In this document: piece after piece, positions 1-64,000 of the stretch
Layout: every line of letters begins with the position of its first letter
How positions within the stretch are numbered: position 1 is the first letter of the stretch
Source: Brevinema andersonii
GTDB lineage: Bacteria; Spirochaetota; Brevinematia; Brevinematales; Brevinemataceae
Length of the DNA stretch: 64,000 nt
Assembly (NCBI RefSeq): GCF_900112165.1
Contig: NZ_FOKY01000001.1
Span: forward strand, 62,001-126,000
Direction of reading: 5' to 3'
Notes under the pieces: generated by a model
Seen by the model: only the letters and a program-made list of their open reading frames with translations
Told to the model about the DNA's origin: nothing
The model's database searches: none
Translations under genes and position numbers: made by a program

Positions 1-501
1 ACAGAGTGTGTAAGAGCACTTTCATGGGAAATGTGGCAGTTTGCATTAGCGCTTCTTAAGAATGATACCAGTCAAGAAGAGCTTTTTAAGCTTTTCAATA
101 AAGCCATAGAAGAACACAAGCAGCGAATAAAAGCCTGTAAAAATGGACATGGTGTGGATCGGCATCTTTTAGGGTTGAAGCTTATTGATACCAATATTCT
201 TACAAATGAGACAGATCGTTCTGTTATCTACGATTTTTTCAATAGCAAAGCATACAAAGCTGAGTCGGAGAATTTCTTTTCAACTTCCTCATTAGGTAAT
301 TCTCCATTAGTAGGAGTGTTGATTTACAATCCAGCGACCACTTTGGGATATGGTATGGCTTATGGACAGAATGAAGAATTTTTGCTATGGCACCTCTCTT
401 ATTCAAATGCTATCACAAATCAAGCACAAGAATTAGACCTTGCTTTGCAAGAAGGTGCAAAGAAAATCATGAGCTTCCTGAGCAATTATCAACCTAATTA
501 A
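1..501 (+). CDS. Carnitine/choline O-acyltransferase, C-terminal part (5' end outside window)
   Basis: The reading frame is open to the window edge (it begins T-E-C-V-R), so the ATG at 31 is internal. The visible 166 or so residues match the C-terminal part of the carnitine/choline acyltransferase family: the TE-VR motif followed by a helix, GHGVDRHLLGLKL, a FFSTSSLG motif corresponding to the family's STS substrate motif, and GYGMAYGQNEE near the end. The catalytic His lies upstream and cannot be seen. The family moves acyl groups between CoA and carnitine or choline. It is widespread in eukaryotes and uncommon in bacteria (Mycoplasma pneumoniae has one), so transfer is possible. The gene ends 4 bases into the convergent sialyltransferase gene. 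Substrate cannot be inferred from this fragment. Confidence 0.85.
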   Translation, partial: TECVRALSWEMWQFALALLKNDTSQEELFKLFNKAIEEHKQRIKACKNGHGVDRHLLGLKLIDTNILTNETDRSVIYDFFNSKAYKAESENFFSTSSLGNSPLVGVLIYNPATTLGYGMAYGQNEEFLLWHLSYSNAITNQAQELDLALQEGAKKIMSFLSNYQPN

Positions 502-1680
502 TTGAGAAGTTTTAAGTCAGATAAAAAATAGATGGAGGATTCTCTAATAATTCCCAATTCTATCATAACTTGCACTAAAGGATCATCCCATTCTGTTTTG
601 TCTACACTAGCCACTAAAAATGCAATTTTCTCTTTAGGCAGATTAAAATATAAAGAGCTCAGAAATCCACCTGTTCTATCGGGAATCAAACCAGACACAA
701 TTAACGCTTCATATCCTATGAAGTTTGGAATATTTGGAAAATCAGGAAATGCGTTTTTAGTTTTTTTATTGCTGTCTCCCCCGTGAGGATGCAGCTTGAG
801 AAAAAAATCATAAGTTTTTCCATTTAAATATTTGTGTAAAATTCCTTCTGGTTGTATAACATTTTTAATCATATTAATTTGCTCTTCAACAAATTTTTGT
901 GCTCTTTGTGGATCGTCATATACGGCACTTCCAGTAAAAACAAAAGAGAAATTTGATGATTGACATAATATTTTTTTTATTTTTTTATAATTAAAACCTA
1001 TATATTTAAAATACCTTTTTTTCTCTAATTCTGACAACTGCATTCTTAAATTATCAAAATCAATTTTTTTTATTTGAGCATTATTTTGAGTCATTGCATC
1101 TTTAACGATCTTCATATCACTGTGGTCTAAATAATCTGGTCTCAACATGTAATGCGTAACAGGAAGATATTTTGCAATCATATTTCGATGACCAATTAAA
1201 TTCGATTCGCCTGAAAAAAATTTTTGCCATGCTTCATCACTAGCCTTGAGCACTTCTTTTTGTCTGCCTGTTTTTTTATTGATGTAAAAATTAACATAAT
1301 CTTCAGAGCCATCATCATAAACATATACATGAAAAAGTCTGTTAGTCGGAATAGCTCTCAATACATCTGAATACATCTTAAAAGGGTGGATTTGTGTATG
1401 AAGTTCTATTTTTACAGATGGATACTTTTTTAATATTTGTTTAATATTAAGGAGAAGAGAGTCAATATTATCATGTTTTCTAATATTATCTATAGCATTA
1501 AAATTATTAGTAAAGCGCGGAGTATATATAAGTTTAAGAATGTCTGGATTTTTAGCAGCATCAGAAAAGAATTGCATAGCAGGAACTGTGGCATGAGAAA
1601 TATATATTTTAACAAGATGAGGGGAGGGAAACAATAACTGAATAGCAATACCATTAAATAATTTTTTTTTTTAGTATCAT
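498..1680 (-). CDS. GT80-family sialyltransferase, out of frame by one base in a poly-A tract (probably phase variable)
   Basis: The long frame from a TTG at 1634 resembles Pasteurella multocida PmST1 and other GT80 alpha-2,3/2,6-sialyltransferases over its whole length. Counting from that TTG: VYDDGSEDY (Asp107/108, general base), HPHGG (His282), GYEAL (Glu309) and SSLYFNLPKEK (Ser326/327, CMP binding). It would transfer sialic acid from CMP-Neu5Ac to a surface glycan. No ribosome site precedes the TTG. A good start lies upstream: AGGGAG, 8 bases, then ATG at 1680, reading M-I-L-K-K-K before an 11-A run at 1672-1662. With 11 A the ATG frame stops at once; with 10 (or 13) it enters the enzyme as MILKKKLFNGIAIQLLFPS. 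The gene as read is therefore OFF or mis-sequenced. It has its own promoter at 1712-1740. Acceptor and linkage are unknown. Confidence 0.85.
1662..1672 (-). repeat. Homopolymer A11 tract in the 5' coding region of the sialyltransferase
   Basis: There are eleven A residues on the coding (minus) strand, beginning eight bases into the gene after ATG-ATA-CT. Removing one A, or adding two, joins the start codon to the 378-residue enzyme frame. Tracts of this size at the start of surface-sugar genes are typical slipped-strand switches, as in lipooligosaccharide genes of Haemophilus, Campylobacter and Helicobacter. The effect on frame is seen directly; the switching role is inferred. Confidence 0.75.
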
Positions 1681-1711
1681 ATTGATTTCTCCCTAATATT
1701 AATGGTTACAA

Positions 1712-1740
1712 ATTATACATCATATTAATTTATATGTCAA
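1712..1740 (-). promoter_or_regulatory. Sigma-70-type promoter of the sialyltransferase gene
   Basis: On the minus strand: TTGACA (1740-1735), 17-base spacer, TATAAT (1717-1712), a full consensus match. It lies about 32 bases upstream of the ATG at 1680, with AGGGAG in between, and supports that ATG over the TTG at 1634. Confidence 0.8.
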
Positions 1741-1934
1741 GACACTACTAATTAACTAGCATTTGTTTATAGACAAACTCATCTTTACTCTTGTTAAAGA
1801 AAGTTACATTTTGTTTTTATCACCTAATTATTACTAAAAATATTACATTTTGAGTTTCTCCCAACATATTTTTGTAATTCTGAATATCATTTAATTCTTT
1901 GAATATGATAGTAAATTGAAAAAAATTTTCTTAA

Positions 1935-1963
1935 TTGACATAAATTAAGAAAAATGTTAAAAT
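1935..1963 (+). promoter_or_regulatory. Promoter of yajC-secD-secF
   Basis: TTGACA at 1935-1940, 17-base spacer, TAAAAT at 1958-1963, about 55 bases before yajC. With the divergent promoter at 1712-1740 it accounts for the gap between 1680 and 2019. The stretch 1741-1934 is AT-rich and shows nothing else I recognise. Confidence 0.7.
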
Positions 1964-2018
1964 ATTGTGCTCATATTTACTGTATTGAGATAAGTTATTA
2001 GAATAATAAGGAGTTTTT

Positions 2019-2348
2019 ATGTTAGGATTGTTTTTTCAATTGGCACCTGTTGCAGGAACCCCATCTGGTTCAGATTCAAGCAGAGGCTTAATGTCCTTCC
2101 TGCCGATGATTTTGATTATTGTTTTCATGTACTTGCTGGTTTTTCTTCCAGAAAGCAAACGGCGTAAAAAGCTCCAAAAACAAATTGACAGTTTGAAACA
2201 AGGAGATAAAATTGTCACAGTAGGGCATGTGGTTGGTACTGTGGATTTTATTGGAGAAAAAACTGTGTATATTAAGTCTCTCGATTCAAAGCTCGAAGTA
2301 GCTAAAAGTGGAATTGCTAGTGTTTTAAATGACGGGAAAATCCAATAA
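2019..2348 (+). CDS. yajC: Preprotein translocase subunit YajC
   Basis: This is a 109-residue protein with one membrane segment at about residues 27-45, followed by PESKRRKKLQKQ and the conserved region GDKIVTVGHVVGTV, the standard YajC layout and length. YajC is a small inner-membrane partner of SecDF in Sec-dependent export. AAGGAG lies 7 bases before the ATG. It is the first gene of yajC-secD-secF, with 11 bases to secD. Confidence 0.93.
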   Translation: MLGLFFQLAPVAGTPSGSDSSRGLMSFLPMILIIVFMYLLVFLPESKRRKKLQKQIDSLKQGDKIVTVGHVVGTVDFIGEKTVYIKSLDSKLEVAKSGIASVLNDGKIQ

Positions 2349-2359
2349 GAGGGTAGTAG

Positions 2360-3895
2360 ATGAATACGATTTTTCGTTATGTTGTCTTGCTATTAGTGTC
2401 TTTATTAGCTATATGGGGATTATATCCAACTTATGTTTGGTATGTTCAATTAACTCCAGAAGATAGAGCACTAATTGCATTATCTCCTGAAGAACTTGAG
2501 ACATTTGACATAGAAACAAAACAATTCGTACAGGAATTAAAAAAAATTAGGGCAAAAACGTTATCATTAGGTCTGGATTTGCAAGGTGGTGTTTTTGTTG
2601 CTGCTGTGCCTAACCAAGCTGATTTACGCGAGCAACTGATGCGTCAAAACGATGATAACGAAGAAATAGTAAATCAGATCTTCGAAGACGAAGAAAAAGC
2701 GGCTTTATCGAGAGCTGTGGAAATTATTAAAAATAGAATAGACGCATTTGGAGTTGCCGAACCTTCTATTCGTCTTACTTACGACAACAAAATAACAATA
2801 GAGTTACCTGGCGTCAGTGACCCTAACCTTCTAAAAGACGGACTTTCTAAAGTAGGAAAATTAACATTTAGATTTGTCAATGAAGAAGCCACTTCCAGTC
2901 TGCTTAATCAAAATGTACCGTATGATGGGCGTTATGGATTTTTATCTCGTGATGATTTACCAGCAGCGTTTATTATGCCGGAAAATTCGGAATGGGTTTC
3001 TTACTGGGAAAATGACCAAACCGATATCCCGGAATTAAAAGGGTGGTATCTCTTAAAAAAACAAGTTGATATAGACGGAACCATGATCAAGCGCGCTTCA
3101 GCAGAAACTGATAATTTAGGCAGAAATGTTGTTTCGTTTGAATTAACTGATGAAGGAACAGAACTGTTCGCTGATATTACACGTAACAATATCGGGAAAC
3201 AGTTTGCAATTGTACTTGATGATAGGGTACGGAGTGCTCCTGTAATTCAAAGTGAGATATCCGGTGGTAAAGGCCAAATTTCCGGTTCTTTTGGGTTTAA
3301 TGAAGCAAATTATCTTGCTATGGTGCTCGAAGCTGGTGCACTCCCTGTTAAGCTGGATATTATTGAAGAACGTATTATTGGACCTCAATTAGGAGAAGAT
3401 TCTATAAAACGAGGTTTTCAAGCATTAGTTTTTGGTGGTTCTGCTGTACTTTTATTTATGATTTTTTGGTATAAAATGCCTGGTATTGTTGCTGCGATAG
3501 CTGTTTGTTTTAATTTGTTTTTCTTATTATCATTCTTAGCATCAGTAGGAGCAACCCTCACCCTAGCAGGGATTGCTGGAATTGCGTTAACAATAGGAAT
3601 GGCTGTTGATGCTAACATTATTATTTATGAACGGATCCGCGAAGAAAAAAAACGTTCTCGAAATTTTAAAACGGCCTTTTTCAATGCATACGAGCATGCA
3701 TCAACTACCATTTGGGATTCAAATCTTACGACGCTCATTGCTGCTATTGTATTATCTGTTTACGGTTCAGGATCTATTAAAGGATTCGGTCTTACGTTGG
3801 TGTTTGGCATTTTGTCGAATATTTTTACTTCACTTTTCATTACAAAGCTTTTGCTTGAAAGTATGATGGGTAAAAATAAAGAAATCAAATTATAG
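2360..3895 (+). CDS. secD: Protein translocase subunit SecD
   Basis: SecD uses the proton gradient to pull exported proteins through SecYEG on the periplasmic side. The 511 residues show an N-terminal membrane helix (about 5-22), the motif GLDLQGGV, a large periplasmic part with P1 features (IKNRIDAFGVAEPSI, IELPGV), and a C-terminal block of five or so membrane helices containing GMAVDANIIIYERIREE, which carries the conserved proton-path Asp. Length is normal for a stand-alone SecD. It lies 11 bases after yajC and 10 bases before secF. Confidence 0.95.
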   Translation: MNTIFRYVVLLLVSLLAIWGLYPTYVWYVQLTPEDRALIALSPEELETFDIETKQFVQELKKIRAKTLSLGLDLQGGVFVAAVPNQADLREQLMRQNDDNEEIVNQIFEDEEKAALSRAVEIIKNRIDAFGVAEPSIRLTYDNKITIELPGVSDPNLLKDGLSKVGKLTFRFVNEEATSSLLNQNVPYDGRYGFLSRDDLPAAFIMPENSEWVSYWENDQTDIPELKGWYLLKKQVDIDGTMIKRASAETDNLGRNVVSFELTDEGTELFADITRNNIGKQFAIVLDDRVRSAPVIQSEISGGKGQISGSFGFNEANYLAMVLEAGALPVKLDIIEERIIGPQLGEDSIKRGFQALVFGGSAVLLFMIFWYKMPGIVAAIAVCFNLFFLLSFLASVGATLTLAGIAGIALTIGMAVDANIIIYERIREEKKRSRNFKTAFFNAYEHASTTIWDSNLTTLIAAIVLSVYGSGSIKGFGLTLVFGILSNIFTSLFITKLLLESMMGKNKEIKL

Positions 3896-3905
3896 GAGAC
3901 GGATT

Positions 3906-4832
3906 ATGCAAGAAAAATCTTCAAACTTCTTTTCTCAAGTTAACTTTATTGGTTATCGTTATATTTCTTTATTTTTATTTTTTGGATTCTTGATTTTAGG
4001 TATTATTGGCTACAAATTAAATGGAGGATTTGTATTAGGTACCGATTTAGCTGGAGGAATACGTATCGAATTTACAGCTCCTGCTACAGTTGAAGAATTA
4101 CGAAATCTACTATCAAATTCTTCTATTTCTATCACGACATTGAAAGATGCCACTATAGGTCAAAGCTTTCTATTAACAGCACCTGCAGATCTTTCTCGAG
4201 ACGGGTCCGGAGACTATCTTTTGGACATTGTTAAGCGATCTTTTGATCCAGATAAAATACAAATTTTATCATCAACTTTTGTAGGTCCTAGTGTTGGACA
4301 AGATTTTTCGTTTCAAGCAATAAAATTAATAGTAATAGTATCACTACTTATTTTAATATACGTAGCGTTTCGTTTTGATTTTATTTATGGAATCGGAGCA
4401 ATTGCAGCCTCTCTGCATGATATTTTAGTGATATTAATTGTCATTATTCTTTTCAGAGTTCCTATAGATTTAACAGTAACAGCCGCCATTTTAACTATTT
4501 TAGGTTATTCCATTAACGATACTATCGTAATATTTGACCGTATTAGGGAAAACAGTGCCTTGTTGCCAGAAGAAGATATGGCTCCAGTTATTAATAAGAG
4601 TATTACGCAATGTATGGTACGTACTTTATTAACATCTTTGACAACTTTAATAGTAGCTATAGCAATTTATGTTTGGGCTGGCAATAGCTTACAAAACTTC
4701 GGATTTCTTATGATAATTGGTATTATCAGTGGTGTTTATTCTTCTATTTTTGTAGCATCTCCCACTACTTATGCGGTTTGGGAAATTAAGCAAAATATAC
4801 AAAATAAATCCGATAAATACTTGACAAAATAG
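3906..4832 (+). CDS. secF: Protein translocase subunit SecF
   Basis: SecF is the partner of SecD in the SecDF motor. This 308-residue protein has an N-terminal helix (about 18-36), GTDLAGGIRIEF just after it, a short periplasmic domain, and five C-terminal helices with the signature GYSINDTIVIFDRIREN. AGGAG precedes the ATG. The tRNA promoter's -35 box overlaps the last codons, so the operon ends here. Confidence 0.95.
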   Translation: MQEKSSNFFSQVNFIGYRYISLFLFFGFLILGIIGYKLNGGFVLGTDLAGGIRIEFTAPATVEELRNLLSNSSISITTLKDATIGQSFLLTAPADLSRDGSGDYLLDIVKRSFDPDKIQILSSTFVGPSVGQDFSFQAIKLIVIVSLLILIYVAFRFDFIYGIGAIAASLHDILVILIVIILFRVPIDLTVTAAILTILGYSINDTIVIFDRIRENSALLPEEDMAPVINKSITQCMVRTLLTSLTTLIVAIAIYVWAGNSLQNFGFLMIIGIISGVYSSIFVASPTTYAVWEIKQNIQNKSDKYLTK

Positions 4833-4850
4833 TCTATTTTAAGTTAAACT
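4821..4850 (+). promoter_or_regulatory. Promoter of the tRNA-Lys/tRNA-Asn pair
   Basis: TTGACA at 4821-4826, inside the end of secF, an 18-base spacer, and TAAACT at 4845-4850. Transcription would start within about 10 bases of the first tRNA. Confidence 0.6.
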
Positions 4851-4864
4851 ATTGATAGTTGATT

Positions 4865-4937
4865 GGGTTGCTAGCTCAGTTGGTAGAGCACGTGACTTTT
4901 AATCACGGGGTCCCGGGTTCGAACCCCGGGCAACTCA
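4865..4937 (+). tRNA. tRNA-Lys (anticodon TTT)
   Basis: A 73-base cloverleaf folds cleanly: acceptor GGGTTGC/GCAACTC, D-arm with GCTCAGTTGGTAGAGC, anticodon stem CGTGA/TCACG with loop CTTTTAA (anticodon TTT), and T-arm CCGGG-TTCGAAC-CCCGG. The discriminator base is A. The 3' CCA is not encoded. Confidence 0.95.
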
Positions 4938-4949
4938 AAAAAAAATTTT

Positions 4950-5022
<73 letters not shown>

Positions 5023-5042
5023 TTGTGTCTTTATAAATATAT

Positions 5043-5067
5043 TTCACTATCGCCTTTAAATAGTGAA
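5043..5067 (+). terminator. Inverted repeat after the tRNA genes, possible terminator or processing hairpin
   Basis: TTCACTAT (5043-5050) and ATAGTGAA (5060-5067) form a perfect 8-base stem with a 9-base loop. No T-run follows, so it is a weak terminator at best. Confidence 0.3.
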
Positions 5068-5185
5068 GGAAATAGTAACTGTTATAGAATCATGTCAAAA
5101 CTATTTATATATTTATTCCTTATAAATTCCATGAATATTTTTTTGTATAAAATACTATAATATGTTTGTACTTAGGAATAATTTA

Positions 5186-6943
5186 ATGAAATTGATTGAA
5201 AAAATCTTATTTATTATTTTATCATCTCAAATTATTTATTTATTGATCCATCTTCAATTTCTTTTTCAAATGCCTCAAGCAGCATTGGCTATACAAGATA
5301 GCATATTTATTTTTATCTCTGCATTAACAATATTTATTTTATCAAAAGGAAATAAAAAAATTTATTTTTTGGGATTATTTATTTTATTATTTCCCACGTT
5401 TGAATTACAATATTTTTACATTAAAATATTTAATAAACCTTTTCTTATTAGTGAAATGAGGAATTTTTTAACTTTACTTCAAGTATCATCTATTCCTAAA
5501 AAATTAGGATATAGTTTTTTATTTTTGTTATGGTTTTTTAACTTATGCTATTTTCTTATATATGCGATTAAAAATTGGATTACTGCTTCTACTTTTCAAA
5601 AAAGCATATCAATAATAGGAATTTTAATATGCTATCAAATGCTTACTTATAATAAAGAAGTAGACATTTGGCATCAAGATCCGCGTGCTAATTTTTTTGG
5701 TCACGGTGTTCTTTCTGCAATACAAGTAGAGCCTAAAATTATTAATATCAATATTGACCCAGAAGAAGTCCTGGAATCACTAAAAAATCTCAAAAAATTA
5801 GAAGAACAACGTATTCAATACCCTGCTTCTTTATCACCTAGTGTCGTACCTAAAAACAAACGTCCTATTATTATGATTATTGTAGAATCTTTTTATGATT
5901 TCAAACATTTTTACAGTCTATTTGCTAAAAATCCTTTTCCTAAATCTTATCTAGATACTATCCAACCCTTTAATTATACAGGCCCTAATCAAACTTTTGG
6001 CAGTTTTCAGGCGCGATTTGTATCTTTAACAGGAGCTTATCACTCGATTCATCCAAAACGCAACGAGGTTTTTTATCCGACTTTACCACGAATTCTTTCT
6101 GAGTATGGGTATACCACAATTGCCTTAGAAAGTATGCAAAATACTTATAGTTTGTCTACCTATTACAAACTTTGGAAATTTGATAAGCAATATTTTCAAT
6201 TATATGGTTCCGATTGGACTGGTCGTCGAACCGATCCAAATACCTATGAAAAAAATATTACACGAATATTACAAAATACTCCTGATAATATTATTCCTTT
6301 TTATTTTGGATTTACTTACTTAGGTCATGGAGGTTCCTGCGCTTTTACAGATAATTTGCCAGATCCAGAGAACATTGATCATTTTTTATCATATTTTGCA
6401 GACGAAAAAAAACATAATGCCAAACAATTACTGAAAGCAAACATTTTTAATGCAGAACGTCTTATTTCCATAAAAAATATGATTTTAAATAAATTTCCTG
6501 ATGCTCTTATTATATTCAAGTCGGATCATTATAGCACAGAACTAAGTCAAAGACTTCAAGAATCTAATTTGCCTAAAGATATGGTAGATTCGTTCTTCGA
6601 AGATCCCGTACCTCTTCCGTTTATGGTTTTTGATGGAACAAATGGAATATTAGAGCTACCTTATGGATTTTCACCTGCTAACATACCACTTATGATTTTA
6701 GCTGAAGCTGGGTTGCCTTATAAAAATACTCTTATTTCTATGCTTTATAGAGAAATGCCTAATAATATTATGAATATTTATGATCGATTATTTATGAAAA
6801 AAGGCAATAAATTTGAAATTTTTGCTACCAACACTACATCATTAAAAGATTATGAAATTTTATCTATCGATCTCTATCAAGGAAAAAGCTATAGTTTAGA
6901 TATGATTGCAAATAATGTTGAAAATTTCGTAAGCATTAATTAA
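5186..6943 (+). CDS. LTA-synthase-like membrane sulfatase-fold protein (phosphoglycerol/phosphoethanolamine transferase family)
   Basis: The protein has about five N-terminal membrane helices (residues 1-165 or so) followed by an extracytoplasmic alkaline-phosphatase/sulfatase-fold domain, the layout of LtaS and OpgB-type enzymes. Metal-site motifs are visible: IIMIIVESF (Glu), GPNQTFGSFQ (probable nucleophile Thr), and IIFKSDHYST (Asp-His). The family transfers phosphoglycerol or phosphoethanolamine from phospholipids to envelope glycans or lipids; the acceptor is unknown. An upstream in-frame ATG exists at 5162, but AGGA sits 8 bases before the ATG at 5186, giving 585 residues. It stands alone between the tRNAs and a gene-poor stretch. 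Confidence 0.8.
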   Translation: MKLIEKILFIILSSQIIYLLIHLQFLFQMPQAALAIQDSIFIFISALTIFILSKGNKKIYFLGLFILLFPTFELQYFYIKIFNKPFLISEMRNFLTLLQVSSIPKKLGYSFLFLLWFFNLCYFLIYAIKNWITASTFQKSISIIGILICYQMLTYNKEVDIWHQDPRANFFGHGVLSAIQVEPKIININIDPEEVLESLKNLKKLEEQRIQYPASLSPSVVPKNKRPIIMIIVESFYDFKHFYSLFAKNPFPKSYLDTIQPFNYTGPNQTFGSFQARFVSLTGAYHSIHPKRNEVFYPTLPRILSEYGYTTIALESMQNTYSLSTYYKLWKFDKQYFQLYGSDWTGRRTDPNTYEKNITRILQNTPDNIIPFYFGFTYLGHGGSCAFTDNLPDPENIDHFLSYFADEKKHNAKQLLKANIFNAERLISIKNMILNKFPDALIIFKSDHYSTELSQRLQESNLPKDMVDSFFEDPVPLPFMVFDGTNGILELPYGFSPANIPLMILAEAGLPYKNTLISMLYREMPNNIMNIYDRLFMKKGNKFEIFATNTTSLKDYEILSIDLYQGKSYSLDMIANNVENFVSIN

Positions 6944-7445
6944 ATTGGCAACAATATATTTATACACAAGAATTGATACTATCAATATAGTAAAAATACA
7001 AATAAAAAAACCTTTTTTAAGAGAGTAGAATTTCAAAGTAATATTTCTAATCTTCGTTAACACTTACTAAAAAGATCAATAATCATTTAATCTGGGAAAG
7101 TCAAACAAAAGCTTATTACTACATTTCAAAATACTTAATAAGAAAAAATGTATTAAAAATTTGGAACTTATAGGGCTATTAACTAAGAATAGTATATCCG
7201 CTAAATATTAAAATACATCTTAGCATTTATGATTCATAAAACTTAAAAGATGCAAATGCTTATAATCTTGTAAGAAAAATGTTGAATTTTTATATAAAAA
7301 TATTCTTTTTTATTATTAAAATAGGGAGAGATTTTATAAATAAAAACAAACATTTTATAAAATCTAGTAAGTATTTGGGGTAGAATAACTTATCTCAAAG
7401 ATTTTTTACCAAAGTTAATAAAATTTATAACTCTAAAAAACATTT
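6944..7445. other. Gene-poor AT-rich stretch (502 bases)
   Basis: No convincing reading frame, RNA gene or repeat was found on either strand. It separates the sulfatase-fold gene from two damaged genes (7446-8031 and 8172-8915), so it may be old decayed coding sequence, but I could not align it to any family by eye. Confidence 0.5.
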
Positions 7446-8031
7446 TTATTTTTCTCCAAATCCATCAAATATTATTTGATATTTATTATACACATCTGGA
7501 AATAATTCAATAGCAAACTTGGCTATAGGTTTATGAATTTGACGATCAAATTTTTTTGTTGAAGGTATAATGAAATAAAAGTTTTCCAATTCTCTTCTAT
7601 GAAATATATAAGCTTTATTGACAACGTGAATTTGTAGGATAAATAAACGATTATTTTTAGGATAATTAGGTATTATCAAACTTTCATGTTCTATATAAGG
7701 ACAGTTGAAAATCCTCCCCTCGTGCGATGTGAATCCAAATCCCGGAATACTCATATTATATCCTGGAGTTTGATTATACTTTGGTTCAAATAATAAATAT
7801 TCACTAGACGTTATATACATACCAGGATTTCTTGCATAAACAGAATATTGTTTAAATTTTCCATTATCTGAGTATCTCTTTATTCTAATCTTTACTAAGA
7901 TATCTTCTACAGGTACTATAGAATCTGAAGTTGGCAAATCATTATTATTTGATATTTCAGGATAAGAATTTTGTTGAATATTATTAAGAGCACAATCTAT
8001 TAAAAAATATAAAAAGTATACAATATCTCAT
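7446..8031 (-). CDS. Unknown probable lipoprotein, frameshifted in a T6 run of its signal peptide
   Basis: The downstream frame gives about 163 residues from a TTG at 7937, with no recognised family. It is rich in Tyr, Phe and Asn and probably a beta-rich envelope protein (segments such as GYNMSIPGFGF and LELFPDVYNKYQ-like ends). Signals point further upstream: promoter at 8055-8083, GAGGG 9 bases before an ATG at 8031, then M-R-Y-C-I-L-F-I-F, after which the frame fails in six T (plus-strand A 8002-8007). Removing one T gives MRYCILFIFLIDC-ALNN and runs on through the 163-residue frame. This is a lipoprotein-like signal with a loose lipobox. It may be phase variable, a fresh pseudogene or a sequencing error. 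Confidence 0.5.
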
Positions 8032-8054
8032 ATAATTATACCCTCTACTATAAT

Positions 8055-8083
8055 ATCTTATATTATATTTATCATTTTGTCAA
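8055..8083 (-). promoter_or_regulatory. Promoter of the frameshifted lipoprotein gene
   Basis: On the minus strand: TTGACA (8083-8078), 17-base spacer, TAAGAT (8060-8055). It is followed by GAGGG and the ATG at 8031, which supports that start. Confidence 0.55.
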
Positions 8084-8171
8084 CCTTGGTTTTATATTTA
8101 GAAAACTTACAGAAACAAAAATGATTAATTATACTGAGTTAGTTTATATTAAAACTTTAAAGGAGGTTCTT

Positions 8172-8915
8172 ATGAACTATATATTATCAGTTTTACTGTT
8201 AGCTCTATCTGTTAACAGCATGTATGCACAAGAAGTTATCAATGTATACGGTCTTGGAGGTCCTCACGCTACATTAATAGAATCTGGAGAACTTTTCAAA
8301 GAACAGACAGGAATTACAGTCAATATTACGTTTGGTTCGCAAGTAACTCGGCAAGACGAAGCTTTGAAAAATGCTGACATTCTTTATTCGGCTTCAGACA
8401 ATCAAATAGTAGCTTTTCTAAAAACACACAGAAAAAATTTTACACAGGAAAATGTTAGTCTGTTATATCTCCACAAATCAATTATTCTGGTACAAAAAGG
8501 AAATCCGGTCTTTAATTACGAGTGGTGCAAAAATTGTCTCAACGACGGTGCAGGTGTCAGTCAGACAAGCAGTACAGGTGTTTGGGAAGATATTGTCGGA
8601 CGTCTTAATAATGTTTTGAAGATATGGCAAAATTTCGAAAACAAATTGTTGCATTTGTTCCCAACAGTGGTATGGGAAGAGCAAAATTCACAGATTCACA
8701 AGATCCTGCTGATGTTTGGATTACTTGGGAAGATTAGGCTCTTTCTCATGATTTAGGAGATGCAGTTGCTATTGAAAAAAGATCTAGCAATCTCAAGACC
8801 GTTAACTGTTGCCATTAAAAATAATGCTAAACAATCAATTCATGATTTCATTGCATTTCTTTCAACACCAGAAGCACAAAAAATCTTCAAAAAATATGGT
8901 TGGAATAAAAAATAA
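8172..8915 (+). pseudogene. acfC: acfC-like periplasmic solute-binding protein, multiply disrupted
   Basis: Starts at the ATG at 8172 after AAAGGAGG, with a clear signal peptide ending MYAQ. The mature start INVYGLGGPHATL, then ADILYSAS, LYLHKSIILVQKGNP and STGVWEDIVGRL match the accessory colonization factor C family of binding proteins. The frame is broken several times. IRSLITSGAKIV is read in another frame at 8503-8538. From about 8634 the homology (RKQIVAFVPNSGMGRAKF, VWITWED) moves to a second frame, then meets TAG at 8735-8737 where the family has Trp. An extra A in the run 8775-8780 precedes the last segment (EKDLAISRPL to KKYGWNKK, TAA at 8913). These independent lesions mark a real pseudogene whose promoter side and ribosome site are still good. 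The original ligand is unknown. Confidence 0.85.
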
Positions 8916-8932
8916 TTTTTTAGATCAATATC

Positions 8933-8966
8933 ATAAAGCTTCTTAATTAAGAGGCTTTATTTATTT
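8933..8966. terminator. Hairpin between convergent genes, probably a two-way terminator
   Basis: ATAAAGCTTCTT (8933-8944), loop AATT, AAGAGGCTTTAT (8949-8960), a 12-base stem with one mismatch, followed by TTATTTT on the plus strand. It overlaps the stop codon of the minus-strand gene ending at 8957. Confidence 0.65.
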
Positions 8967-10189
8967 TCAACCTTTTTCTGCCATATTAATACTTTTTCTC
9001 TATTTTCTTTTGAAATTTTACGATTCTTTAATGTCTGATTCATTTCTGTCAATAAAATATCTTTATATTTTTTATTAATCAAAAAACTTTCATATAAGCT
9101 TTCCAACGTTTTCATATGAATATCTTCATAAGCATAATTATATTCAAATTGCTCACTTGTTCTGTATGCCTGGTATGCTTTTTCGAATTCTTTATTTTTA
9201 AAATATATATCACCTATCAACTTTTGAGCAGTTTCACATGTTTCAAATGTCGGAAAATCTTTTATTAATTTGGAAAGATCATCCAATGCTTTTTTATTAT
9301 TTTTCTGTAACACATAAAGATTAGCACGTTTTAAGTAAACTTTAGGAACAAAACGGGAATCTTCTTTTGTATAAACCTGAATAAATCTAGTGAGTTGAGA
9401 TTCCATAACCATAGGATCCGAAGCATAAGCTTCAACGATTTGTGAAAATTCTTTTAAATCGTTTGAAATATCATATTTCCGATTCATTCCATTAAACCGT
9501 TTAATACGTTTTCTTTCTTTTGCTTCCAATGCTCCAAAGATCCCAAGCCCTATCACACTCGCCGAACCCACTCCTATTCCTGTCCAAGTCACACTATCCC
9601 AAGATGCTGTTTTTCCTAGGGATTCAAGTGCTTCTTCGGCTGTGTTGGCATGATAAAATCGATTATAACATTGAGCACCCATAACACTACCCAAAATAAC
9701 AGCTCCCAAAGATAAAATAGTTGTTGTAGTAAAAAAACCAACTAAAGGAGTATAAGGGCTCTTATAGCTAACACCTAATGCTTGCGTTCTTCTATTAAAG
9801 TTGATATTATAATTACCATAAGGAAGAACCAAATCGCCATCCAAGGCGCTATAAAATTTCTTATTCACATATAAAGCACCACTTTCCTGAGGAAGGCTCA
9901 AAACAAAAGAAAGCGGTTCCAAAACTGCTTCATAATTTTGAACCGATTTTTGGCTTATTTTTATGCTGTTCGTCACAGGGACATGATTTTTCTTATGTAC
10001 CACCAATGTCAAATTACTAACAGCTTCAAACTTCATAGGGGTTACTCCTAATTTTTTCGATACAATATTATTCTTTTTACCCTGCTGCACGTAAACATCA
10101 GCACCTATGGGTGTAGAATTAACAAAAAGCATCGTAGCATAGTTGTTGAAAGGTAAGAGAAAAAAAATAATAATCCAAAACAATCGCAT
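8957..10189 (-). CDS. PEGA-domain and TPR-like envelope protein
   Basis: 410 residues: a signal sequence (about 1-19), a PEGA-type segment near 20-70 (LFVNSTPIGADVYV ... LGVTPMKFE), a second beta-rich region, two hydrophobic segments near 150-215 that look membrane-spanning, and a C-terminal helical part with TPR-like repeats (VYLKRANLYVLQKNNKKALDDLSKLI; LIGDIYFKNKEFEKAYQAY). PEGA domains are surface or periplasmic beta modules; this combination suggests an envelope-anchored scaffold. It is the last gene after rsmH and the FtsL-like gene, 68 bases on, with its own AAGGA ribosome site. Function is unknown. Confidence 0.6.
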   Translation of the reverse strand: MRLFWIIIFFLLPFNNYATMLFVNSTPIGADVYVQQGKKNNIVSKKLGVTPMKFEAVSNLTLVVHKKNHVPVTNSIKISQKSVQNYEAVLEPLSFVLSLPQESGALYVNKKFYSALDGDLVLPYGNYNINFNRRTQALGVSYKSPYTPLVGFFTTTTILSLGAVILGSVMGAQCYNRFYHANTAEEALESLGKTASWDSVTWTGIGVGSASVIGLGIFGALEAKERKRIKRFNGMNRKYDISNDLKEFSQIVEAYASDPMVMESQLTRFIQVYTKEDSRFVPKVYLKRANLYVLQKNNKKALDDLSKLIKDFPTFETCETAQKLIGDIYFKNKEFEKAYQAYRTSEQFEYNYAYEDIHMKTLESLYESFLINKKYKDILLTEMNQTLKNRKISKENREKVLIWQKKVENK

Positions 10190-10257
10190 ATAATATCCTT
10201 ACAGAAATTATCGGATTTTATAGAAACTTCTTAAAAACTTACTTAAATTAGAAATCT

Positions 10258-10506
10258 TTATTGAATAATAACGATATCTTTAGGTGATAAAGGCACTCCT
10301 AACTTTTTAGATTGAAGCACTAATCGTTCTCTTTCATCACGGATCAATACCGTTAATTCTTGTTTACGGGCATTGAGTAGTTCGATTTCTCTAGTTAGTG
10401 TTTTAATTTCATTATCTTTTTCTCGAGTTTCCATACGCTGTGCAGAGAATAAAAGTCCATAACAAATAAATACTCCCAAAATAAAGAAAAATTTTCCTAA
10501 ATGCAT
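10258..10506 (-). CDS. FtsL/DivIC-like division protein
   Basis: 82 residues: one membrane helix (about 5-20) and then a Leu-rich coiled coil (EIKTLTREIELLNARKQ) ending in a short tail with KKLGVPLSPKDIV. Size, topology and position directly after rsmH match FtsL, the small bitopic divisome protein that works with FtsB and FtsQ. Sequence conservation in this family is low, so the call rests largely on context. The start overlaps the end of rsmH by 10 bases. Confidence 0.6.
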   Translation of the reverse strand: MHLGKFFFILGVFICYGLLFSAQRMETREKDNEIKTLTREIELLNARKQELTVLIRDERERLVLQSKKLGVPLSPKDIVIIQ

Positions 10507-11369
10507 AAATTCCTCTTAAATATCCTTAATTTAGCACTGCGAGCTGCAGGATTATTGCGAATTTCACCAAAATCAGGAATAATAGGCTTTTTATTAAGCA
10601 TATTACCTAATTTTTTTGCTGCAAATTCTTTAAAAGCATTCTTAACAATTCGGTCTTCTAAAGAATGAAATGTTAAAATTGCCAATGTGCCTCCTGGAGC
10701 TAGATTATTTACGGCTTCTTTTAAAAAATTTTCGGCAATTTCCAGCTCATCATTAACATATATCCGTAAAGCTTGAAAAATTTTTGTTGCAGGATGAGTT
10801 TTTGTTTTTCGATTAGCCGCATGACGAATACATTGAGCCAGATCTTTTGCAGAAAAAAAAGGGCGTTGCCGGACAACAGCCTGTGCAAATCTCCGCGAAG
10901 AAAATTCTTCACCATAATAATAAAAAATATCTGATAAATCCTTTTCTGAAAATGTATTAATAATTTTTTCAGCTGTTAGGGTGAGTTCGGGGTTAAGCCT
11001 CATGTCCAAATTATCATCCTCAAAAGAAAATCCACGCTGCACCCCCTTAAAATGAAACATTGATATACCCATATCAACTAAGATACCATCAAATAAAGGA
11101 AATCCAACCTCCAAACGCCGTGTTGTCAAATTATTATAAGTATCACACACATACTCAACATGAGTAAACTTATTTAATCGAGAACGTGCAATAGACAATA
11201 TTTCATTATCCCTATCCATACAAAAAAGTTTGCCATTCTGAATTAAAGGAGCAATCAATTCTGAGTGGCCGCCTTCTCCAGTTGTAAGGTCAGCAACAAT
11301 ACTAGATTCAGATAATCTAAATGCCTCAATAATTGTTGTTGCTAAAATAGGTTGATGATAAATTTTCAT
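10497..11369 (-). CDS. rsmH: 16S rRNA (cytosine-1402-N4)-methyltransferase RsmH
   Basis: RsmH (MraW) methylates N4 of C1402 in 16S rRNA using S-adenosylmethionine. The 290 residues begin YHQPILATTIIEAF and carry the SAM motif ADLTTGEGGHSE, the FDGILVDMGIS region, RRFAQAVVRQRP and the C-terminal ILTFHSLEDRIVKNAFKE, all diagnostic. Motif I reads TTGEGGHS where TxGxGGHS is usual. It lies between the phosphatase gene (4-base overlap) and the FtsL-like gene. Confidence 0.95.
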   Translation of the reverse strand: MKIYHQPILATTIIEAFRLSESSIVADLTTGEGGHSELIAPLIQNGKLFCMDRDNEILSIARSRLNKFTHVEYVCDTYNNLTTRRLEVGFPLFDGILVDMGISMFHFKGVQRGFSFEDDNLDMRLNPELTLTAEKIINTFSEKDLSDIFYYYGEEFSSRRFAQAVVRQRPFFSAKDLAQCIRHAANRKTKTHPATKIFQALRIYVNDELEIAENFLKEAVNNLAPGGTLAILTFHSLEDRIVKNAFKEFAAKKLGNMLNKKPIIPDFGEIRNNPAARSAKLRIFKRNLCI

Positions 11370-13747
11370 GAATTTTTCTCTTTAATATAAAAAAACAAAG
11401 TAATTTCGTTTCCTTTTTCATTGAATTTTACTTTATCGGCAAGAGTATTGATCATTTTAATCCCGCGCCCGAAAGCTTTCAGTACGTTTTGCTGATCGAG
11501 AGGATCAGCAATCTGCTGGGAGTTAAACCCACTACCCTCATCTCGTACGCGGATAATAATTAAATCATCAGTAATGCGATAACTAATAAACACTTTTTTC
11601 TGAGTATTATACTTGTTACCATGTACAACAGCATTCAACAGCACCTCATAAAAAGCCGTATGCAAACGCCAGTATACATTAGGCAGCAAATGGGCTTCTT
11701 TTTGAATATACTCACCAATGCGAGCAATAGCTGTATCCACTTCGATTAAAGTAGAAGAAATCGCTAAACTATGCTTACGAGTTCTTTTGCGGTCAAAGCC
11801 AACAAGCATCATACTGACATCGTCTTCAGGAATATTGGTATTCCGAGCCACAAACCGATGATAAACCGTACTAAGAAGTGTTTTATCATTTTGTTTACGG
11901 TTTTGTTCGATAACAGTCCTCATTTTATCGAGTTTATCTTTCATGGAGCCTGACAAATGTTGCAAAAGTCCATCCGTATAAAAGAAAAGTTTACCTTTTG
12001 CAGGCATTTGGATGGTACGAATCAGCTCATCAAAAGAAACATTCAAAAGACCACCCAAAGGAAATCCCATACCTTCAAGGATTTTTGTTTCATTGAGAGT
12101 TTGATCCTCCAGAATAGGAAACGGATGCCCGCAATTAATATAACGGAAGGTATAATCATCGAGATTTAAAATTCCATAAAATAAGGTCACAAAACTACCT
12201 TCAGGTAGGATGTCTTCCAAGTAAGTATTAAGATAGGAAATAATTTTAGGAAGCTGATCAGGTTCATTGGGAGCAAACTCGATTAATATTTTCAGTGCAG
12301 CCGTGATCAATGAAGCAGAAACTCCATGCCCGGAAACATCTGCCATCAAAAACCCCATATACCGGTCTCCAAAAGGCACTACAGAAAAAAAGTCACCGCT
12401 TAGTTGGCGGGATGGTGCATATAATGTATCCACGCTGATCCCTGGAGTATAAATTGTCGGAAGTGAAAGGATATGCTCCTGAACGCTACGGGCAGTATGA
12501 AGTTCTTCATAAATCTCCTGAGTTTCCTTATCAAGAAAAGAATAATTTTCATTAAAAAAATTTTCTTGTTCGAGCATCACTTCGACAATAGTCTGCTCGC
12601 CAAAAACCATACCCTTGAACCGAACAGAAAATTCCTGTTCCCGCTCGATAGAGGAAATATTTTTAAGGACTTCATGACCTTGACTTACGACTTCAACAAC
12701 TTTTTGGAATTCCGGTTCCGTCAATTTAAATAAATCATAAATATTTTTTTGTTTTGCCTCACGTGCTTTAAGAATATGAAGGCTGTTCATAAACGCCTCA
12801 TTGGAATAAAGTAGTGTCCCATCTGTAGTGAACATAGCCGTACCAATTGCTGGATTCCCTCCAGCAAAGCGCCGTAATGTATTTGTTTCGCCAAGTATGG
12901 TACGTTTTCTTTCTATTTGCTCATCATAAAAAACAAAAAGGCACCGCGTCACTAAAAAATTCTTATTGCTCAAAGGATAAGCTTCTAAACGAACATTTTT
13001 GCCGCGAAATGAAAAAGTTTTACCAATACGCTTGCCATCGATCAGCAGCAAAAAAACCTCAGGATCGGCAAGCTCTCTGAAATTAGGAATAGAACCTTGA
13101 AAAAGCTGGTAGAGCGCATCATTACCTAACACTAATTCACCTTTGGGTGTACAAAAGCCAACCGCATAAGGAGAATCCCAAAATATTTCTTGGACTAGTT
13201 TTATAAGGTCTTTATAGTCACGCACTGCTTCCAAAGAAAATAAAGTTAGTGAAAATACTGTATTAATGACATGCAAAGATTGCTTCTGAGAATGGGATAA
13301 ATAGGTTTTAGCAGGGAAAAAAGCTAAAATAAGTATTTTGATATTCAGAATAGGAATATGATATCCACGTGCAATAATAACTTGATCTGAAGATTTTACA
13401 AAACTCAAATAATAGTTAGAGGACAAGCGAATCTCTCGATGCAAACTTTTTTTGATAAGAACATTAATTTCTTCAGCAGAGCTACTTAAATAAGTACTTG
13501 CATGTGGGTAAGAAGCAATAATTTTTGAACTGTGTAGAACATAAATTCGATAATCTTTAAGTTTTGGAAATTCACGTAATATTTTTTTTCTAAAACGAAG
13601 AATAATTTGATCAGAAACAACATTTTTAAAAATATCCTGATAAAAATTTAGGAATAATAATGACTGATGATTAACATAACGACGAAAAAGAAATATTCCC
13701 GCTAATGAAACAGCTACTCCAATAAAAAAACCTAAAATCACGAGCAT
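11366..13747 (-). CDS. Membrane SpoIIE/RsbU-type phosphatase fused to an RsbW-type histidine-kinase-like ATPase
   Basis: A 793-residue regulator of the partner-switching type. An N-terminal membrane helix (about 2-22) is followed by sensor/PAS-like regions (residues about 180-370), a PP2C-like SpoIIE phosphatase domain (about 425-655; PSRQLSGDFFSV and ADVSGHGVSASLITAAL hold the metal-binding Asp residues), and a C-terminal HATPase_c domain (about 665-790; N-box EVLLNAVVHGNKYN, G1 box DEGSGFN, GRGIKMI). The first domain would dephosphorylate, and the second phosphorylate, an STAS antagonist; such a protein lies directly upstream at 13754-14077. Having both activities in one chain is notable. 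The downstream target (sigma factor or other) is not visible here. Confidence 0.85.
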   Translation of the reverse strand: MLVILGFFIGVAVSLAGIFLFRRYVNHQSLLFLNFYQDIFKNVVSDQIILRFRKKILREFPKLKDYRIYVLHSSKIIASYPHASTYLSSSAEEINVLIKKSLHREIRLSSNYYLSFVKSSDQVIIARGYHIPILNIKILILAFFPAKTYLSHSQKQSLHVINTVFSLTLFSLEAVRDYKDLIKLVQEIFWDSPYAVGFCTPKGELVLGNDALYQLFQGSIPNFRELADPEVFLLLIDGKRIGKTFSFRGKNVRLEAYPLSNKNFLVTRCLFVFYDEQIERKRTILGETNTLRRFAGGNPAIGTAMFTTDGTLLYSNEAFMNSLHILKAREAKQKNIYDLFKLTEPEFQKVVEVVSQGHEVLKNISSIEREQEFSVRFKGMVFGEQTIVEVMLEQENFFNENYSFLDKETQEIYEELHTARSVQEHILSLPTIYTPGISVDTLYAPSRQLSGDFFSVVPFGDRYMGFLMADVSGHGVSASLITAALKILIEFAPNEPDQLPKIISYLNTYLEDILPEGSFVTLFYGILNLDDYTFRYINCGHPFPILEDQTLNETKILEGMGFPLGGLLNVSFDELIRTIQMPAKGKLFFYTDGLLQHLSGSMKDKLDKMRTVIEQNRKQNDKTLLSTVYHRFVARNTNIPEDDVSMMLVGFDRKRTRKHSLAISSTLIEVDTAIARIGEYIQKEAHLLPNVYWRLHTAFYEVLLNAVVHGNKYNTQKKVFISYRITDDLIIIRVRDEGSGFNSQQIADPLDQQNVLKAFGRGIKMINTLADKVKFNEKGNEITLFFYIKEKNS

Positions 13748-13753
13748 AAAATG

Positions 13754-14077
13754 CTAAAGATCATCCAGGCTATCACAAATAGTTAAAAAATCCTGTAATT
13801 TAAAAGCAACAAATAAATCTTTCATGTCAGGATGAAGATTAACAATAGCAATAGTTCCACCTAATTCGCTCATTCTTTTGTAAGCAAGCAGTAACTTACC
13901 AATGCCAGCACTGCCGATAAACTGCATATCGGAACAGTCGATCGCGATATATTTTTCACCCTTGTCCATCAGATCATAAATTACTTGTTTGAATTCATTA
14001 GCAATAGGATCATTGACTAAATTTTCTTCCACTTTTATAACTGTATATTTGCCGTGATTTGAGTTTGTATACTTCAC
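13754..14077 (-). CDS. STAS-domain anti-sigma-factor antagonist (SpoIIAA/RsbV family)
   Basis: A 107-residue single STAS domain with the phosphorylation-site motif CSDMQFIGSAGIGKLL, where the first Ser after FIG is the expected phosphoacceptor, and a normal C-terminal half (GGTIAIVNLHPDMKDLF). It starts at GTG with AGGAG 6 bases upstream. It is first in the operon, behind the promoter at 14109-14137 and 6 bases before the phosphatase/kinase gene, its likely modifying enzyme. Confidence 0.88.
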   Translation of the reverse strand: MKYTNSNHGKYTVIKVEENLVNDPIANEFKQVIYDLMDKGEKYIAIDCSDMQFIGSAGIGKLLLAYKRMSELGGTIAIVNLHPDMKDLFVAFKLQDFLTICDSLDDL

Positions 14078-14108
14078 AAAACACTCCTATACTTTTATCT
14101 ACAAGCTT

Positions 14109-14137
14109 ATTATACTGCTAAAAAAAAGAAAAGTCAA
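14109..14137 (-). promoter_or_regulatory. Promoter of the STAS-phosphatase-rsmH operon
   Basis: Minus strand: TTGACT (14137-14132), 17-base spacer, TATAAT (14114-14109). It ends right against the stop codon of the upstream recombinase gene. Confidence 0.7.
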
Positions 14138-15025
14138 TCACGCGTGAGGATGATAAATTTGATATTTTTGTTTAAGCTGCTTAATACTAATGTTTGTATA
14201 ACGCTGTGTTACGCCGAGATTCGAATGTCCTAGTAACTCTTGAATATGACGGATATTTGAACCGCAATCCAACAAATGGCTGGCAAACGTATATCGAAAA
14301 GCATGTGGATGTAAATTTTTTTCTCTCAAACCAGCTGGCAGATTACGGATAATACGACGTATCATGGAGGTTTCTAAAGCACGGCCATGTTGCGATAAAA
14401 AAAATGTTTGCGAAAATCCTCTATCAATATTTTGCCTGTCATTTATCCATTCTTTTAATATTTTTTCAAGCACAGGAATTAAAGGCACAATACGCTCTTT
14501 TTTGCCCTTTCCCATAATATACATAACATGATTGGAAAACGAAATATCTTTAATTTTCAAATTACAAAGTTCTTCAGAACGGATTCCTGTAGCATAGAGC
14601 ATACAAACAATACATTTATTTCTACGCTGTAAGATAGTATCTTCAGGAAGATTGTCTAACAATTGTAAAATTTCTGATTGGCCTAAAACAGTAGGAATTT
14701 TTTTACAAGGCTTAGGAGCTCGAAATAATACAAAAGGATTATGCTCTACTACCGAACTTTTCACCAAAAAAGAAAAAAAACTCCGCACAGCCGACAATCT
14801 CCGAGCAATAGTACGTGCTGATAACTTTTCCCGAGCCAGCAGCTCCATCCATTCGGATACAAATAAACTTGTTATTTCAGAAATATTTTTGATATTCTTA
14901 CCAATACAATAATTGATAAAATGACTGATGTCGTTTTGATAAGCTTTTAAGGTACATTTTGAATAAAATTTTTCATAACTGAGCTTGTGCTCGAAAGCAG
15001 CATACATTTCAGATAAGAATTCCAT
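14138..15025 (-). CDS. Tyrosine recombinase of the XerC/XerD family
   Basis: 295 residues with the N-terminal SAM-like core-binding domain (about 1-100) and a complete catalytic domain: Arg149 (ATGIRSEEL), Lys in GKGKKER (173-177), His241 and Arg244 (HAFRYTFASH), His267 (LLGHSNLG) and the nucleophile Tyr276 (QRYTNIS). Length and sequence fit XerC/XerD, which resolve chromosome dimers at dif with FtsK; ftsK is in this window. No mobile element surrounds it and the gene sits at the end of an envelope-protein operon, so a housekeeping role is more likely than phage integration. XerC and XerD cannot be told apart here. Confidence 0.88.
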   Translation of the reverse strand: MEFLSEMYAAFEHKLSYEKFYSKCTLKAYQNDISHFINYCIGKNIKNISEITSLFVSEWMELLAREKLSARTIARRLSAVRSFFSFLVKSSVVEHNPFVLFRAPKPCKKIPTVLGQSEILQLLDNLPEDTILQRRNKCIVCMLYATGIRSEELCNLKIKDISFSNHVMYIMGKGKKERIVPLIPVLEKILKEWINDRQNIDRGFSQTFFLSQHGRALETSMIRRIIRNLPAGLREKNLHPHAFRYTFASHLLDCGSNIRHIQELLGHSNLGVTQRYTNISIKQLKQKYQIYHPHA

Positions 15026-15033
15026 TTTTCCCC

Positions 15034-15795
15034 CTAAGGAATGACTAACACATTACGAATATATTCCACTGGCTTGGAACGCAGATTACGCGCATGAAAC
15101 CAAACATAAAAAGTTTTCCCGGAATCTAGAATTAACGAGTTTGTATCCCAGTAGAATTCATAAACACCGGCAGGATAGACTTGCCCAGACACTATTTTTT
15201 TGCTAACAGAGCCAGCATTATCATAAATATATAATTGTACTTCGGCTTCTTGATTTAGTTTCGCTTGAATCTTAAGCACATTATTAGAAAGATAAACAAT
15301 TTCTGATGATAGTGTCAAATTTTGAGGCTCGATAATTGTTCGTGGTTCTGTCGTGATCCCAGCTGACCTGAGCCTAATGTCTTGACCAAAAAGCTCTATT
15401 TTAAAATAGATGCGATTAGGATAGAGGTCCGTACTCTCAAGATAAACAGCACCTGTCTCATTAAATGAAATTTCAGACAAAAGACGATCTGTAAAAGTAT
15501 CAAAAAATTTTACAACAACAAACGATGTATAATTAGTCTTGTCAAAAGAAACAAATAACTGTAAAATTTGAGAATATTTAGGAATATTGATATCTTCGAT
15601 AGTGATAAAATGTCGCGAAGCTTCTATATCAGCAGCCAGACCATCTTTCTGAAAGGTAACCCCTACAGACTCAGTCAGTGTCAAAGAAGGCAAACCTTCA
15701 TATCGCCATGCAAAAACTTTACCTATGGCTTGCAATTTATCAAACGGACTCAAACAAAAAATCAATGCCAGCAAAAAAAAATATTTTTTTCTCAT
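15034..15795 (-). CDS. Unknown secreted protein with an FlgD-like Ig-type C-terminal part
   Basis: 253 residues with a clear signal peptide (about 1-23, ending KLQA). The rest is beta-rich. The last 90 residues (KIQAKLNQEAEVQLYIYDNAGSVS ... YPAGVYEFYWD) resemble the FlgD-type Ig fold seen in many periplasmic proteins. No catalytic motif is visible. It lies between the 333-residue membrane protein (4-base overlap) and the Xer recombinase (8 bases), in a tight four-gene operon. Confidence 0.5.
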   Translation of the reverse strand: MRKKYFFLLALIFCLSPFDKLQAIGKVFAWRYEGLPSLTLTESVGVTFQKDGLAADIEASRHFITIEDINIPKYSQILQLFVSFDKTNYTSFVVVKFFDTFTDRLLSEISFNETGAVYLESTDLYPNRIYFKIELFGQDIRLRSAGITTEPRTIIEPQNLTLSSEIVYLSNNVLKIQAKLNQEAEVQLYIYDNAGSVSKKIVSGQVYPAGVYEFYWDTNSLILDSGKTFYVWFHARNLRSKPVEYIRNVLVIP

Positions 15796-16793
15796 TTATT
15801 ATCCTTATGGGGAGTATCAGATTTCTTTTCTTCCACGCCGATAAAACGATCCAGCCACATTAAGGAGTCATTAATATCTTCTTCTTTATTTTTATTGTCG
15901 TTTCGCGTAAAAAACGCAAACCGTTGTTTATGTTCTTGAATTTGAAGCTGATTTCTAAGATAATTTATAATAATTCTATCCAAAACCAGCAAAAATATTA
16001 ATACTAGTGGAAAAGACAATATAATTAGCCATTGCAATATCGAAGCTTGACCTAGTTTAATATCCTCCAGCTGCTGCGAGAAAAAGAAAACAAACGGATA
16101 CTTCAAATCATTCGTCACAGCATGATAATAAAGTTTATTACGGCCCTGTTGTATCAATAGTTCACCATTAGATATTGTATTCATGTTCAGTTTAAGCAAA
16201 AAAGGATTAAATATATCTTTTTGAAAACTCTTCGATGCAATAATATTTGTTTTATACTTAACAGCTAAAGGCAAAGGATTTATTTGAATATCCTGGTATA
16301 ATATAGCCACATCATAAACAAAATCTAATATGATATCTCTATCATCAACTTTTACAACCTTGCGAAAGACAAGTGGCGAACCTATATAAGAGTTTTCATA
16401 CTTATAAGCAACCGTATCATTATAAAGAACAAGAATATCTTGGAAATATTTGTCCCCAATAAGATACTCCCGAACAAGATATTCTATATCATCGAAACGG
16501 TGTTGAAAAATATCTTCCACAGCAGGAACAAAACGAATATCATTAATAAAAAAATCTATCTCTCGAGAAGCAAAAATTAATATTTTCTCAAATTCAGCAA
16601 CAATTTGTTCTGAAGAAGTTTCTTGAATTTTATCATTATGTTTTTGAGACAAGGATGCATAAAAATTATCAAATCGGTTAAATTGTTCCGCAAGCCCTGA
16701 AAAAGGACTAAAATTATGCCGAACAAAAAAAAGTGCAGAAAAAATCACAATAAATAAAAAAATAAAATAACGCAATAAACGATAGATAATCAT
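15792..16793 (-). CDS. Unknown membrane protein, two transmembrane segments around a periplasmic domain
   Basis: 333 residues: an N-terminal hydrophobic helix (about 8-25), a periplasmic region of about 220 residues, a second membrane helix near 255-275 (LQWLIILSFPLVLIFLLVL), and a charged cytoplasmic tail. The layout recalls an extracellular sensor without an attached output domain. The start overlaps the stop of the 146-residue gene by one base. I recognise no family. Confidence 0.5.
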   Translation of the reverse strand: MIIYRLLRYFIFLFIVIFSALFFVRHNFSPFSGLAEQFNRFDNFYASLSQKHNDKIQETSSEQIVAEFEKILIFASREIDFFINDIRFVPAVEDIFQHRFDDIEYLVREYLIGDKYFQDILVLYNDTVAYKYENSYIGSPLVFRKVVKVDDRDIILDFVYDVAILYQDIQINPLPLAVKYKTNIIASKSFQKDIFNPFLLKLNMNTISNGELLIQQGRNKLYYHAVTNDLKYPFVFFFSQQLEDIKLGQASILQWLIILSFPLVLIFLLVLDRIIINYLRNQLQIQEHKQRFAFFTRNDNKNKEEDINDSLMWLDRFIGVEEKKSDTPHKDNK

Positions 16794-17233
16794 TATTCAC
16801 CTTCTTTAGGTATTAAACTCACTGGCTTTTTCTGAAGATACCAAGTTATCACTTGAAGTCCTAAAATACCGAACAATAAAAAAATCAATGCCATGCCACC
16901 GACACGAAGAAACAATTGTTTTTCACTATTTAAAGAAATTTCTGTTTGTTTTTGAATATTGACATTAGGTTTTTTGAAAATGATAATATTTTGAGTTTTT
17001 CTTCCTTGCTGGATTAAAAAAGCTTGATCTGGTACTTTCATTGATTTTAATTTTTGATACTCACGCGTCATTTCTTCAATTTCCATGCCAGACTGCAAAA
17101 CAATATTTTTTAAACGTAGAATTTCCTTGCTTTTATAGGTGCTGTCGAGGATGCCAGATTCCCCAAAAATAAACAATCCTACCAACCAAAACACACTCAA
17201 ATAAAGAAAAAAATAACCGTATTTTTTATTCAT
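16793..17233 (-). CDS. Unknown small membrane protein with a coiled coil
   Basis: 146 residues: membrane helix at about 7-24, a coiled-coil-prone region near 35-65 (EILRLKNIVLQSGMEIEEM), and a second membrane helix at about 110-130, ending in a short polar tail. It is the first gene of the operon running to the Xer recombinase. Its topology mirrors its neighbour, so the two may form a complex; that is inference from context only. Confidence 0.45.
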   Translation of the reverse strand: MNKKYGYFFLYLSVFWLVGLFIFGESGILDSTYKSKEILRLKNIVLQSGMEIEEMTREYQKLKSMKVPDQAFLIQQGRKTQNIIIFKKPNVNIQKQTEISLNSEKQLFLRVGGMALIFLLFGILGLQVITWYLQKKPVSLIPKEGE

Positions 17234-17277
17234 ATACGTTTATCGTCTTTTTTCCATAAATAATTTAGGAAATTATC

Positions 17278-17306
17278 TTGAAAAATAACGTATACAAACT
17301 TATAAT
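17278..17306 (+). promoter_or_regulatory. Promoter of the EAL-HDOD gene
   Basis: TTGAAA at 17278-17283, 17-base spacer, TATAAT at 17301-17306, 28 bases before the chosen ATG. Confidence 0.65.
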
Positions 17307-17333
17307 ATAGCCAATAATCAAAGAAGGATGTTT

Positions 17334-18575
17334 ATGAAATTACTTTTAGGCCGACAAGCTATACTAGACCGTGAAAAAAATTTAGCTGCATACGAACTAC
17401 TGTTTCGAAATTTGGACAACACATCAATCTGCTCAGAAACCGAAGCCACAGCATCGGTACTTTCGACAGCACTGAATATGTTTGGCACCGAAAGCATCCT
17501 AGGTAACAAAAGAGGCTTTATCAATATCGGTATGGACCTCTTGAGGAAAGATCTTCTCGATATTCTGCCTCCAAAAAAATATGTTATTGAAATACTTGAA
17601 ACTCAAATACCATCACCCGAGCTGATACAATTGATCCGACATTTGAAGACAAAAGGATATATTTTTGCGCTAGATGATTTTGTAATTAACGACGAAAATT
17701 TAATATATTGGCGCCCTGTGCTGCAGGAAGTTCAAATTGTAAAAGTCGATGTTTTGGAAACAACGGAAAAAAATCTCAAAACAAAAACAGAAATTCTTGC
17801 TGCTTACAATGTCGCTCTATTAGCTGAAAAAGTAGAAACTACAGAGATATTTGATTTATGCTATGATTTAGGGTTTCATTATTTTCAAGGGTATTTTTTT
17901 ACAAAGCCAAGTCTTGTCGAAGGAACCGGATTTGATACAAATACTCAAGGAATTATTCAAATAATCAAGCTTTTAAAACAAGACGTTGAAATCGAAGATA
18001 TTGAGAGAATTTTAAAAAATCATCCAGATTTAATAATATCGCTGTTGAAACTGGTAAACTCAGCAAGTGTGTCTCCTATTCAAGAGATCACCTCCATCAG
18101 ACAAACGATCGCTTTATTAGGAAAACGAGCTTTATCACAATGGCTACTTCTGATGCTTTACTCCAAAAAGATGTCCGAAAGCCAAACTACAAGTTCAAAC
18201 CCTTTATTTTTATTAGCTGCGCAGCGTGGGAAAATGATGGAATTAATTATTCGTTCTCATGCAGGCAGCAAAATTTCTCGCACACTGTCTGACGAATCCT
18301 TTCTAACAGGACTACTATCACTGAGTGACACTTTACTACATGTTCCTTTGAAAATAATTCTTGAGGAAATCCATGTTTCTAAAGGAATTAGTGACGCTTT
18401 GCTGTTTAACAAAGGACATTTAGGAAGCGCTTTAATGATTGTAAAAATGCTGGAACAAAATCAAATAAACAAAATTTATGATTTAATCCGAGATTTTCAC
18501 ATGGACGTAGAATCAATTAATAAGATTTCTGTTGATTCTATGAGTTATTCTCATGAGTTTGCAAAAGCTTTTTAA
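17334..18575 (+). CDS. EAL-HDOD signalling protein (YuxH family)
   Basis: 413 residues. The N-terminal EAL-like domain (about 1-190) begins LLGRQAILDREKNLAAYELLFRN; YELLFR replaces the catalytic E-x-L motif of active phosphodiesterases, so it is probably an inactive c-di-GMP-type domain. The C-terminal HDOD domain (about 200-390; LLKLVNSASVSP, IRQTIALLGKRAL) lacks the HD metal residues, as usual. Such proteins act as signalling scaffolds. AGAAGG lies 6 bases before the ATG at 17334, which is preferred over the ATG at 17328 that overlaps it. It is a single gene with its own promoter. Confidence 0.85.
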   Translation: MKLLLGRQAILDREKNLAAYELLFRNLDNTSICSETEATASVLSTALNMFGTESILGNKRGFINIGMDLLRKDLLDILPPKKYVIEILETQIPSPELIQLIRHLKTKGYIFALDDFVINDENLIYWRPVLQEVQIVKVDVLETTEKNLKTKTEILAAYNVALLAEKVETTEIFDLCYDLGFHYFQGYFFTKPSLVEGTGFDTNTQGIIQIIKLLKQDVEIEDIERILKNHPDLIISLLKLVNSASVSPIQEITSIRQTIALLGKRALSQWLLLMLYSKKMSESQTTSSNPLFLLAAQRGKMMELIIRSHAGSKISRTLSDESFLTGLLSLSDTLLHVPLKIILEEIHVSKGISDALLFNKGHLGSALMIVKMLEQNQINKIYDLIRDFHMDVESINKISVDSMSYSHEFAKAF

Positions 18576-18580
18576 GAGAA

Positions 18581-19645
18581 TTACAAATCCACCCCCTGTG
18601 TAAAATCATCAAAACCATGATCTTGAATAACATCTGTATCCGGCAGAGATTTCCAAAGACTGTAAAGTAATTTTTTCATTTCCTCTAAGCCCTGACCAGT
18701 TGCAGCACTAACTGTGAAAACCACGATATCTTGATGTTTTAGTTCATCAATAAAACATAGAATTTCTTCAGAAAATTCAGACATTAAATCAATCTTGTTA
18801 AGACATACAGCAAAAGGTCGAGATTCCAATTCTTCCGAATACAAAGATAATTCATGCTGCAATATAGTAAATTTCTGCTGTGGATCATCCGTAATGTCCA
18901 ACACAAAGAGCAATAATTTTGTTCGCTCAATATGCTTAAGAAACTCAAGGCCTAATCCTTTCCCGGCATGCGCGCCTTGAATCAAGCCAGGAATATCAGC
19001 AATTATCAGCCCATCTTCAAAAGAAGATGGAACCATAATACCTAAATTAGGTACCAGGGTAGTAAACTGATAATCAGCAACTTTAGGATGTGCATTGGTT
19101 AGACGAGCTATTAAAGATGATTTCCCAGCATTAGGAAAACCGGCAAATCCGATATGGGCAATTAATTTTAATTCCAATCGCAAATATTTTTGTATACTAG
19201 GTTTTCCTTTCTGAGCATATTGAGGACTTTGCTTGACAGAACTTTTAAAATGAACATTTCCTTTGCCACCACACCCTCCACGTGCCGCTATATATTTTTG
19301 TTGCTCAGACGACAAATCTGCTAAAAATCTACTAGAACCGTCTTCAAGAATTTCATAAATGATAGTTCCTGGAGGAACCTGCAAAATTAAATCATCACCT
19401 TTGCGTCCGAATTTTTTTCTTCCCATGCCGTCAGCGCCATTTTTGGCTTTGAACTTCTGACCCTCATGAAAATTTGCTAGAGTATTAAGATTAGAGCTCA
19501 CTTGAAAGACAACATCACCACCATTACCACCATCACCACCATCGGGACCGCCTTCTGGAATAAATTTTTCACGCCGAAACGACACACAACCATCTCCCCC
19601 CTTTCCAGAAGAGACACAAATATTTACTTCATCCTTAAAAATCAT
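18581..19645 (-). CDS. obg: GTPase Obg/CgtA
   Basis: A ribosome-associated GTPase used in 50S assembly and the stringent response. The N-terminal Gly-rich Obg fold (about 1-158; SGKGGDGCVSFRREKF, GGDGGNGGDV) is followed by a G domain with GFPNAGKSSL (G1), TTLVP (G2), DIPGL (G3), NKID (G4) and VSAATGQG (G5). The 354 residues leave only a short acidic tail and no C-terminal OCT domain. It is last in the uppP-to-obg operon; its start overlaps the dut stop by one base. Confidence 0.95.
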   Translation of the reverse strand: MIFKDEVNICVSSGKGGDGCVSFRREKFIPEGGPDGGDGGNGGDVVFQVSSNLNTLANFHEGQKFKAKNGADGMGRKKFGRKGDDLILQVPPGTIIYEILEDGSSRFLADLSSEQQKYIAARGGCGGKGNVHFKSSVKQSPQYAQKGKPSIQKYLRLELKLIAHIGFAGFPNAGKSSLIARLTNAHPKVADYQFTTLVPNLGIMVPSSFEDGLIIADIPGLIQGAHAGKGLGLEFLKHIERTKLLLFVLDITDDPQQKFTILQHELSLYSEELESRPFAVCLNKIDLMSEFSEEILCFIDELKHQDIVVFTVSAATGQGLEEMKKLLYSLWKSLPDTDVIQDHGFDDFTQGVDL

Positions 19646-20079
19646 TATTTTATTCCTGTGCTGCCAAAACCACCCTCATTGCGATCGGTTGCTGGCAAAG
19701 TGTCATTTTCCACAAAACAGCATTGTTGCACTGGAGTTACAACTGCCTGTGCAATGCGCATTTCAGGCTCTACCACAAACACCTGATCAGAAAGGTTATG
19801 AAGTAAAATTTTCAATTCCCCACGATAATCGGAGTCGATCGTGCCTGGTCCATTCGGTACTATAATACCTTTAGCAGCTAGCCCACTGCGTGCACGAATT
19901 TGCATTTCAAATCCTAGGGGCACAGCAACAGCTAGCCCTGTGGGAATAGCAGCTGTTTGATGAGGCATCAAATGGAATTCACCGTCAAGTAGAGCGTAAA
20001 GATCCGCACCTGATGAGCCAGGAGTTTGATACTGAGGCAAAACGGCACGGGGATTGAGTTTTTTTATTGGTAAATTCAT
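19645..20079 (-). CDS. dut: Deoxyuridine 5'-triphosphate nucleotidohydrolase
   Basis: Hydrolyses dUTP to dUMP and pyrophosphate, keeping uracil out of DNA and feeding dTMP synthesis. All five trimeric-dUTPase motifs are present: SSGADLYA, IRARSGLAAKGI, NGPGTIDSDYRGE, RIAQAVV and the C-terminal NEGGFGSTG. The ATG at 20079 has AGGAG 8 bases upstream and gives 144 residues, a normal length; an in-frame start 30 bases earlier has no such site. It follows the ankyrin gene directly. Confidence 0.95.
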   Translation of the reverse strand: MNLPIKKLNPRAVLPQYQTPGSSGADLYALLDGEFHLMPHQTAAIPTGLAVAVPLGFEMQIRARSGLAAKGIIVPNGPGTIDSDYRGELKILLHNLSDQVFVVEPEMRIAQAVVTPVQQCCFVENDTLPATDRNEGGFGSTGIK

Positions 20080-20080
20080 A

Positions 20081-20854
20081 CTATTTTCTCCTATAAATTC
20101 TCCGGACAAGTAAATAATTTTCTATAACGTCAATAATATCATGATTTCCAGTTTTTTTAGCAAAATCTAAAACATTCTGCTGATAAATATCTTTAGCATC
20201 GGGATCAATTTTTAAGCGTATCATCAACCTCACCAATTCCAAATTTTGTGACTCAACCGCATGCATTAAAAGATTCATATTTTCTTTGTCCTGGATATGG
20301 ATTTTTGCTCCCTGTCTAATCAAAAAATCTACAACTTCTTTATGTCCGTTGATCACAGCCCACATGAGCGGTGTCATACCTTCCTTTGTTTTTATTTCAA
20401 TATCAGCTCCGCGCTTGACCAAGTACTCAACTAATGAAACATCACCTTCAGAAATAGCATAAAAAATAGGACTAGCTCCCTGACGATTTTTTTTGTTAAG
20501 AGGAGCTTTATAGCTCAACAAAAGGTCTATCATCGCGAGATTTCGTTCACCTATCGCAGGAATCAATGCTGTTTCTCCATTTTTGTTTCTGTAGGTTGCT
20601 TTGGCTCCATTATGCAATAAAAATTCTGCTATTTCCAAATTATTGATAGATACAGAGTATAACAATGGTGTATAGTGATATTTGTCTTTAAAATTGACTA
20701 ATGATTTTTTTCTTGATACGCATGCTCGAACTTTCAATATATCACCCGATTTGACAGCAAGCATAAAATCATCGCTGCTATCAGCATAGATAGGAGAAAA
20801 TATCAAAAAAATCATACAAAAAAGCTTCATAAACCACCTGATTTTATTTTTCAT
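20081..20854 (-). CDS. Secreted ankyrin-repeat protein
   Basis: 257 residues: an N-terminal hydrophobic signal (about 9-24, ending IYADS) and then six or so ankyrin repeats from about 30 to 245 (for example YTPLLYSVSINNLEIAEFLLHNGA and GMTPLMWAVINGHKEVVDFLIRQGA). Ankyrin arrays bind other proteins; with a signal peptide this one is probably periplasmic. It lies between dinG (18 bases) and dut in the operon. The partner is unknown. Confidence 0.8.
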   Translation of the reverse strand: MKNKIRWFMKLFCMIFLIFSPIYADSSDDFMLAVKSGDILKVRACVSRKKSLVNFKDKYHYTPLLYSVSINNLEIAEFLLHNGAKATYRNKNGETALIPAIGERNLAMIDLLLSYKAPLNKKNRQGASPIFYAISEGDVSLVEYLVKRGADIEIKTKEGMTPLMWAVINGHKEVVDFLIRQGAKIHIQDKENMNLLMHAVESQNLELVRLMIRLKIDPDAKDIYQQNVLDFAKKTGNHDIIDVIENYLLVRRIYRRK

Positions 20855-20871
20855 ATTATAACTGGTTTAAT

Positions 20872-23352
20872 TCAAAAAGGAAATGAAATACGAAAAAATT
20901 TTGCTATATACTGAAGGATTTCTTTGGGAGCCAACGAAAAAGTTTGAGCTGGTTTTGCTGCATTGACAAAATATTTCCCGTAGAATTTTGAAAAAACACG
21001 AGCATCTAGCACTAAAAGCACACCTTTATCTGTCTTCGAACGAATCAGTCGACCGATCCCTTGCTTGAAACGCAAAAGTGCCCGCGGAATTGACAATTCC
21101 TGAAACGAATTTTTACCTTGAGCTTGAAGAATTTTTGATTTCGCCTTGAACAGAGGATCACTCGGATTATCGAAAGGTAATTTGTCAATGACCAAAAAGC
21201 GAAGATGATCTCCTGGCACATCTATGCCTTCCCAAAAGCTTGCAGTTGCAAAAATCACAGTATAATCCTTTGCATGCATAGTTTGAAGTAGTTCTTCCCG
21301 GGAAAATTCTTTTTGGCTCATCGGGAAAAGCCCAGCTTGGGAAAAATCAGGAGCTAATTTTTCGTAAGCAAAACCTAACGCTTTGTAAGACGTAAACAAA
21401 ATCAAAGTACCTCCTCCTACAGCAAGTATTGCTTCTCGAAGCAAATTCAGTTTTTCTGATTCTATTTTTTGCGGAGAGATACCGCTCTCTTCAAATACAA
21501 GCATAGCCATTTGATTTTTATAGTCAAAAGGGCTAGGCAAAATAATTGATTCAACAATGCGGTCCTGCACAAAATTCAAACCCACACCTTGAATAAAATA
21601 ATCAAACTTACCTTCAATAGACAACGTAGCTGACGTAGCAATTGTAAAATCTTTAACTCTGAAAATATGTTTCGCTAGAAAATCGCCAACATCCGCAGAC
21701 CCTACAGAAAAACGAACAATATTTGAAGACAATTCCATTTGCTTAACATGTGTATTTTCTTCTTCAAGATTGAAAATTTTTTCAAAAGTACGTCTCATTT
21801 CCAGCAAGGCATCATTATGAATGGCAGCTACTTTCAAAATTTCGAGAATTCTTTCTTCCACAAACAGTTCTGTCATTTTTTTTATAAGACTTGTCAATAA
21901 AACTTCAATACTACGTACACTATCAAACAGATCCTTTAATATAGTTATGGCTTGTTTCCAACCAGGTTTACTGAGAGTGTAAAGATCAAGCTCAACCAAA
22001 TTAAACTCTAATTCTTTCAAACACTCTCGGAATAAAAGCTCCCGTTGCTTGAGTGTCGATGATAAGTCTACAATCCGCTCTGACACATTATAAAAAAGTT
22101 CGCTCAATTCTGGATGAGCATCCAAGCCCGAACGGTCGCGGAGTAAACTAAGCTGACCAAAATTTCTATCAGCATTGCGTCGGAACAAACGCGACAAACG
22201 CCATGCAATCCCACCGAAAGAAAATTCATCCGCCATAGCTCGAAGGGCTGCATCTTCAAGATGATGACCCTCATCCAGCACAAGTCCCGAAAAATGAGGA
22301 AGAGTTGCAATAAAACCTTGTTCTTCATCGATCGCAGACAGCAACAAAGCATGGTTCCCGATAATAATATGTGATGCCTCAGCTGCCATTCGTGCTTTAT
22401 AGTAAAAACAAGAACTATAAAACGGACATTCTTTTCTGGGACAATTAGGAGTTGAAGCAGAAATTTCATCCCAAAGGCTGTGAGGAATAGGCTCGGGAAG
22501 CGATGATCTTAAGCCATCTGTTGTTTTTTCAAGCCATATCATAATCATCTCAAGATGCAAAGAAATCGCCTCCTGATTGTCGAAAAGTAAACGTGATTTA
22601 TCTGTATCATGAACCAATTCATCAACCATTTTAGGACAAATGTAATTATTTCGGCCCACAAGCACAGCAAAACGTGGCCTGATTCCTGTTACTTTTTCTA
22701 CAATAGGAGCAACAAGTTCGACATCTTTTTTAGCAATTTGATTTTGCAAATTAATTGTATGTGTCGTAATAAGGACACGTTTATCAGCTTGGACAGCCCA
22801 TAAAGTGATAGGAATTAAATAAGACAGCGATTTTCCTGTCCCTGTTCCTGCCTCAGCAAGAAGAATCTGATCATCGTTAATCGCAGAGACAATTTTCCGA
22901 ACTAGCTGCTCTTGCTCAAAACGTTCTTCATAAGACCCTATTGTTTGCGCTAAAAGCCCCTCTTTTTGGAACAACTTAAGCACTTGATTTTCTTCAAGAA
23001 ATATACGTGGTTTAGGCTTGTACACAATATTCAATTGTTCACAACTGTTATCAACAATATAAAAACCCAGTTTACGCATAGCCAGCAAAGATGCAATGTG
23101 AATATCAGGATTAGATGCACGCAGATCACCAGACGGATGATTATGAATAACCAAATCACCACGCAGCCCCTCAGCAAGAGGTGCCGGCACTGATTCATCA
23201 TTCCCAAATGCTACTGCCTCGATCTCTGATACAATTCCATAACGATCCACCCAGCCTACAAAAAAAACTTCTGCATCATCATATTGTTGAATAATATGCG
23301 CAATTTCATCACGCACAGACTGCCGAATAAATTCTCCTGCCTCTCTGTTCAC
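20872..23352 (-). CDS. dinG: DinG-type 4Fe-4S helicase with an N-terminal JAMM/RadC-like domain
   Basis: 826 residues starting at GTG with AAGGA upstream. The first 110 residues are a RadC/JAMM-like domain with the full metal motif H70-x-H72-x7-S80-x2-D83 (IHNHPSGDLRASNPD) and upstream Glu residues. Then comes an XPD/DinG superfamily 2 helicase: Walker A AEAGTGTGKS near residue 170, iron-sulfur Cys residues (NYICP and CPRKECPFYSSC), VLDEGHHLEDAA near 360, and C-terminal motifs V-VI (FATASFWEGIDVPG, RFKQGIGRLIRS). DinG helicases unwind DNA/RNA hybrids and forked DNA. The JAMM domain suggests an added peptidase or structural role. It lies 10 bases after ftsK. Confidence 0.88.
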   Translation of the reverse strand: MNREAGEFIRQSVRDEIAHIIQQYDDAEVFFVGWVDRYGIVSEIEAVAFGNDESVPAPLAEGLRGDLVIHNHPSGDLRASNPDIHIASLLAMRKLGFYIVDNSCEQLNIVYKPKPRIFLEENQVLKLFQKEGLLAQTIGSYEERFEQEQLVRKIVSAINDDQILLAEAGTGTGKSLSYLIPITLWAVQADKRVLITTHTINLQNQIAKKDVELVAPIVEKVTGIRPRFAVLVGRNNYICPKMVDELVHDTDKSRLLFDNQEAISLHLEMIMIWLEKTTDGLRSSLPEPIPHSLWDEISASTPNCPRKECPFYSSCFYYKARMAAEASHIIIGNHALLLSAIDEEQGFIATLPHFSGLVLDEGHHLEDAALRAMADEFSFGGIAWRLSRLFRRNADRNFGQLSLLRDRSGLDAHPELSELFYNVSERIVDLSSTLKQRELLFRECLKELEFNLVELDLYTLSKPGWKQAITILKDLFDSVRSIEVLLTSLIKKMTELFVEERILEILKVAAIHNDALLEMRRTFEKIFNLEEENTHVKQMELSSNIVRFSVGSADVGDFLAKHIFRVKDFTIATSATLSIEGKFDYFIQGVGLNFVQDRIVESIILPSPFDYKNQMAMLVFEESGISPQKIESEKLNLLREAILAVGGGTLILFTSYKALGFAYEKLAPDFSQAGLFPMSQKEFSREELLQTMHAKDYTVIFATASFWEGIDVPGDHLRFLVIDKLPFDNPSDPLFKAKSKILQAQGKNSFQELSIPRALLRFKQGIGRLIRSKTDKGVLLVLDARVFSKFYGKYFVNAAKPAQTFSLAPKEILQYIAKFFRISFPF

Positions 23353-23361
23353 AAAAATTCC

Positions 23362-26300
23362 TTAAAAATCGATATAATCGGCAATCTGATCTTTGGAAAT
23401 AAGCACCTGCCAGCCTTTGCCGGCACTAACAGGCGGCATAACAATATTAAGATCCTTCATAGTTTCGATAAGACGCGATGCCCTATTATAACCCACTCTA
23501 AAACGCCTTTGGATAGCAGATGCAGAAATTTCACCGCTATCAACCGCATAACGTAATACTTCTGCAAACAAAGGATCAGTTAATGCATCAGTTTTAGACC
23601 CATCTTGGATACTGTCTTTATTAGCAGAAAGTAATTCTTCAAAATCAATCGCATAATTAGGAGGTCCATTCTTTTTGACAGCACTTACAACCGTTTCAAC
23701 ATCATGCCCAGACACATAAGGCGACTGAATGCGCACAGTATCCATATGCTCAGGTGACATAAACAGCATATCGCCACGACCTAACAATGCTTCCGCACCA
23801 TTTTTATCAAGAATTGTACGCGAATCTATCTTTGAACTCACACGAAACGCAACTCTGCACGGAAAATTCGCTTTTATGACACCTGTAACAACATCCACCG
23901 ACGGCCGCTGCGTCGCAACTACTAAATGCATACCCACAGCCCGTGCCATTGCTGCAAGACGTGAAATATTTTTCTCTGTATCCTTAGGTGAACGAAGCAT
24001 TAAATTAGCAAATTCGTCGATAATAATAACAATATAAGGAAGCTTTTCATAACCAGATTCTTCAGCGCCGAACAGAGAACTTTCTACCAAACTTTGATAT
24101 TCTTTAATATTACGCACACCGTTTTCCGACAAAATTTTATACCGTCGGTCCATTTCATTAACAGCCCATTCTAGAGATGCCATCGCCTCTTCGGGCTTGG
24201 TAATAATTGGTGCCAAAAGATGAGGAATGCCGTTATAAAGCTCTAACTCAACCATTTTGGGATCAATCATGATAAATTTTAGATCATCGGCTGACAGCTT
24301 GAACAACAGTCCCATAATCAGCGCATTAATATAAACACTCTTACCACTTCCGGTAGTACCTGCAACCAATAAATGTGGTGTTGTTGCAAGGTCACTGACT
24401 AACACTTTACCACCTATATCGGTACCTAAAATCAAGGGAAGAGCAGCATCGGACTGCTGAAATTCTGAACTTTCAATAAACTGACGCAGCAAAAATTGTC
24501 TTCTGATTTTATTCGGAACTTCAATTCCTATATAACTTCTACCTTCTACGGGACTGATAATTCGAATATTTGATGTACCAGCTTGCAATGCCAGATCATC
24601 CTGTAAATTGCGGATCGTACGGAGTTTCAACCCGGGAGGAGGTTCCAATTCAAATCTCGTAATAGCAGGACCACGACTATAATCGACTACTTTCATACGG
24701 ATATTAAAACTTTCAAAAGTATCTTCAATCATGCGGATCGTTTCCTCAATCTCATCGTCTTCAAGTTCGTGAAAAACAATTTCTAAATTAGGATCTAAAT
24801 CCTCAACTTTAGGAAAGACAATTTCTATTGGCTTGCCCAGTGAATGATCCACAGGATATTCATCTGTAGCTACCAAATAACTTTGAGTAGTAAATCTAGG
24901 TAAAAGTGCCGCTTCATTTTGGTCTAAATCTGATATTTCCGGAATCAAATTAGGAATTTCCTCAACCATCAGGGGGGAATCAGCAGAAACAATAGATTCT
25001 TTTTCTTCATCAATATTGAATTTTTCTTCAAGAGAACCTATTTCAACAGATTCTATAACAATAGGCACTATCTCTGATTCATGCAGATCTACATTTTCCC
25101 ACGGAGATACATGTTTTTCTTTAGAAAATTCATGAGCAACATCCTCTTCTTGGTCTTCTATCGACGATTGTATATCATCAAATAAAATTTCTTCATAAGC
25201 AGCTTCATCTTCCGATTCAGTTATATTATCAGCTTCATTGATTTCGATAGGATCATCTTCTAACTCTTGGATTATGTTTTGATCAATATCATCTACTGTT
25301 CTGTCAGCATCTTCAGAAATATCTGTATCCATATTATCTATTAGTTCGTTTTCAAATTCCAAAGCTACAGGAGCTGTAGGTTCATAAGTAAAAACTTTCT
25401 CCCAATCTCTGGGTGGAGCGCTTGCCGGCAAATCTAAATCCTCATCTTCGAAGGATGATACCGTATTTTCAATGCCTTCTTCAAAATCTGCAGTTTCTTC
25501 TTCAGTCTCAATAATATCCTCTTCTTTTATTTCTATTTCCTCAGTATCAACAGTATCCGCTATCTCATCAAGTGTTGGCATGTCGTCAGAAGGCTCTGGC
25601 ATTATCATTTCATCAAGAAGATCTTTACTAATTTGCACATTTTCAATAGGCTCAGGAACAGTGGTTTCGTTATCGGCAGGAGCATCATCAAACTCTTGAT
25701 GTGTAAAATTATATTCCGGAATAGAAATAGGAATTTTATCCTGTTCAAGAAAGAAATCATCAAATACAGAAATCGGTATTTCTTGTACTTCAGACTCAGA
25801 AACAGATATTTTATCGTTTCCTTTCAACAAACGAATTTCATCTCCTAACTCTTCTACTGCATCATCGTCGAAAATAGAAAAGTTGACATTTGGTTTATGC
25901 GTTAGCTGTTCATCAATTTGTTCGGTCAACATATCAAAAATAACCTCACCTTGAATAGGTTGTTGGCTGTGATACAATTCCGCTAATTCCTGCTGTTTCT
26001 TGTGCAGTTTTTCGCGAAGTTCTTGCTGATGCTGGAATTTTGCTCGCAATTCCGATTCCAATTGAGAAATTAAATTCTTCTCCTGTTCATCCAGCATGTA
26101 TAATTGATGATATTGATCCGCTAATTCTTGTTGTTTACGACGGATTTTCTCTTGAAATGCATTTTTCTGTTGTATTTTCTGTTGGTTTCTATGATCCAAA
26201 TTATTAATCAATTGAGTTTCTGCTTCTGTTAATTCTCGTGATTCACCAGCATTTGAATGGAAAATATCTTGATCTGGAGATTCAAAAATTTCCGGCAGAA

Positions 26301-27579
26301 TTAAACGATAAGGATCAGCAATTTCTTCCGTAGAAGAGTAATTTTGACTAAATTTTTCGCCCTTATAAAAACCATATTCATCTAACAATATTTCTTTTTG
26401 CGCAATCAACTTATCAAAAGCAACATCATTATCCGACAAACTTAATGTCTTCATATATTGCACATTGGAAATTAACACATCATTACATGCTTTTGCTGGT
26501 GTGTCCACAACATATAATTCATTATCAAGTTCTAATATTCTAGTCTCCGTGCGACGGATATCAGCTTCTTTATTTTTAAGATGCCGCTCCGATTCCTGTT
26601 CATACTCAACAGTGTCAATAAACCCTTTATCCAATGATAAACGAATAGTTTTATGTGCTGGCTTGACAAAATCTTCCGTACGATTATAATCATCTGGCAA
26701 TTGGGGCATATATTTTTGATGTTCTTCATTTCGTTCAACCGCAGGAATTCGAAACACTTTTACATTTTCCAGTTCATCTAAAGAATCAGGTGGCACCGTA
26801 TATTCTGTATGAATTTCCGGCATATCATCAAGTTCTAAGCGATTTTCTTCTAAAACATCGTAAAAAGGATTGGGCGGGTTTTTATAAGAGTCCGTCAAAT
26901 CAACATCAACATCTCGCAAAAAAGAGGGCTCTTCTGGGCGTGTAAGACGTTTTTTGTTAAGATAAAAAGTTTGATCTTCTTGATGATGCTCAATCGGCTC
27001 TTCAAAAATTTCTACTGGCTGCTTATCAACATAAATCCATTCTTCAGCTTTATCCCATTGTTTTTGTTGATGAGCAGCACGCCTGTATGTCATAAATTTT
27101 TTCCATAAAGTATGAGGAAACTTCCATAAAGCTATAACAGAAACAATTAGCATTATCCAAAAAAATGTCTGAAGTATAGTGTCGGGGAAAATTGACTTCA
27201 GTGCTTGGTATACCATAGCACCAAAAATTCCTCCCTTAAGATAAGATTCAGAACCATAAATACATGATAAACAAATCGCTGTTAATATAGATAAATATTG
27301 TGTAGAAAAAAAATAATTCAGTAAAGTTTTAGGAAAAATTCCAAAAATCAAACGCAAACCTATAATTAAAGAAAACAATACCCATAACCAAGATGCTTGC
27401 CCGTAAAATAGAATAAATGCTTCAGCAATTTGAGCACCAACAATACCCAACCAATTCATAGCATGAATGTTTGTAGATGAAGACAAACCAGCTACATCAT
27501 TGGGGGAAAATGTTGCTAACGCTATAGACAGAATTAAAGAAAAAATAATCAGTGAGTAAGAAATAATAGCCCTTATCAT
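23362..27579 (-). CDS. ftsK: DNA translocase FtsK with an unusually long acidic linker
   Basis: 1405 residues. About four membrane helices occupy 1-160. A long linker of roughly 750 residues is rich in Glu, Asp, Ile and Gln and includes a coiled-coil repeat (RKQQELADQYHQL and KKQQELAELYHSQ). The RecA-type motor follows (Walker A GTTGSGKS near 1070, Walker B IVIIIDEFANL near 1188) and a C-terminal winged-helix gamma domain (SASAIQRRFRVGYNRASRLIE). FtsK pumps DNA at the septum and activates Xer recombination at dif. The start overlaps the end of uppP by 4 bases. The motor is normal; only the linker is expanded. Confidence 0.95.
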   Translation of the reverse strand: MIRAIISYSLIIFSLILSIALATFSPNDVAGLSSSTNIHAMNWLGIVGAQIAEAFILFYGQASWLWVLFSLIIGLRLIFGIFPKTLLNYFFSTQYLSILTAICLSCIYGSESYLKGGIFGAMVYQALKSIFPDTILQTFFWIMLIVSVIALWKFPHTLWKKFMTYRRAAHQQKQWDKAEEWIYVDKQPVEIFEEPIEHHQEDQTFYLNKKRLTRPEEPSFLRDVDVDLTDSYKNPPNPFYDVLEENRLELDDMPEIHTEYTVPPDSLDELENVKVFRIPAVERNEEHQKYMPQLPDDYNRTEDFVKPAHKTIRLSLDKGFIDTVEYEQESERHLKNKEADIRRTETRILELDNELYVVDTPAKACNDVLISNVQYMKTLSLSDNDVAFDKLIAQKEILLDEYGFYKGEKFSQNYSSTEEIADPYRLILPEIFESPDQDIFHSNAGESRELTEAETQLINNLDHRNQQKIQQKNAFQEKIRRKQQELADQYHQLYMLDEQEKNLISQLESELRAKFQHQQELREKLHKKQQELAELYHSQQPIQGEVIFDMLTEQIDEQLTHKPNVNFSIFDDDAVEELGDEIRLLKGNDKISVSESEVQEIPISVFDDFFLEQDKIPISIPEYNFTHQEFDDAPADNETTVPEPIENVQISKDLLDEMIMPEPSDDMPTLDEIADTVDTEEIEIKEEDIIETEEETADFEEGIENTVSSFEDEDLDLPASAPPRDWEKVFTYEPTAPVALEFENELIDNMDTDISEDADRTVDDIDQNIIQELEDDPIEINEADNITESEDEAAYEEILFDDIQSSIEDQEEDVAHEFSKEKHVSPWENVDLHESEIVPIVIESVEIGSLEEKFNIDEEKESIVSADSPLMVEEIPNLIPEISDLDQNEAALLPRFTTQSYLVATDEYPVDHSLGKPIEIVFPKVEDLDPNLEIVFHELEDDEIEETIRMIEDTFESFNIRMKVVDYSRGPAITRFELEPPPGLKLRTIRNLQDDLALQAGTSNIRIISPVEGRSYIGIEVPNKIRRQFLLRQFIESSEFQQSDAALPLILGTDIGGKVLVSDLATTPHLLVAGTTGSGKSVYINALIMGLLFKLSADDLKFIMIDPKMVELELYNGIPHLLAPIITKPEEAMASLEWAVNEMDRRYKILSENGVRNIKEYQSLVESSLFGAEESGYEKLPYIVIIIDEFANLMLRSPKDTEKNISRLAAMARAVGMHLVVATQRPSVDVVTGVIKANFPCRVAFRVSSKIDSRTILDKNGAEALLGRGDMLFMSPEHMDTVRIQSPYVSGHDVETVVSAVKKNGPPNYAIDFEELLSANKDSIQDGSKTDALTDPLFAEVLRYAVDSGEISASAIQRRFRVGYNRASRLIETMKDLNIVMPPVSAGKGWQVLISKDQIADYIDF

Positions 27580-28385
27580 GGAAATCCTTTTAGTATTGCT
27601 ATTGCAGTGATTGCAACAGTAAAGCAGTAATATGCAAAAAGATAGAATTTTTTAGAGTTAAGGACAGCCATTAAAAACCTTAGTGAAAAAAGTCCGACAA
27701 AAAAGGCTGTTACAAAACCAGATGCTAACATTTTCCAAGAAACAGAAAGTTCCTGTTTGGAAGCATGAAAAAGTTCAAAAAACAAAGCACCAAAGATCGG
27801 CACAAAAGAGGCAAGAAAAGATAATTTGCCAGCAAATTTTGGAGTGCTTCCAAGAAAAAGTGCTGTAGATATTGTAATACCAGAACGTGAAATGCCAGTC
27901 AGTAATCCGAAACTTTGAGCAACACCCACTAAAAATGCATTTTTAAAAGAGAAATTCCTCAACGAAAGGTGTTTATTACGAGCAAATTGGGTGCTCCAAA
28001 GAATAACACCTGTTACAATCATCATAAAAGGAGTCCATACGCTAAGATTTTCAATATAAGGACGCAAAACTAAACCTGCCGTAAGTGTGGGTAATGAAAC
28101 CACAGCAATAAGTCCAACCCACTTCAAAGCATAATGAGATTTCAAAGTATTTTTTTTCAAAAAAAAGTCAACCAGCCCGCGTAGAATAGCCCATATTTCC
28201 CTGCGGAAAAAACACAATGCCGCTAATGCAGTGCCCGCATGAAGACACAAAACATAAAGAAAATCAGACTTTTCTTGCCCAAACAGCAAAGAAAACAAAT
28301 AAAGATGGCCGGAGCTTGATACAGGAAGAAATTCCGTTAACCCCTGTACAACAGATAACAAGATAAAAATTGAAATTTTAGACAT
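27576..28385 (-). CDS. uppP: Undecaprenyl-diphosphatase UppP (BacA)
   Basis: A membrane enzyme that recycles the lipid carrier undecaprenyl pyrophosphate to the monophosphate for peptidoglycan and glycan synthesis. The family motifs are present: QGLTEFLPVSSSGHLYL near the N-terminus and LLTGISRSGITIS mid-protein, in a protein with about seven to eight membrane helices. The ATG at 28385 is chosen because AAGGTGG lies 8 bases upstream; a longer in-frame GTG start overlaps that site. It is the first gene of the uppP-ftsK-dinG-ankyrin-dut-obg operon. Confidence 0.95.
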   Translation of the reverse strand: MSKISIFILLSVVQGLTEFLPVSSSGHLYLFSLLFGQEKSDFLYVLCLHAGTALAALCFFRREIWAILRGLVDFFLKKNTLKSHYALKWVGLIAVVSLPTLTAGLVLRPYIENLSVWTPFMMIVTGVILWSTQFARNKHLSLRNFSFKNAFLVGVAQSFGLLTGISRSGITISTALFLGSTPKFAGKLSFLASFVPIFGALFFELFHASKQELSVSWKMLASGFVTAFFVGLFSLRFLMAVLNSKKFYLFAYYCFTVAITAIAILKGFP

Positions 28386-28414
28386 AAAATAGGCCACCTT
28401 ACTGCATAATATAT

Positions 28415-28443
28415 ATTATAGCTTATAAGAAAAAATATATCAA
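28415..28443 (-). promoter_or_regulatory. Promoter of the uppP-ftsK-dinG-ankyrin-dut-obg operon
   Basis: Minus strand: TTGATA (28443-28438), 17-base spacer, TATAAT (28420-28415), 30 bases before the uppP start. It lies back to back with the promoter at 28468-28496. Confidence 0.75.
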
Positions 28444-28467
28444 AAAATAGAGATATGGTACACAATT

Positions 28468-28496
28468 TTGAAATAAATAAAAATATAGTTTATAAT
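28468..28496 (+). promoter_or_regulatory. Promoter of the DUF2225-TPR-fusion operon
   Basis: TTGAAA at 28468-28473, 17-base spacer, TATAAT at 28491-28496. It lies downstream of the in-frame ATG at 28455, which shows that ATG is not used; the GTG at 28527 is. Confidence 0.75.
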
Positions 28497-28526
28497 AAAC
28501 TATACAGCATACTTAAGGAGTTTTCC

Positions 28527-29441
28527 GTGAACGAAAAAGTTCAACGCGTTACCTTTTTTTCAAAAAATCTCATTACTTGTCCTGCATGCGGTACAGAATT
28601 TCAACGCGAGGAACTACAAACCGGCAGAGGCCGTATCAACGCAGGCGACTTGACTGATGAACTGCGGCGTCTCTACATTCCGACTCAGAAATATGGTACA
28701 GTAAATCCTCTTATATATCCTATTGTTGTGTGTCCTGAGTGTTTTTTTGCGGGGTTGCCTAGTGATATGCAGAAAATGACAGAAGTTCAGATTTCCAAAA
28801 TCAACAAAGACAAAGGTAACCGCTTGAATCTGATTCGGAAAATTTTCGGGGAAACATTGAATTTTAGAGACTACCGTAATGTCATTACGGGATTAGGATC
28901 GTATATTCTGGCCTTTATGAATACAATTCACCTGCCTAAGGAATTTTCACCTACTGCACGGCGAGGGTTATATACGCTACGTGCGGCATGGCTTGCAGAC
29001 GATGTTTATAAAAAAACAAATTTAGACCATTTCAAAAAACTTCGACAAGAAATGTATCGTCAAGCGTTGATTAATTATGAAAATGCTTTAGAACGTCAAA
29101 TGAAAAATATTGAACCTTTTGACGGATTTGTCTGGATGGGTCCTGATGTAGATACCAATTTCGGTTATGATGGCATACTTTACATCACAGCTATTCTTAC
29201 ACTTAAAAATCTCGACCTCTTTATTAGTTGCGAAGAGCAAATCAACAAAATAGGTCGTGCAAAAATCGTATTGTCGAAAATTTTCGGAATAGGAAAATCA
29301 AATAAAGAAAAGCCAAAAGCCCTTGTTTCCCTATCAAAAAATCTCTATATGACCGCTAACAACATCCTGAAAAATTTTTCTGATCAAGGCATAGATATCA
29401 GTGCCGCAGAAACCGAAGAGGACCAGCATGAAAATATATAA
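28527..29441 (+). CDS. DUF2225 zinc-ribbon-like protein
   Basis: 304 residues from a GTG with AAGGAG 6 bases upstream. Two Cys pairs near the N-terminus (ITCPACGTEF and VVCPECFFAG) should bind zinc. The rest is mostly helical and TPR-like (YRQALINYENALERQ). The DUF2225 family is common in spirochaetes and Firmicutes and has no settled function. It is the first gene of a three-gene operon; its end overlaps the TPR gene by 14 bases. Confidence 0.8.
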   Translation: MNEKVQRVTFFSKNLITCPACGTEFQREELQTGRGRINAGDLTDELRRLYIPTQKYGTVNPLIYPIVVCPECFFAGLPSDMQKMTEVQISKINKDKGNRLNLIRKIFGETLNFRDYRNVITGLGSYILAFMNTIHLPKEFSPTARRGLYTLRAAWLADDVYKKTNLDHFKKLRQEMYRQALINYENALERQMKNIEPFDGFVWMGPDVDTNFGYDGILYITAILTLKNLDLFISCEEQINKIGRAKIVLSKIFGIGKSNKEKPKALVSLSKNLYMTANNILKNFSDQGIDISAAETEEDQHENI

Positions 29442-31341
29442 CAAAAGCTTAATATTGTTTTTCGTTATATTTTTAGTATCCTCACAAGTATCCAGTAATA
29501 CTCATCAAATAGAGCAGCAGATCAAAGAAGCTCTTGATATCGATAATTATGCTGTTGCTGAAACATTGCTAAAAGATTTATTAAAACTTAACCCAGAAAA
29601 TTCAACAGCATACCTCCTTTCAGCAGAGCTCTACTATAAAACTGGAAATTTCGAAGAAAGCATTTCTAACATTAACCGTGCTTTATATTATGCTCCTCAA
29701 AATGTTCAAAACTATATTCTTGCCGGCAATATTTATAGACAATCAGGAAAATATCAAGAAGCAGCAGATGCTTATAACAAGGCACTTGAAATAGATCCAG
29801 GAATAGCAGAAACATATTATGAATTTTCTTTGCTGAGATTCCAGGAATTAAAAATCATGGATGCACAGAGATTATTGAATCTATCAGAGAGTTTCAATCC
29901 GAAAGCATGGCAGAATAATATTTTAAAAGCTCGACTGGCACAGCATCAATCGAAAAGTAATCTAGCACAGCAGATTTTCTTAGAAACGATTGCCCAGTTT
30001 CCCCAAGAAGTTGGAATCTTACATGCACTTGCTGATTACTATATTGACGAAAAAAATTATGCCAAAGCTGTTGCTGTTTTGAAGGAAGCAAATACACGCT
30101 TTGGAAAGAGTGTTAAACGAGATATTCAAATTGCAGATTTATTATTTATTAAACAAAAATTTTCGGAAGCTTTAACATATTACCAAAATATCAAAAACGT
30201 TTTTAGTAACGTTGCATATCCAATTGCTGCATCTGTTAACTGGAATTTGTATAAGCTGTATCTGATACAAAATGATTCAAATAATGCAGAAATCAGTTTA
30301 AAAACAGCATTTGAGCTTTCGCCAGGAAATCAAATGTATCATTCGATATATGCCTTTTTCCTAGCAAAAAAATACCCTCCTAGTCATGAAAACAGAATTT
30401 CTCTAACAAAATACTTCGAGCAGACTGCAAAAAAAAATAAGAAAAAGGGATTAAGCAGCTATTATTTGACATTGCTAAAAACCATTATTCTGCTTGATCC
30501 GTTCAATGATCAGGCTTATCATGAACTTTTAGAATTTGCCAAGATAAAAAAAAATGAATTCCAAGTGACAGATATTTTAAAACAAATAGCAAAATATTCT
30601 ACAAACAAAAAAGCGATTACTACGCTTGAAATACGGGATCGATGGGCAAAAACAGGTCGTCTTAATCAGAAAGAACATAAATTATATCAATATAAAATAT
30701 TATTTTTTATTGACGAAAATCAAGAATATTATGCACAACACTTCTCTGATATACTAGAATTTCTAAACCCTATGTTCCCAAAATTTGAGTTGCAAACTAA
30801 AATAAATAAAAATTTTGCTTTAGAAAGCCGCTCATTTTTCAGAACTAATACTAATAATGGCTTAATTATTCACTTATCAAACGATAAGGATAACCATATT
30901 AAAGCATTATTTTTTGATAAAAAAGGGTTGTTAGTTAAGAATAGAGAATTTAATTATCATTCGTCGTCATTCACTGAGAACGCACTTCAACTCTTAAAAG
31001 CCGTTTCACAATATTTAGTACCTATTGCTTATATCGAAAAAAGATTACCCGATTCGTCCTTCGAAACAGATCTAGGCAGCAGTTACGGTATAACAAATAA
31101 TCAATTATTATCCGTTTTTGATGAAAATTTTCAGTTAATTACCGAATTGACAGTCTTAGAAACACAACTTTATTCATCCAAAGCTCGGTTAAACAGCACC
31201 CCAGCTAATTTGGATTCTGCTGAGATATTGTATACAACTCCCAAGTATTTGGACAAAGAATTTTACATAGATCCCGTACGGTTGTTCATTGGAGAATACA
31301 ACGATACTTTCCCCCTCAATCCCACACCAAAATACAATTAA
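29428..31341 (+). CDS. Secreted TPR-repeat protein
   Basis: 637 residues starting at the ATG at 29428 behind AGAGGA. A signal peptide (about 1-22, ending SSQVSS) is followed by at least five TPR units in the first 280 residues (for example TAYLLSAELYYKTGNFEESISNINRALYYAP and AEAYNKALEIDPG-like units). The last 250 residues are not TPR and have no recognised family. It is likely a periplasmic or outer-membrane scaffold. It lies between DUF2225 and the ATP-grasp/FMN fusion gene, 10 bases before the latter. Confidence 0.7.
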   Translation: MKIYNKSLILFFVIFLVSSQVSSNTHQIEQQIKEALDIDNYAVAETLLKDLLKLNPENSTAYLLSAELYYKTGNFEESISNINRALYYAPQNVQNYILAGNIYRQSGKYQEAADAYNKALEIDPGIAETYYEFSLLRFQELKIMDAQRLLNLSESFNPKAWQNNILKARLAQHQSKSNLAQQIFLETIAQFPQEVGILHALADYYIDEKNYAKAVAVLKEANTRFGKSVKRDIQIADLLFIKQKFSEALTYYQNIKNVFSNVAYPIAASVNWNLYKLYLIQNDSNNAEISLKTAFELSPGNQMYHSIYAFFLAKKYPPSHENRISLTKYFEQTAKKNKKKGLSSYYLTLLKTIILLDPFNDQAYHELLEFAKIKKNEFQVTDILKQIAKYSTNKKAITTLEIRDRWAKTGRLNQKEHKLYQYKILFFIDENQEYYAQHFSDILEFLNPMFPKFELQTKINKNFALESRSFFRTNTNNGLIIHLSNDKDNHIKALFFDKKGLLVKNREFNYHSSSFTENALQLLKAVSQYLVPIAYIEKRLPDSSFETDLGSSYGITNNQLLSVFDENFQLITELTVLETQLYSSKARLNSTPANLDSAEILYTTPKYLDKEFYIDPVRLFIGEYNDTFPLNPTPKYN

Positions 31342-31351
31342 GAAGGCTATT

Positions 31352-33610
31352 ATGAAACGAGAAAATAAAAAAATCCTTATTGTGGGGGCAGGTGAATTAC
31401 AGGTTCCATTAATACAAGCCGCTAAAGAACTTGGACTTTTTGTTGTTGCTAGCGATCAGAATCCTGATGCTCCCGGTTTTGCTTATGCTGATGCAAAAAT
31501 TATTGCTGATACTATGAATCCTCAAGAAAGTTTGGAAAAAATTATTTCATTTACGGCGCAAAACGGACCTATTCATGGAGTAGCAACAGCAGGAACAGAC
31601 GCATCATTAGCAGTTGCAACAATTGCTCATCATTTTCATCTTCCAGGTCATAGTATTGAAGCAGCACACAGAGCTAGCAATAAAAAACTAATGCGTGAAG
31701 CCTTAGCATCGGCAGGGGTCTCAATTCCAAAATTTCAAATTTTCTCCACACTTAATGAATTAAATCGCTTTTTTAAAGAATTTAATAGCCCTTGTGTTGT
31801 TAAACCTATCAATAATATGGGAGCAAGAGGAACATCTTTAGTGAGAAAAGAAGACGAACTCGAAGCTGCTTTTCAGTTAGTGCAAAAATACTCTTCTTCC
31901 AATGAATATCTTATAGAAGAATATATCGATGCTCCGGAACTTAGTATTGACTCTCTAGTCTTTAATCATACTGTAACAATCACAGGAATTGCGGATCGAA
32001 TTATTGAATATGCACCATATTTTGTAGAAACAGGTCATATTCTGCCGTCAAATCTGCCACAAGAATGGATTGACAGAGCATTAATTACGTTCCGAGATGC
32101 TATCAAAGCATTAGGATTAAAACACGGAGCAGCCAAAATAGATATAAAAGTTTCTAATGAAAGGACTTGGGTTATTGAAATAGCTGCACGTTTATCTGGC
32201 GGATATATGTCTTCACATACATTTCCGGCAGCTACTGGCATTCCGTTACACCGCTATATGGTGATGCTAGCGATGGGCGAACAACTTACATCATTCGGAC
32301 CGACAAAAAATTTAGTCAGTATCGAACGCGCAATCATCGCCCCACCCGGAAAAATTATCGGCATTTCTGTCCCAGAAAACATTTCACAGCGAGAATTTAT
32401 CACACACTTTTCGATGCGTGCTAATCCCGGTGATATTTCCGTTTCACCCAAAAATAATTTAGACAAAGCAGGCAGTATCATTGCGACAGCTCCAAGTCGA
32501 TTACAAGCAATTCATGCAGTGAATAAAGCCATTAAGAGTATAAAATTTACAATAGAACCTGAATACGACTTGCATACATATATTAAAGAATCCGAAGACA
32601 AAGCACGCATGCTCTTGAAAGGCACATGTAATGTATGCAGAACATGTGATGGACTTTGGTGCCGTGGGCAGATCCCAGGAGTGGGTGGCGTCGGCACAGG
32701 AGAAGGATTCATACAAAGCTACCAACGTTACCGAGAACTTAAATTAGTGCCTACTTACATTCACAACGTCAGAAATGTAGACACATCGATAGAAATGTTC
32801 GGACAAAAACACTCTATGCCAGTATTCACAGCTCCTATTGGAGGGGTCTATATCAATTATAACAATGCCTCTACGGAGTTAGAATTTCAAAGGGCACTCA
32901 TCAAAGGAGCTTATCAAGCAGGTACTATGGGATTCATTGCTGATCCTGCACCATTAAATGTTTTTTCGGTATGTGCGCAGGCTATTTTAGAAAATTTTGG
33001 GCATTCTATTCCAATATGCAAACCGCGTACTGATTCAAACCTCATCAGAGAGAGATTTACAGCAGCTTTGGAAGCGGGAGCTTTAGGGATTGGCACGGAT
33101 ATCGATGGTATAGGATTAAAAACATTCATTCTTGCCGGACAAGGCACATGTCCTAAAACTATTGATGAATTAAGAGAAATTTCTCGAGGATATAAGGTTC
33201 CTTTTGTCATCAAAGGAATTTTATCTGTTCATGATGCCTTATCTGCTATTGACGCTGGAGCAACACATATCATTGTGTCTTCACACGGAGGCAGAATCAA
33301 CGAAGCATTTCCGTGTCCTATAGATGTTCTGCCTGCGATAAAAAAAGCTGTTGGAAACCGTGCTGGTATTCTCATAGACGGAGCAATTAGATCTGGTGCT
33401 GATGTCGTAAAAGCATTAATTTTAGGTGCTGATGCTGTTCTGATAGGACGTCCAGCAGCTTATCTTGCTATAGGAAATAATGCCCAAGGTGTTCGATCCT
33501 ATCTTCTTAGTATAAAAAAACAAATCGAAACAACTATGTTATTAATAAACGCATCATCAATACAGGATCTTAAAGATAACCCGAAATTGCTTATAGATAT
33601 GAAAAACTGA
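31352..33610 (+). CDS. Fused ATP-grasp ligase and FMN-dependent alpha-hydroxy-acid dehydrogenase-type protein
   Basis: 752 residues from the ATG at 31352 (AGAAGG 5 bases upstream). Residues 1-410 form a PurK/carbamoyl-phosphate-synthase-like ATP-grasp enzyme: an N-terminal Rossmann-like start (ILIVGAGELQVPLIQAAKELG), VVKPINNMGARGTSL near 148, and the metal-site region TWVIEIAARLSGG. Residues 420-752 form an FMN TIM barrel of the lactate-oxidase type: a Cys cluster CNVCRTCDGLWC near 425, FVIKG near 616 (FMN Lys), SSHGGR near 643 (His/Arg of the active site) and ILIDGAIRSGADVVKAL near 673. Such FMN proteins exist singly in anaerobes and spirochaetes; joining one to a ligase suggests two consecutive reactions on an amino or hydroxy acid. 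The substrate is unknown. Confidence 0.85.
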   Translation: MKRENKKILIVGAGELQVPLIQAAKELGLFVVASDQNPDAPGFAYADAKIIADTMNPQESLEKIISFTAQNGPIHGVATAGTDASLAVATIAHHFHLPGHSIEAAHRASNKKLMREALASAGVSIPKFQIFSTLNELNRFFKEFNSPCVVKPINNMGARGTSLVRKEDELEAAFQLVQKYSSSNEYLIEEYIDAPELSIDSLVFNHTVTITGIADRIIEYAPYFVETGHILPSNLPQEWIDRALITFRDAIKALGLKHGAAKIDIKVSNERTWVIEIAARLSGGYMSSHTFPAATGIPLHRYMVMLAMGEQLTSFGPTKNLVSIERAIIAPPGKIIGISVPENISQREFITHFSMRANPGDISVSPKNNLDKAGSIIATAPSRLQAIHAVNKAIKSIKFTIEPEYDLHTYIKESEDKARMLLKGTCNVCRTCDGLWCRGQIPGVGGVGTGEGFIQSYQRYRELKLVPTYIHNVRNVDTSIEMFGQKHSMPVFTAPIGGVYINYNNASTELEFQRALIKGAYQAGTMGFIADPAPLNVFSVCAQAILENFGHSIPICKPRTDSNLIRERFTAALEAGALGIGTDIDGIGLKTFILAGQGTCPKTIDELREISRGYKVPFVIKGILSVHDALSAIDAGATHIIVSSHGGRINEAFPCPIDVLPAIKKAVGNRAGILIDGAIRSGADVVKALILGADAVLIGRPAAYLAIGNNAQGVRSYLLSIKKQIETTMLLINASSIQDLKDNPKLLIDMKN

Positions 33611-33612
33611 AT

Positions 33613-34404
33613 TTAAATATCCTCTAAAGAAATATCTTCTAAGAAGAACAGTTCTTTTTGGAGGACGGGATCCAATACAACTCCATGATATAGTGCCGTT
33701 ACAACAATATAGTTTTCATCTAATAAAGAAAGATCATGTTCAGTCGACGCAGTGGGATGGGTAGAACGGCTACTAAAGTTAAGAAAAGATGTTCCTTCTT
33801 TTTCAAAAACATTAACTCGGGTATTATAGTCATGTTTGCCAAGTTGGGCGCATTTAATTCCTTTAGCAGAAAGAGTATAAGGAAAATTAACATTAATAAT
33901 GGAATCTTTATAAGTTAAGATTTTAGGAGGCAATGCTTCAACAATACGACGAAGAATGCGCGCAGAATAAGCAAAAATTTCAGGAGCAGAAGCTTCATCA
34001 TGATCTAAATCAAGCCTTATGTCTAAAGAAGATGCAATAGCAAATATTCCCTGGAACATAGCTTCCCGTGCAGCCCCAACCGTCCCGGAATAAAAAATAT
34101 CCTGTGCTGCATTGATCCCAAAATTAATACCTGAAAGCACTAAATCAAATTTCAAATTTCCAAAGAGACCCAAAGTAGCCGCTTTTGCACAATCAGCTGG
34201 CGTTCCATCTAACGCAAACCCTTTTGTTGTACCAGTCAACTCAATCAATTCTAAATCGTCCCAAGCATTGATAGCATGACTAAATGCACTCTTATGGCGT
34301 AAGGGAGCACACATATAAATATTATGATGAGGAGAAAATTCTTTATAAGCAGTATTAATACCGATAGCATCGTAACCATCGTCATTTGTAAATAAAATAT
34401 TCAT
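33613..34404 (-). CDS. surE: 5'/3'-nucleotidase SurE
   Basis: A metal-dependent nucleoside monophosphate phosphatase of the stationary-phase survival family. The N-terminal signature NILFTNDDGYDAIGI gives the metal-binding Asp pair; LDGTPADCAKAA, DLVLSGINFGIN and SGTVGAAREA are further family motifs. The 263 residues are a normal length. It is last in the dnaN-CBS-surE operon (12 bases after the CBS gene) and ends two bases from the convergent fusion gene. Confidence 0.95.
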   Translation of the reverse strand: MNILFTNDDGYDAIGINTAYKEFSPHHNIYMCAPLRHKSAFSHAINAWDDLELIELTGTTKGFALDGTPADCAKAATLGLFGNLKFDLVLSGINFGINAAQDIFYSGTVGAAREAMFQGIFAIASSLDIRLDLDHDEASAPEIFAYSARILRRIVEALPPKILTYKDSIINVNFPYTLSAKGIKCAQLGKHDYNTRVNVFEKEGTSFLNFSSRSTHPTASTEHDLSLLDENYIVVTALYHGVVLDPVLQKELFFLEDISLEDI

Positions 34405-34416
34405 GTTTTCCTCGGT

Positions 34417-35124
34417 TTAAGTTTTTGTAATCATTAACTCAATCAGCTTTGACCCATTTACTTTGTTAACTTTAATTTTCAAGCTATCATACTCTAAAAT
34501 TTCATTTTGTTCTGGTACATGTCCGAGCTGATCAATAATAAAACCCGCAATGGTATCACTGTCTTCACTCTGCAACGACGCATTAAAACTCTTATTAAAA
34601 TCGCTTAGGGGCATACGGGCATCAACAAGAAATTCTCTATTATTAGCCATCTTGGTAGTAAAATCTTTTTCTTCTAGATCAAATTCATCTAAAATATGCC
34701 CAAAACATGTTTCTAAAATGTCTTCCATAGTAATTATTCCACGAACCGAACCATATTCATCAACTACAATTGACAATAACATACGCTTTTGAATCATTTC
34801 CATAAAAAGCTTATCAAGCTGCTTATTTTCTGAAATGAAAAAAGGGGTCCGTAAAATATTTTTTATATTAAAATTATTTTTTTCAATACCCAACAAATCT
34901 TTTGCATGAAGAATACCAACAATATTATCAATACCATCTTGATAAACAGGATAGCGAGAAAATCCATTACTTTTTATCGCATCTAAGATCAAATCGTAAG
35001 AATCTTCTAATTCAAACATTTTAACAGTGGAAATAGGAATAAAAATATCCTCTGCTTGCAGTTGCGAAAGTGCAACAAAAAATGCTTCTTTTACATTATT
35101 CTGTCTACAACTACTATCATCCAT
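34417..35124 (-). CDS. CBS-pair protein with CorC/HlyC domain (TlyC type)
   Basis: 235 residues: two CBS domains (about 25-145; IFIPISTVKMFELE, GFSRYPVYQDGIDNIVGILHAKDLL, SIVVDEYGSVRGIITMEDIL) followed by a CorC/HlyC-type C-terminal domain (about 155-232; DTIAGFIIDQLGHVPEQNE). There are no membrane helices, unlike GldE/CorB relatives. The family includes spirochaetal TlyC proteins, once called haemolysins; a role linked to ion transport or adenylate sensing is more likely. It lies 10 bases after dnaN. Confidence 0.85.
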   Translation of the reverse strand: MDDSSCRQNNVKEAFFVALSQLQAEDIFIPISTVKMFELEDSYDLILDAIKSNGFSRYPVYQDGIDNIVGILHAKDLLGIEKNNFNIKNILRTPFFISENKQLDKLFMEMIQKRMLLSIVVDEYGSVRGIITMEDILETCFGHILDEFDLEEKDFTTKMANNREFLVDARMPLSDFNKSFNASLQSEDSDTIAGFIIDQLGHVPEQNEILEYDSLKIKVNKVNGSKLIELMITKT

Positions 35125-35134
35125 AGTATAATCC

Positions 35135-36247
35135 TTATACTTTCATTGGCATTGTAATGTATTCATAATCACTTTCACCGGAAGGCATAAGAAGAATCGG
35201 ACTATTAGGAGAATTCATAGAAATCAAAACTTTTTTGCCTTGAAGTACCCGTAAAAAATCAGTTAATGCTTTATGATTAACAGCAACTGAGGTTGGTTCA
35301 CCACTATATTCTATTCCAAGAGTATCAAAACCTTCTCCTTGCACTGTCGAACTCGACACTGTAAGCATATTATTATCAACATCCAGTTTGATACGGCCTG
35401 ATTCATTGTCAGACATAATAGCAACTCGTGACAAACATAAAGATAATTCACTAGCACCAACAACCAACGTTGATGCGCTTTGATCAGGAATAACATCTCT
35501 ATAATTTGGAAATTTACCTTCTACTAAATTAGTGAAAATATAAACATTATCTATTTTAAAATATGCCTGACCTTCTTTAACAGAAAATAAAACATCGCCA
35601 TACCCTAAAGCATCACTGACTGTTTTCATAATACGCTGAGGGACAATAATATCAAGAATGATTTCACCATTCTTTTCCTCGATAGGTTTTGTAATAACAG
35701 CTAAACGTTTACCATCTGTCGCAACAAATGAAAGCAGTCCATCGGCGCTTTCTTTAACAAACGTGCCAGTAAAAGCAATTTGAGACATATCGTTTGAAAC
35801 CGCAAACTCTGTACAGGTAATAAGTTCACGCAATGTACTTTGATTCAGTTTGAGATACGACTCCCAATTGAACTCTTTAAATACCGGATAGGTATCCGCC
35901 GAAACACCATGCAGCCTAAATGTAGGCGATGTTTTTCCTTCAGGCCTTATAATAACTTCAAGTTGACCTTCTTGATGTTCAATTTCTATACGATCACCCG
36001 GAATATTCCGTATAATTTCAAGCAGCTTTTTCGATAATACACTGATTTTACCAGCTTCTTGAACATCAACATTCGTTTCTATTTTTACGCCGTGATCGCC
36101 ATTATAGCTGAATAGCATCATTTGACCATCATTATGCACTTCTATATATACATTCAATAAAATACTTAATGGAGTGCGAGGATTAATGATAGAATCAGCT
36201 GTTATTAAAACTTTGAGAAATTCATCCTTGTTAATACTAAATTTCAT
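35135..36247 (-). CDS. dnaN: DNA polymerase III sliding clamp (beta subunit)
   Basis: The ring-shaped processivity factor of replication. 370 residues in three clamp folds, starting MKFSINKDEFLKVLITADS, with SVLSKKLLEIIRNI in domain 1, FVATDGKRLAVI in domain 2 and the C-terminal end SPILLMPSGESDYEYITMPMKV. GGAG lies 6 bases before the ATG at 36247; a longer TTG start is not supported. dnaN often lies beside dnaA; here it leads an operon with a CBS gene and surE, and no dnaA is in the window. Confidence 0.95.
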   Translation of the reverse strand: MKFSINKDEFLKVLITADSIINPRTPLSILLNVYIEVHNDGQMMLFSYNGDHGVKIETNVDVQEAGKISVLSKKLLEIIRNIPGDRIEIEHQEGQLEVIIRPEGKTSPTFRLHGVSADTYPVFKEFNWESYLKLNQSTLRELITCTEFAVSNDMSQIAFTGTFVKESADGLLSFVATDGKRLAVITKPIEEKNGEIILDIIVPQRIMKTVSDALGYGDVLFSVKEGQAYFKIDNVYIFTNLVEGKFPNYRDVIPDQSASTLVVGASELSLCLSRVAIMSDNESGRIKLDVDNNMLTVSSSTVQGEGFDTLGIEYSGEPTSVAVNHKALTDFLRVLQGKKVLISMNSPNSPILLMPSGESDYEYITMPMKV

Positions 36248-36281
36248 AGACAGCTCCAAACTCTTAAGAGTAATTTTAAAA

Positions 36282-36310
36282 ATAATACACGCTTTTTCTT
36301 AAAAAATCAA
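36282..36310 (-). promoter_or_regulatory. Promoter of dnaN
   Basis: Minus strand: TTGATT (36310-36305), 17-base spacer, TATTAT (36287-36282), about 35 bases upstream of the dnaN ATG. No clear DnaA-box cluster is seen beside it. Confidence 0.65.
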
Positions 36311-36335
36311 TAGTTTTTCTATATTTTTATAAAAT

Positions 36336-36366
36336 AAAGCTGCCTTCCAAAATAGGAGGCAGCTTT
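36336..36366 (-). terminator. Rho-independent terminator of groEL
   Basis: AAAGCTGCCTTCC (36336-36348), loop AAAATA, GGAGGCAGCTTT (36355-36366): a 12-pair stem with one bulged base, followed on the minus strand by the T-rich TTATTTTAT. It begins 10 bases past the groEL stop. Confidence 0.85.
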
Positions 36367-36375
36367 TAAGAAATT

Positions 36376-38013
36376 TTACATCATACCGGGCATTCCCATG
36401 CCGCCACCCATTCCGGGATTCGGCATATCAGATTTCGGTTCAGGCTTGTCCGTAATCATTACTTCCGTTGTTAGGAGCATTCCTGCAATCGACACAGCAT
36501 TTTGCAATGCGGTACGTGTTACTTTTGCAGGGTCCACAATACCAGATTTCATCATATCCACCCATTCATCCGTCAACGCGTTATAACCTTGAGTTTCCTT
36601 CGATTCACGGGCTTTCATAACAATAACCGAACCATCCACTCCTGCATTTTCAGCAATGCGTTTCATAGGAGCTTCAATAGCCTTTTTGATAATATTGATA
36701 CCAACTTGTTCTTCTTCATTGTCTCCTTTGAGGGAATCCAATGCAGCTTGAATTTTTAATAATGCCAGCCCGCCACCTGCAACGATGCCTTCATCAACAG
36801 CCGCTTTTGTTGCAGAAAGGGCATCTTGAACTCTGTCTTTTTTCTCTTTTAGTTCGACTTCTGTTGCTGCGCCAACTTTAATCAAAGCAACACCACCAGC
36901 AAGTTTTGCTTTACGTTCGTTCAATTTTTCGATATCATAGTCTGAAGTGCTTTCAGCGATAGCCATTTCAATCTGTTTTACACGCCCTTTGATCGCAGAA
37001 GTTTCACCAGCACCGTCAACGATAGTAGTATTTTCTTTTTCAACGCGGACTCTGCGTGCACGTCCCAACATATCAGGAGTAGCCTGATCCAAGCGCATAC
37101 CTTTATCTTCGCTGATCACTTGCCCACCTGTAAGAACAGCAATATCTTCAAGCATTGCTTTTCTTCTGTCGCCAAAAGCCGGAGCCTTCACAGCAACAAC
37201 ATTCAACGTACCACGTAGCTTATTGACAATCAATGTTGCTAAAGCTTCACCATCAACATCTTCCGCAATAATAAGAAGAGGTTTACTTTGCTTGAGCACT
37301 GTTTCAAGCAACGGAACCAAATCTTTCAGCGAAGAAATTTTCTTATCATACAACAAAATATAAGGATCATCAAGCTCAGCAACCATACTTTCAGCATCGG
37401 TAGCCATATATGGCGACAAATAGCCGCGATCGAATTGCATACCTTCAACGACATCAACATAAGTTTCCATCGCTTTGGAATCTTCAACAGTAATCACGCC
37501 ATCTTTGCCCACTTTTTCCATCGCCTCAGCGATCAATTTTCCAATTTCTTTGTCATTATTGCCTGAAATCGTAGCAACACTGTTAATTTCTTCCGAAGTT
37601 TTTACTTCTTTTGCAATTTTTTGAATTTCCTGCACTAAAACATCCAATGCCTTATCCATTCCCCGTTTGATAAGTGTAGGATTAGAACCAGCAGTAACAT
37701 TTTTGAAACCTTCTTTAATGATAGCATGTGCTAGAACCGTAGCAGTTGTGGTTCCGTCACCAGCAACATCGTTAGTTTTAGTAGCCACTTCTCGGACAAG
37801 CTGAGCACCCATGTTTTCGAAACTGTCTTCCAATTCGATATCTTTTGCAACTGTAACTCCATCTTTTGTAATATGTGGAGCCCCATATTTTTTATCCAAA
37901 ACTACATTTCGCCCGCGTGGCCCTAATGTAGTACCAACAGCTTTGGCAAGCTTTTCAACACCTGTCAGCACTTTTTGATGTGCTTCACTGGAAAATAATA
38001 AATCCTTAGCCAT
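36376..38013 (-). CDS. groL: Chaperonin GroEL (Hsp60)
   Basis: ATP-driven protein-folding chaperonin, 545 residues. Family signatures include [17 protein letters not shown], the ATP-site region [23 protein letters not shown] and the Met/Gly-rich tail [20 protein letters not shown] precedes the ATG. No groES lies next to it and I see no CIRCE operator in the 74 bases upstream, so it is not in the usual groESL arrangement. Confidence 0.97.
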
Positions 38014-38087
38014 AATAAAACTCCTTTTTGTTATTTATTTGATGCTTTATAAATATCATTAGCAAAAATTATGCCAATTCTATTTTT

Positions 38088-39368
38088 TTATTTAATAATT
38101 TCACTAAGTTGCAAAATTTTCGCAGTTTCACCAGGTTTTTCCAGAAAAAACCAGACGTCATTTTTTTCATTTACAGCTTCAATAGCTAATCCATCATTGA
38201 GAATCTGACTCGGCTCTTCAACCCAATAATAGGGTAGGCTAACATCTTTTTTCGGATTATATAAATAGAGTGTCGTTAATGCACTTCCTTTTTTCTCCCT
38301 ATAAACAATGTAGTTATTACCCAAAAAAGAATCGAATTCCCAACGTGGCTTGCTACCCGATAAAGAACGCAGTTGCTTACCTTTATAAAGAGTATATGCC
38401 AAACCTTTTTCTTCAAAATGTTCCAAACTACTATCCGAACTACGATCTATAGATTTGAAATCTGTTTTTTGAAGATTACTATTAGTTAGAACATAAACTA
38501 TTCCATCAACTGCAATTAGCATACGATCGCCGATCTGCCGGTATTCAATCGTATCCCTTTGTTTAGGAGAGGCATATAAAATTGTCCGTTCCATATTAGG
38601 CTGACTAGGATCGAATAAAATAATATCATGCTCGCGGAAAATCAAAATCGAATTTCCATACCAAAAAAAATTGTCCACATCATTTAAAGAATGCTCCAAA
38701 ATTCCATTGCTTGTAGAAAAAACCGTTAATTTTTTAGCATCCTGGAGATCCGTGTGCACAGCAACAAAGCGATTGTCTGCAGAAAATGCTGCATCCAGCA
38801 GTGACATATTATTTCCATAAATCATGGTTAAAGGCACAAAACGTTTCTGAGGTACGCTGAATAAAGCTAGACGAAGATTTCGCTCATTTTTATAGCTAGA
38901 CTCACCGCTCAAAAGCCACAAAGTCCTATCTTCAGAAGCTTGAGCATCAGAAACCGCTGGCAATTCAGCCTTTTTTTGAACAACAGGCATATTAATATCA
39001 GACAAATCCATAGCATACAGTGCTCTTTTGTAGGCAAACCATAATACATTCCCAACAAGTTTTGTTTCGATAAAGTCCGTTGAACTGTCGGAAAAATTCC
39101 AAGAATTAAAATCCATCTTAATCACATTATGCATTTCAATCCATAATTCCCGGCCTTTGTAACTAAGCTGTATTCTTGTTCCGCGCTGTGCCCGAGCTTT
39201 GAACACAAGCAGAAATGGCGCAAAATCAACTGCAGAACTATCAGCAAAAGTATCATATAAAGGTACATGGTCTTGGGAAACAACATAACGACCAAAATCA
39301 AACTGCGTCCTTAATAATATCGCAGGAACAAACACCAGAAAAATAATAAATTCGTGTGCTCTAGACAT
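38088..39368 (-). CDS. Unknown secreted protein, probably beta-propeller-like
   Basis: 426 residues with an N-terminal hydrophobic signal or anchor (about 7-20). The rest is almost entirely beta-prone with repeating units of about 40-45 residues (for example DRTLWLLSGES, DNRFVAVHTDLQDAKKLTVFS, GDRMLIAVDGIVYVL), which suggests a propeller. No enzyme motif is seen. It is 3 bases from the end of topA, so probably in its transcript, and 74 bases before groEL. The family is not recognised. Confidence 0.5.
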   Translation of the reverse strand: MSRAHEFIIFLVFVPAILLRTQFDFGRYVVSQDHVPLYDTFADSSAVDFAPFLLVFKARAQRGTRIQLSYKGRELWIEMHNVIKMDFNSWNFSDSSTDFIETKLVGNVLWFAYKRALYAMDLSDINMPVVQKKAELPAVSDAQASEDRTLWLLSGESSYKNERNLRLALFSVPQKRFVPLTMIYGNNMSLLDAAFSADNRFVAVHTDLQDAKKLTVFSTSNGILEHSLNDVDNFFWYGNSILIFREHDIILFDPSQPNMERTILYASPKQRDTIEYRQIGDRMLIAVDGIVYVLTNSNLQKTDFKSIDRSSDSSLEHFEEKGLAYTLYKGKQLRSLSGSKPRWEFDSFLGNNYIVYREKKGSALTTLYLYNPKKDVSLPYYWVEEPSQILNDGLAIEAVNEKNDVWFFLEKPGETAKILQLSEIIK

Positions 39369-39371
39369 ACA

Positions 39372-41528
39372 TCAATCCTCTTGTTCAGAATAGCTACATC
39401 CTTCCCGCAAACAGATAGGAGTATTATTTTCCCCTGATTTTGGGAAAAGAGGTGTTCCGTCCTTAGGACATACTTTTCCTGATGGCTTCATATTAACAAT
39501 AAAATCGCATTCTGGGTAGCCCGTGCACGCATAAAAAGCCCCACGTCTGCCGCCGCGTTTTTCGACAACTTTTCCTTCAAGACACTTTGGACAGTTGCCG
39601 TAAGGAATAGGTTTTGCATTTGAGCACTCCGGCCAACCCGAACACGCTAGAAAATATCCATATTTCCCAAGCTTTTTAAGCATAGGTTTACCACATTTAT
39701 CACAAATTTCATCTGTTTTTTCGTCGAATGCACCTTTGATCGAATCCACGCGTTCATAAGCATCTGCTACAGTTTTATGAAACGGTGTATAAAATGCACG
39801 GACCACATCTTTCCAAGGCACGCGGTTTTCTTCGACAGCATCGAGTTTTTCTTCCATATCGGCCGTAAACTCAGCATTGATCAGTGACGAAAAATTATCC
39901 GTCAAAAGCTTGTTGACTGCTTCACCGAGTTCTGTTGGAATAAGACTGCGCCCGTCTTTTTTAACATAATAGCGCTTGGAAAGCGTCATCATTGTTGGCG
40001 CATAAGTTGACGGTCGTCCGATCCCTAATTCTTCCATCGTTTTGACCAATGTAGCTTCAGTATAACGGGGTAGAGGTTGCGTAAATTTTTGTTCGGGGTC
40101 CAGCCTCTCACATTTCAACAACGCTCCCTTATCAAGACGCGGCGGCAATTTGGGATCTTTTTTGTCGGAAGCAAAAGTCCAAACACGCTGAAATCCATCA
40201 AAAACCACTCGTGATCCTGATGTATAAAATACACATTCTGCTGCAGCAATGGATAAACTTTCGACTTCGCGCTCAACCGGCGCCATCTGAGACGCAACAA
40301 ATTTGCGCCAAATCAAATTGTATAATTTATACTGATCATTTGAAAGAAACTGTTTGATTTCATCCGGATGCAAAGTCACATCAGTAGGCCTTATGGCTTC
40401 GTGGGCATCTTGAGCACTTTTTTTATTCGAAAAACTGTTCCGTGTTTTTGGAAGATACTCAGAGCCATAATTATTCTTGATAAATTCAGCTGCATCTTGA
40501 GCTGCACCCGGTGAAATCCTTGTCGAATCAGTTCTCATATATGTAATAAGTCCAGTCCGACTGCTGCTCAAATCGACACCTTCATATAATTCCTGAGCAG
40601 TACGCATAGTTTTCGCGGCAGCCCAGCCTAAAAGATTGTTAGCGGATTGCTGCAAAGTGCTAGTGATAAAAGGTGCTGATGTTTTAGTGGTTGATGTTGA
40701 TTTTTTTGCCTCTTCAACAATAAAATGAGCATTCTTAAGAGTATACACAATAGCATTCATTTCTTTTTCTGATCGAACAACACATTGAGTTTTATCGTTA
40801 TTGAAATCATTGGGAGTCACAACGCGTCTACCTTGATAACGCGACAATGCAGCAGTAAATTTATGCTTGCCGGCAGTCAATTCTGCATCAAGAGTCCAGT
40901 ATTCTTGAGGAACAAATACTCTGATTTCATGTTCACGTTCAACGATCAGCCGCAACGCCGTTGATTGCACACGTCCAGCAGAAAGCTTGCCTTTGACCTT
41001 TTTCCAAAGAAGTGGGCTAAGTTCGTAACCGAACAAACGATCAATCACGCGACGCCCCTGTTGGGCATTAACCAAATTTTCTTCAATATCTGTAGGAGCC
41101 GCTACTGCATTTAGAACAGCATCTTTCGTAATTTCTAAAAAGCGGATCCGTTTGATCGGAATATTGCGTTTCAGTTTAGGAATGACTTTCTCTTCAAAAT
41201 AATTTTTTAAATGCCGTGCTATTGCTTCGCCTTCACGGTCGGGGTCGGACGCAAGAAGCACTTCACTGGAGCTTTTCAATGCTTCAGCTAATTCTTTGAT
41301 CACCTTACTACGGTCACGCATCACAATATAACGAGGCTCGAAAGTTTGAGTATCAATTCCTAAAGTCGATTTCGGCAAGTCAATCACATGTCCAGCGGAC
41401 GCTTTGATTGTGTACGAGCTTCCAAGATATTTTCTTAAAGTCGCCGCTTTTGACGGAGACTCGACAATCACCAATTTCGTTAATTTTTTAGTTTTTTTGG
41501 AAGTAGTCGATTTGTGCTTTACAGCCAT
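39372..41528 (-). CDS. topA: DNA topoisomerase I
   Basis: Type IA topoisomerase that relaxes negative supercoils. 718 residues from the ATG at 41528 (GGAGG 6 bases upstream; a longer frame has no such site). TOPRIM domain with LVIVESPSKA and LLASDPDREGEAIA; active-site Tyr in ITYMRTDSTRIS near residue 330; GIGRPSTYAPTM near 480. Three C-terminal zinc-finger repeats follow: two four-Cys (CDKCGKP...CSGWPEC; CPKCLEG...CTGYPEC) and one degenerate (CPKDGTP...CLREGC). Its start is 117 bases from divergent comM. Confidence 0.97.
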   Translation of the reverse strand: MAVKHKSTTSKKTKKLTKLVIVESPSKAATLRKYLGSSYTIKASAGHVIDLPKSTLGIDTQTFEPRYIVMRDRSKVIKELAEALKSSSEVLLASDPDREGEAIARHLKNYFEEKVIPKLKRNIPIKRIRFLEITKDAVLNAVAAPTDIEENLVNAQQGRRVIDRLFGYELSPLLWKKVKGKLSAGRVQSTALRLIVEREHEIRVFVPQEYWTLDAELTAGKHKFTAALSRYQGRRVVTPNDFNNDKTQCVVRSEKEMNAIVYTLKNAHFIVEEAKKSTSTTKTSAPFITSTLQQSANNLLGWAAAKTMRTAQELYEGVDLSSSRTGLITYMRTDSTRISPGAAQDAAEFIKNNYGSEYLPKTRNSFSNKKSAQDAHEAIRPTDVTLHPDEIKQFLSNDQYKLYNLIWRKFVASQMAPVEREVESLSIAAAECVFYTSGSRVVFDGFQRVWTFASDKKDPKLPPRLDKGALLKCERLDPEQKFTQPLPRYTEATLVKTMEELGIGRPSTYAPTMMTLSKRYYVKKDGRSLIPTELGEAVNKLLTDNFSSLINAEFTADMEEKLDAVEENRVPWKDVVRAFYTPFHKTVADAYERVDSIKGAFDEKTDEICDKCGKPMLKKLGKYGYFLACSGWPECSNAKPIPYGNCPKCLEGKVVEKRGGRRGAFYACTGYPECDFIVNMKPSGKVCPKDGTPLFPKSGENNTPICLREGCSYSEQED

Positions 41529-41645
41529 AAATTTCCTCCAAATATTCGGACAAAAAAAAATGAAAATTCTCAAGATATACTGTAAAATATAGCATTATTA
41601 ACAATAAAAAACAATTTTTTAAACAAAAAGATTTCGGGAGAGAGA

Positions 41646-43149
41646 ATGATTAGAACATTTTCGGGCGCATTTTTCGGTTTAGACTGCCTAACTATTGAAA
41701 TAGAAATAGATATCAAGCCTCGCATGAAAAATTTTGAAATAGTTGGATTGCCAGGCACCACTATCCGCGAATCTTGCCGTCGCATCGAAACAGCAATAAC
41801 CAATTCCGGCTTTCATTTTCCAGGCAAGCAAATTATTGTTAACCTTGCACCAGCTGGGGTTAAAAAAATTGGCACATTGTTTGATCTTCCCATTACCCTC
41901 GGCATTTTGGCCCACGAAGCCGATCTTTCGATCCCTGAAAAAACATTTATGTTGGGTGAACTTTCGCTGGACGGGCAACTTCGCAGCATTCAAGGATCAC
42001 TGATTTTAGCAGCCCATGCAAAAGAACAAGGTTTTGAAACGTTCGTCTGCCCTGCAGAAAATGCCGCTGAAGCTATGATGATAGATGGAATAAAAATAAT
42101 TGGAATTAAACATTTGACAGATGCCTTCGAAATAATTCAAGGAAAATATCCTGTTTCTTCATCATGCCCTCCAAAATCAAAAATTTTTGAAGAGGAAAAA
42201 TTATTCTGCTTTAGCGACGTCAAAGGACAAGAAACAGCCAAACGTGCTCTGGAAATTGCAGCTGCAGGACGACATAATATTTTGATGCTGGGACCTCCCG
42301 GGACAGGAAAAACTATGCTAGCTCGACGAATGCCCGGGATTCTACCTCCGATTTCACCTCAAGAATCATTGGAAACTTCCAAAATTCATAGTGTTTGTGG
42401 AACACTATCTGGTTCTCAACTAATGCGCACACGGCCATTTCGAGCTCCCCATCATACAGCTTCGGACATTGCGATCGTTGGAGGTGGACGCTTTCCAAAG
42501 CCTGGTGAAATAAGTTTGGCACATAATGGTATTTTGTTTTTGAATGAACTGCAGGAATTCAGTGGTTCCATACTTCAGGTGTTAAGGCAGCCTTTGGAAG
42601 AAAAAAAAAATTACTATTTCACGTGCTGAAGGAGTGGTTAGTTTTCCGGCACGATTTATGTTGATCGGTGCTTTGAATCCTTCAAAAAGTCCAGTAGGAG
42701 ATACCATTGAAAGCTGGAATACACAGGATATGCTGCGACTTTTGAAAAAATTTTCGCATCCGTTTCTTGATAGAATAGATATGCATATTCAAGTAGGAAA
42801 CGTACCTTACGAAAAGCTTGATCAAAGAAAAAAAGGGGAACGCTCGGAAACTATCAAATTACGCGTAACCGAAGCTCGGAAAATTCAGATGGAACGTTTT
42901 AAGTATGAAAATATCATGGTCAACGCCGATCTTGAGCCACCATTAATAGAAAAATACTGCACACCCAACGCTGCCGCTGAAGATCTTCTAAAGTTGGCTA
43001 TGGAAAAGTTATCTCTTTCATTGCGTTCCTACGATAAAATTATTAAGTGCGCACGTACAATTGCAGATTTATCAGGAGACGCACAGATTAATGAAATCCA
43101 TGTCAGTGAAGCATTACAATACCGTATTTTGGATCGATTACTGATATAA
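41646..43149 (+). pseudogene. comM: ComM/YifB AAA+ protein split by a frameshift in an A10 run
   Basis: The Mg-chelatase-like family to which ComM, the branch-migration helicase of natural transformation, belongs. The first part (327 codons) has the N-terminal lonC-like domain ([16 protein letters not shown]) and Walker [11 protein letters not shown], then runs out of frame at a ten-A run (42601-42610) after QPLEE. One A fewer gives [23 protein letters not shown] and joins the second part, which carries MLIGALNPSKSP, sensor motifs and SLRSYDKIIKCARTIADL. Both halves are otherwise intact, so this may be a recent lesion, a slippage site or a sequencing error. CxxC motifs of typical ComM between the halves are absent. 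Confidence 0.85.
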
Positions 43150-43162
43150 ATGCAAATAAATA

Positions 43163-43191
43163 TTGACAAATAGTTTAAAAGCAAGTATAAT
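43163..43191 (+). promoter_or_regulatory. Promoter of the rplU operon
   Basis: TTGACA at 43163-43168, 17-base spacer, TATAAT at 43186-43191: full consensus, about 49 bases before rplU, as expected for a strong ribosomal promoter. Confidence 0.85.
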
Positions 43192-43239
43192 ACTTTTCAA
43201 GTATCTGAATTTCAGACAGACATCAAAGGAGTAATTCTT

Positions 43240-43551
43240 ATGTACGCAATTGTAGAGATAGGCGGTCAATCGCACAAAGCCGAAGAAGGCGCAGAGCTTC
43301 TTGTTAATTTAATTGCCGGAGAAAAAGGAACATTATTAAATTTTGATAAGGTTGCGATGCTCAACGACAACGGTAACACCGAAATCGGAGCTCCGTATCT
43401 TTCCGCAACGGTTAAAGCGGAAATTATTGACCCATTAGTAAAAGGTAAAAAATTGACTGTATTTAAATATAAAAATAAAACAAATTACAGAGTAAAGACT
43501 GGTCACAGACAAAAATATACATTGATTAAAATTACCAACATCAATAAATGA
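43240..43551 (+). CDS. rplU: Ribosomal protein bL21
   Basis: A 103-residue 50S protein with the family start MYAIVEIGGQSHKAEEG and the C-terminal signature YKNKTNYRVKTGHRQKYTLIKI. AAAGGAG precedes the ATG. It is first in the operon rplU-prp-rpmA-dksA-like-mltG-nif3; its last bases overlap prp (ATGA). Confidence 0.96.
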   Translation: MYAIVEIGGQSHKAEEGAELLVNLIAGEKGTLLNFDKVAMLNDNGNTEIGAPYLSATVKAEIIDPLVKGKKLTVFKYKNKTNYRVKTGHRQKYTLIKITNINK

Positions 43552-43829
43552 TAACTATAACTCTTAAAGAACAATTGGATAATATAGAAATCAAAGTACA
43601 AGGACATAGTGAAAGTATTGTATGTGCTGGAGTCTCTGCTTTGTTAGAAGCATGGAGACTTACAGAAGAATACTTAGAACAACATAAAATTCCTGCAGAC
43701 AAAGGGTATGTTCAGGCAAAAATTCCTAAAACTTCTATTTCTCATATATTATTTGTCCAATTAACTATAGGATTAAAAGCGTTACACGAACAATATCCAA
43801 AGGAAATTACTCTAAATATTGGAGGCTAA
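43548..43829 (+). CDS. prp: Prp-family cysteine protease (ribosomal-processing protease)
   Basis: 93 residues between rplU and rpmA, the usual place for Prp. In Firmicutes Prp removes an N-terminal extension from bL27. Candidate catalytic residues are His20 (QGHSES) and Cys26 ([13 protein letters not shown]). The His-Cys spacing is about six residues shorter than in Staphylococcus, where the residues are His22 and Cys34. The L27 encoded just downstream has no extension to cut, so the substrate, or the need for activity, is unclear. Confidence 0.8.
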
Positions 43830-43830
43830 A

Positions 43831-44082
43831 ATGGCATCAAAAAAATCCGGAGGCTCAGCCAAAAACGGAAGAGATAGTATATCGAAAAGGCTAGGAGTTA
43901 AAAAATTTGGTGGAGAAAAAGTTATTGCTGGAAACATTATTATACGCCAACGTGGGACAAAATTTCATCCTGGTATTTCAGTGGGTCGCGGTGGAGATGA
44001 TACCTTGTTTGCTTTAACAGATGGAATTATAAAATTTACCTATAGCCGGGGAAAAACAGTAGTAAATGTTTTATCATCATAA
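43831..44082 (+). CDS. rpmA: Ribosomal protein bL27
   Basis: An 83-residue 50S protein near the peptidyl-transferase centre: [23 protein letters not shown] and [13 protein letters not shown]. It starts at the ATG at 43831, with GGAGG directly upstream; the mature-type N-terminus follows the Met at once, with no Firmicute-style cleavable leader. Confidence 0.96.
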
Positions 44083-44109
44083 AAGATAAGACTAGAAAGA
44101 TAAGACTAG
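44082..44109 (+). repeat. 14-base perfect tandem duplication before the DksA-like gene
   Basis: AAAGATAAGACTAG occurs twice in a row (44082-44095 and 44096-44109), between the rpmA stop and the ribosome site of the next gene. It changes the intergenic spacing by exactly one unit. Confidence 0.8.
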
Positions 44110-44117
44110 GCGGTATT

Positions 44118-44450
44118 ATGTTAACACAAGAACAACTTGCATTTTTTCATAAAAAATTAACAGATTTAAAATCAGAGCTCATTGAGACTATTATCGGCGA
44201 GCTGGAAGATGAAGAAAGTCCATTTAATATTCAAGGCGACATGGCAGACAAAGCGGAAGCTTTAACATATGTTGCGGTGAGCGAAGAATTAACAGCTTCA
44301 CAAAGAAACACTTTAGATAAAATTGATAGAGCATTAAAACGAATAGAAGATGGTCTCTTCGGTAAATGTCTTATATGTGACAAACCAATTGAACTAGAAC
44401 GCTTAGAAGCTATTCCTTATGCAGAAACATGCAAAGAACATATGAAATAA
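44118..44450 (+). CDS. DksA/TraR-family zinc-finger protein
   Basis: 110 residues: an N-terminal coiled coil (about 5-70), then a zinc finger KCLICDKPIELERLEAIPYAETCKEH in which the usual fourth Cys is His. The family binds the RNA polymerase secondary channel or related sites. It is shorter than E. coli DksA (151). It may modulate transcription in concert with (p)ppGpp, but the conserved coiled-coil-tip Asp residues cannot be assigned with confidence. In the rplU operon. Confidence 0.8.
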   Translation: MLTQEQLAFFHKKLTDLKSELIETIIGELEDEESPFNIQGDMADKAEALTYVAVSEELTASQRNTLDKIDRALKRIEDGLFGKCLICDKPIELERLEAIPYAETCKEHMK

Positions 44451-44497
44451 AAATTATTTATTTAATAATAGTTCTCTCATAAGATAAGGAAAAAACA

Positions 44498-45478
44498 TTG
44501 AAATATAAGATATTATGTTTATTTTTATTGCTTATTTCGTGTACAAAATCCCAAAATAATACTGAAGTTTACTTTTCAGTGAATAGAGGAGATAATCTTT
44601 CTAAAGTAACTCAACGTTTAATTGATGAAAAAATCATTGATGACTTCAAAATATTCCGTCTGACAGCAAAGCTTTCAGGACAAAGTTCTAAGCTTAAAGT
44701 GGGCAATTATATTATACCTCCACAATCTTCTTATTATGATATTCTTAAAATCTTAAGTTCTGGTAGAGATTCAGGCATACGAATTACTATTCCTGAAGGA
44801 TTTAATAGCTTTGATATTGCAGCTCTTCTAGAAAAAAATAATATTATTTCCTCCAATGATTTTATCAAAGAAATCAGCAAACCAGAATATCTCATCCGTT
44901 ATAATATACCAAGTAATTCTGCTCAAACTCTAGAAGGTTATTTGTTTCCTGATACTTATAATTTTAGTATAAATTCACAGCCTGAAACTGTAGTAAAAAC
45001 GATGCTTTTACGCTTTGACAAAATAATTACACCAGATATTCTGACAAACCTTAAAGAACAAAACAAAACTCTGCATCAATTATTAACACTTGCTTCTATC
45101 GTAGAAAAAGAATCTGGAGGAAATAATGAAATGGGATTGATTGCCGGGGTGTATACCAAACGACTGGCAATAGGTATGAAAATGCAAGCTGATCCGACAC
45201 TTATTTATGCTTTGATTCTAGAAAATGAATATGACGGAAACATAAGATATAAGCATTTAAGACCTCCATGGCCATCTCCTTATAATACCTACTATACTTA
45301 TGGAACACCGCCTGGACCTATTGCTAATCCAGGTAAATCTGCACTTCTTGCCAGCCTATCGCCAGAACCAACTTCATATTTATATTTTGTAGGAAAAGGA
45401 GATGGAACTCATATTTTTTCTAAGACGCTTGTTGAACATAATTTAGCAGTAGAACAATATCAACGAAAAAAACAATGA
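44498..45478 (+). CDS. mltG: Endolytic murein transglycosylase MltG (YceG-like)
   Basis: Cuts nascent glycan strands of peptidoglycan. 326 residues starting at TTG, with AAGGA upstream and no better start. The N-terminus reads as a lipoprotein signal (LFLLLISC), whereas E. coli MltG is a transmembrane protein. The YceG domain shows LKVGNY, LEGYLFPDTYNF, the catalytic Glu region IVEKESGG, and the C-terminal PSPYNTYYTYGTPPGPIANPGKSAL. It overlaps nif3 by 4 bases. Confidence 0.92.
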   Translation: MKYKILCLFLLLISCTKSQNNTEVYFSVNRGDNLSKVTQRLIDEKIIDDFKIFRLTAKLSGQSSKLKVGNYIIPPQSSYYDILKILSSGRDSGIRITIPEGFNSFDIAALLEKNNIISSNDFIKEISKPEYLIRYNIPSNSAQTLEGYLFPDTYNFSINSQPETVVKTMLLRFDKIITPDILTNLKEQNKTLHQLLTLASIVEKESGGNNEMGLIAGVYTKRLAIGMKMQADPTLIYALILENEYDGNIRYKHLRPPWPSPYNTYYTYGTPPGPIANPGKSALLASLSPEPTSYLYFVGKGDGTHIFSKTLVEHNLAVEQYQRKKQ

Positions 45479-46230
45479 TAAAAAGACATCAATTAATAGA
45501 TTCTTTAGATTCTTGGCTATTACCAAATAACATCAAAGATCATACTATTAATTCCCTACAATTCGAAGGTAGAGAGTTAATTACTCATGTTGGAGGAGCA
45601 GTTGATGTTTCTATCGAAACATTTCAAAAAGCGGTTGAACAACAAATAGATTTTTTAATTACTCATCATGGTTTGATCTGGGGCGGATTAAAACAAATTA
45701 CAGGTATTGATAAACAAAGAATTCAACTTTTGTGCCAGCATGATATAAATTTATATTGTAGTCATTTACCACTTGATATTCACCCTACATTGGGCAATAA
45801 TGTTCAACTCATTCAGCTATTAGATATGACAAACACTAAAGAATTATTCTTTGATGTTGGATATATAGGTATATATAATTCACAGATATCATACAGTAAT
45901 TTTATCAAAAAAATTAGAAAAAAAATATCACAAAATATCACTGAAATGCCCTTTGGAAAAAAGATGATTCAAAGAGTAGCAGTGTGCTCTGGAGGTGCAG
46001 GACTTGATACGAGTGCTTTCTTCGAAGCTTATGCAAAAGGAGTTGATACCTTTTTAAGTGGCGAAACAAACAGTCTTTTGTACCACTATGCTAAGGAACT
46101 AGAAATAAATATTATATGTGCGGGACACTATGCTACTGAAACTTTTGGTATACAAGCACTTTTAAAAAAAATAAATAAAAAATTCCAAAATATAAAATGT
46201 ACATTTCTAGATTTACCAACTAACTGGTAA
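45475..46230 (+). CDS. Nif3/YbgI-family dinuclear metal protein
   Basis: 251 residues. Metal-ligand motifs of the family: LITHHGLIWGG, LYCSHLPLDIHPTLGNN, and near the C-terminus ICAGHYATETFGI with an upstream Glu (SGETNS). Family members are called GTP cyclohydrolase type 2-like, but the role is unsettled. It is last in the rplU operon. After it, 46231-46442 is AT-rich with no feature I can support. Confidence 0.9.
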   Translation: MIKRHQLIDSLDSWLLPNNIKDHTINSLQFEGRELITHVGGAVDVSIETFQKAVEQQIDFLITHHGLIWGGLKQITGIDKQRIQLLCQHDINLYCSHLPLDIHPTLGNNVQLIQLLDMTNTKELFFDVGYIGIYNSQISYSNFIKKIRKKISQNITEMPFGKKMIQRVAVCSGGAGLDTSAFFEAYAKGVDTFLSGETNSLLYHYAKELEINIICAGHYATETFGIQALLKKINKKFQNIKCTFLDLPTNW

Positions 46231-46442
46231 TTTTTATTAGATACTAAAAATGATATATTCTATAAATTATTAATAACAGTAATAAACCACTTATTTAGAA
46301 ATAAATTCTTAATCAATCTAAAAAATAGAAAGCTAATATCTCTAATTTTAAAGAGAAATTATTAATAAATATAAAAATCACTAAGATCTTAAATACCAAT
46401 AAACTGTTTAAGAAAATTGTTTAAGATTTTTTTAAAATTTTA

Positions 46443-46757
46443 TTAATTATTATCTATAGAACGCAAATAACGACCTGCCTTAAAATAAGGAGATTTACGA
46501 GCAGGGACATTCACATGTTCATTTGTTTTAGGATTACGTGCTATGCGATCTTTTCTTTGTCTAATTCCAAAAGTACCAAATCCTCTTAATTCTATGCGTT
46601 CATTATTATTTAATTTTTCGATCTCTTTTCGCAAAGTTTCAATAAATTTCGATATAACCAAAGCAATTTGATGCTTAGATGCTCTACTTTCAATTATTTC
46701 TCCATCTCCACATAAAATATCCACTATATCAGATTTTGTGAGTTTACTTTTTCCCAT
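46443..46757 (-). CDS. HU/IHF-family DNA-binding protein
   Basis: A 104-residue histone-like dimer protein: LTKSDIVDIL at the start, RIELRGFGTFGIRQRKDRIARNPKT as the beta-arm signature, and KSPYFKAGRYLR at the end. It lies 24 bases after rpsT and is probably cotranscribed, the same order as I recall for Borrelia (rpsT-hbb). HU and IHF cannot be separated reliably here; an architectural nucleoid role is expected. Confidence 0.92.
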   Translation of the reverse strand: MGKSKLTKSDIVDILCGDGEIIESRASKHQIALVISKFIETLRKEIEKLNNNERIELRGFGTFGIRQRKDRIARNPKTNEHVNVPARKSPYFKAGRYLRSIDNN

Positions 46758-46781
46758 AAACCAACCCCCAATTAATAATAA

Positions 46782-47057
46782 CTAAATAGAATAATTTTTT
46801 TTAAATAATAATTCCATAGAAGACTTCATACGTGAAGATGTATTTCTTGGCAAAACTCCCTTCGACCAAGCTTTATCAACTTGTTTTTTAAAAGCATTAA
46901 GCTCTTTTTGAGCTTCTTCTATAGTAAACATTTTTTCCGTAAGCGTTTGAAAAACATTTCTACGTAAATGCCTAATAAATGTTTTAATCGCCTTATTTCG
47001 TAGCCGCCTTTTTTCATTTTGTTTAGCTCTTATTTTTGCAGATTTTATATTTGGCAC
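46782..47057 (-). CDS. rpsT: Ribosomal protein bS20
   Basis: A 91-residue, Lys/Arg-rich helical 30S protein: MPNIKSAKIRAKQNEKRRLRNKA is the family start, and the C-terminal region has AWSKGVLPRNTSSRMKS. It begins at GTG with GGAGG 7 bases upstream. Confidence 0.95.
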   Translation of the reverse strand: MPNIKSAKIRAKQNEKRRLRNKAIKTFIRHLRRNVFQTLTEKMFTIEEAQKELNAFKKQVDKAWSKGVLPRNTSSRMKSSMELLFKKNYSI

Positions 47058-47090
47058 AGCTTAACCTCCAATAGATTAACAATGTCTACT

Positions 47091-47121
47091 ATTATAACAA
47101 AAGAAGTACCAAAAAGTCAAG
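47091..47121 (-). promoter_or_regulatory. Promoter of rpsT-HU
   Basis: Minus strand: TTGACT (47121-47116), 19-base spacer, TATAAT (47096-47091). The spacer is longer than ideal, but the position between the upstream gene's stop and rpsT is right. Confidence 0.5.
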
Positions 47122-47124
47122 TTT

Positions 47125-49356
47125 TTATTCCTCTTTTGTTTTCTTATTTTTTCTTAATAAAGAACGTTTCGGTGTTTTCTTAACTTTTTTATCGATTTCT
47201 GTAGATTTTTTATTATCATCTTCTTCTTTAGAGATCTTTTCTTTTACAGAAGTCTTTTGTTTTTTTTGAGATTTATTAATTTTTTTCATTTCCTGCACAT
47301 TAGAAAATTCTAAATCATTAGATTTTTTTTGTATTACAGTGTCGGAATTTGTGTTTTTCTCCTCAGGAACAGGCAATATAGGAGCCGATATAGCAGAATA
47401 TATCAGATCTTTATCTGAAGATTGATCTAAAAAAGACAATAATTGAATATTTTGCATTTTTCTTGCTTCTTTAAACAATTGATACTCTATGTGAAATCCA
47501 ATAAAACGAGTTTGTTTTTGTACAACACTTGATTTAAAATTGACATTGTCCAATATGAAATTTGTACGAAATGTTTCTTTAATTTTCAGTTCAGGAATTC
47601 GAATTTCAAAAAGCCTTTCTAGGTCCAATAAAGGTAACAAATTAATTATAATATTAGAAATTATTTTGTTTGTATTATTTTGCAGCTGAACATTAAAAAC
47701 TACAGAATTTGTAACCCATCGAGTGTTAGGTAGAATATTAACCAAAAGGGCTGTTTTTTCACGCTGACTTTTCCACTGATCCACAAGAGATGCTGCCGAT
47801 AACATCCACTCATATGCCGTATATACACCACGGTTACCAAACATTGATCTATATAAATCATTAATACGCAATGAATTAATATTATATTCATCCAGAGAGC
47901 GAAGATTTTGATTAATCCAATTTTCCGGAGCTGAAATATCCCCTTCTACAAAATTATTATAATCAATTCGGTAAGAAATCACAATATAAGGTAAAAAAAT
48001 TTTGAATAGTGTATTACTTTCTAGCATCTTATAAAAATTGTCAATCTGATGGATCGGCAGATCAATATCAAGCATAACAAAATCTATGCCTGTTGCAAAC
48101 ATCATTAATAACATACTAGGATAAGCTAATAAATCAGCACTATCCAGCATCATAAAAATCTTTTTTTGAGATTTTTGAGATTTAAGTTTCTTAATTAGAT
48201 CACGAAAATAACTGACAGCAGTATATTTTTTCCAAATGCCAAATGCATGGTCAAATATATGATGATTAGCTAGTCCCGGAAAATCTTTAAGAAAAATCGG
48301 CTTTAACTCCTCATGGTAGCTATCGCCAAAAAATATTTTTGAAAGACCTACATAATTTACAGAACTTTCTGCAATATGATTACTCAATATGAAATACAAA
48401 TCAAAAAAACGCTTACGGTCGCTCAAGGAAATAACACTTAATTCAGAAAAATTCGATTTTTGATATTCTATTTTTTGTTGGGATTCCATGTAACCTAAAC
48501 GTTCTAATTCTATGCCTTCTACTTCGAGTGCCTGCACCCAAAATGCAACATCTTTTCCACGCCTCGAAAAATCCTTAGCTAAGCGGAGGCTTTCTTGTAA
48601 TTTTTCGATATCCCAAGGCACACTGACATTCTGAGAAATAAATGTTTTACTGATAGCGGAAGGCATCAAAACCGCATCAATATTCATCATCGAAAACCAT
48701 TCATAAAGATGATTAATACTCGTCTCCCTACCAGATACCGATAAAATACTACGTTCATTAATAGTCTCTTTAGAGTCGAGAGTCAGGAAAGTGAATGTAT
48801 TAGATAGCATCGAATTAGGAGAAGGAAGAATTATTTTTGTATGAAGAATTTTTTCAGAAGGGGCATCAAATGCCGGCATTTCAATCACTGCTTTAATAAC
48901 AAGATCTCCAATATATTCCGGATTATTAAGCATGAGTTTCACTGAAAAATAATGATCTTGCTGCGAAAAAAGCAAGGGTATCTTAGTACGACCAAAAATA
49001 TCTGGTAGTAAATTGCCATTTTCATCTTGTACAACAACATAAGGAGTCAAATCATCTAAAACTAACCCATTTTGTTTTTCAGAAACCGCAAGATTCAAAA
49101 TAATAGGTTGATAAGGAACATAATAAGACATATTTGATTCAAAAACTACATAATAATCACGTTCAGCAGCTTCGCGTAAGGCATCACCCGTTGAACCTGA
49201 TACTTCAAACAATTGGGGAAACGTTTTCATTAAACGTTTTGTGGATTTTTGATTATATTGAAGAAAAAAAAACGGAACCAAACTTAATAATAAAAAAATT
49301 ATTACAGGAAATATATATTTTTTGAAGACAGATAAAAATTTATTTGAATCGTTCAC
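47125..49356 (-). CDS. Large unknown membrane-anchored protein, possibly with a TIM-barrel domain
   Basis: 743 residues from GTG at 49356 (GGAGG 5 bases upstream; a TTG further up overlaps that site). One membrane helix near 15-33, then an extracytoplasmic region. Residues of about 215-480 alternate strand and helix in a TIM-barrel-like way (IDAVLMPSAIS, KDVAFWVQALEVEGIELERLG, FATGIDFVMLDIDLPIHQ) and may be a glycosidase-like barrel, but no catalytic motif is certain. A beta domain follows (ITNSVVFNVQL-type) and a tail of about 50 residues rich in Lys, Glu and Ser. Upstream of rpsT. Function unknown. Confidence 0.5.
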   Translation of the reverse strand: MNDSNKFLSVFKKYIFPVIIFLLLSLVPFFFLQYNQKSTKRLMKTFPQLFEVSGSTGDALREAAERDYYVVFESNMSYYVPYQPIILNLAVSEKQNGLVLDDLTPYVVVQDENGNLLPDIFGRTKIPLLFSQQDHYFSVKLMLNNPEYIGDLVIKAVIEMPAFDAPSEKILHTKIILPSPNSMLSNTFTFLTLDSKETINERSILSVSGRETSINHLYEWFSMMNIDAVLMPSAISKTFISQNVSVPWDIEKLQESLRLAKDFSRRGKDVAFWVQALEVEGIELERLGYMESQQKIEYQKSNFSELSVISLSDRKRFFDLYFILSNHIAESSVNYVGLSKIFFGDSYHEELKPIFLKDFPGLANHHIFDHAFGIWKKYTAVSYFRDLIKKLKSQKSQKKIFMMLDSADLLAYPSMLLMMFATGIDFVMLDIDLPIHQIDNFYKMLESNTLFKIFLPYIVISYRIDYNNFVEGDISAPENWINQNLRSLDEYNINSLRINDLYRSMFGNRGVYTAYEWMLSAASLVDQWKSQREKTALLVNILPNTRWVTNSVVFNVQLQNNTNKIISNIIINLLPLLDLERLFEIRIPELKIKETFRTNFILDNVNFKSSVVQKQTRFIGFHIEYQLFKEARKMQNIQLLSFLDQSSDKDLIYSAISAPILPVPEEKNTNSDTVIQKKSNDLEFSNVQEMKKINKSQKKQKTSVKEKISKEEDDNKKSTEIDKKVKKTPKRSLLRKNKKTKEE

Positions 49357-49600
49357 GGTATCCTCCAAAAGATTTCCTTGTTTCTATATAGTGCTTAACA
49401 ATTACTGCTGTTTGATCGCAAAGTTTAAAAAAAGGATAGCAAATAATCATAGACAAAAGAAAAACAAATAATGCCGTATAGAGATAAATCTGAGACACAC
49501 GAAGCAAATTATTTTCAAGAATAAACGCTACAGTAATTGACGACGCAGAAATTATCATACAAACAACACTCAGCAAAATACCTCTTAACAAAAAAATCAT
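49340..49600 (-). CDS. Unknown small two-helix membrane protein
   Basis: 86 residues with two hydrophobic helices (about 5-27 and 37-58) and a charged C-terminus ending RKSFGGYRERF. It overlaps the start of the large membrane protein by 17 bases, so the pair is probably translated together. The ribosome site before its ATG is weak. Confidence 0.5.
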   Translation of the reverse strand: MIFLLRGILLSVVCMIISASSITVAFILENNLLRVSQIYLYTALFVFLLSMIICYPFFKLCDQTAVIVKHYIETRKSFGGYRERFK

Positions 49601-49622
49601 TTTATCGAACCCGTAAATAATC

Positions 49623-49652
49623 TTTACAAATATCCAAAATTTTTGGTATAAT
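49623..49652 (+). promoter_or_regulatory. Promoter of mnmG
   Basis: TTTACA at 49623-49628, 18-base spacer, TATAAT at 49647-49652, 40 bases before the mnmG start. Confidence 0.65.
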
Positions 49653-49691
49653 CATATATCGGTAAAAATTCAAAAAAAATAAGGAAAAAAT

Positions 49692-51659
49692 GTGAAACAA
49701 TCAACAAATTTTTGGGACATCATTATCGTTGGAGGCGGGCATGCCGGCATTGAAGCAGCTCATGCAGCAGCGCAAATGGGAATTCAGACATTGTTATTGT
49801 CTTCGAACCTTGATCTTTTAGGACATATGCCTTGCAATCCATCTGTTGGCGGCATCGGAAAAGGACAGCTGGTTAAAGAAATTGATGCTTTAGGCGGTTT
49901 AATGGGATTAGCAACAGATCAAACAGGATTACAGTTTCGGCGTTTGAATATGAAAAAAGGACCTGCTGTACGTTCATCGCGAGCTCAAGTGGATAAAATT
50001 GCCTACCGTAGTCTGATACAAAAAATGCTGTTCCATACGCCAAATCTTACGATTATTCAGGATTCAATTGAAGATTTAATCATCGAAAAATATCGGATAA
50101 ACGGCGTAATTGGGCAGTTAGGTATTAAGTATTATAGTCAAGCTGTTGTAATTACTCCAGGCACTTTTTTAGATGGCTTGGTTCGTATTGGTGAGATGAG
50201 TTATCCGGCAGGACGCATAGGTGAAAATTCATCAATCCGGCTAGCACAAACAATTAAAGATTTTGATTTTAGAGTACGCCGCTTCAAAACCGGAACGCCG
50301 CCACGTCTTGACGGACGAACAATTGATTTTTCTAAAACGGAGATACAAAACGGAGATCTCAACCCTCGACCGTTTTCGTTTCGTACAGATTTTGACTCTT
50401 TTAATCCGCAGCAAACACCATGTTTTCTCACTTATACTAACGAAAAAACACATCAGTTGATAGCCAAAAACATCGAAAAAGCTCCTATGTACTCCGGAGA
50501 TGTTGATGCCACAGGTGTGCGTTACTGCCCGTCAATTGAAGATAAAGTAATGAAATTCCCTGATAAGCAGCGTCATCATGTTTTTCTTGAACCGGAAAGC
50601 ATTTACAGTAACGAAATTTATCCTAATGGGATATCTAACTCCATGCCTATCGAAGTACAAAAGGAATTAATTCACAGCATCCAGGGGCTTGAGAATGCGG
50701 TCATGACAAGGCCAGCTTATGCCATTGAACATGATTATATAGATCCTACAGAACTCAAACCATCCTTGGAGACAAAAAAAATTAATAATCTTTTCTTTGC
50801 TGGGCAAATCAACGGCACAACAGGATACGAAGAAGCAGCAGCGCTTGGCATGATTGCTGGCATTAATGCAGCGCTCTGTGTTCAAGAAAAGAACCCTTTA
50901 ATTCTCAAACGTTCGGATAGCTATATTGGTGTTATGATTGATGATTTAACAACTCTCGGCACTATAGAGCCATACCGAATGTTTACGTCGCGCGTGGAAT
51001 ATCGTCTTTTGCTGCGCGAAGATAATGCTGACATACGTTTAAGTCCGATCGGACATGAATTAGGAATTTTAGATAAAAAAAATTATGAATTTTGCTTGGA
51101 AAAATATAGCCGTATTAAACAAGGGATTAAGGAACTTGAAAATATCAATATTACTCCGTCTTCCGAATTGGCTGAATTATTCCAGCAACTCAATACACCT
51201 CTTCCTCCCAAAAAAATATCAGCAGCTGATCTTCTTAAACGACCGGAAATCAACTACCCTTCTTTAAAAAAAGCACTAGCTCTCTTCAATATTATGCTCA
51301 ATCATTATCATTTTTTGGAAGAAGAACAAATTACTATCGAAACAAAATATCAAGGCTACATTCAAGAAGATCTTTATCGCATCGAAGAAGTAAAAAATGC
51401 CGAACAAACAATTATACCTCAAGATTTTCCTTACGATAGAGTTTCTGGGTTACGTCTGGAAGAAATAGAAAAACTTTCTGCACTACGGCCTTATAGTTTG
51501 GGACAGCTCAGTAGGATTGCCGGAATACGCCCCGCTGCTGTTCATATTATTGCATTGGTCCTTAAATTTGAGTGCCAAAAAGGTCTTAACAGTCAAAGTA
51601 TCACCGCTCCAATTTGGGGCCATACGTCCAGTACTTACCAAAGCGAGCTTAACAACTGA
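49692..51659 (+). CDS. mnmG: tRNA uridine-5-carboxymethylaminomethyl modification enzyme MnmG (GidA)
   Basis: An FAD protein that, with MnmE, adds the carboxymethylaminomethyl group to the wobble uridine of some tRNAs. 655 residues: FAD motif IIVGGGHAGIEAAHAAAQMG, MPCNPSVGGIGKGQLVKEIDALGG, RRFKTGTPPRLDGRTIDF, FFAGQINGTTGYEEAAALG, FTSRVEYRLLLREDNAD and the C-terminal domain (FPYDRVSGLRLEEIEKL). It starts at GTG behind AAGGA. Its end overlaps convergent pdxJ by 11 bases. Confidence 0.96.
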   Translation: MKQSTNFWDIIIVGGGHAGIEAAHAAAQMGIQTLLLSSNLDLLGHMPCNPSVGGIGKGQLVKEIDALGGLMGLATDQTGLQFRRLNMKKGPAVRSSRAQVDKIAYRSLIQKMLFHTPNLTIIQDSIEDLIIEKYRINGVIGQLGIKYYSQAVVITPGTFLDGLVRIGEMSYPAGRIGENSSIRLAQTIKDFDFRVRRFKTGTPPRLDGRTIDFSKTEIQNGDLNPRPFSFRTDFDSFNPQQTPCFLTYTNEKTHQLIAKNIEKAPMYSGDVDATGVRYCPSIEDKVMKFPDKQRHHVFLEPESIYSNEIYPNGISNSMPIEVQKELIHSIQGLENAVMTRPAYAIEHDYIDPTELKPSLETKKINNLFFAGQINGTTGYEEAAALGMIAGINAALCVQEKNPLILKRSDSYIGVMIDDLTTLGTIEPYRMFTSRVEYRLLLREDNADIRLSPIGHELGILDKKNYEFCLEKYSRIKQGIKELENINITPSSELAELFQQLNTPLPPKKISAADLLKRPEINYPSLKKALALFNIMLNHYHFLEEEQITIETKYQGYIQEDLYRIEEVKNAEQTIIPQDFPYDRVSGLRLEEIEKLSALRPYSLGQLSRIAGIRPAAVHIIALVLKFECQKGLNSQSITAPIWGHTSSTYQSELNN

Positions 51660-52365
51660 TAAGTATTTTCATATCACGGACAGCACGTTCCAAGCCAACA
51701 AATACAGCACGCGAAACAATAGCATGCCCTATGTTTAAAGTGCGAATAGGATCAATATCCACAATAGGTTTGACATTTTGATAATTTAAACCGTGACCAG
51801 CATTCACAATTAAGCCAAGCGAATCAGCATAATAAGCAATATCATTAATTTTTTTAAGTAAAATATCTTGAGCTTGAGGTGTTTCTGCATCAGCATAAGC
51901 CCCTGTATGAATTTCCACAGCATCAGCACCTAACTTATAAGACAAATCCACTACTTCTCGGCTGTGCTCGATAAACAAACTAACTGTAATATGCCGATCC
52001 TTAGCAAGTGGAATAAATTTTTCCAATTTTTTATATGCTGCGGCCACATCCAAGCCACCTTCTGTTGTCAATTCGTTACGGTTTTCTGGAACAATACAAA
52101 TTTCATCAGGACAAACATCAAGAACTGTTGCCATAATATCTTCATTTAGAGCCATTTCAATATTTAATGGCAGTGAACAGGCTTCACGGATCAAATATGC
52201 ATCTCTTTTCTGAATATGCCGCTGGTCCTCACGGGGATGAATAGTAATGTTATCAGCACCGGCATTTTGCACCAAATAAGACGCTTGAAGAGGTTCCGGA
52301 TAAGACGCTGCACGCACTTGTCTTAGTGTTGCAATGTGATCAATATTAACACCTAATTTTTTCAT
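51649..52365 (-). CDS. pdxJ: Pyridoxine 5'-phosphate synthase PdxJ
   Basis: Condenses 1-deoxyxylulose 5-phosphate with 3-amino-2-oxopropyl phosphate in the DXP-dependent vitamin B6 route. 238 residues, with LGVNIDHIATLRQVR at the start, ITIHPREDQRHIQ, ICIVPENRNELTTEGG and NAGHGLNYQNV. AGAAGG lies before the ATG. No other pdx gene is in the window. Confidence 0.96.
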   Translation of the reverse strand: MKKLGVNIDHIATLRQVRAASYPEPLQASYLVQNAGADNITIHPREDQRHIQKRDAYLIREACSLPLNIEMALNEDIMATVLDVCPDEICIVPENRNELTTEGGLDVAAAYKKLEKFIPLAKDRHITVSLFIEHSREVVDLSYKLGADAVEIHTGAYADAETPQAQDILLKKINDIAYYADSLGLIVNAGHGLNYQNVKPIVDIDPIRTLNIGHAIVSRAVFVGLERAVRDMKILISC

Positions 52366-52413
52366 AAGCCCTTCTTTTTTTCATATTATAACATAAAATC
52401 CATAAATCGCAAA

Positions 52414-52436
52414 AAACGCCTCAAAAAGAGACGTTT
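52414..52436 (-). terminator. Terminator of the RND efflux operon
   Basis: AAACGCCTC (52414-52422), loop AAAAA, GAGACGTTT (52428-52436), one mismatch, followed on the minus strand by TTTTTTGCGATTT. It lies 13 bases past the RND pump stop. Confidence 0.75.
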
Positions 52437-52448
52437 CTGCAGTTCATA

Positions 52449-55400
52449 TTAAACATTATCTTCACGAATAACATAGGGAAATCGCTTGCGGATGCCAGCA
52501 TAAGCTGTAGGAACAATCAGCAAAGTAAATAATGTTGAAACAATTAGGCCTCCTAAAATCGATGTTGCTAACGGTGCATAAGTATCACCACCTTCACCAA
52601 CACCAAGCGCCATAGGAATCAGCCCCAAAATAGTTGTCAGCGTCGTCATAAACACCGGACGAATCCGACGTACACCAGCTTGAATCGCCGCTTCGTCAAC
52701 CGGTGTGCGCTTTGCTAACAGCTGATTCATATAATCAACCAATACGATACCGTTGTTGATCACAATTCCCACCAAAACCACAATACCCGCAGCCGAAATC
52801 ACATTTAACGAGCGCCCCGACACAAAAAGTCCTAATATTGCTCCCAAAGCACCAAAAGGCACTGATGCCATAATAACAAAGGGAGCAATATAGGATTCGA
52901 ATTGAGCCGCCATAAGAGCATATACAATGAAAATAGCAATTAAAAACGCACCTGCTAAGCCTAACATGCTTTCTTGTGTGTCTTCATAGTCGCCAGCAAA
53001 AACAAGCTGTACACCTGCAGGAACAAACAAGTTTTTCCCGATTTCTTCTCGGATTTTATCAACAGCTCCCGTCACGTCTTTTTCGAAGATGCCGCTTGTT
53101 GAAGACTTAATCTGAATATAACGCGTCGAATCTTTACGTCTTATTTGTGCAGGTCCCGTAGCAATTACAGAAGTCACGAGATTCTTAAAAGAAACATTCT
53201 TGCCGCTTGATGTTGGAATATTAAGATTAAGCAATGCATCAATCGATACCCTATCCTCATCGCGAACCTTAACCAAAACATCAATATCATCCCCGCTGTT
53301 GCCAAGAATTGTTGTCGCAACACGGCCACCAAAAGCTGTTCGGATTGTATTAAACAAATCAGTTGCTGAAAGTCCTTCTCTAGCTAATGCAATTCTATTA
53401 GGCTTAAGCACAATTTCAGGTAGTCCTTCATCATCGGTAAGACGTGGATTTTCAATACCTTCGATGCTGTTCATTACAGTGATAATCTGATCAGCAAGCT
53501 TCTGAGTAATTTCTAAATCATCACCACGTACTTCTAATTCGATAGGCTCACCACCACTGCCACCCGCCATTCCGCCACCGACACGAATATAATTTTTAAC
53601 AGGATATTGTTCCAACAAACGACGAACACGCGTAACAATGTCGTTAATTCCTTCAGAGCGATCAGCAACAGGTACTAATTTAACAGTCACTTTTGATTTG
53701 AACTCATCAGTAGAACCAAAAAATCCTCTAGAAGATTTTACTTGAGTACCAATCGATTCTAAATTTTCCTCTCCTATGACTTCCGGAAGCCGCCTGACAA
53801 TTTCCGTCGTCATAGAATCATTATAATTAACACGCGTACCTGGTGGATATGTCAACGTAAACTCAAAACGCCCATCATCATTTACGGGCATGTATTCTTT
53901 TCCGACCAGCACAATAGATAATGTTAACGCAATCAATACGCTAATTGTACTTCCGTAAACAATGATTTTTTTATGGGTCACACACCATTCCAGTACATGT
54001 TTATAAAAAACATCAATATCATGCAAAATTCTATCATTCCAACGCATATGTTCACGTTGGTACTGAGTTAAAACTTCGTTTTCTTGTGTATCTTCGAAAG
54101 ATGCATCTTCTAAATCAGAATCTTTAATAAGCAAGGAACAAAGCATCGGTACAAGAGTAATAGAAATAACTAACGATGATAGCAATGAAATAACTACCGT
54201 AATAGCTAAATCACGAAACAATTGTGCAATAAAGCCAGGAGTCAAAAAAATCGGCAGAAAAACTGCAATCGTAGTAAACGTAGACGCTGTAATAGCCAGT
54301 GTTACTTCTTTAGCACCGTTAATGGATGCATTGTAACGGCCTTCACCTTCCGACCGATGCCGGAAAATATTTTCAAGCACCACAATAGAAGAGTCGACCA
54401 TCATTCCCACCCCTAACGCCAATCCAGACATAGAAATAATGTTAAGACTTGTGCCCATCAAGAACATCACTACAAAAGTCGTAATAATGGATGTGGGAAT
54501 AGAAAGCCCGATAACAGCTAAAGCACGCCAATTCCATAAGTAGAAAAAAAGTACCAACATCGCAAAAATAGCTCCAGAAAATGCTGCCGATGATACCGAT
54601 TTTTGTGAATCGATAATATTTTGAGCCGTATTAAACATTTCTGTTAATTGTACGGAGGGAGGCAAGGATGATTTTAAACTTTCTAAACGTTTTTGAATTG
54701 CTTCTGCTACTTTAACAGTATTAGCACCAGATGATTTTGTTACAGTAAAAGATACAGCAGGTTCACCATTAGCATAAAAAATTGAATTATCATCATTGCC
54801 ACCATAAGACACTTCTGCAATATCACTAAGCAAAATCGGCGTACCATTTCTATATTCGACAACAATATTCCGAATATCTAGCAATGTCTTTAATTCTCCA
54901 TCAGTACGGATACCATACTTCATCGACCCCTGATAAACCGAACCCCCTGAAGCACTAATATCGTTAGCAGCAACGATTTTTCTGACCTTTTCAGCATCTA
55001 AACTATAAGCTTGCAATCGATTTTGAATCAATTCAATATGAACTTCCGTCAAAATCCCACCGCTTACTTCCACTTGCCCAACACCGGGAACTTGTTCGAG
55101 TCCTTTTTTGATTTGATTATTTGCAATATCGTAAGCAGTAGCCAAATCACTAATTCCACCCATATAAAAACCCATTACAGGAATCATATCAGTAGAAAAT
55201 TTATAGATAATAGGACTTTTAGCGTCGTCAGGCAGAGAATCTCGAGCTAAGTCGATTTTTTCACGTACATTAAACATCGCCGTATCAAGATCCGTCCCCC
55301 ATTTGAACTCAAGTTGTACCATTGAGTTACCTTCTTTGGAAGATGAGGAAATATTATCAATATTCTCAACTGTAGACAAATACTGTTCTAAAGGACGCGT

Positions 55401-55589
55401 TACGGAATTTTCAATTTCTTCAGGACCTGCCCCGTCATAATCCGTACTGACTGTAAGAATTGGATTTTCTATGTCCGGCAAAAAATCAACAGGCAACTGA
55501 AAACATGAATACAAACCAAACATCATAACAATCATAAGAAGCATAGTCATTGCAACCGGTTTTCTGACCGACAAATCAATAATAGACAT
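52449..55589 (-). CDS. RND-family efflux pump, inner-membrane transporter (AcrB/MexB type)
   Basis: 1046 residues with the 12-helix RND layout and two large periplasmic loops. Start MSIIDLSVRKPVAMTMLL; fourth-helix motif GLALGVGMMVDSSIVVLENI with the proton-relay Asp; second-half equivalent GIVVLVGIVINNGIVLVDYMNQ. The family exports drugs, detergents or lipids using the proton gradient. It is third in an operon with its membrane-fusion protein and TolC-like channel, so the tripartite system is complete. The substrate cannot be read from sequence. Confidence 0.93.
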   Translation of the reverse strand: MSIIDLSVRKPVAMTMLLMIVMMFGLYSCFQLPVDFLPDIENPILTVSTDYDGAGPEEIENSVTRPLEQYLSTVENIDNISSSSKEGNSMVQLEFKWGTDLDTAMFNVREKIDLARDSLPDDAKSPIIYKFSTDMIPVMGFYMGGISDLATAYDIANNQIKKGLEQVPGVGQVEVSGGILTEVHIELIQNRLQAYSLDAEKVRKIVAANDISASGGSVYQGSMKYGIRTDGELKTLLDIRNIVVEYRNGTPILLSDIAEVSYGGNDDNSIFYANGEPAVSFTVTKSSGANTVKVAEAIQKRLESLKSSLPPSVQLTEMFNTAQNIIDSQKSVSSAAFSGAIFAMLVLFFYLWNWRALAVIGLSIPTSIITTFVVMFLMGTSLNIISMSGLALGVGMMVDSSIVVLENIFRHRSEGEGRYNASINGAKEVTLAITASTFTTIAVFLPIFLTPGFIAQLFRDLAITVVISLLSSLVISITLVPMLCSLLIKDSDLEDASFEDTQENEVLTQYQREHMRWNDRILHDIDVFYKHVLEWCVTHKKIIVYGSTISVLIALTLSIVLVGKEYMPVNDDGRFEFTLTYPPGTRVNYNDSMTTEIVRRLPEVIGEENLESIGTQVKSSRGFFGSTDEFKSKVTVKLVPVADRSEGINDIVTRVRRLLEQYPVKNYIRVGGGMAGGSGGEPIELEVRGDDLEITQKLADQIITVMNSIEGIENPRLTDDEGLPEIVLKPNRIALAREGLSATDLFNTIRTAFGGRVATTILGNSGDDIDVLVKVRDEDRVSIDALLNLNIPTSSGKNVSFKNLVTSVIATGPAQIRRKDSTRYIQIKSSTSGIFEKDVTGAVDKIREEIGKNLFVPAGVQLVFAGDYEDTQESMLGLAGAFLIAIFIVYALMAAQFESYIAPFVIMASVPFGALGAILGLFVSGRSLNVISAAGIVVLVGIVINNGIVLVDYMNQLLAKRTPVDEAAIQAGVRRIRPVFMTTLTTILGLIPMALGVGEGGDTYAPLATSILGGLIVSTLFTLLIVPTAYAGIRKRFPYVIREDNV

Positions 55590-55602
55590 ATGATTCTCCT
55601 TA

Positions 55603-56571
55603 CTATAATGTCTTAGCTGTTTCAGAAGGTGCTATTTCTGAGGCAGTTTGAGCTGGTTTTTGCTCGGTATTTTCGAATAATGCGCGGATAGGAGCACCCT
55701 CACTAAGATATTCGCGGCCGAAAACAATCATTTCATCACCATCCTGAATGCCTTCTGAAATAGCTGCTTGATCCCTGTAACGTAGCGCTATCTTAACCGG
55801 ACGAAGCACAGCTGTACCATTATTGTTGACAAAAATAGCAGGTTGCCCTTCTTTTGTTGTAGACAAAGCAGTATCAGGAACCACATAAACATCTTGAGCT
55901 TCTTCAATAAAAATAAAACTTTCAGCATAGATTCCTGAAAACAAAGTATGATCAGGATTTGGAACCATCACTCGTACAGTCAGTGACCGTGTTGTTGGAT
56001 CAAGCGATAAGTCCTTACGTGTGATTTTTCCCGTAAAAATACGACCCGGCACCGCCTGTGTTTTAAACAGCACTTCCTGACCAACTTTCACTTCGGATGC
56101 AAACACTTCAGGTACTTGTATGCGAGCTTCAAGGTTATCTGTGTTACCAACTACTGCTACAGAAGTTCCAACATTCACATCTTCGCCCTTGCTGACTAAA
56201 ATCCTTGTCACAACACCCGAAACAGTGCTCTGTACTGTGGCAGGTGCATACCGGGCACCAACTTCAAAACGATCAATAGTAACAACTCCTTGACCACGAG
56301 CAACTTTCTGACCTTCAAGCCGCGAGAAACTCATCACCTTACCGGTAACCGGAGATTTAAGTTCTACTTCGTTTTCTGCTTTGAATTCTGCATAGAGATC
56401 CAAAAATCGTTTCAAAGTGCTTTTTTCCGCTTTTCTAACTAGCACTGTTGTGATGCGTTCTTGTGAGCCTTTTTCGGTTTCTTTGTTGCGCGTTCCAAGA
56501 AAAACACCAATCCCTACTGTTAATACCACCACCGTAACTATTATAATAATGGTTCTTTTTTTAAGTTTCAT
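55603..56571 (-). CDS. RND efflux membrane-fusion protein (AcrA/HlyD family)
   Basis: 322 residues: a membrane anchor (about 7-26), lipoyl/barrel-sandwich halves (VELKSPVTGKVMSFSRLEGQKVARGQ and VQSTVSGVVTRILVSKGEDVNVG), a beta-barrel domain (TRSLTVRVMVPNPDHTLFSGIYAE) and a C-terminal proximal domain. The hairpin between the lipoyl halves is very short, so its contact with the TolC channel may differ from that of AcrA. It lies between the pump (13 bases) and the outer-membrane gene (19 bases). Confidence 0.9.
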   Translation of the reverse strand: MKLKKRTIIIIVTVVVLTVGIGVFLGTRNKETEKGSQERITTVLVRKAEKSTLKRFLDLYAEFKAENEVELKSPVTGKVMSFSRLEGQKVARGQGVVTIDRFEVGARYAPATVQSTVSGVVTRILVSKGEDVNVGTSVAVVGNTDNLEARIQVPEVFASEVKVGQEVLFKTQAVPGRIFTGKITRKDLSLDPTTRSLTVRVMVPNPDHTLFSGIYAESFIFIEEAQDVYVVPDTALSTTKEGQPAIFVNNNGTAVLRPVKIALRYRDQAAISEGIQDGDEMIVFGREYLSEGAPIRALFENTEQKPAQTASEIAPSETAKTL

Positions 56572-56590
56572 CGATTCAACCTCTTTGCAA

Positions 56591-58096
56591 TTATTGATTT
56601 AACGCTTCTATTTTTTTGACTTCGTCTAAGAACATCGGTAGAGGGTTCATCGACTGTTGAAGATTAAGGTTTGCAGAAAGCTCATCATATATAGCTGCCA
56701 ACAATTTTTTCTTTGCTTCGATATAATCAACCTGAGCTCTGTTCAAATCTAAGATAGAAACACGGCCGTTTCTATATTGAACTTGAGCAATTCGAGCTGC
56801 CACACTAGCCTGTTCGGTACTAATCTGCAATGCTGCAACACTTTGATTTAATTCCCTAATACTAAGCAATGTATTTTTTATATCTATTAATTTTCTTTCT
56901 TCGGCATCCAAAAGCTTAAATTCAGCCTTTTTAATTTCTTCTTGGGCAGCCTTCACTTGAGATGCTATCCCAGTACCAGGAATCCACTCTAATACAGGCA
57001 CACTAAGTGACGCCGTAACTCCATATGAACCATTGTAAGCCGATTCTGAAAAGTTTGCAACAGCAATATCACGCCCCCAAGATGGAGTATAATCAAAACT
57101 GATGTCTAAAGAAGGCATACGTTGGGCATTTTTCAAACCTTTCGTGCTTCTGGAATTTGCAAGAGCTGTTCGTAATGTTGCCAGTTCTGTATCATTAGAA
57201 AAAATATATGCTAACGATTCATTTTCATCAAATTCCGAAAATTTGACATTAGTTATCTGATATAAATCACCTTTTAGTTCAATACGGACATTATTGTCAG
57301 GCAGATAACCCAAAAATCGATAAAAATCTTCCCTCGCATACAAACGAAGTCGTTCTGCATTGAAAAATGTAGGCTGTGCTGAATAATATTGAGAACGAGT
57401 CAAAATAACATCATAATCAGAAACACGGCCGTTTCTGTAGTTTATTTCAGCTGAACGAAGCTGATCTTGCAGCTGTTTAAGCCGTTCTAATGTCACTCGA
57501 ACTTCTTCTTCTCGGAGAAATTGCTCGTAATAACGCGTTACTGCTTTATAAACCGTATTTCTCATCAAATTACTATAAGTATTAGCCGCATTAAGATAGG
57601 TTTCCTTAGAAATACGATAGTTATAAACATTGGCAAAACCAGCGAATAAACGCCGCGAAAGTGAAATCGAAGGGATACCAATATCAATAGTAAATCCTTC
57701 AGACGTAGCAGCAATATCTTGGGGATTTTTGGAAGTTGTGAACAGATCCCTGGCGGTTACAGATGCTCCTACTTTCAAAGTAGGTACATATAAATCTTGA
57801 ATAGACCCCGTATAACTAGCTTGTGCGACATCAAAATCTTTTTTTGACTGTGCAAGTTCCAAGTTATTAGCTACAGCCATATCAATAACATCTTGTATCG
57901 ACCAAATATTAGTTACCGATGCTGGTGTGAAATTTACAGTTTGTTCCAAATTATTGGCACGTTCTAATAGCAATTCCAAGTCGTAAAGTTCCTGATTAGG
58001 AAATAAGCTTTCTGGCAGTACAGTCTGCTGGGAAAACAAAGATACAACAGTTGTCAGAGACAACCCAAGATATAAGCAAAATTTACAGATATACAT
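56591..58096 (-). CDS. TolC-family outer-membrane efflux channel
   Basis: 501 residues with a signal peptide (about 1-22) and two homologous helical halves, each with the family motif (YRNGRVSDYDVILTRSQYYSA and YRNGRVSILDLNRAQVDYIEAKKKLL). AAGGAG precedes the ATG. It is the first gene of the efflux operon, 126 bases after murD; that gap shows no certain promoter. An outer membrane is implied. Confidence 0.92.
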   Translation of the reverse strand: MYICKFCLYLGLSLTTVVSLFSQQTVLPESLFPNQELYDLELLLERANNLEQTVNFTPASVTNIWSIQDVIDMAVANNLELAQSKKDFDVAQASYTGSIQDLYVPTLKVGASVTARDLFTTSKNPQDIAATSEGFTIDIGIPSISLSRRLFAGFANVYNYRISKETYLNAANTYSNLMRNTVYKAVTRYYEQFLREEEVRVTLERLKQLQDQLRSAEINYRNGRVSDYDVILTRSQYYSAQPTFFNAERLRLYAREDFYRFLGYLPDNNVRIELKGDLYQITNVKFSEFDENESLAYIFSNDTELATLRTALANSRSTKGLKNAQRMPSLDISFDYTPSWGRDIAVANFSESAYNGSYGVTASLSVPVLEWIPGTGIASQVKAAQEEIKKAEFKLLDAEERKLIDIKNTLLSIRELNQSVAALQISTEQASVAARIAQVQYRNGRVSILDLNRAQVDYIEAKKKLLAAIYDELSANLNLQQSMNPLPMFLDEVKKIEALNQ

Positions 58097-58222
58097 CCCA
58101 AGCTCCTTATGATTAAGAGATAATTCACATATTTAAGGGCAAATTCTTATAAAAAGATTCGTTATCCAGCAAACAAAATACAATATATATAAATTTACTA
58201 CTTTTTTTGCCAAAGAACAAAT

Positions 58223-59539
58223 TTATCTTTGGTTATGTACCAGATTTATAAAATGGTTGCCTCTTTCTTCATAAGATTGGTAAAGATCAAAAGACGAACC
58301 ACCAGGGGAAAGAATAATACAATCGCCAATTTGTGCATGATTTCGAGCTGCTACAAAAGCTTCTTCAAGCGTACCCCAAATAGAAGATTTGTTTTGTATA
58401 CCCCATATTTCGTAAAGTGTTTGAGCCATTTCCCCAAACAATGCGACATATTTAGTTTTTTCTTCCACAAGCCCGACCAGCGCAGAAAAGTCGGCATTTT
58501 TGGAACGTCCTCCGGCAATTAAAACAACAGGCTGTTCAAATGCGGTCAATGCAATTTGAACAGCTTGAGGCGATGTTGCTTTGGAGTCGTTATAATAGCT
58601 GATTCCATCAATAGAAGCTACAAACTGCAGGCGATGGTCGACACCCGGAAAAGAAATCAACGCTTGTTTAATAATTACATCACTTACTCCCAAAAAACGC
58701 GCAAATGCCAAAACAATTAAAGCATTTTGCCGCTGATGCACCCCGGGAACTTTTAGAGGTTTTTTACCTAAAAAATCATTCAATGCCTCAAGATTAAGAG
58801 GACATTGAGTATGATTCTTAGAAAAAAAAATCATTTGTGCTGAACAATCTCGTTGAAATAAATCAGCAAAAATATCGTCATCATTAATCAACGCTAAATC
58901 CGCATGAGTCATATTTAGGAAAATATTTTTTTTGGCAAGTGCATAATCTTGAAGCGACTCATATCGATCAAGATGGTCTTCAGAAATATTAATAACAACA
59001 GCCGCATGCGCATGAAATTCTGATAAAGACTCCAGTTGAAAACTGGATAGTTCCAGAATAAAAACATAATCATCATATTTTTCATCAAAAAAATCAAAAA
59101 TAGGTGTTCCTACATTTCCAGCCAACACACATTTTTTTTGCTGCGACACGGTATAATAAAGCCACATTGCTACAGTTGTTTTACCATCGGTCCCCGTAAC
59201 GGCAATATATTGACGCTTGGGAAATTGCCGATAAAAATATTCAATATCATTCAAAACAGGAATATTTTTGGCAAGTGCAGCACGGAGCAGAGGAATAGAA
59301 CGAGGAACGCCAGGACTAACAAAGACTATTTCTATGGGAAACTGCTTTAAAATATCAGGTGTTTGGTTGCCTAAAAAATCAAGTATTTTTGTTGGTTCAC
59401 CTAATTCTTTTATCAAAGATTTTTTTTCAGCATCCGACACCGAATCAGTAATAATCAGAGTATACCCCTGCTTAAGCAGATACTTGGATAGGGAAAACGA
59501 AGTCCGTTTGGTAAACCCTGCAATCAGAACATAAGGCAT
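58223..59539 (-). CDS. murD: UDP-N-acetylmuramoylalanine--D-glutamate ligase
   Basis: Adds D-Glu to UDP-MurNAc-L-Ala in peptidoglycan synthesis. 438 residues: an N-terminal Rossmann-like domain, ATP motif AVTGTDGKTTVAMWL, central NISEDHLDRYES, and YYNDSKATSPQAVQIAL plus ILSPGGSSFDLYQSYEERGNHF in the C-terminal domain, typical of MurD. AAGG lies before the ATG. It stands apart from a wider mur cluster and is divergent from the sigma-54 activator. Confidence 0.95.
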   Translation of the reverse strand: MPYVLIAGFTKRTSFSLSKYLLKQGYTLIITDSVSDAEKKSLIKELGEPTKILDFLGNQTPDILKQFPIEIVFVSPGVPRSIPLLRAALAKNIPVLNDIEYFYRQFPKRQYIAVTGTDGKTTVAMWLYYTVSQQKKCVLAGNVGTPIFDFFDEKYDDYVFILELSSFQLESLSEFHAHAAVVINISEDHLDRYESLQDYALAKKNIFLNMTHADLALINDDDIFADLFQRDCSAQMIFFSKNHTQCPLNLEALNDFLGKKPLKVPGVHQRQNALIVLAFARFLGVSDVIIKQALISFPGVDHRLQFVASIDGISYYNDSKATSPQAVQIALTAFEQPVVLIAGGRSKNADFSALVGLVEEKTKYVALFGEMAQTLYEIWGIQNKSSIWGTLEEAFVAARNHAQIGDCIILSPGGSSFDLYQSYEERGNHFINLVHNQR

Positions 59540-59668
59540 AATTACAAAACCTTAAAAATTTTGCTTCTATTATAGCATACAAATATTTTTTTTACTATAA
59601 TTTTGCTATATTTTATTGATTTTTATCAGAAAATATCGCATAATTTTACCATAGAGAGGAATGGGCCA

Positions 59669-60847
59669 ATGTCAAAAAAAATGGTGCTGATTATCGACGA
59701 TGAAGACAACATTCGCAGCGGGTTAATGCTATCCTTGAAAAGCGAAGGTTTTGATGTTCAGGGAGCTGCCAGTGGTGTAGAAGCGTTAGACAAGATCAAT
59801 CTTTTTTTGCCAGATCTTATCGTTTCTGACATCAAGATGCCAGGACTCAACGGGCTTGAACTCTTGGAGCAAGTAAAAATAAAACATCCCAATATTCCCG
59901 TTATTATGTTGACAGGTCATGCAGGATTGGATGATGCTGTTACCGCGATGAAACTAGGAGCTTATGATTTTCTGACAAAACCGGTACATTTGGACAAGCT
60001 TATTCTCCTGATTCAACGCGCGATTGCTCAAATGGACCAGCATCAGCAATTGCAGAACCTCAGCGAGCAGCTTGAAAAACATAAAGATATGGAAAATATT
60101 ATTGGCAGTTCGGGGTGTATTAAAAAATTGCAGGAAATGATTAGACAAATCGCACCAACAGATGCTACTGTGCTGTTACAAGGAGAAAGCGGTGTAGGAA
60201 AAGAAATTTTTGCGTCTGCCATCCACCAAAATAGTATGCGTTCTTTGGGGCCTTTTGTCAAAGTGCACTGCGGTGCCCTGCCGGAAAACCTGCTAGAAAG
60301 CGAACTCTTTGGCCACGAAAAAGGGGCATTCACTGGAGCAACAGCGCGACGTAAGGGACGTTTTGAGTTGGCTAACGGTGGGACAATTTTTTTGGATGAG
60401 ATTGGAGATATCTCACCGGCGGTTCAGATCAAGCTATTGCGGGTGCTGCAAGAACGCGAATTTGAACGTGTTGGTGGTGAAGAAACAATTAAAACAGATA
60501 TCAGAATTATTTCAGCAACAAATAAAAACTTGAAACAAGCTGTTCAAGATAAAATATTCCGTGAAGATCTATACTATCGATTAAATGTTGTAGAGTTAGC
60601 AATACCTCCTTTGCGCGAGCGAAAAGAAGATATTCCATTACTGGTAGATTTTTTTCTTAAAAATTTCAGTAACAAATACAATAAACAAATTAAAAGTTTC
60701 GACACCGAAGCAATGAAAAAAGTACTTACATACTCCTGGCCGGGCAATATCCGCGAACTTCAAAATTCTATTGAAACTGCCGTGGTGCTTAGTAAAGATC
60801 AGGAAATATCGGTTCACGTTTTACCGGCACATCTGCAAGATTTATAA
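59669..60847 (+). CDS. NtrC-family sigma-54 response regulator lacking the DNA-binding domain
   Basis: 392 residues from the ATG at 59669 (AGAGAGG upstream). Receiver domain (1-120) with the acidic pair and phosphoacceptor Asp54 (VSDIKMPG) and Lys in LTKP. AAA+ sigma-54 domain (about 145-385) with Walker A GESGVGKE (172-179), the sigma-54 contact loop GAFTGA (219-224), GGTIFLDEIGD, and SWPGNIRELQN near the end. It stops right after the AAA+ lid; the Fis-type helix-turn-helix of about 60 residues is missing and the stop lies at a clean end. Helicobacter FlgR and Chlamydia AtoC/CtcC also lack it. Its last 6 bases overlap the convergent kinase gene. No histidine kinase is adjacent. Confidence 0.92.
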   Translation: MSKKMVLIIDDEDNIRSGLMLSLKSEGFDVQGAASGVEALDKINLFLPDLIVSDIKMPGLNGLELLEQVKIKHPNIPVIMLTGHAGLDDAVTAMKLGAYDFLTKPVHLDKLILLIQRAIAQMDQHQQLQNLSEQLEKHKDMENIIGSSGCIKKLQEMIRQIAPTDATVLLQGESGVGKEIFASAIHQNSMRSLGPFVKVHCGALPENLLESELFGHEKGAFTGATARRKGRFELANGGTIFLDEIGDISPAVQIKLLRVLQEREFERVGGEETIKTDIRIISATNKNLKQAVQDKIFREDLYYRLNVVELAIPPLRERKEDIPLLVDFFLKNFSNKYNKQIKSFDTEAMKKVLTYSWPGNIRELQNSIETAVVLSKDQEISVHVLPAHLQDL

Positions 60848-61474
60848 TTCTTCATCAACATATAATTGACTCCAAGATAGAAATCCACGTTCTTTGAGTA
60901 AATGAATGATCATTTTTTTTCGCTCAAGCAAATCTTTTTCTTTTATAAGAATCACTTTTTCGTGACGTATTTCTTCTTTGTACTCATTAATCAGCAGATC
61001 TTGAATAATATTAGTAGCAAAAGGATTTTTTTCACGATAGTCGAATTCCGCAGAAATATATTCTGTAAAAGGAGTCAGAAAAAAAATTAAATCATAAATT
61101 CTGTTCCGCTCACGACATAACGATTCATATTCATTGAAGTAACGCGTAATCGGCACGCTCTCAAATTGCAAATTTTTAATCTGATCATAAGGAAAACGAG
61201 AAAGCCCATGCTTCAGATACACTGCATAATCTAAGTAAGAACGGTCTGAAACCAGCGAATCCGAATCTTCCAAAATATTACTCTCAAGATCTATTTTTTT
61301 CTCTAAAATTTCCGTTTCAAAAGATGTAAATGCTAGAGGAGTATCAATTTGATAACCTTTTTCCAAAAATTCACGCGCAAATTCTGGAACATAAGGAATT
61401 TTCAAGACTTTTGCCAACCATACCGCCAAAGTTGTTTTACCTATACCGTGCGTACCTGTAAAAGAAATTTTCAT
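60842..61474 (-). CDS. P-loop ATPase/kinase of the NadR/AAA_28 type
   Basis: 210 residues. P-loop FTGTHGIGKTTLAVWLAK at the N-terminus, YVPEFAREFLEKG, and SLVSDRSYLDYAVY as the expected second acidic site. This matches the AAA_28 group, which includes the ribosylnicotinamide-kinase half of NadR. No NadR nucleotidyltransferase domain is present. The substrate is unknown; a small-molecule kinase role is inferred. It overlaps the LpxB-related gene by 4 bases. Confidence 0.7.
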   Translation of the reverse strand: MKISFTGTHGIGKTTLAVWLAKVLKIPYVPEFAREFLEKGYQIDTPLAFTSFETEILEKKIDLESNILEDSDSLVSDRSYLDYAVYLKHGLSRFPYDQIKNLQFESVPITRYFNEYESLCRERNRIYDLIFFLTPFTEYISAEFDYREKNPFATNIIQDLLINEYKEEIRHEKVILIKEKDLLERKKMIIHLLKERGFLSWSQLYVDEEL

Positions 61475-62667
61475 AAGCCAGCTCTTTCAGACAAAAAGTA
61501 TGCAGAAATAATTTTTTCAGCCATGCAGTCTGCGGCTCCTGGCTTGCCCATCCGTAAAAGCCCCTGTTCGCCATAGCGCTTGCGAGCATGTGGGTCCTTG
61601 AGCAAAAGATCCACAACATTTAGCACACCGTAAGGAAAATCCCGTTCATAAATAAACGATTCTCCCAGCAACTTTTCATATTCAAGCATGCGGCTTTCTG
61701 AACTCTGAGGACCTGTACCTTTGAAACCTATAATAGGTTTGCCCAAACCGGCAATTTGATCACCCACGGTTCCTGCCAAGCTAATCGCAAAATCACATGA
61801 CAGTGCCACTGTATCAAACATACTACCTGGATAAACATGAATTGTTTTATGATCCTTTTCCCAAATTCTCACTGTATCAGAATCATTTTGAAGATGCCAG
61901 CCACGCTTGGAAAACTCTGTAGCCATTTTGTCCTTGCAGAGACTATCAGCATGCACCAATGCCCAGTAAGCATTAATTTTTACAAGCTCTATTAAATCCA
62001 AAATTTTGCCCATATTGCCATAGGATTCTTCACGACTGCCCGGCAACAATGCAACAATAGGCAATTTCGAAGAAAAAGTAGGAGTATTACGATCTAACAA
62101 ATCCTGCATCAGATTGCCACAATAATAGGCAGAAATACCGCTTTCTTTGAGATCTTGAGTGGTAATTTCATCACGCGCAAAGACTGTTGCCGCATATTTT
62201 TTGATATATTTTTTCTCAATTCTGAAATGCGATTGGATATAATCGGATTTTGCTGTAGGAATAAAGACCAATGGGACATCATAAGTTCGAAGCGCGGGAA
62301 TAGCTGTTACCATCAGAAGAAAATCGCCAACGGCTATTACCAGTTCCATACCGTTACTACCCCAATTTTTAATAAAACGGGCCAATTTGAAAGGCGTAAA
62401 TAAAGCTCCTACTTTGACATCAGAGAAAAATCCTCTCCAAGATCGGGTCGGAAAGCCACCCGATGGAGTCATGCCTCCTGAAAAAAAAGTCGGAAACTGA
62501 GCATCATGAAACCACTTACCAGAACTTACCAACGATCCGCCTACAAACATAAATTCCTGATACAAATTAAGCTCTTTAAGCCGTGTACGCATAGCTTTCA
62601 TAAGAACAACGGCCATCATTTCTTCGGCATAACCGTTAGCGATTATACAGATAATTCGCTTATTCAC
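61471..62667 (-). CDS. Lipid-A-disaccharide-synthase-related glycosyltransferase
   Basis: 398 residues from GTG behind GAGGAG. A GT-B-type protein: IIANGYAEEMMAVVLMKAM at the start, IVALLPGSREESYGNMGKIL opening the second domain (as in LpxB), and SCDFAISLAGTVGDQIAGLGKPIIGFKGTGPQ near the donor site. It resembles the LpxB-related group found in lineages both with and without lipid A. No other lpx genes are nearby, so whether it makes a lipid-A-like disaccharide is open. Confidence 0.7.
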   Translation of the reverse strand: MNKRIICIIANGYAEEMMAVVLMKAMRTRLKELNLYQEFMFVGGSLVSSGKWFHDAQFPTFFSGGMTPSGGFPTRSWRGFFSDVKVGALFTPFKLARFIKNWGSNGMELVIAVGDFLLMVTAIPALRTYDVPLVFIPTAKSDYIQSHFRIEKKYIKKYAATVFARDEITTQDLKESGISAYYCGNLMQDLLDRNTPTFSSKLPIVALLPGSREESYGNMGKILDLIELVKINAYWALVHADSLCKDKMATEFSKRGWHLQNDSDTVRIWEKDHKTIHVYPGSMFDTVALSCDFAISLAGTVGDQIAGLGKPIIGFKGTGPQSSESRMLEYEKLLGESFIYERDFPYGVLNVVDLLLKDPHARKRYGEQGLLRMGKPGAADCMAEKIISAYFLSERAGL

Positions 62668-62731
62668 AATGACTCCTCATCAATAATTTTTATTATAACT
62701 TATCATAAAAATTTCCGCAAGAAGACCGAAT

Positions 62732-63772
62732 TTAGGAAAATTTTTCTAATTCATGCATTAAAAGGTCAAGCGAGATCTCTTTATTAAAAATTTTTGCACG
62801 AATTTTGCCTTTTTCCGCGAGTTCCTGACGTAACCTAGAATTTTCCAGCATAAGTCGCATTTTTTGAGCAATATCATCAATATCATAAGGATCCGCATAC
62901 AAAACCGCATCCCCGCAAACCTCTCTATGCGCAGGAATATCCGATACCAATACAGGACATCCCAATGCCATTGCTTCGAGTGGAGGCAAACCAAACCCTT
63001 CATAAAACGACAAACTGCAGAAAAAAAGTGCATTCCGGTACAAGGAAACTAGTTGTTGATCATTCATGCGACCCAAAAATTGAATACATGGATCAATATA
63101 CTTATTATCAACAGAGGCAAAATGATGAGTTGCACCTCCAGCAAGCTTTAGAGTCACATTGGTTTTTTGCTGAGAAAACGCTTTTAGCAAACTGGAATAG
63201 TTTTTTCTAGGCTCTATACTGGCAACCGACAGAATATATTTTTTTTTCTCAGCAATAGGCCTTTGAATTTCACTTGAAAAAATACTATCAAGCCACAATG
63301 GCAGCACAAGTATTCGCTCTGAATCCACACCAAAACAGTTGATAATTTCATCTTTGGAAAACTGGCTGACCGTCATAAGAAAACGGGCCCTTTTAACAAT
63401 CTGAGGAATAAGCACACGGTAGTAAAAAGCAAACGACCGCGAAAACCATTCTGGTTGACGCATGAACGCAGCATCATGGATCATCACTGCTTGATTCTTC
63501 ACAAAAATCGGAGCTGTATTCCCAAAATTAAGGAGAAAATCACATTTTTTCAGTGTCAATGGCAATTTAATCTGTTCCCAAAATAAAGAATAAGGTTTCA
63601 AAGCAGGTAATACCCGCAAAGGAAGCAGACTATCCTCAGATCCTCTGAAAGGGGGTGTAAACACCTGAAGATCAACAACTCTACCTGCAAGTTCCTTTGT
63701 AAAATTCATCGCAACACGCTGAACTCCTGTTATATTTTGAGTTAAGAAGCGGCCATTGACAACTAGGTGCAT
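62732..63772 (-). CDS. Glycosyltransferase family 4 (group 1)
   Basis: 346 residues from the ATG at 63772, which has GGAGGG just upstream. GT-B fold with MHLVVNGRFLTQNITGVQRVAMN (acceptor-side loop), YILSVASIEPRKNYSSLLKAF at the start of the donor domain, and FYEGFGLPPLEAMALGCPVLVSD, the E-x7-E donor motif. It resembles mannosyl/rhamnosyl-type transferases in surface polysaccharide loci. It overlaps the end of the aminotransferase gene by 10 bases. Donor and acceptor sugars are unknown. Confidence 0.88.
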   Translation of the reverse strand: MHLVVNGRFLTQNITGVQRVAMNFTKELAGRVVDLQVFTPPFRGSEDSLLPLRVLPALKPYSLFWEQIKLPLTLKKCDFLLNFGNTAPIFVKNQAVMIHDAAFMRQPEWFSRSFAFYYRVLIPQIVKRARFLMTVSQFSKDEIINCFGVDSERILVLPLWLDSIFSSEIQRPIAEKKKYILSVASIEPRKNYSSLLKAFSQQKTNVTLKLAGGATHHFASVDNKYIDPCIQFLGRMNDQQLVSLYRNALFFCSLSFYEGFGLPPLEAMALGCPVLVSDIPAHREVCGDAVLYADPYDIDDIAQKMRLMLENSRLRQELAEKGKIRAKIFNKEISLDLLMHELEKFS

Positions 63773-64000
63773 ATTCCCTCCATGACTGTACCACACACAC
63801 GTGCAACCATTTCAGGAGTAAGTAAAGTATGCAATGGTAATGAAATTTCATTTTGATAAACGGAAAAAGAGTTAGGACAATAAGCTTCGGAATCATAGAA
63901 AGATATTGCGCTCATCAAAGTGAGAGGTTTGTAGTGGACGTTAACTGACACTCCACAATCAAAACAATATCGCATTAATCGATTACGTTGATACTCATCG
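63763..64000 (-). CDS. DegT/DnrJ/EryC1-family sugar aminotransferase, C-terminal part (5' end outside window)
   Basis: The minus-strand frame is open to the window edge; the visible 78 or so codons include the C-terminal family pattern GVSVNVHYKPLTLM ... CPNSFSVYQNEISLPLHTLLTPEMVARV. These PLP enzymes aminate keto sugars for surface glycans (PseC/ArnB-type). The PLP Lys lies outside. It is directly upstream of, and coupled to, the GT4 gene, marking the edge of a glycan locus. Confidence 0.85.
   Translation of the reverse strand, partial: DEYQRNRLMRYCFDCGVSVNVHYKPLTLMSAISFYDSEAYCPNSFSVYQNEISLPLHTLLTPEMVARVCGTVMEGICT

Follow-up and report, generated by a model that had tools for sequence, protein, structure and literature searches.

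A conserved ATP-grasp/FMN fusion protein of spirochaetes as a possible two-step enzyme

The window analyzed here is a stretch of 64,000 nucleotides of Brevinema andersonii DNA. At 31352..33610 on its + strand lies a stop-free frame whose translation is a 752-aa protein in which an ATP-grasp ligase is fused to an FMN alpha-hydroxy-acid-dehydrogenase-type protein, as indicated by the open frame, Pfam domains, homologues and a structural model. The opposite strand contains stops throughout this interval. A ribosome-binding-like sequence, AAGAAGG, is found immediately 5′ of the start codon at 31352; the internal ATG at 32610, with which the flavin half would start, has no such site in front of it. 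Pfam, Foldseek and residue comparisons assigned aa 1-402 (31352..32557, +) to an ATP-grasp carboxylate-amine ligase carrying the L-amino-acid-ligase C-terminal domain 2, while Pfam, the model and Foldseek assigned approximately aa 414-752 (32591..33607, +) to an FMN-binding TIM barrel of the alpha-hydroxy-acid oxidase/dehydrogenase family. The flavin half begins with a motif of four invariant cysteines, CNVCRTCDGLWC (Cys4; C426-x2-C429-x2-C432-x4-C437, aa 426-437, 32627..32662, +). The full-length fusion was modeled by AlphaFold with a pLDDT of 91.7 and a pTM of 0.86, and the gene is present in a single copy in the 1.5-Mb genome.

An earlier note on this DNA had proposed that two complete enzyme halves are joined in one chain, with a cysteine cluster at the junction. 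The single chain was borne out by the stop-free frame together with full-length homologues across the phylum and beyond; the conservation of the fusion architecture in these homologues rules out a missed stop, a frameshift or a sequencing artefact. When the domains of both halves were searched for, ATP-grasp_4, LAL_C2 and FMN_dh all scored over their Pfam cut-offs, and each half is complete, with its catalytic residues conserved. The cysteine cluster does exist, but it belongs to the flavin half and also occurs in stand-alone relatives, and is therefore not a feature of the junction.

We found that the fusion is widespread. The nearest relatives within the Brevinemataceae are 60-61% identical over their full length, the nearest named one being an uncultured Brevinema (L099, 60%). 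All 60 relatives searched gave a match, those from other families of the order being 43-45% identical, again over the full length. Some part of the fusion was matched in 243 of 296 Spirochaetota genomes, and at least about 105 of these genomes matched nearly its full length with E < 1e-139; additional, more divergent full-length homologues in Spirochaetota genomes fell on the weaker side of that value. An initial scan of genome contigs with a single protein as query gave no match. Searching named genomes with an alignment as query retrieved full-length relatives from Spirochaetota, Nitrospinota (Nitrospina), Coatesbacteria and a few others. Most spirochaete lineages, plus some other bacteria, carry the fusion. 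Both halves are absent from a Borrelia-like family (f36) and from families f44 and f49, which provide a natural negative control.

The genes surrounding the fusion were considered as a possible guide to its function. A DUF2225 protein (28455..29441, +; PF09986, 121.5 bits) is the first gene of a probable transcription unit, followed by a TPR protein (29401..31341, +; matching TPR families), whose real start is probably the ATG at 29428. There is no terminator-like site in the spacer between the TPR gene and the fusion. Both genes keep their places in two other Brevinemataceae, L127 and L099, where the TPR proteins are 34-36% identical to that of the window. The order DUF2225-TPR-fusion, followed by SurE, CorC and DnaN on the other strand, was kept in all three Brevinemataceae examined, and in some Brevinematales DUF2225-TPR lies a few genes upstream of the fusion. 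Elsewhere the operon-like neighbors are unrelated housekeeping genes, among them mnmA, mnmE, glpX, lexA and holo-ACP synthase, and among the neighbors of 51 loci no family occurred at more than three loci, with the exception of a CitE-like aldolase. The partnership with DUF2225 and TPR proteins, which the earlier note had pointed out, therefore does not reveal function.

Two neighborhood candidates were rejected. A CitE-like HpcH/HpaI aldolase lies directly beside the fusion at seven loci (including L102:8254-9048), mostly in Nitrospina, where an ATP-citrate-lyase-like gene follows it; this occurrence is too narrow to serve as a pathway clue. A link to tRNA modification, raised by the mnmA and mnmE neighbors and by a U32 peptidase near a clostridial gene, was dropped as lineage-specific. 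Within the window, strong promoter-like sites (11/12) were seen on both strands at 28415-28533, between an uppP-like gene and DUF2225. As the + strand site lies within the first codons of the DUF2225 frame, which is 328 aa long as against 302 aa in relatives, the true start of this gene is probably further downstream. The window also encodes an FtsK/SpoIIIE-type protein of 1405 aa (23362-27579, -) with a long acidic, repeat-poor middle, which is only about 28% identical to its counterpart in close relatives.

The ligase half matched ATP-grasp_4 with 66 bits (Pfam cut-off 27), and its C-terminal domain matched LAL_C2 (PF18603) with 44.1 bits (cut-off 29.4). K111, R115, K151, E189, E196, E226, H229, K262, D264, E276 and R280 are conserved throughout the fusions, the ATP-grasp residues being invariant or nearly so in 50 aligned fusions, and the 18 ligase positions that we checked show essentially no change in any fusion or split ligase other than the fusion of family f21, described below. 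In structure comparisons with Foldseek, the best PDB match in both sequence and fold was 4dim (TMt 0.79), an Anaerococcus prevotii protein; the L-amino acid ligase 3vot gave a TMt of 0.84-0.85, BacD and RizA were also among the best matches, and the folds of PurT and biotin carboxylase matched likewise. The ATP-grasp residues and the LAL_C2 domain indicate a protein of the L-amino-acid-ligase type, for which amide formation is predicted. We observed that the best plasmid homologue of the ligase sits in a pseudaminic-acid cluster. A role in flagellin-glycan biosynthesis, which this homologue would suggest, was rejected, as it does not fit the clostridial flavin half and the Nitrospinota fusions.

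The flavin half matched FMN_dh (PF01070) with 190.8 bits (cut-off 24.9) and was modeled separately with a pLDDT of 92.8 and a pTM of 0.93. Mandelate, lactate and glycolate oxidases ranked first in the fold search, with TM values of about 0.72-0.82 for 4-hydroxymandelate oxidase, HAO1 and glycolate oxidase. In a profile alignment, K621, H645 and R648 correspond to the KGI and HGGR motifs of mammalian hydroxyacid oxidase. Among the 50 aligned fusions, K621, R648 and the residues of the FMN phosphate site are invariant and H645 is nearly so, and the set formed by Cys4, K557, D583, D585, K621 and HGGR is intact in nearly all members of our residue table. These features predict an FMN enzyme of the hydroxyacid oxidase/dehydrogenase family that would oxidize an alpha-hydroxy acid. 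Judged by these residues, both active sites of the window protein are intact, and Cys4 is conserved. Fusions at four loci (L109, L111, L091 and L223) keep Cys4 and have Arg or Lys in place of the catalytic His, those at L109 and L111 additionally lacking the equivalents of D583 and K557; in such lineages the reaction may sometimes differ from hydride abstraction.

C426, C429, C432 and C437 are invariant in the 50 aligned fusions and in every intact stand-alone relative examined, and the motif is missing only where the flavin half is degenerate. The profile alignment places the Cys4-PGxGG stretch at the active-site arm of hydroxyacid oxidases. The Tyr of this arm (Tyr24 of spinach glycolate oxidase) was not found, the extended alignment placing the Pro-Gly of Cys4-PGxGG at this position, and the arm region of the 50 fusions lacks any conserved Tyr. 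Sequence and fold searches retrieved no solved structure for either the fusion or a Cys4-type flavin half, and the motif was not seen in any aligned PDB relative. Cys4 is a probable metal site, with Fe-S as the favored reading.

Lineages in which one half has decayed provided further information on how the halves are related. In family f14, the ligase half of the fusion is perfect and the flavin half has lost all four cysteines, HGGR and most of the FMN-site residues; by this residue loss, the flavin halves at L121:4998-7142, L119:4071-6218, L125:4050-6218 and L224 are catalytically dead. The dN values of the flavin and ligase halves were 0.378 vs. 0.133, 0.268 vs. 0.072 and 0.548 vs. 0.169, such that the flavin half evolves about three times as fast as the ligase half, whereas in normal fusions the two rates are equal. 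The dead half retains some constraint. A third genus of this family (G143) is in a halfway state, with Cys4 kept and the His changed to Lys. Genomes of the main genus (g17) encode a separate, intact flavin protein that groups with a clostridial protein with 100/100 support, and which probably represents a replacement acquired by horizontal transfer; no intact flavin protein was found in genus g41. The opposite situation was observed in family f21, where the ATP-grasp half of the fusion is ruined (L118:4998-7157, L226 and L228, by residue loss), the Cys4 flavin half is intact, and all three genomes encode a separate intact ATP-grasp ligase. Here the dead half evolves no faster than the live flavin half and is still constrained, which argues that it was probably repurposed, with a structural role kept, rather than simply lost.

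In treponeme-type genomes the two halves are encoded by separate genes at distant loci, and one such genome of only 1.14 Mb (G068) retains both. The split flavin protein has about 300 aa, and the split ATP-grasp proteins (L113:5590-7263, L116:5938-7602, L175:5034-6791 and others) have an extra tail of roughly 100-150 residues that gave no Pfam match in the three scanned. This tail ends in a recurring RGGxQGxxYxxD motif, and a DUF34/NIF3 gene adjoins the split ATP-grasp gene in L113 and L115. The apparent split pair of family f43 (G146) was not accepted as such: both pieces end at contig edges, and they probably derive from an intact fusion cut by the assembly. Taken together, the halves have been separated, replaced and silenced one at a time during evolution.

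We assessed the co-occurrence of the halves in 30 hand-picked genomes outside the main fusion lineages. The Cys4 flavin half was present in nine of them (counting that of family f43), every one of which has an intact ligase; 15 have the ligase alone and six have neither half. The ligase thus accompanies 9/9 flavin-positive vs. 15/21 flavin-negative genomes, an association that in a sample this small is suggestive and by itself falls short of proof. A sensitive profile search of the flavin-negative genomes gave only weak partial matches, as expected from other flavin or IMP-dehydrogenase-like barrels. However, one clostridial genome encodes the flavin protein and no orthologous ligase, its nearest ATP-grasp protein being 27-28% identical and differing at several key positions. 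The flavin activity can therefore exist without this ligase, which is the chief objection to regarding the pair as strictly obligate. The readier loss of the flavin half points to the ligase as the core step, with the flavin step as an accessory.

The reading that we prefer, to which we assign a probability of roughly 0.5, is that the fusion is a bifunctional enzyme whose two reactions belong to a single small-molecule pathway. The N-terminal half would use ATP-Mg to activate a carboxylate as an acyl phosphate and join it to an amine, as L-amino acid ligases do; its fold and residues are consistent with this. The C-terminal half, with FMN bound, would abstract a hydride, at the K621/H645/R648 site, from the alpha-carbon of a group of the hydroxy- or amino-acid type, and Cys4, located beside the active-site arm and probably binding a [4Fe-4S] cluster, would pass the electrons on instead of O2. 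From the distribution of the halves, the flavin step may act on the product of the ligase or feed one of its substrates. A point against this reading is that no metabolic gene recurs near the fusion from which the pathway could be named. A two-step pathway had been put forward in the earlier note and is supported by the one-sided decay and replacement of the halves. The order suggested there, oxidation followed by ligation, is not what the distribution favors, and the idea of metabolite repair found no support.

Alternatively, the halves may catalyze unrelated reactions and have been joined by chance or for co-expression. The distant loci of the treponeme genes, the many genomes with a ligase and no flavin half, and the Clostridia with a flavin half and no orthologous ligase would all be compatible with this. 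We nevertheless consider it unlikely, since the fusion persists with both sites intact across the phylum and in other phyla, the death of one half usually leaves an intact partner elsewhere in the genome, and every flavin half in the spirochaete sample is accompanied by an intact ligase. It is quite improbable that the ATP-grasp half has another activity of this superfamily, such as carboxylation or a nucleotide-sugar/purine-type reaction, rather than that of an amide ligase. While its best match is deposited as a phosphoribosylglycinamide synthetase and the PurT and biotin carboxylase folds resemble it, LAL_C2 exceeds its cut-off, the best matches in fold include three L-amino acid ligases, and the annotated plasmid homologues that come nearest outside the family are ATP-grasp proteins in sugar/capsule clusters.

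Other alternatives concern the flavin half. Four cysteines within 12 residues can bind zinc, and the barrel at the core most resembles oxidases that use oxygen; it is thus possible, though we regard it as doubtful, that Cys4 is structural zinc or redox disulfides in an ordinary O2-using hydroxyacid oxidase. The position of the motif at the active-site arm and its retention even where the catalytic His is lost argue against zinc or disulfides, and there are stand-alone relatives in Clostridia, in which one would hardly expect an oxidase that depends on O2. A non-oxidative or reductive enzyme, isomerase- or reductase-like, could be proposed from a weak match to type 2 isopentenyl-diphosphate isomerase, the absence of the His base in some lineages and the lack of a conserved Tyr in the arm region. 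This appears very improbable given that nearly every member keeps the Lys and HGGR characteristic of the oxidase family and that oxidases lead the fold search.

Both halves are members of known superfamilies. The L-amino acid ligases BL00235 (3vot), BacD/YwfE (3vmm, 3wnz) and RizA (4wd3) share the ATP-grasp fold, the ATP-binding residues and LAL_C2 with the N-terminal half, but are only about 20% identical to it, and their PDB representatives are dipeptide ligases that stand alone. 4dim, also stand-alone, is about 24% identical and is annotated as a phosphoribosylglycinamide synthetase; we know of no activity that backs this name. 4-hydroxymandelate oxidase (6a3t), HAO1, glycolate oxidase (1gox) and lactate oxidase have in common with the flavin half the TIM barrel, the FMN phosphate site (DGG-R-G-D...GRP) and K621/H645/R648; they differ in that Cys4-PGxGG replaces their active-site arm and in that they are not fused to ligases. 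The stand-alone "alpha-hydroxy-acid oxidizing protein" of Clostridia (Acetoanaerobium, Vescimonas) has the same Cys4 and catalytic set at 35-40% identity and is encoded by a separate gene with no orthologous ligase adjoining. The best NCBIfam match of the flavin half was the pre-mycofactocin synthase MftD, an FMN enzyme of the same family, at 131 bits, far below the family cut-off of 471, and no mycofactocin genes were seen near the fusion. MftD oxidizes an alpha-amino amide product and offers an earlier example of a flavin step that follows the formation of an amide. In the open-licence literature we found no paper describing the fusion, the Cys4 flavin form or the reciprocal decay.

In a survey of genomes, the two halves would be listed under the generic names "ATP-grasp" and "alpha-hydroxy-acid oxidizing" protein. 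They are linked by the conservation of the fusion, by the Cys4 variant of the flavin half and by reciprocal losses, which makes a spirochaete pathway accessible to testing, including the split pair of a very small treponeme-type genome. Tentatively, and with clearly less than even confidence, we suggest that spirochaetes may have an ancient pathway of two steps, kept even by the 1.14-Mb genome, in which an O2-free Cys4 Fe-S/FMN oxidase variant would either oxidize the amide made by the ligase or supply its acid partner, leading to an undescribed metabolite or cofactor.
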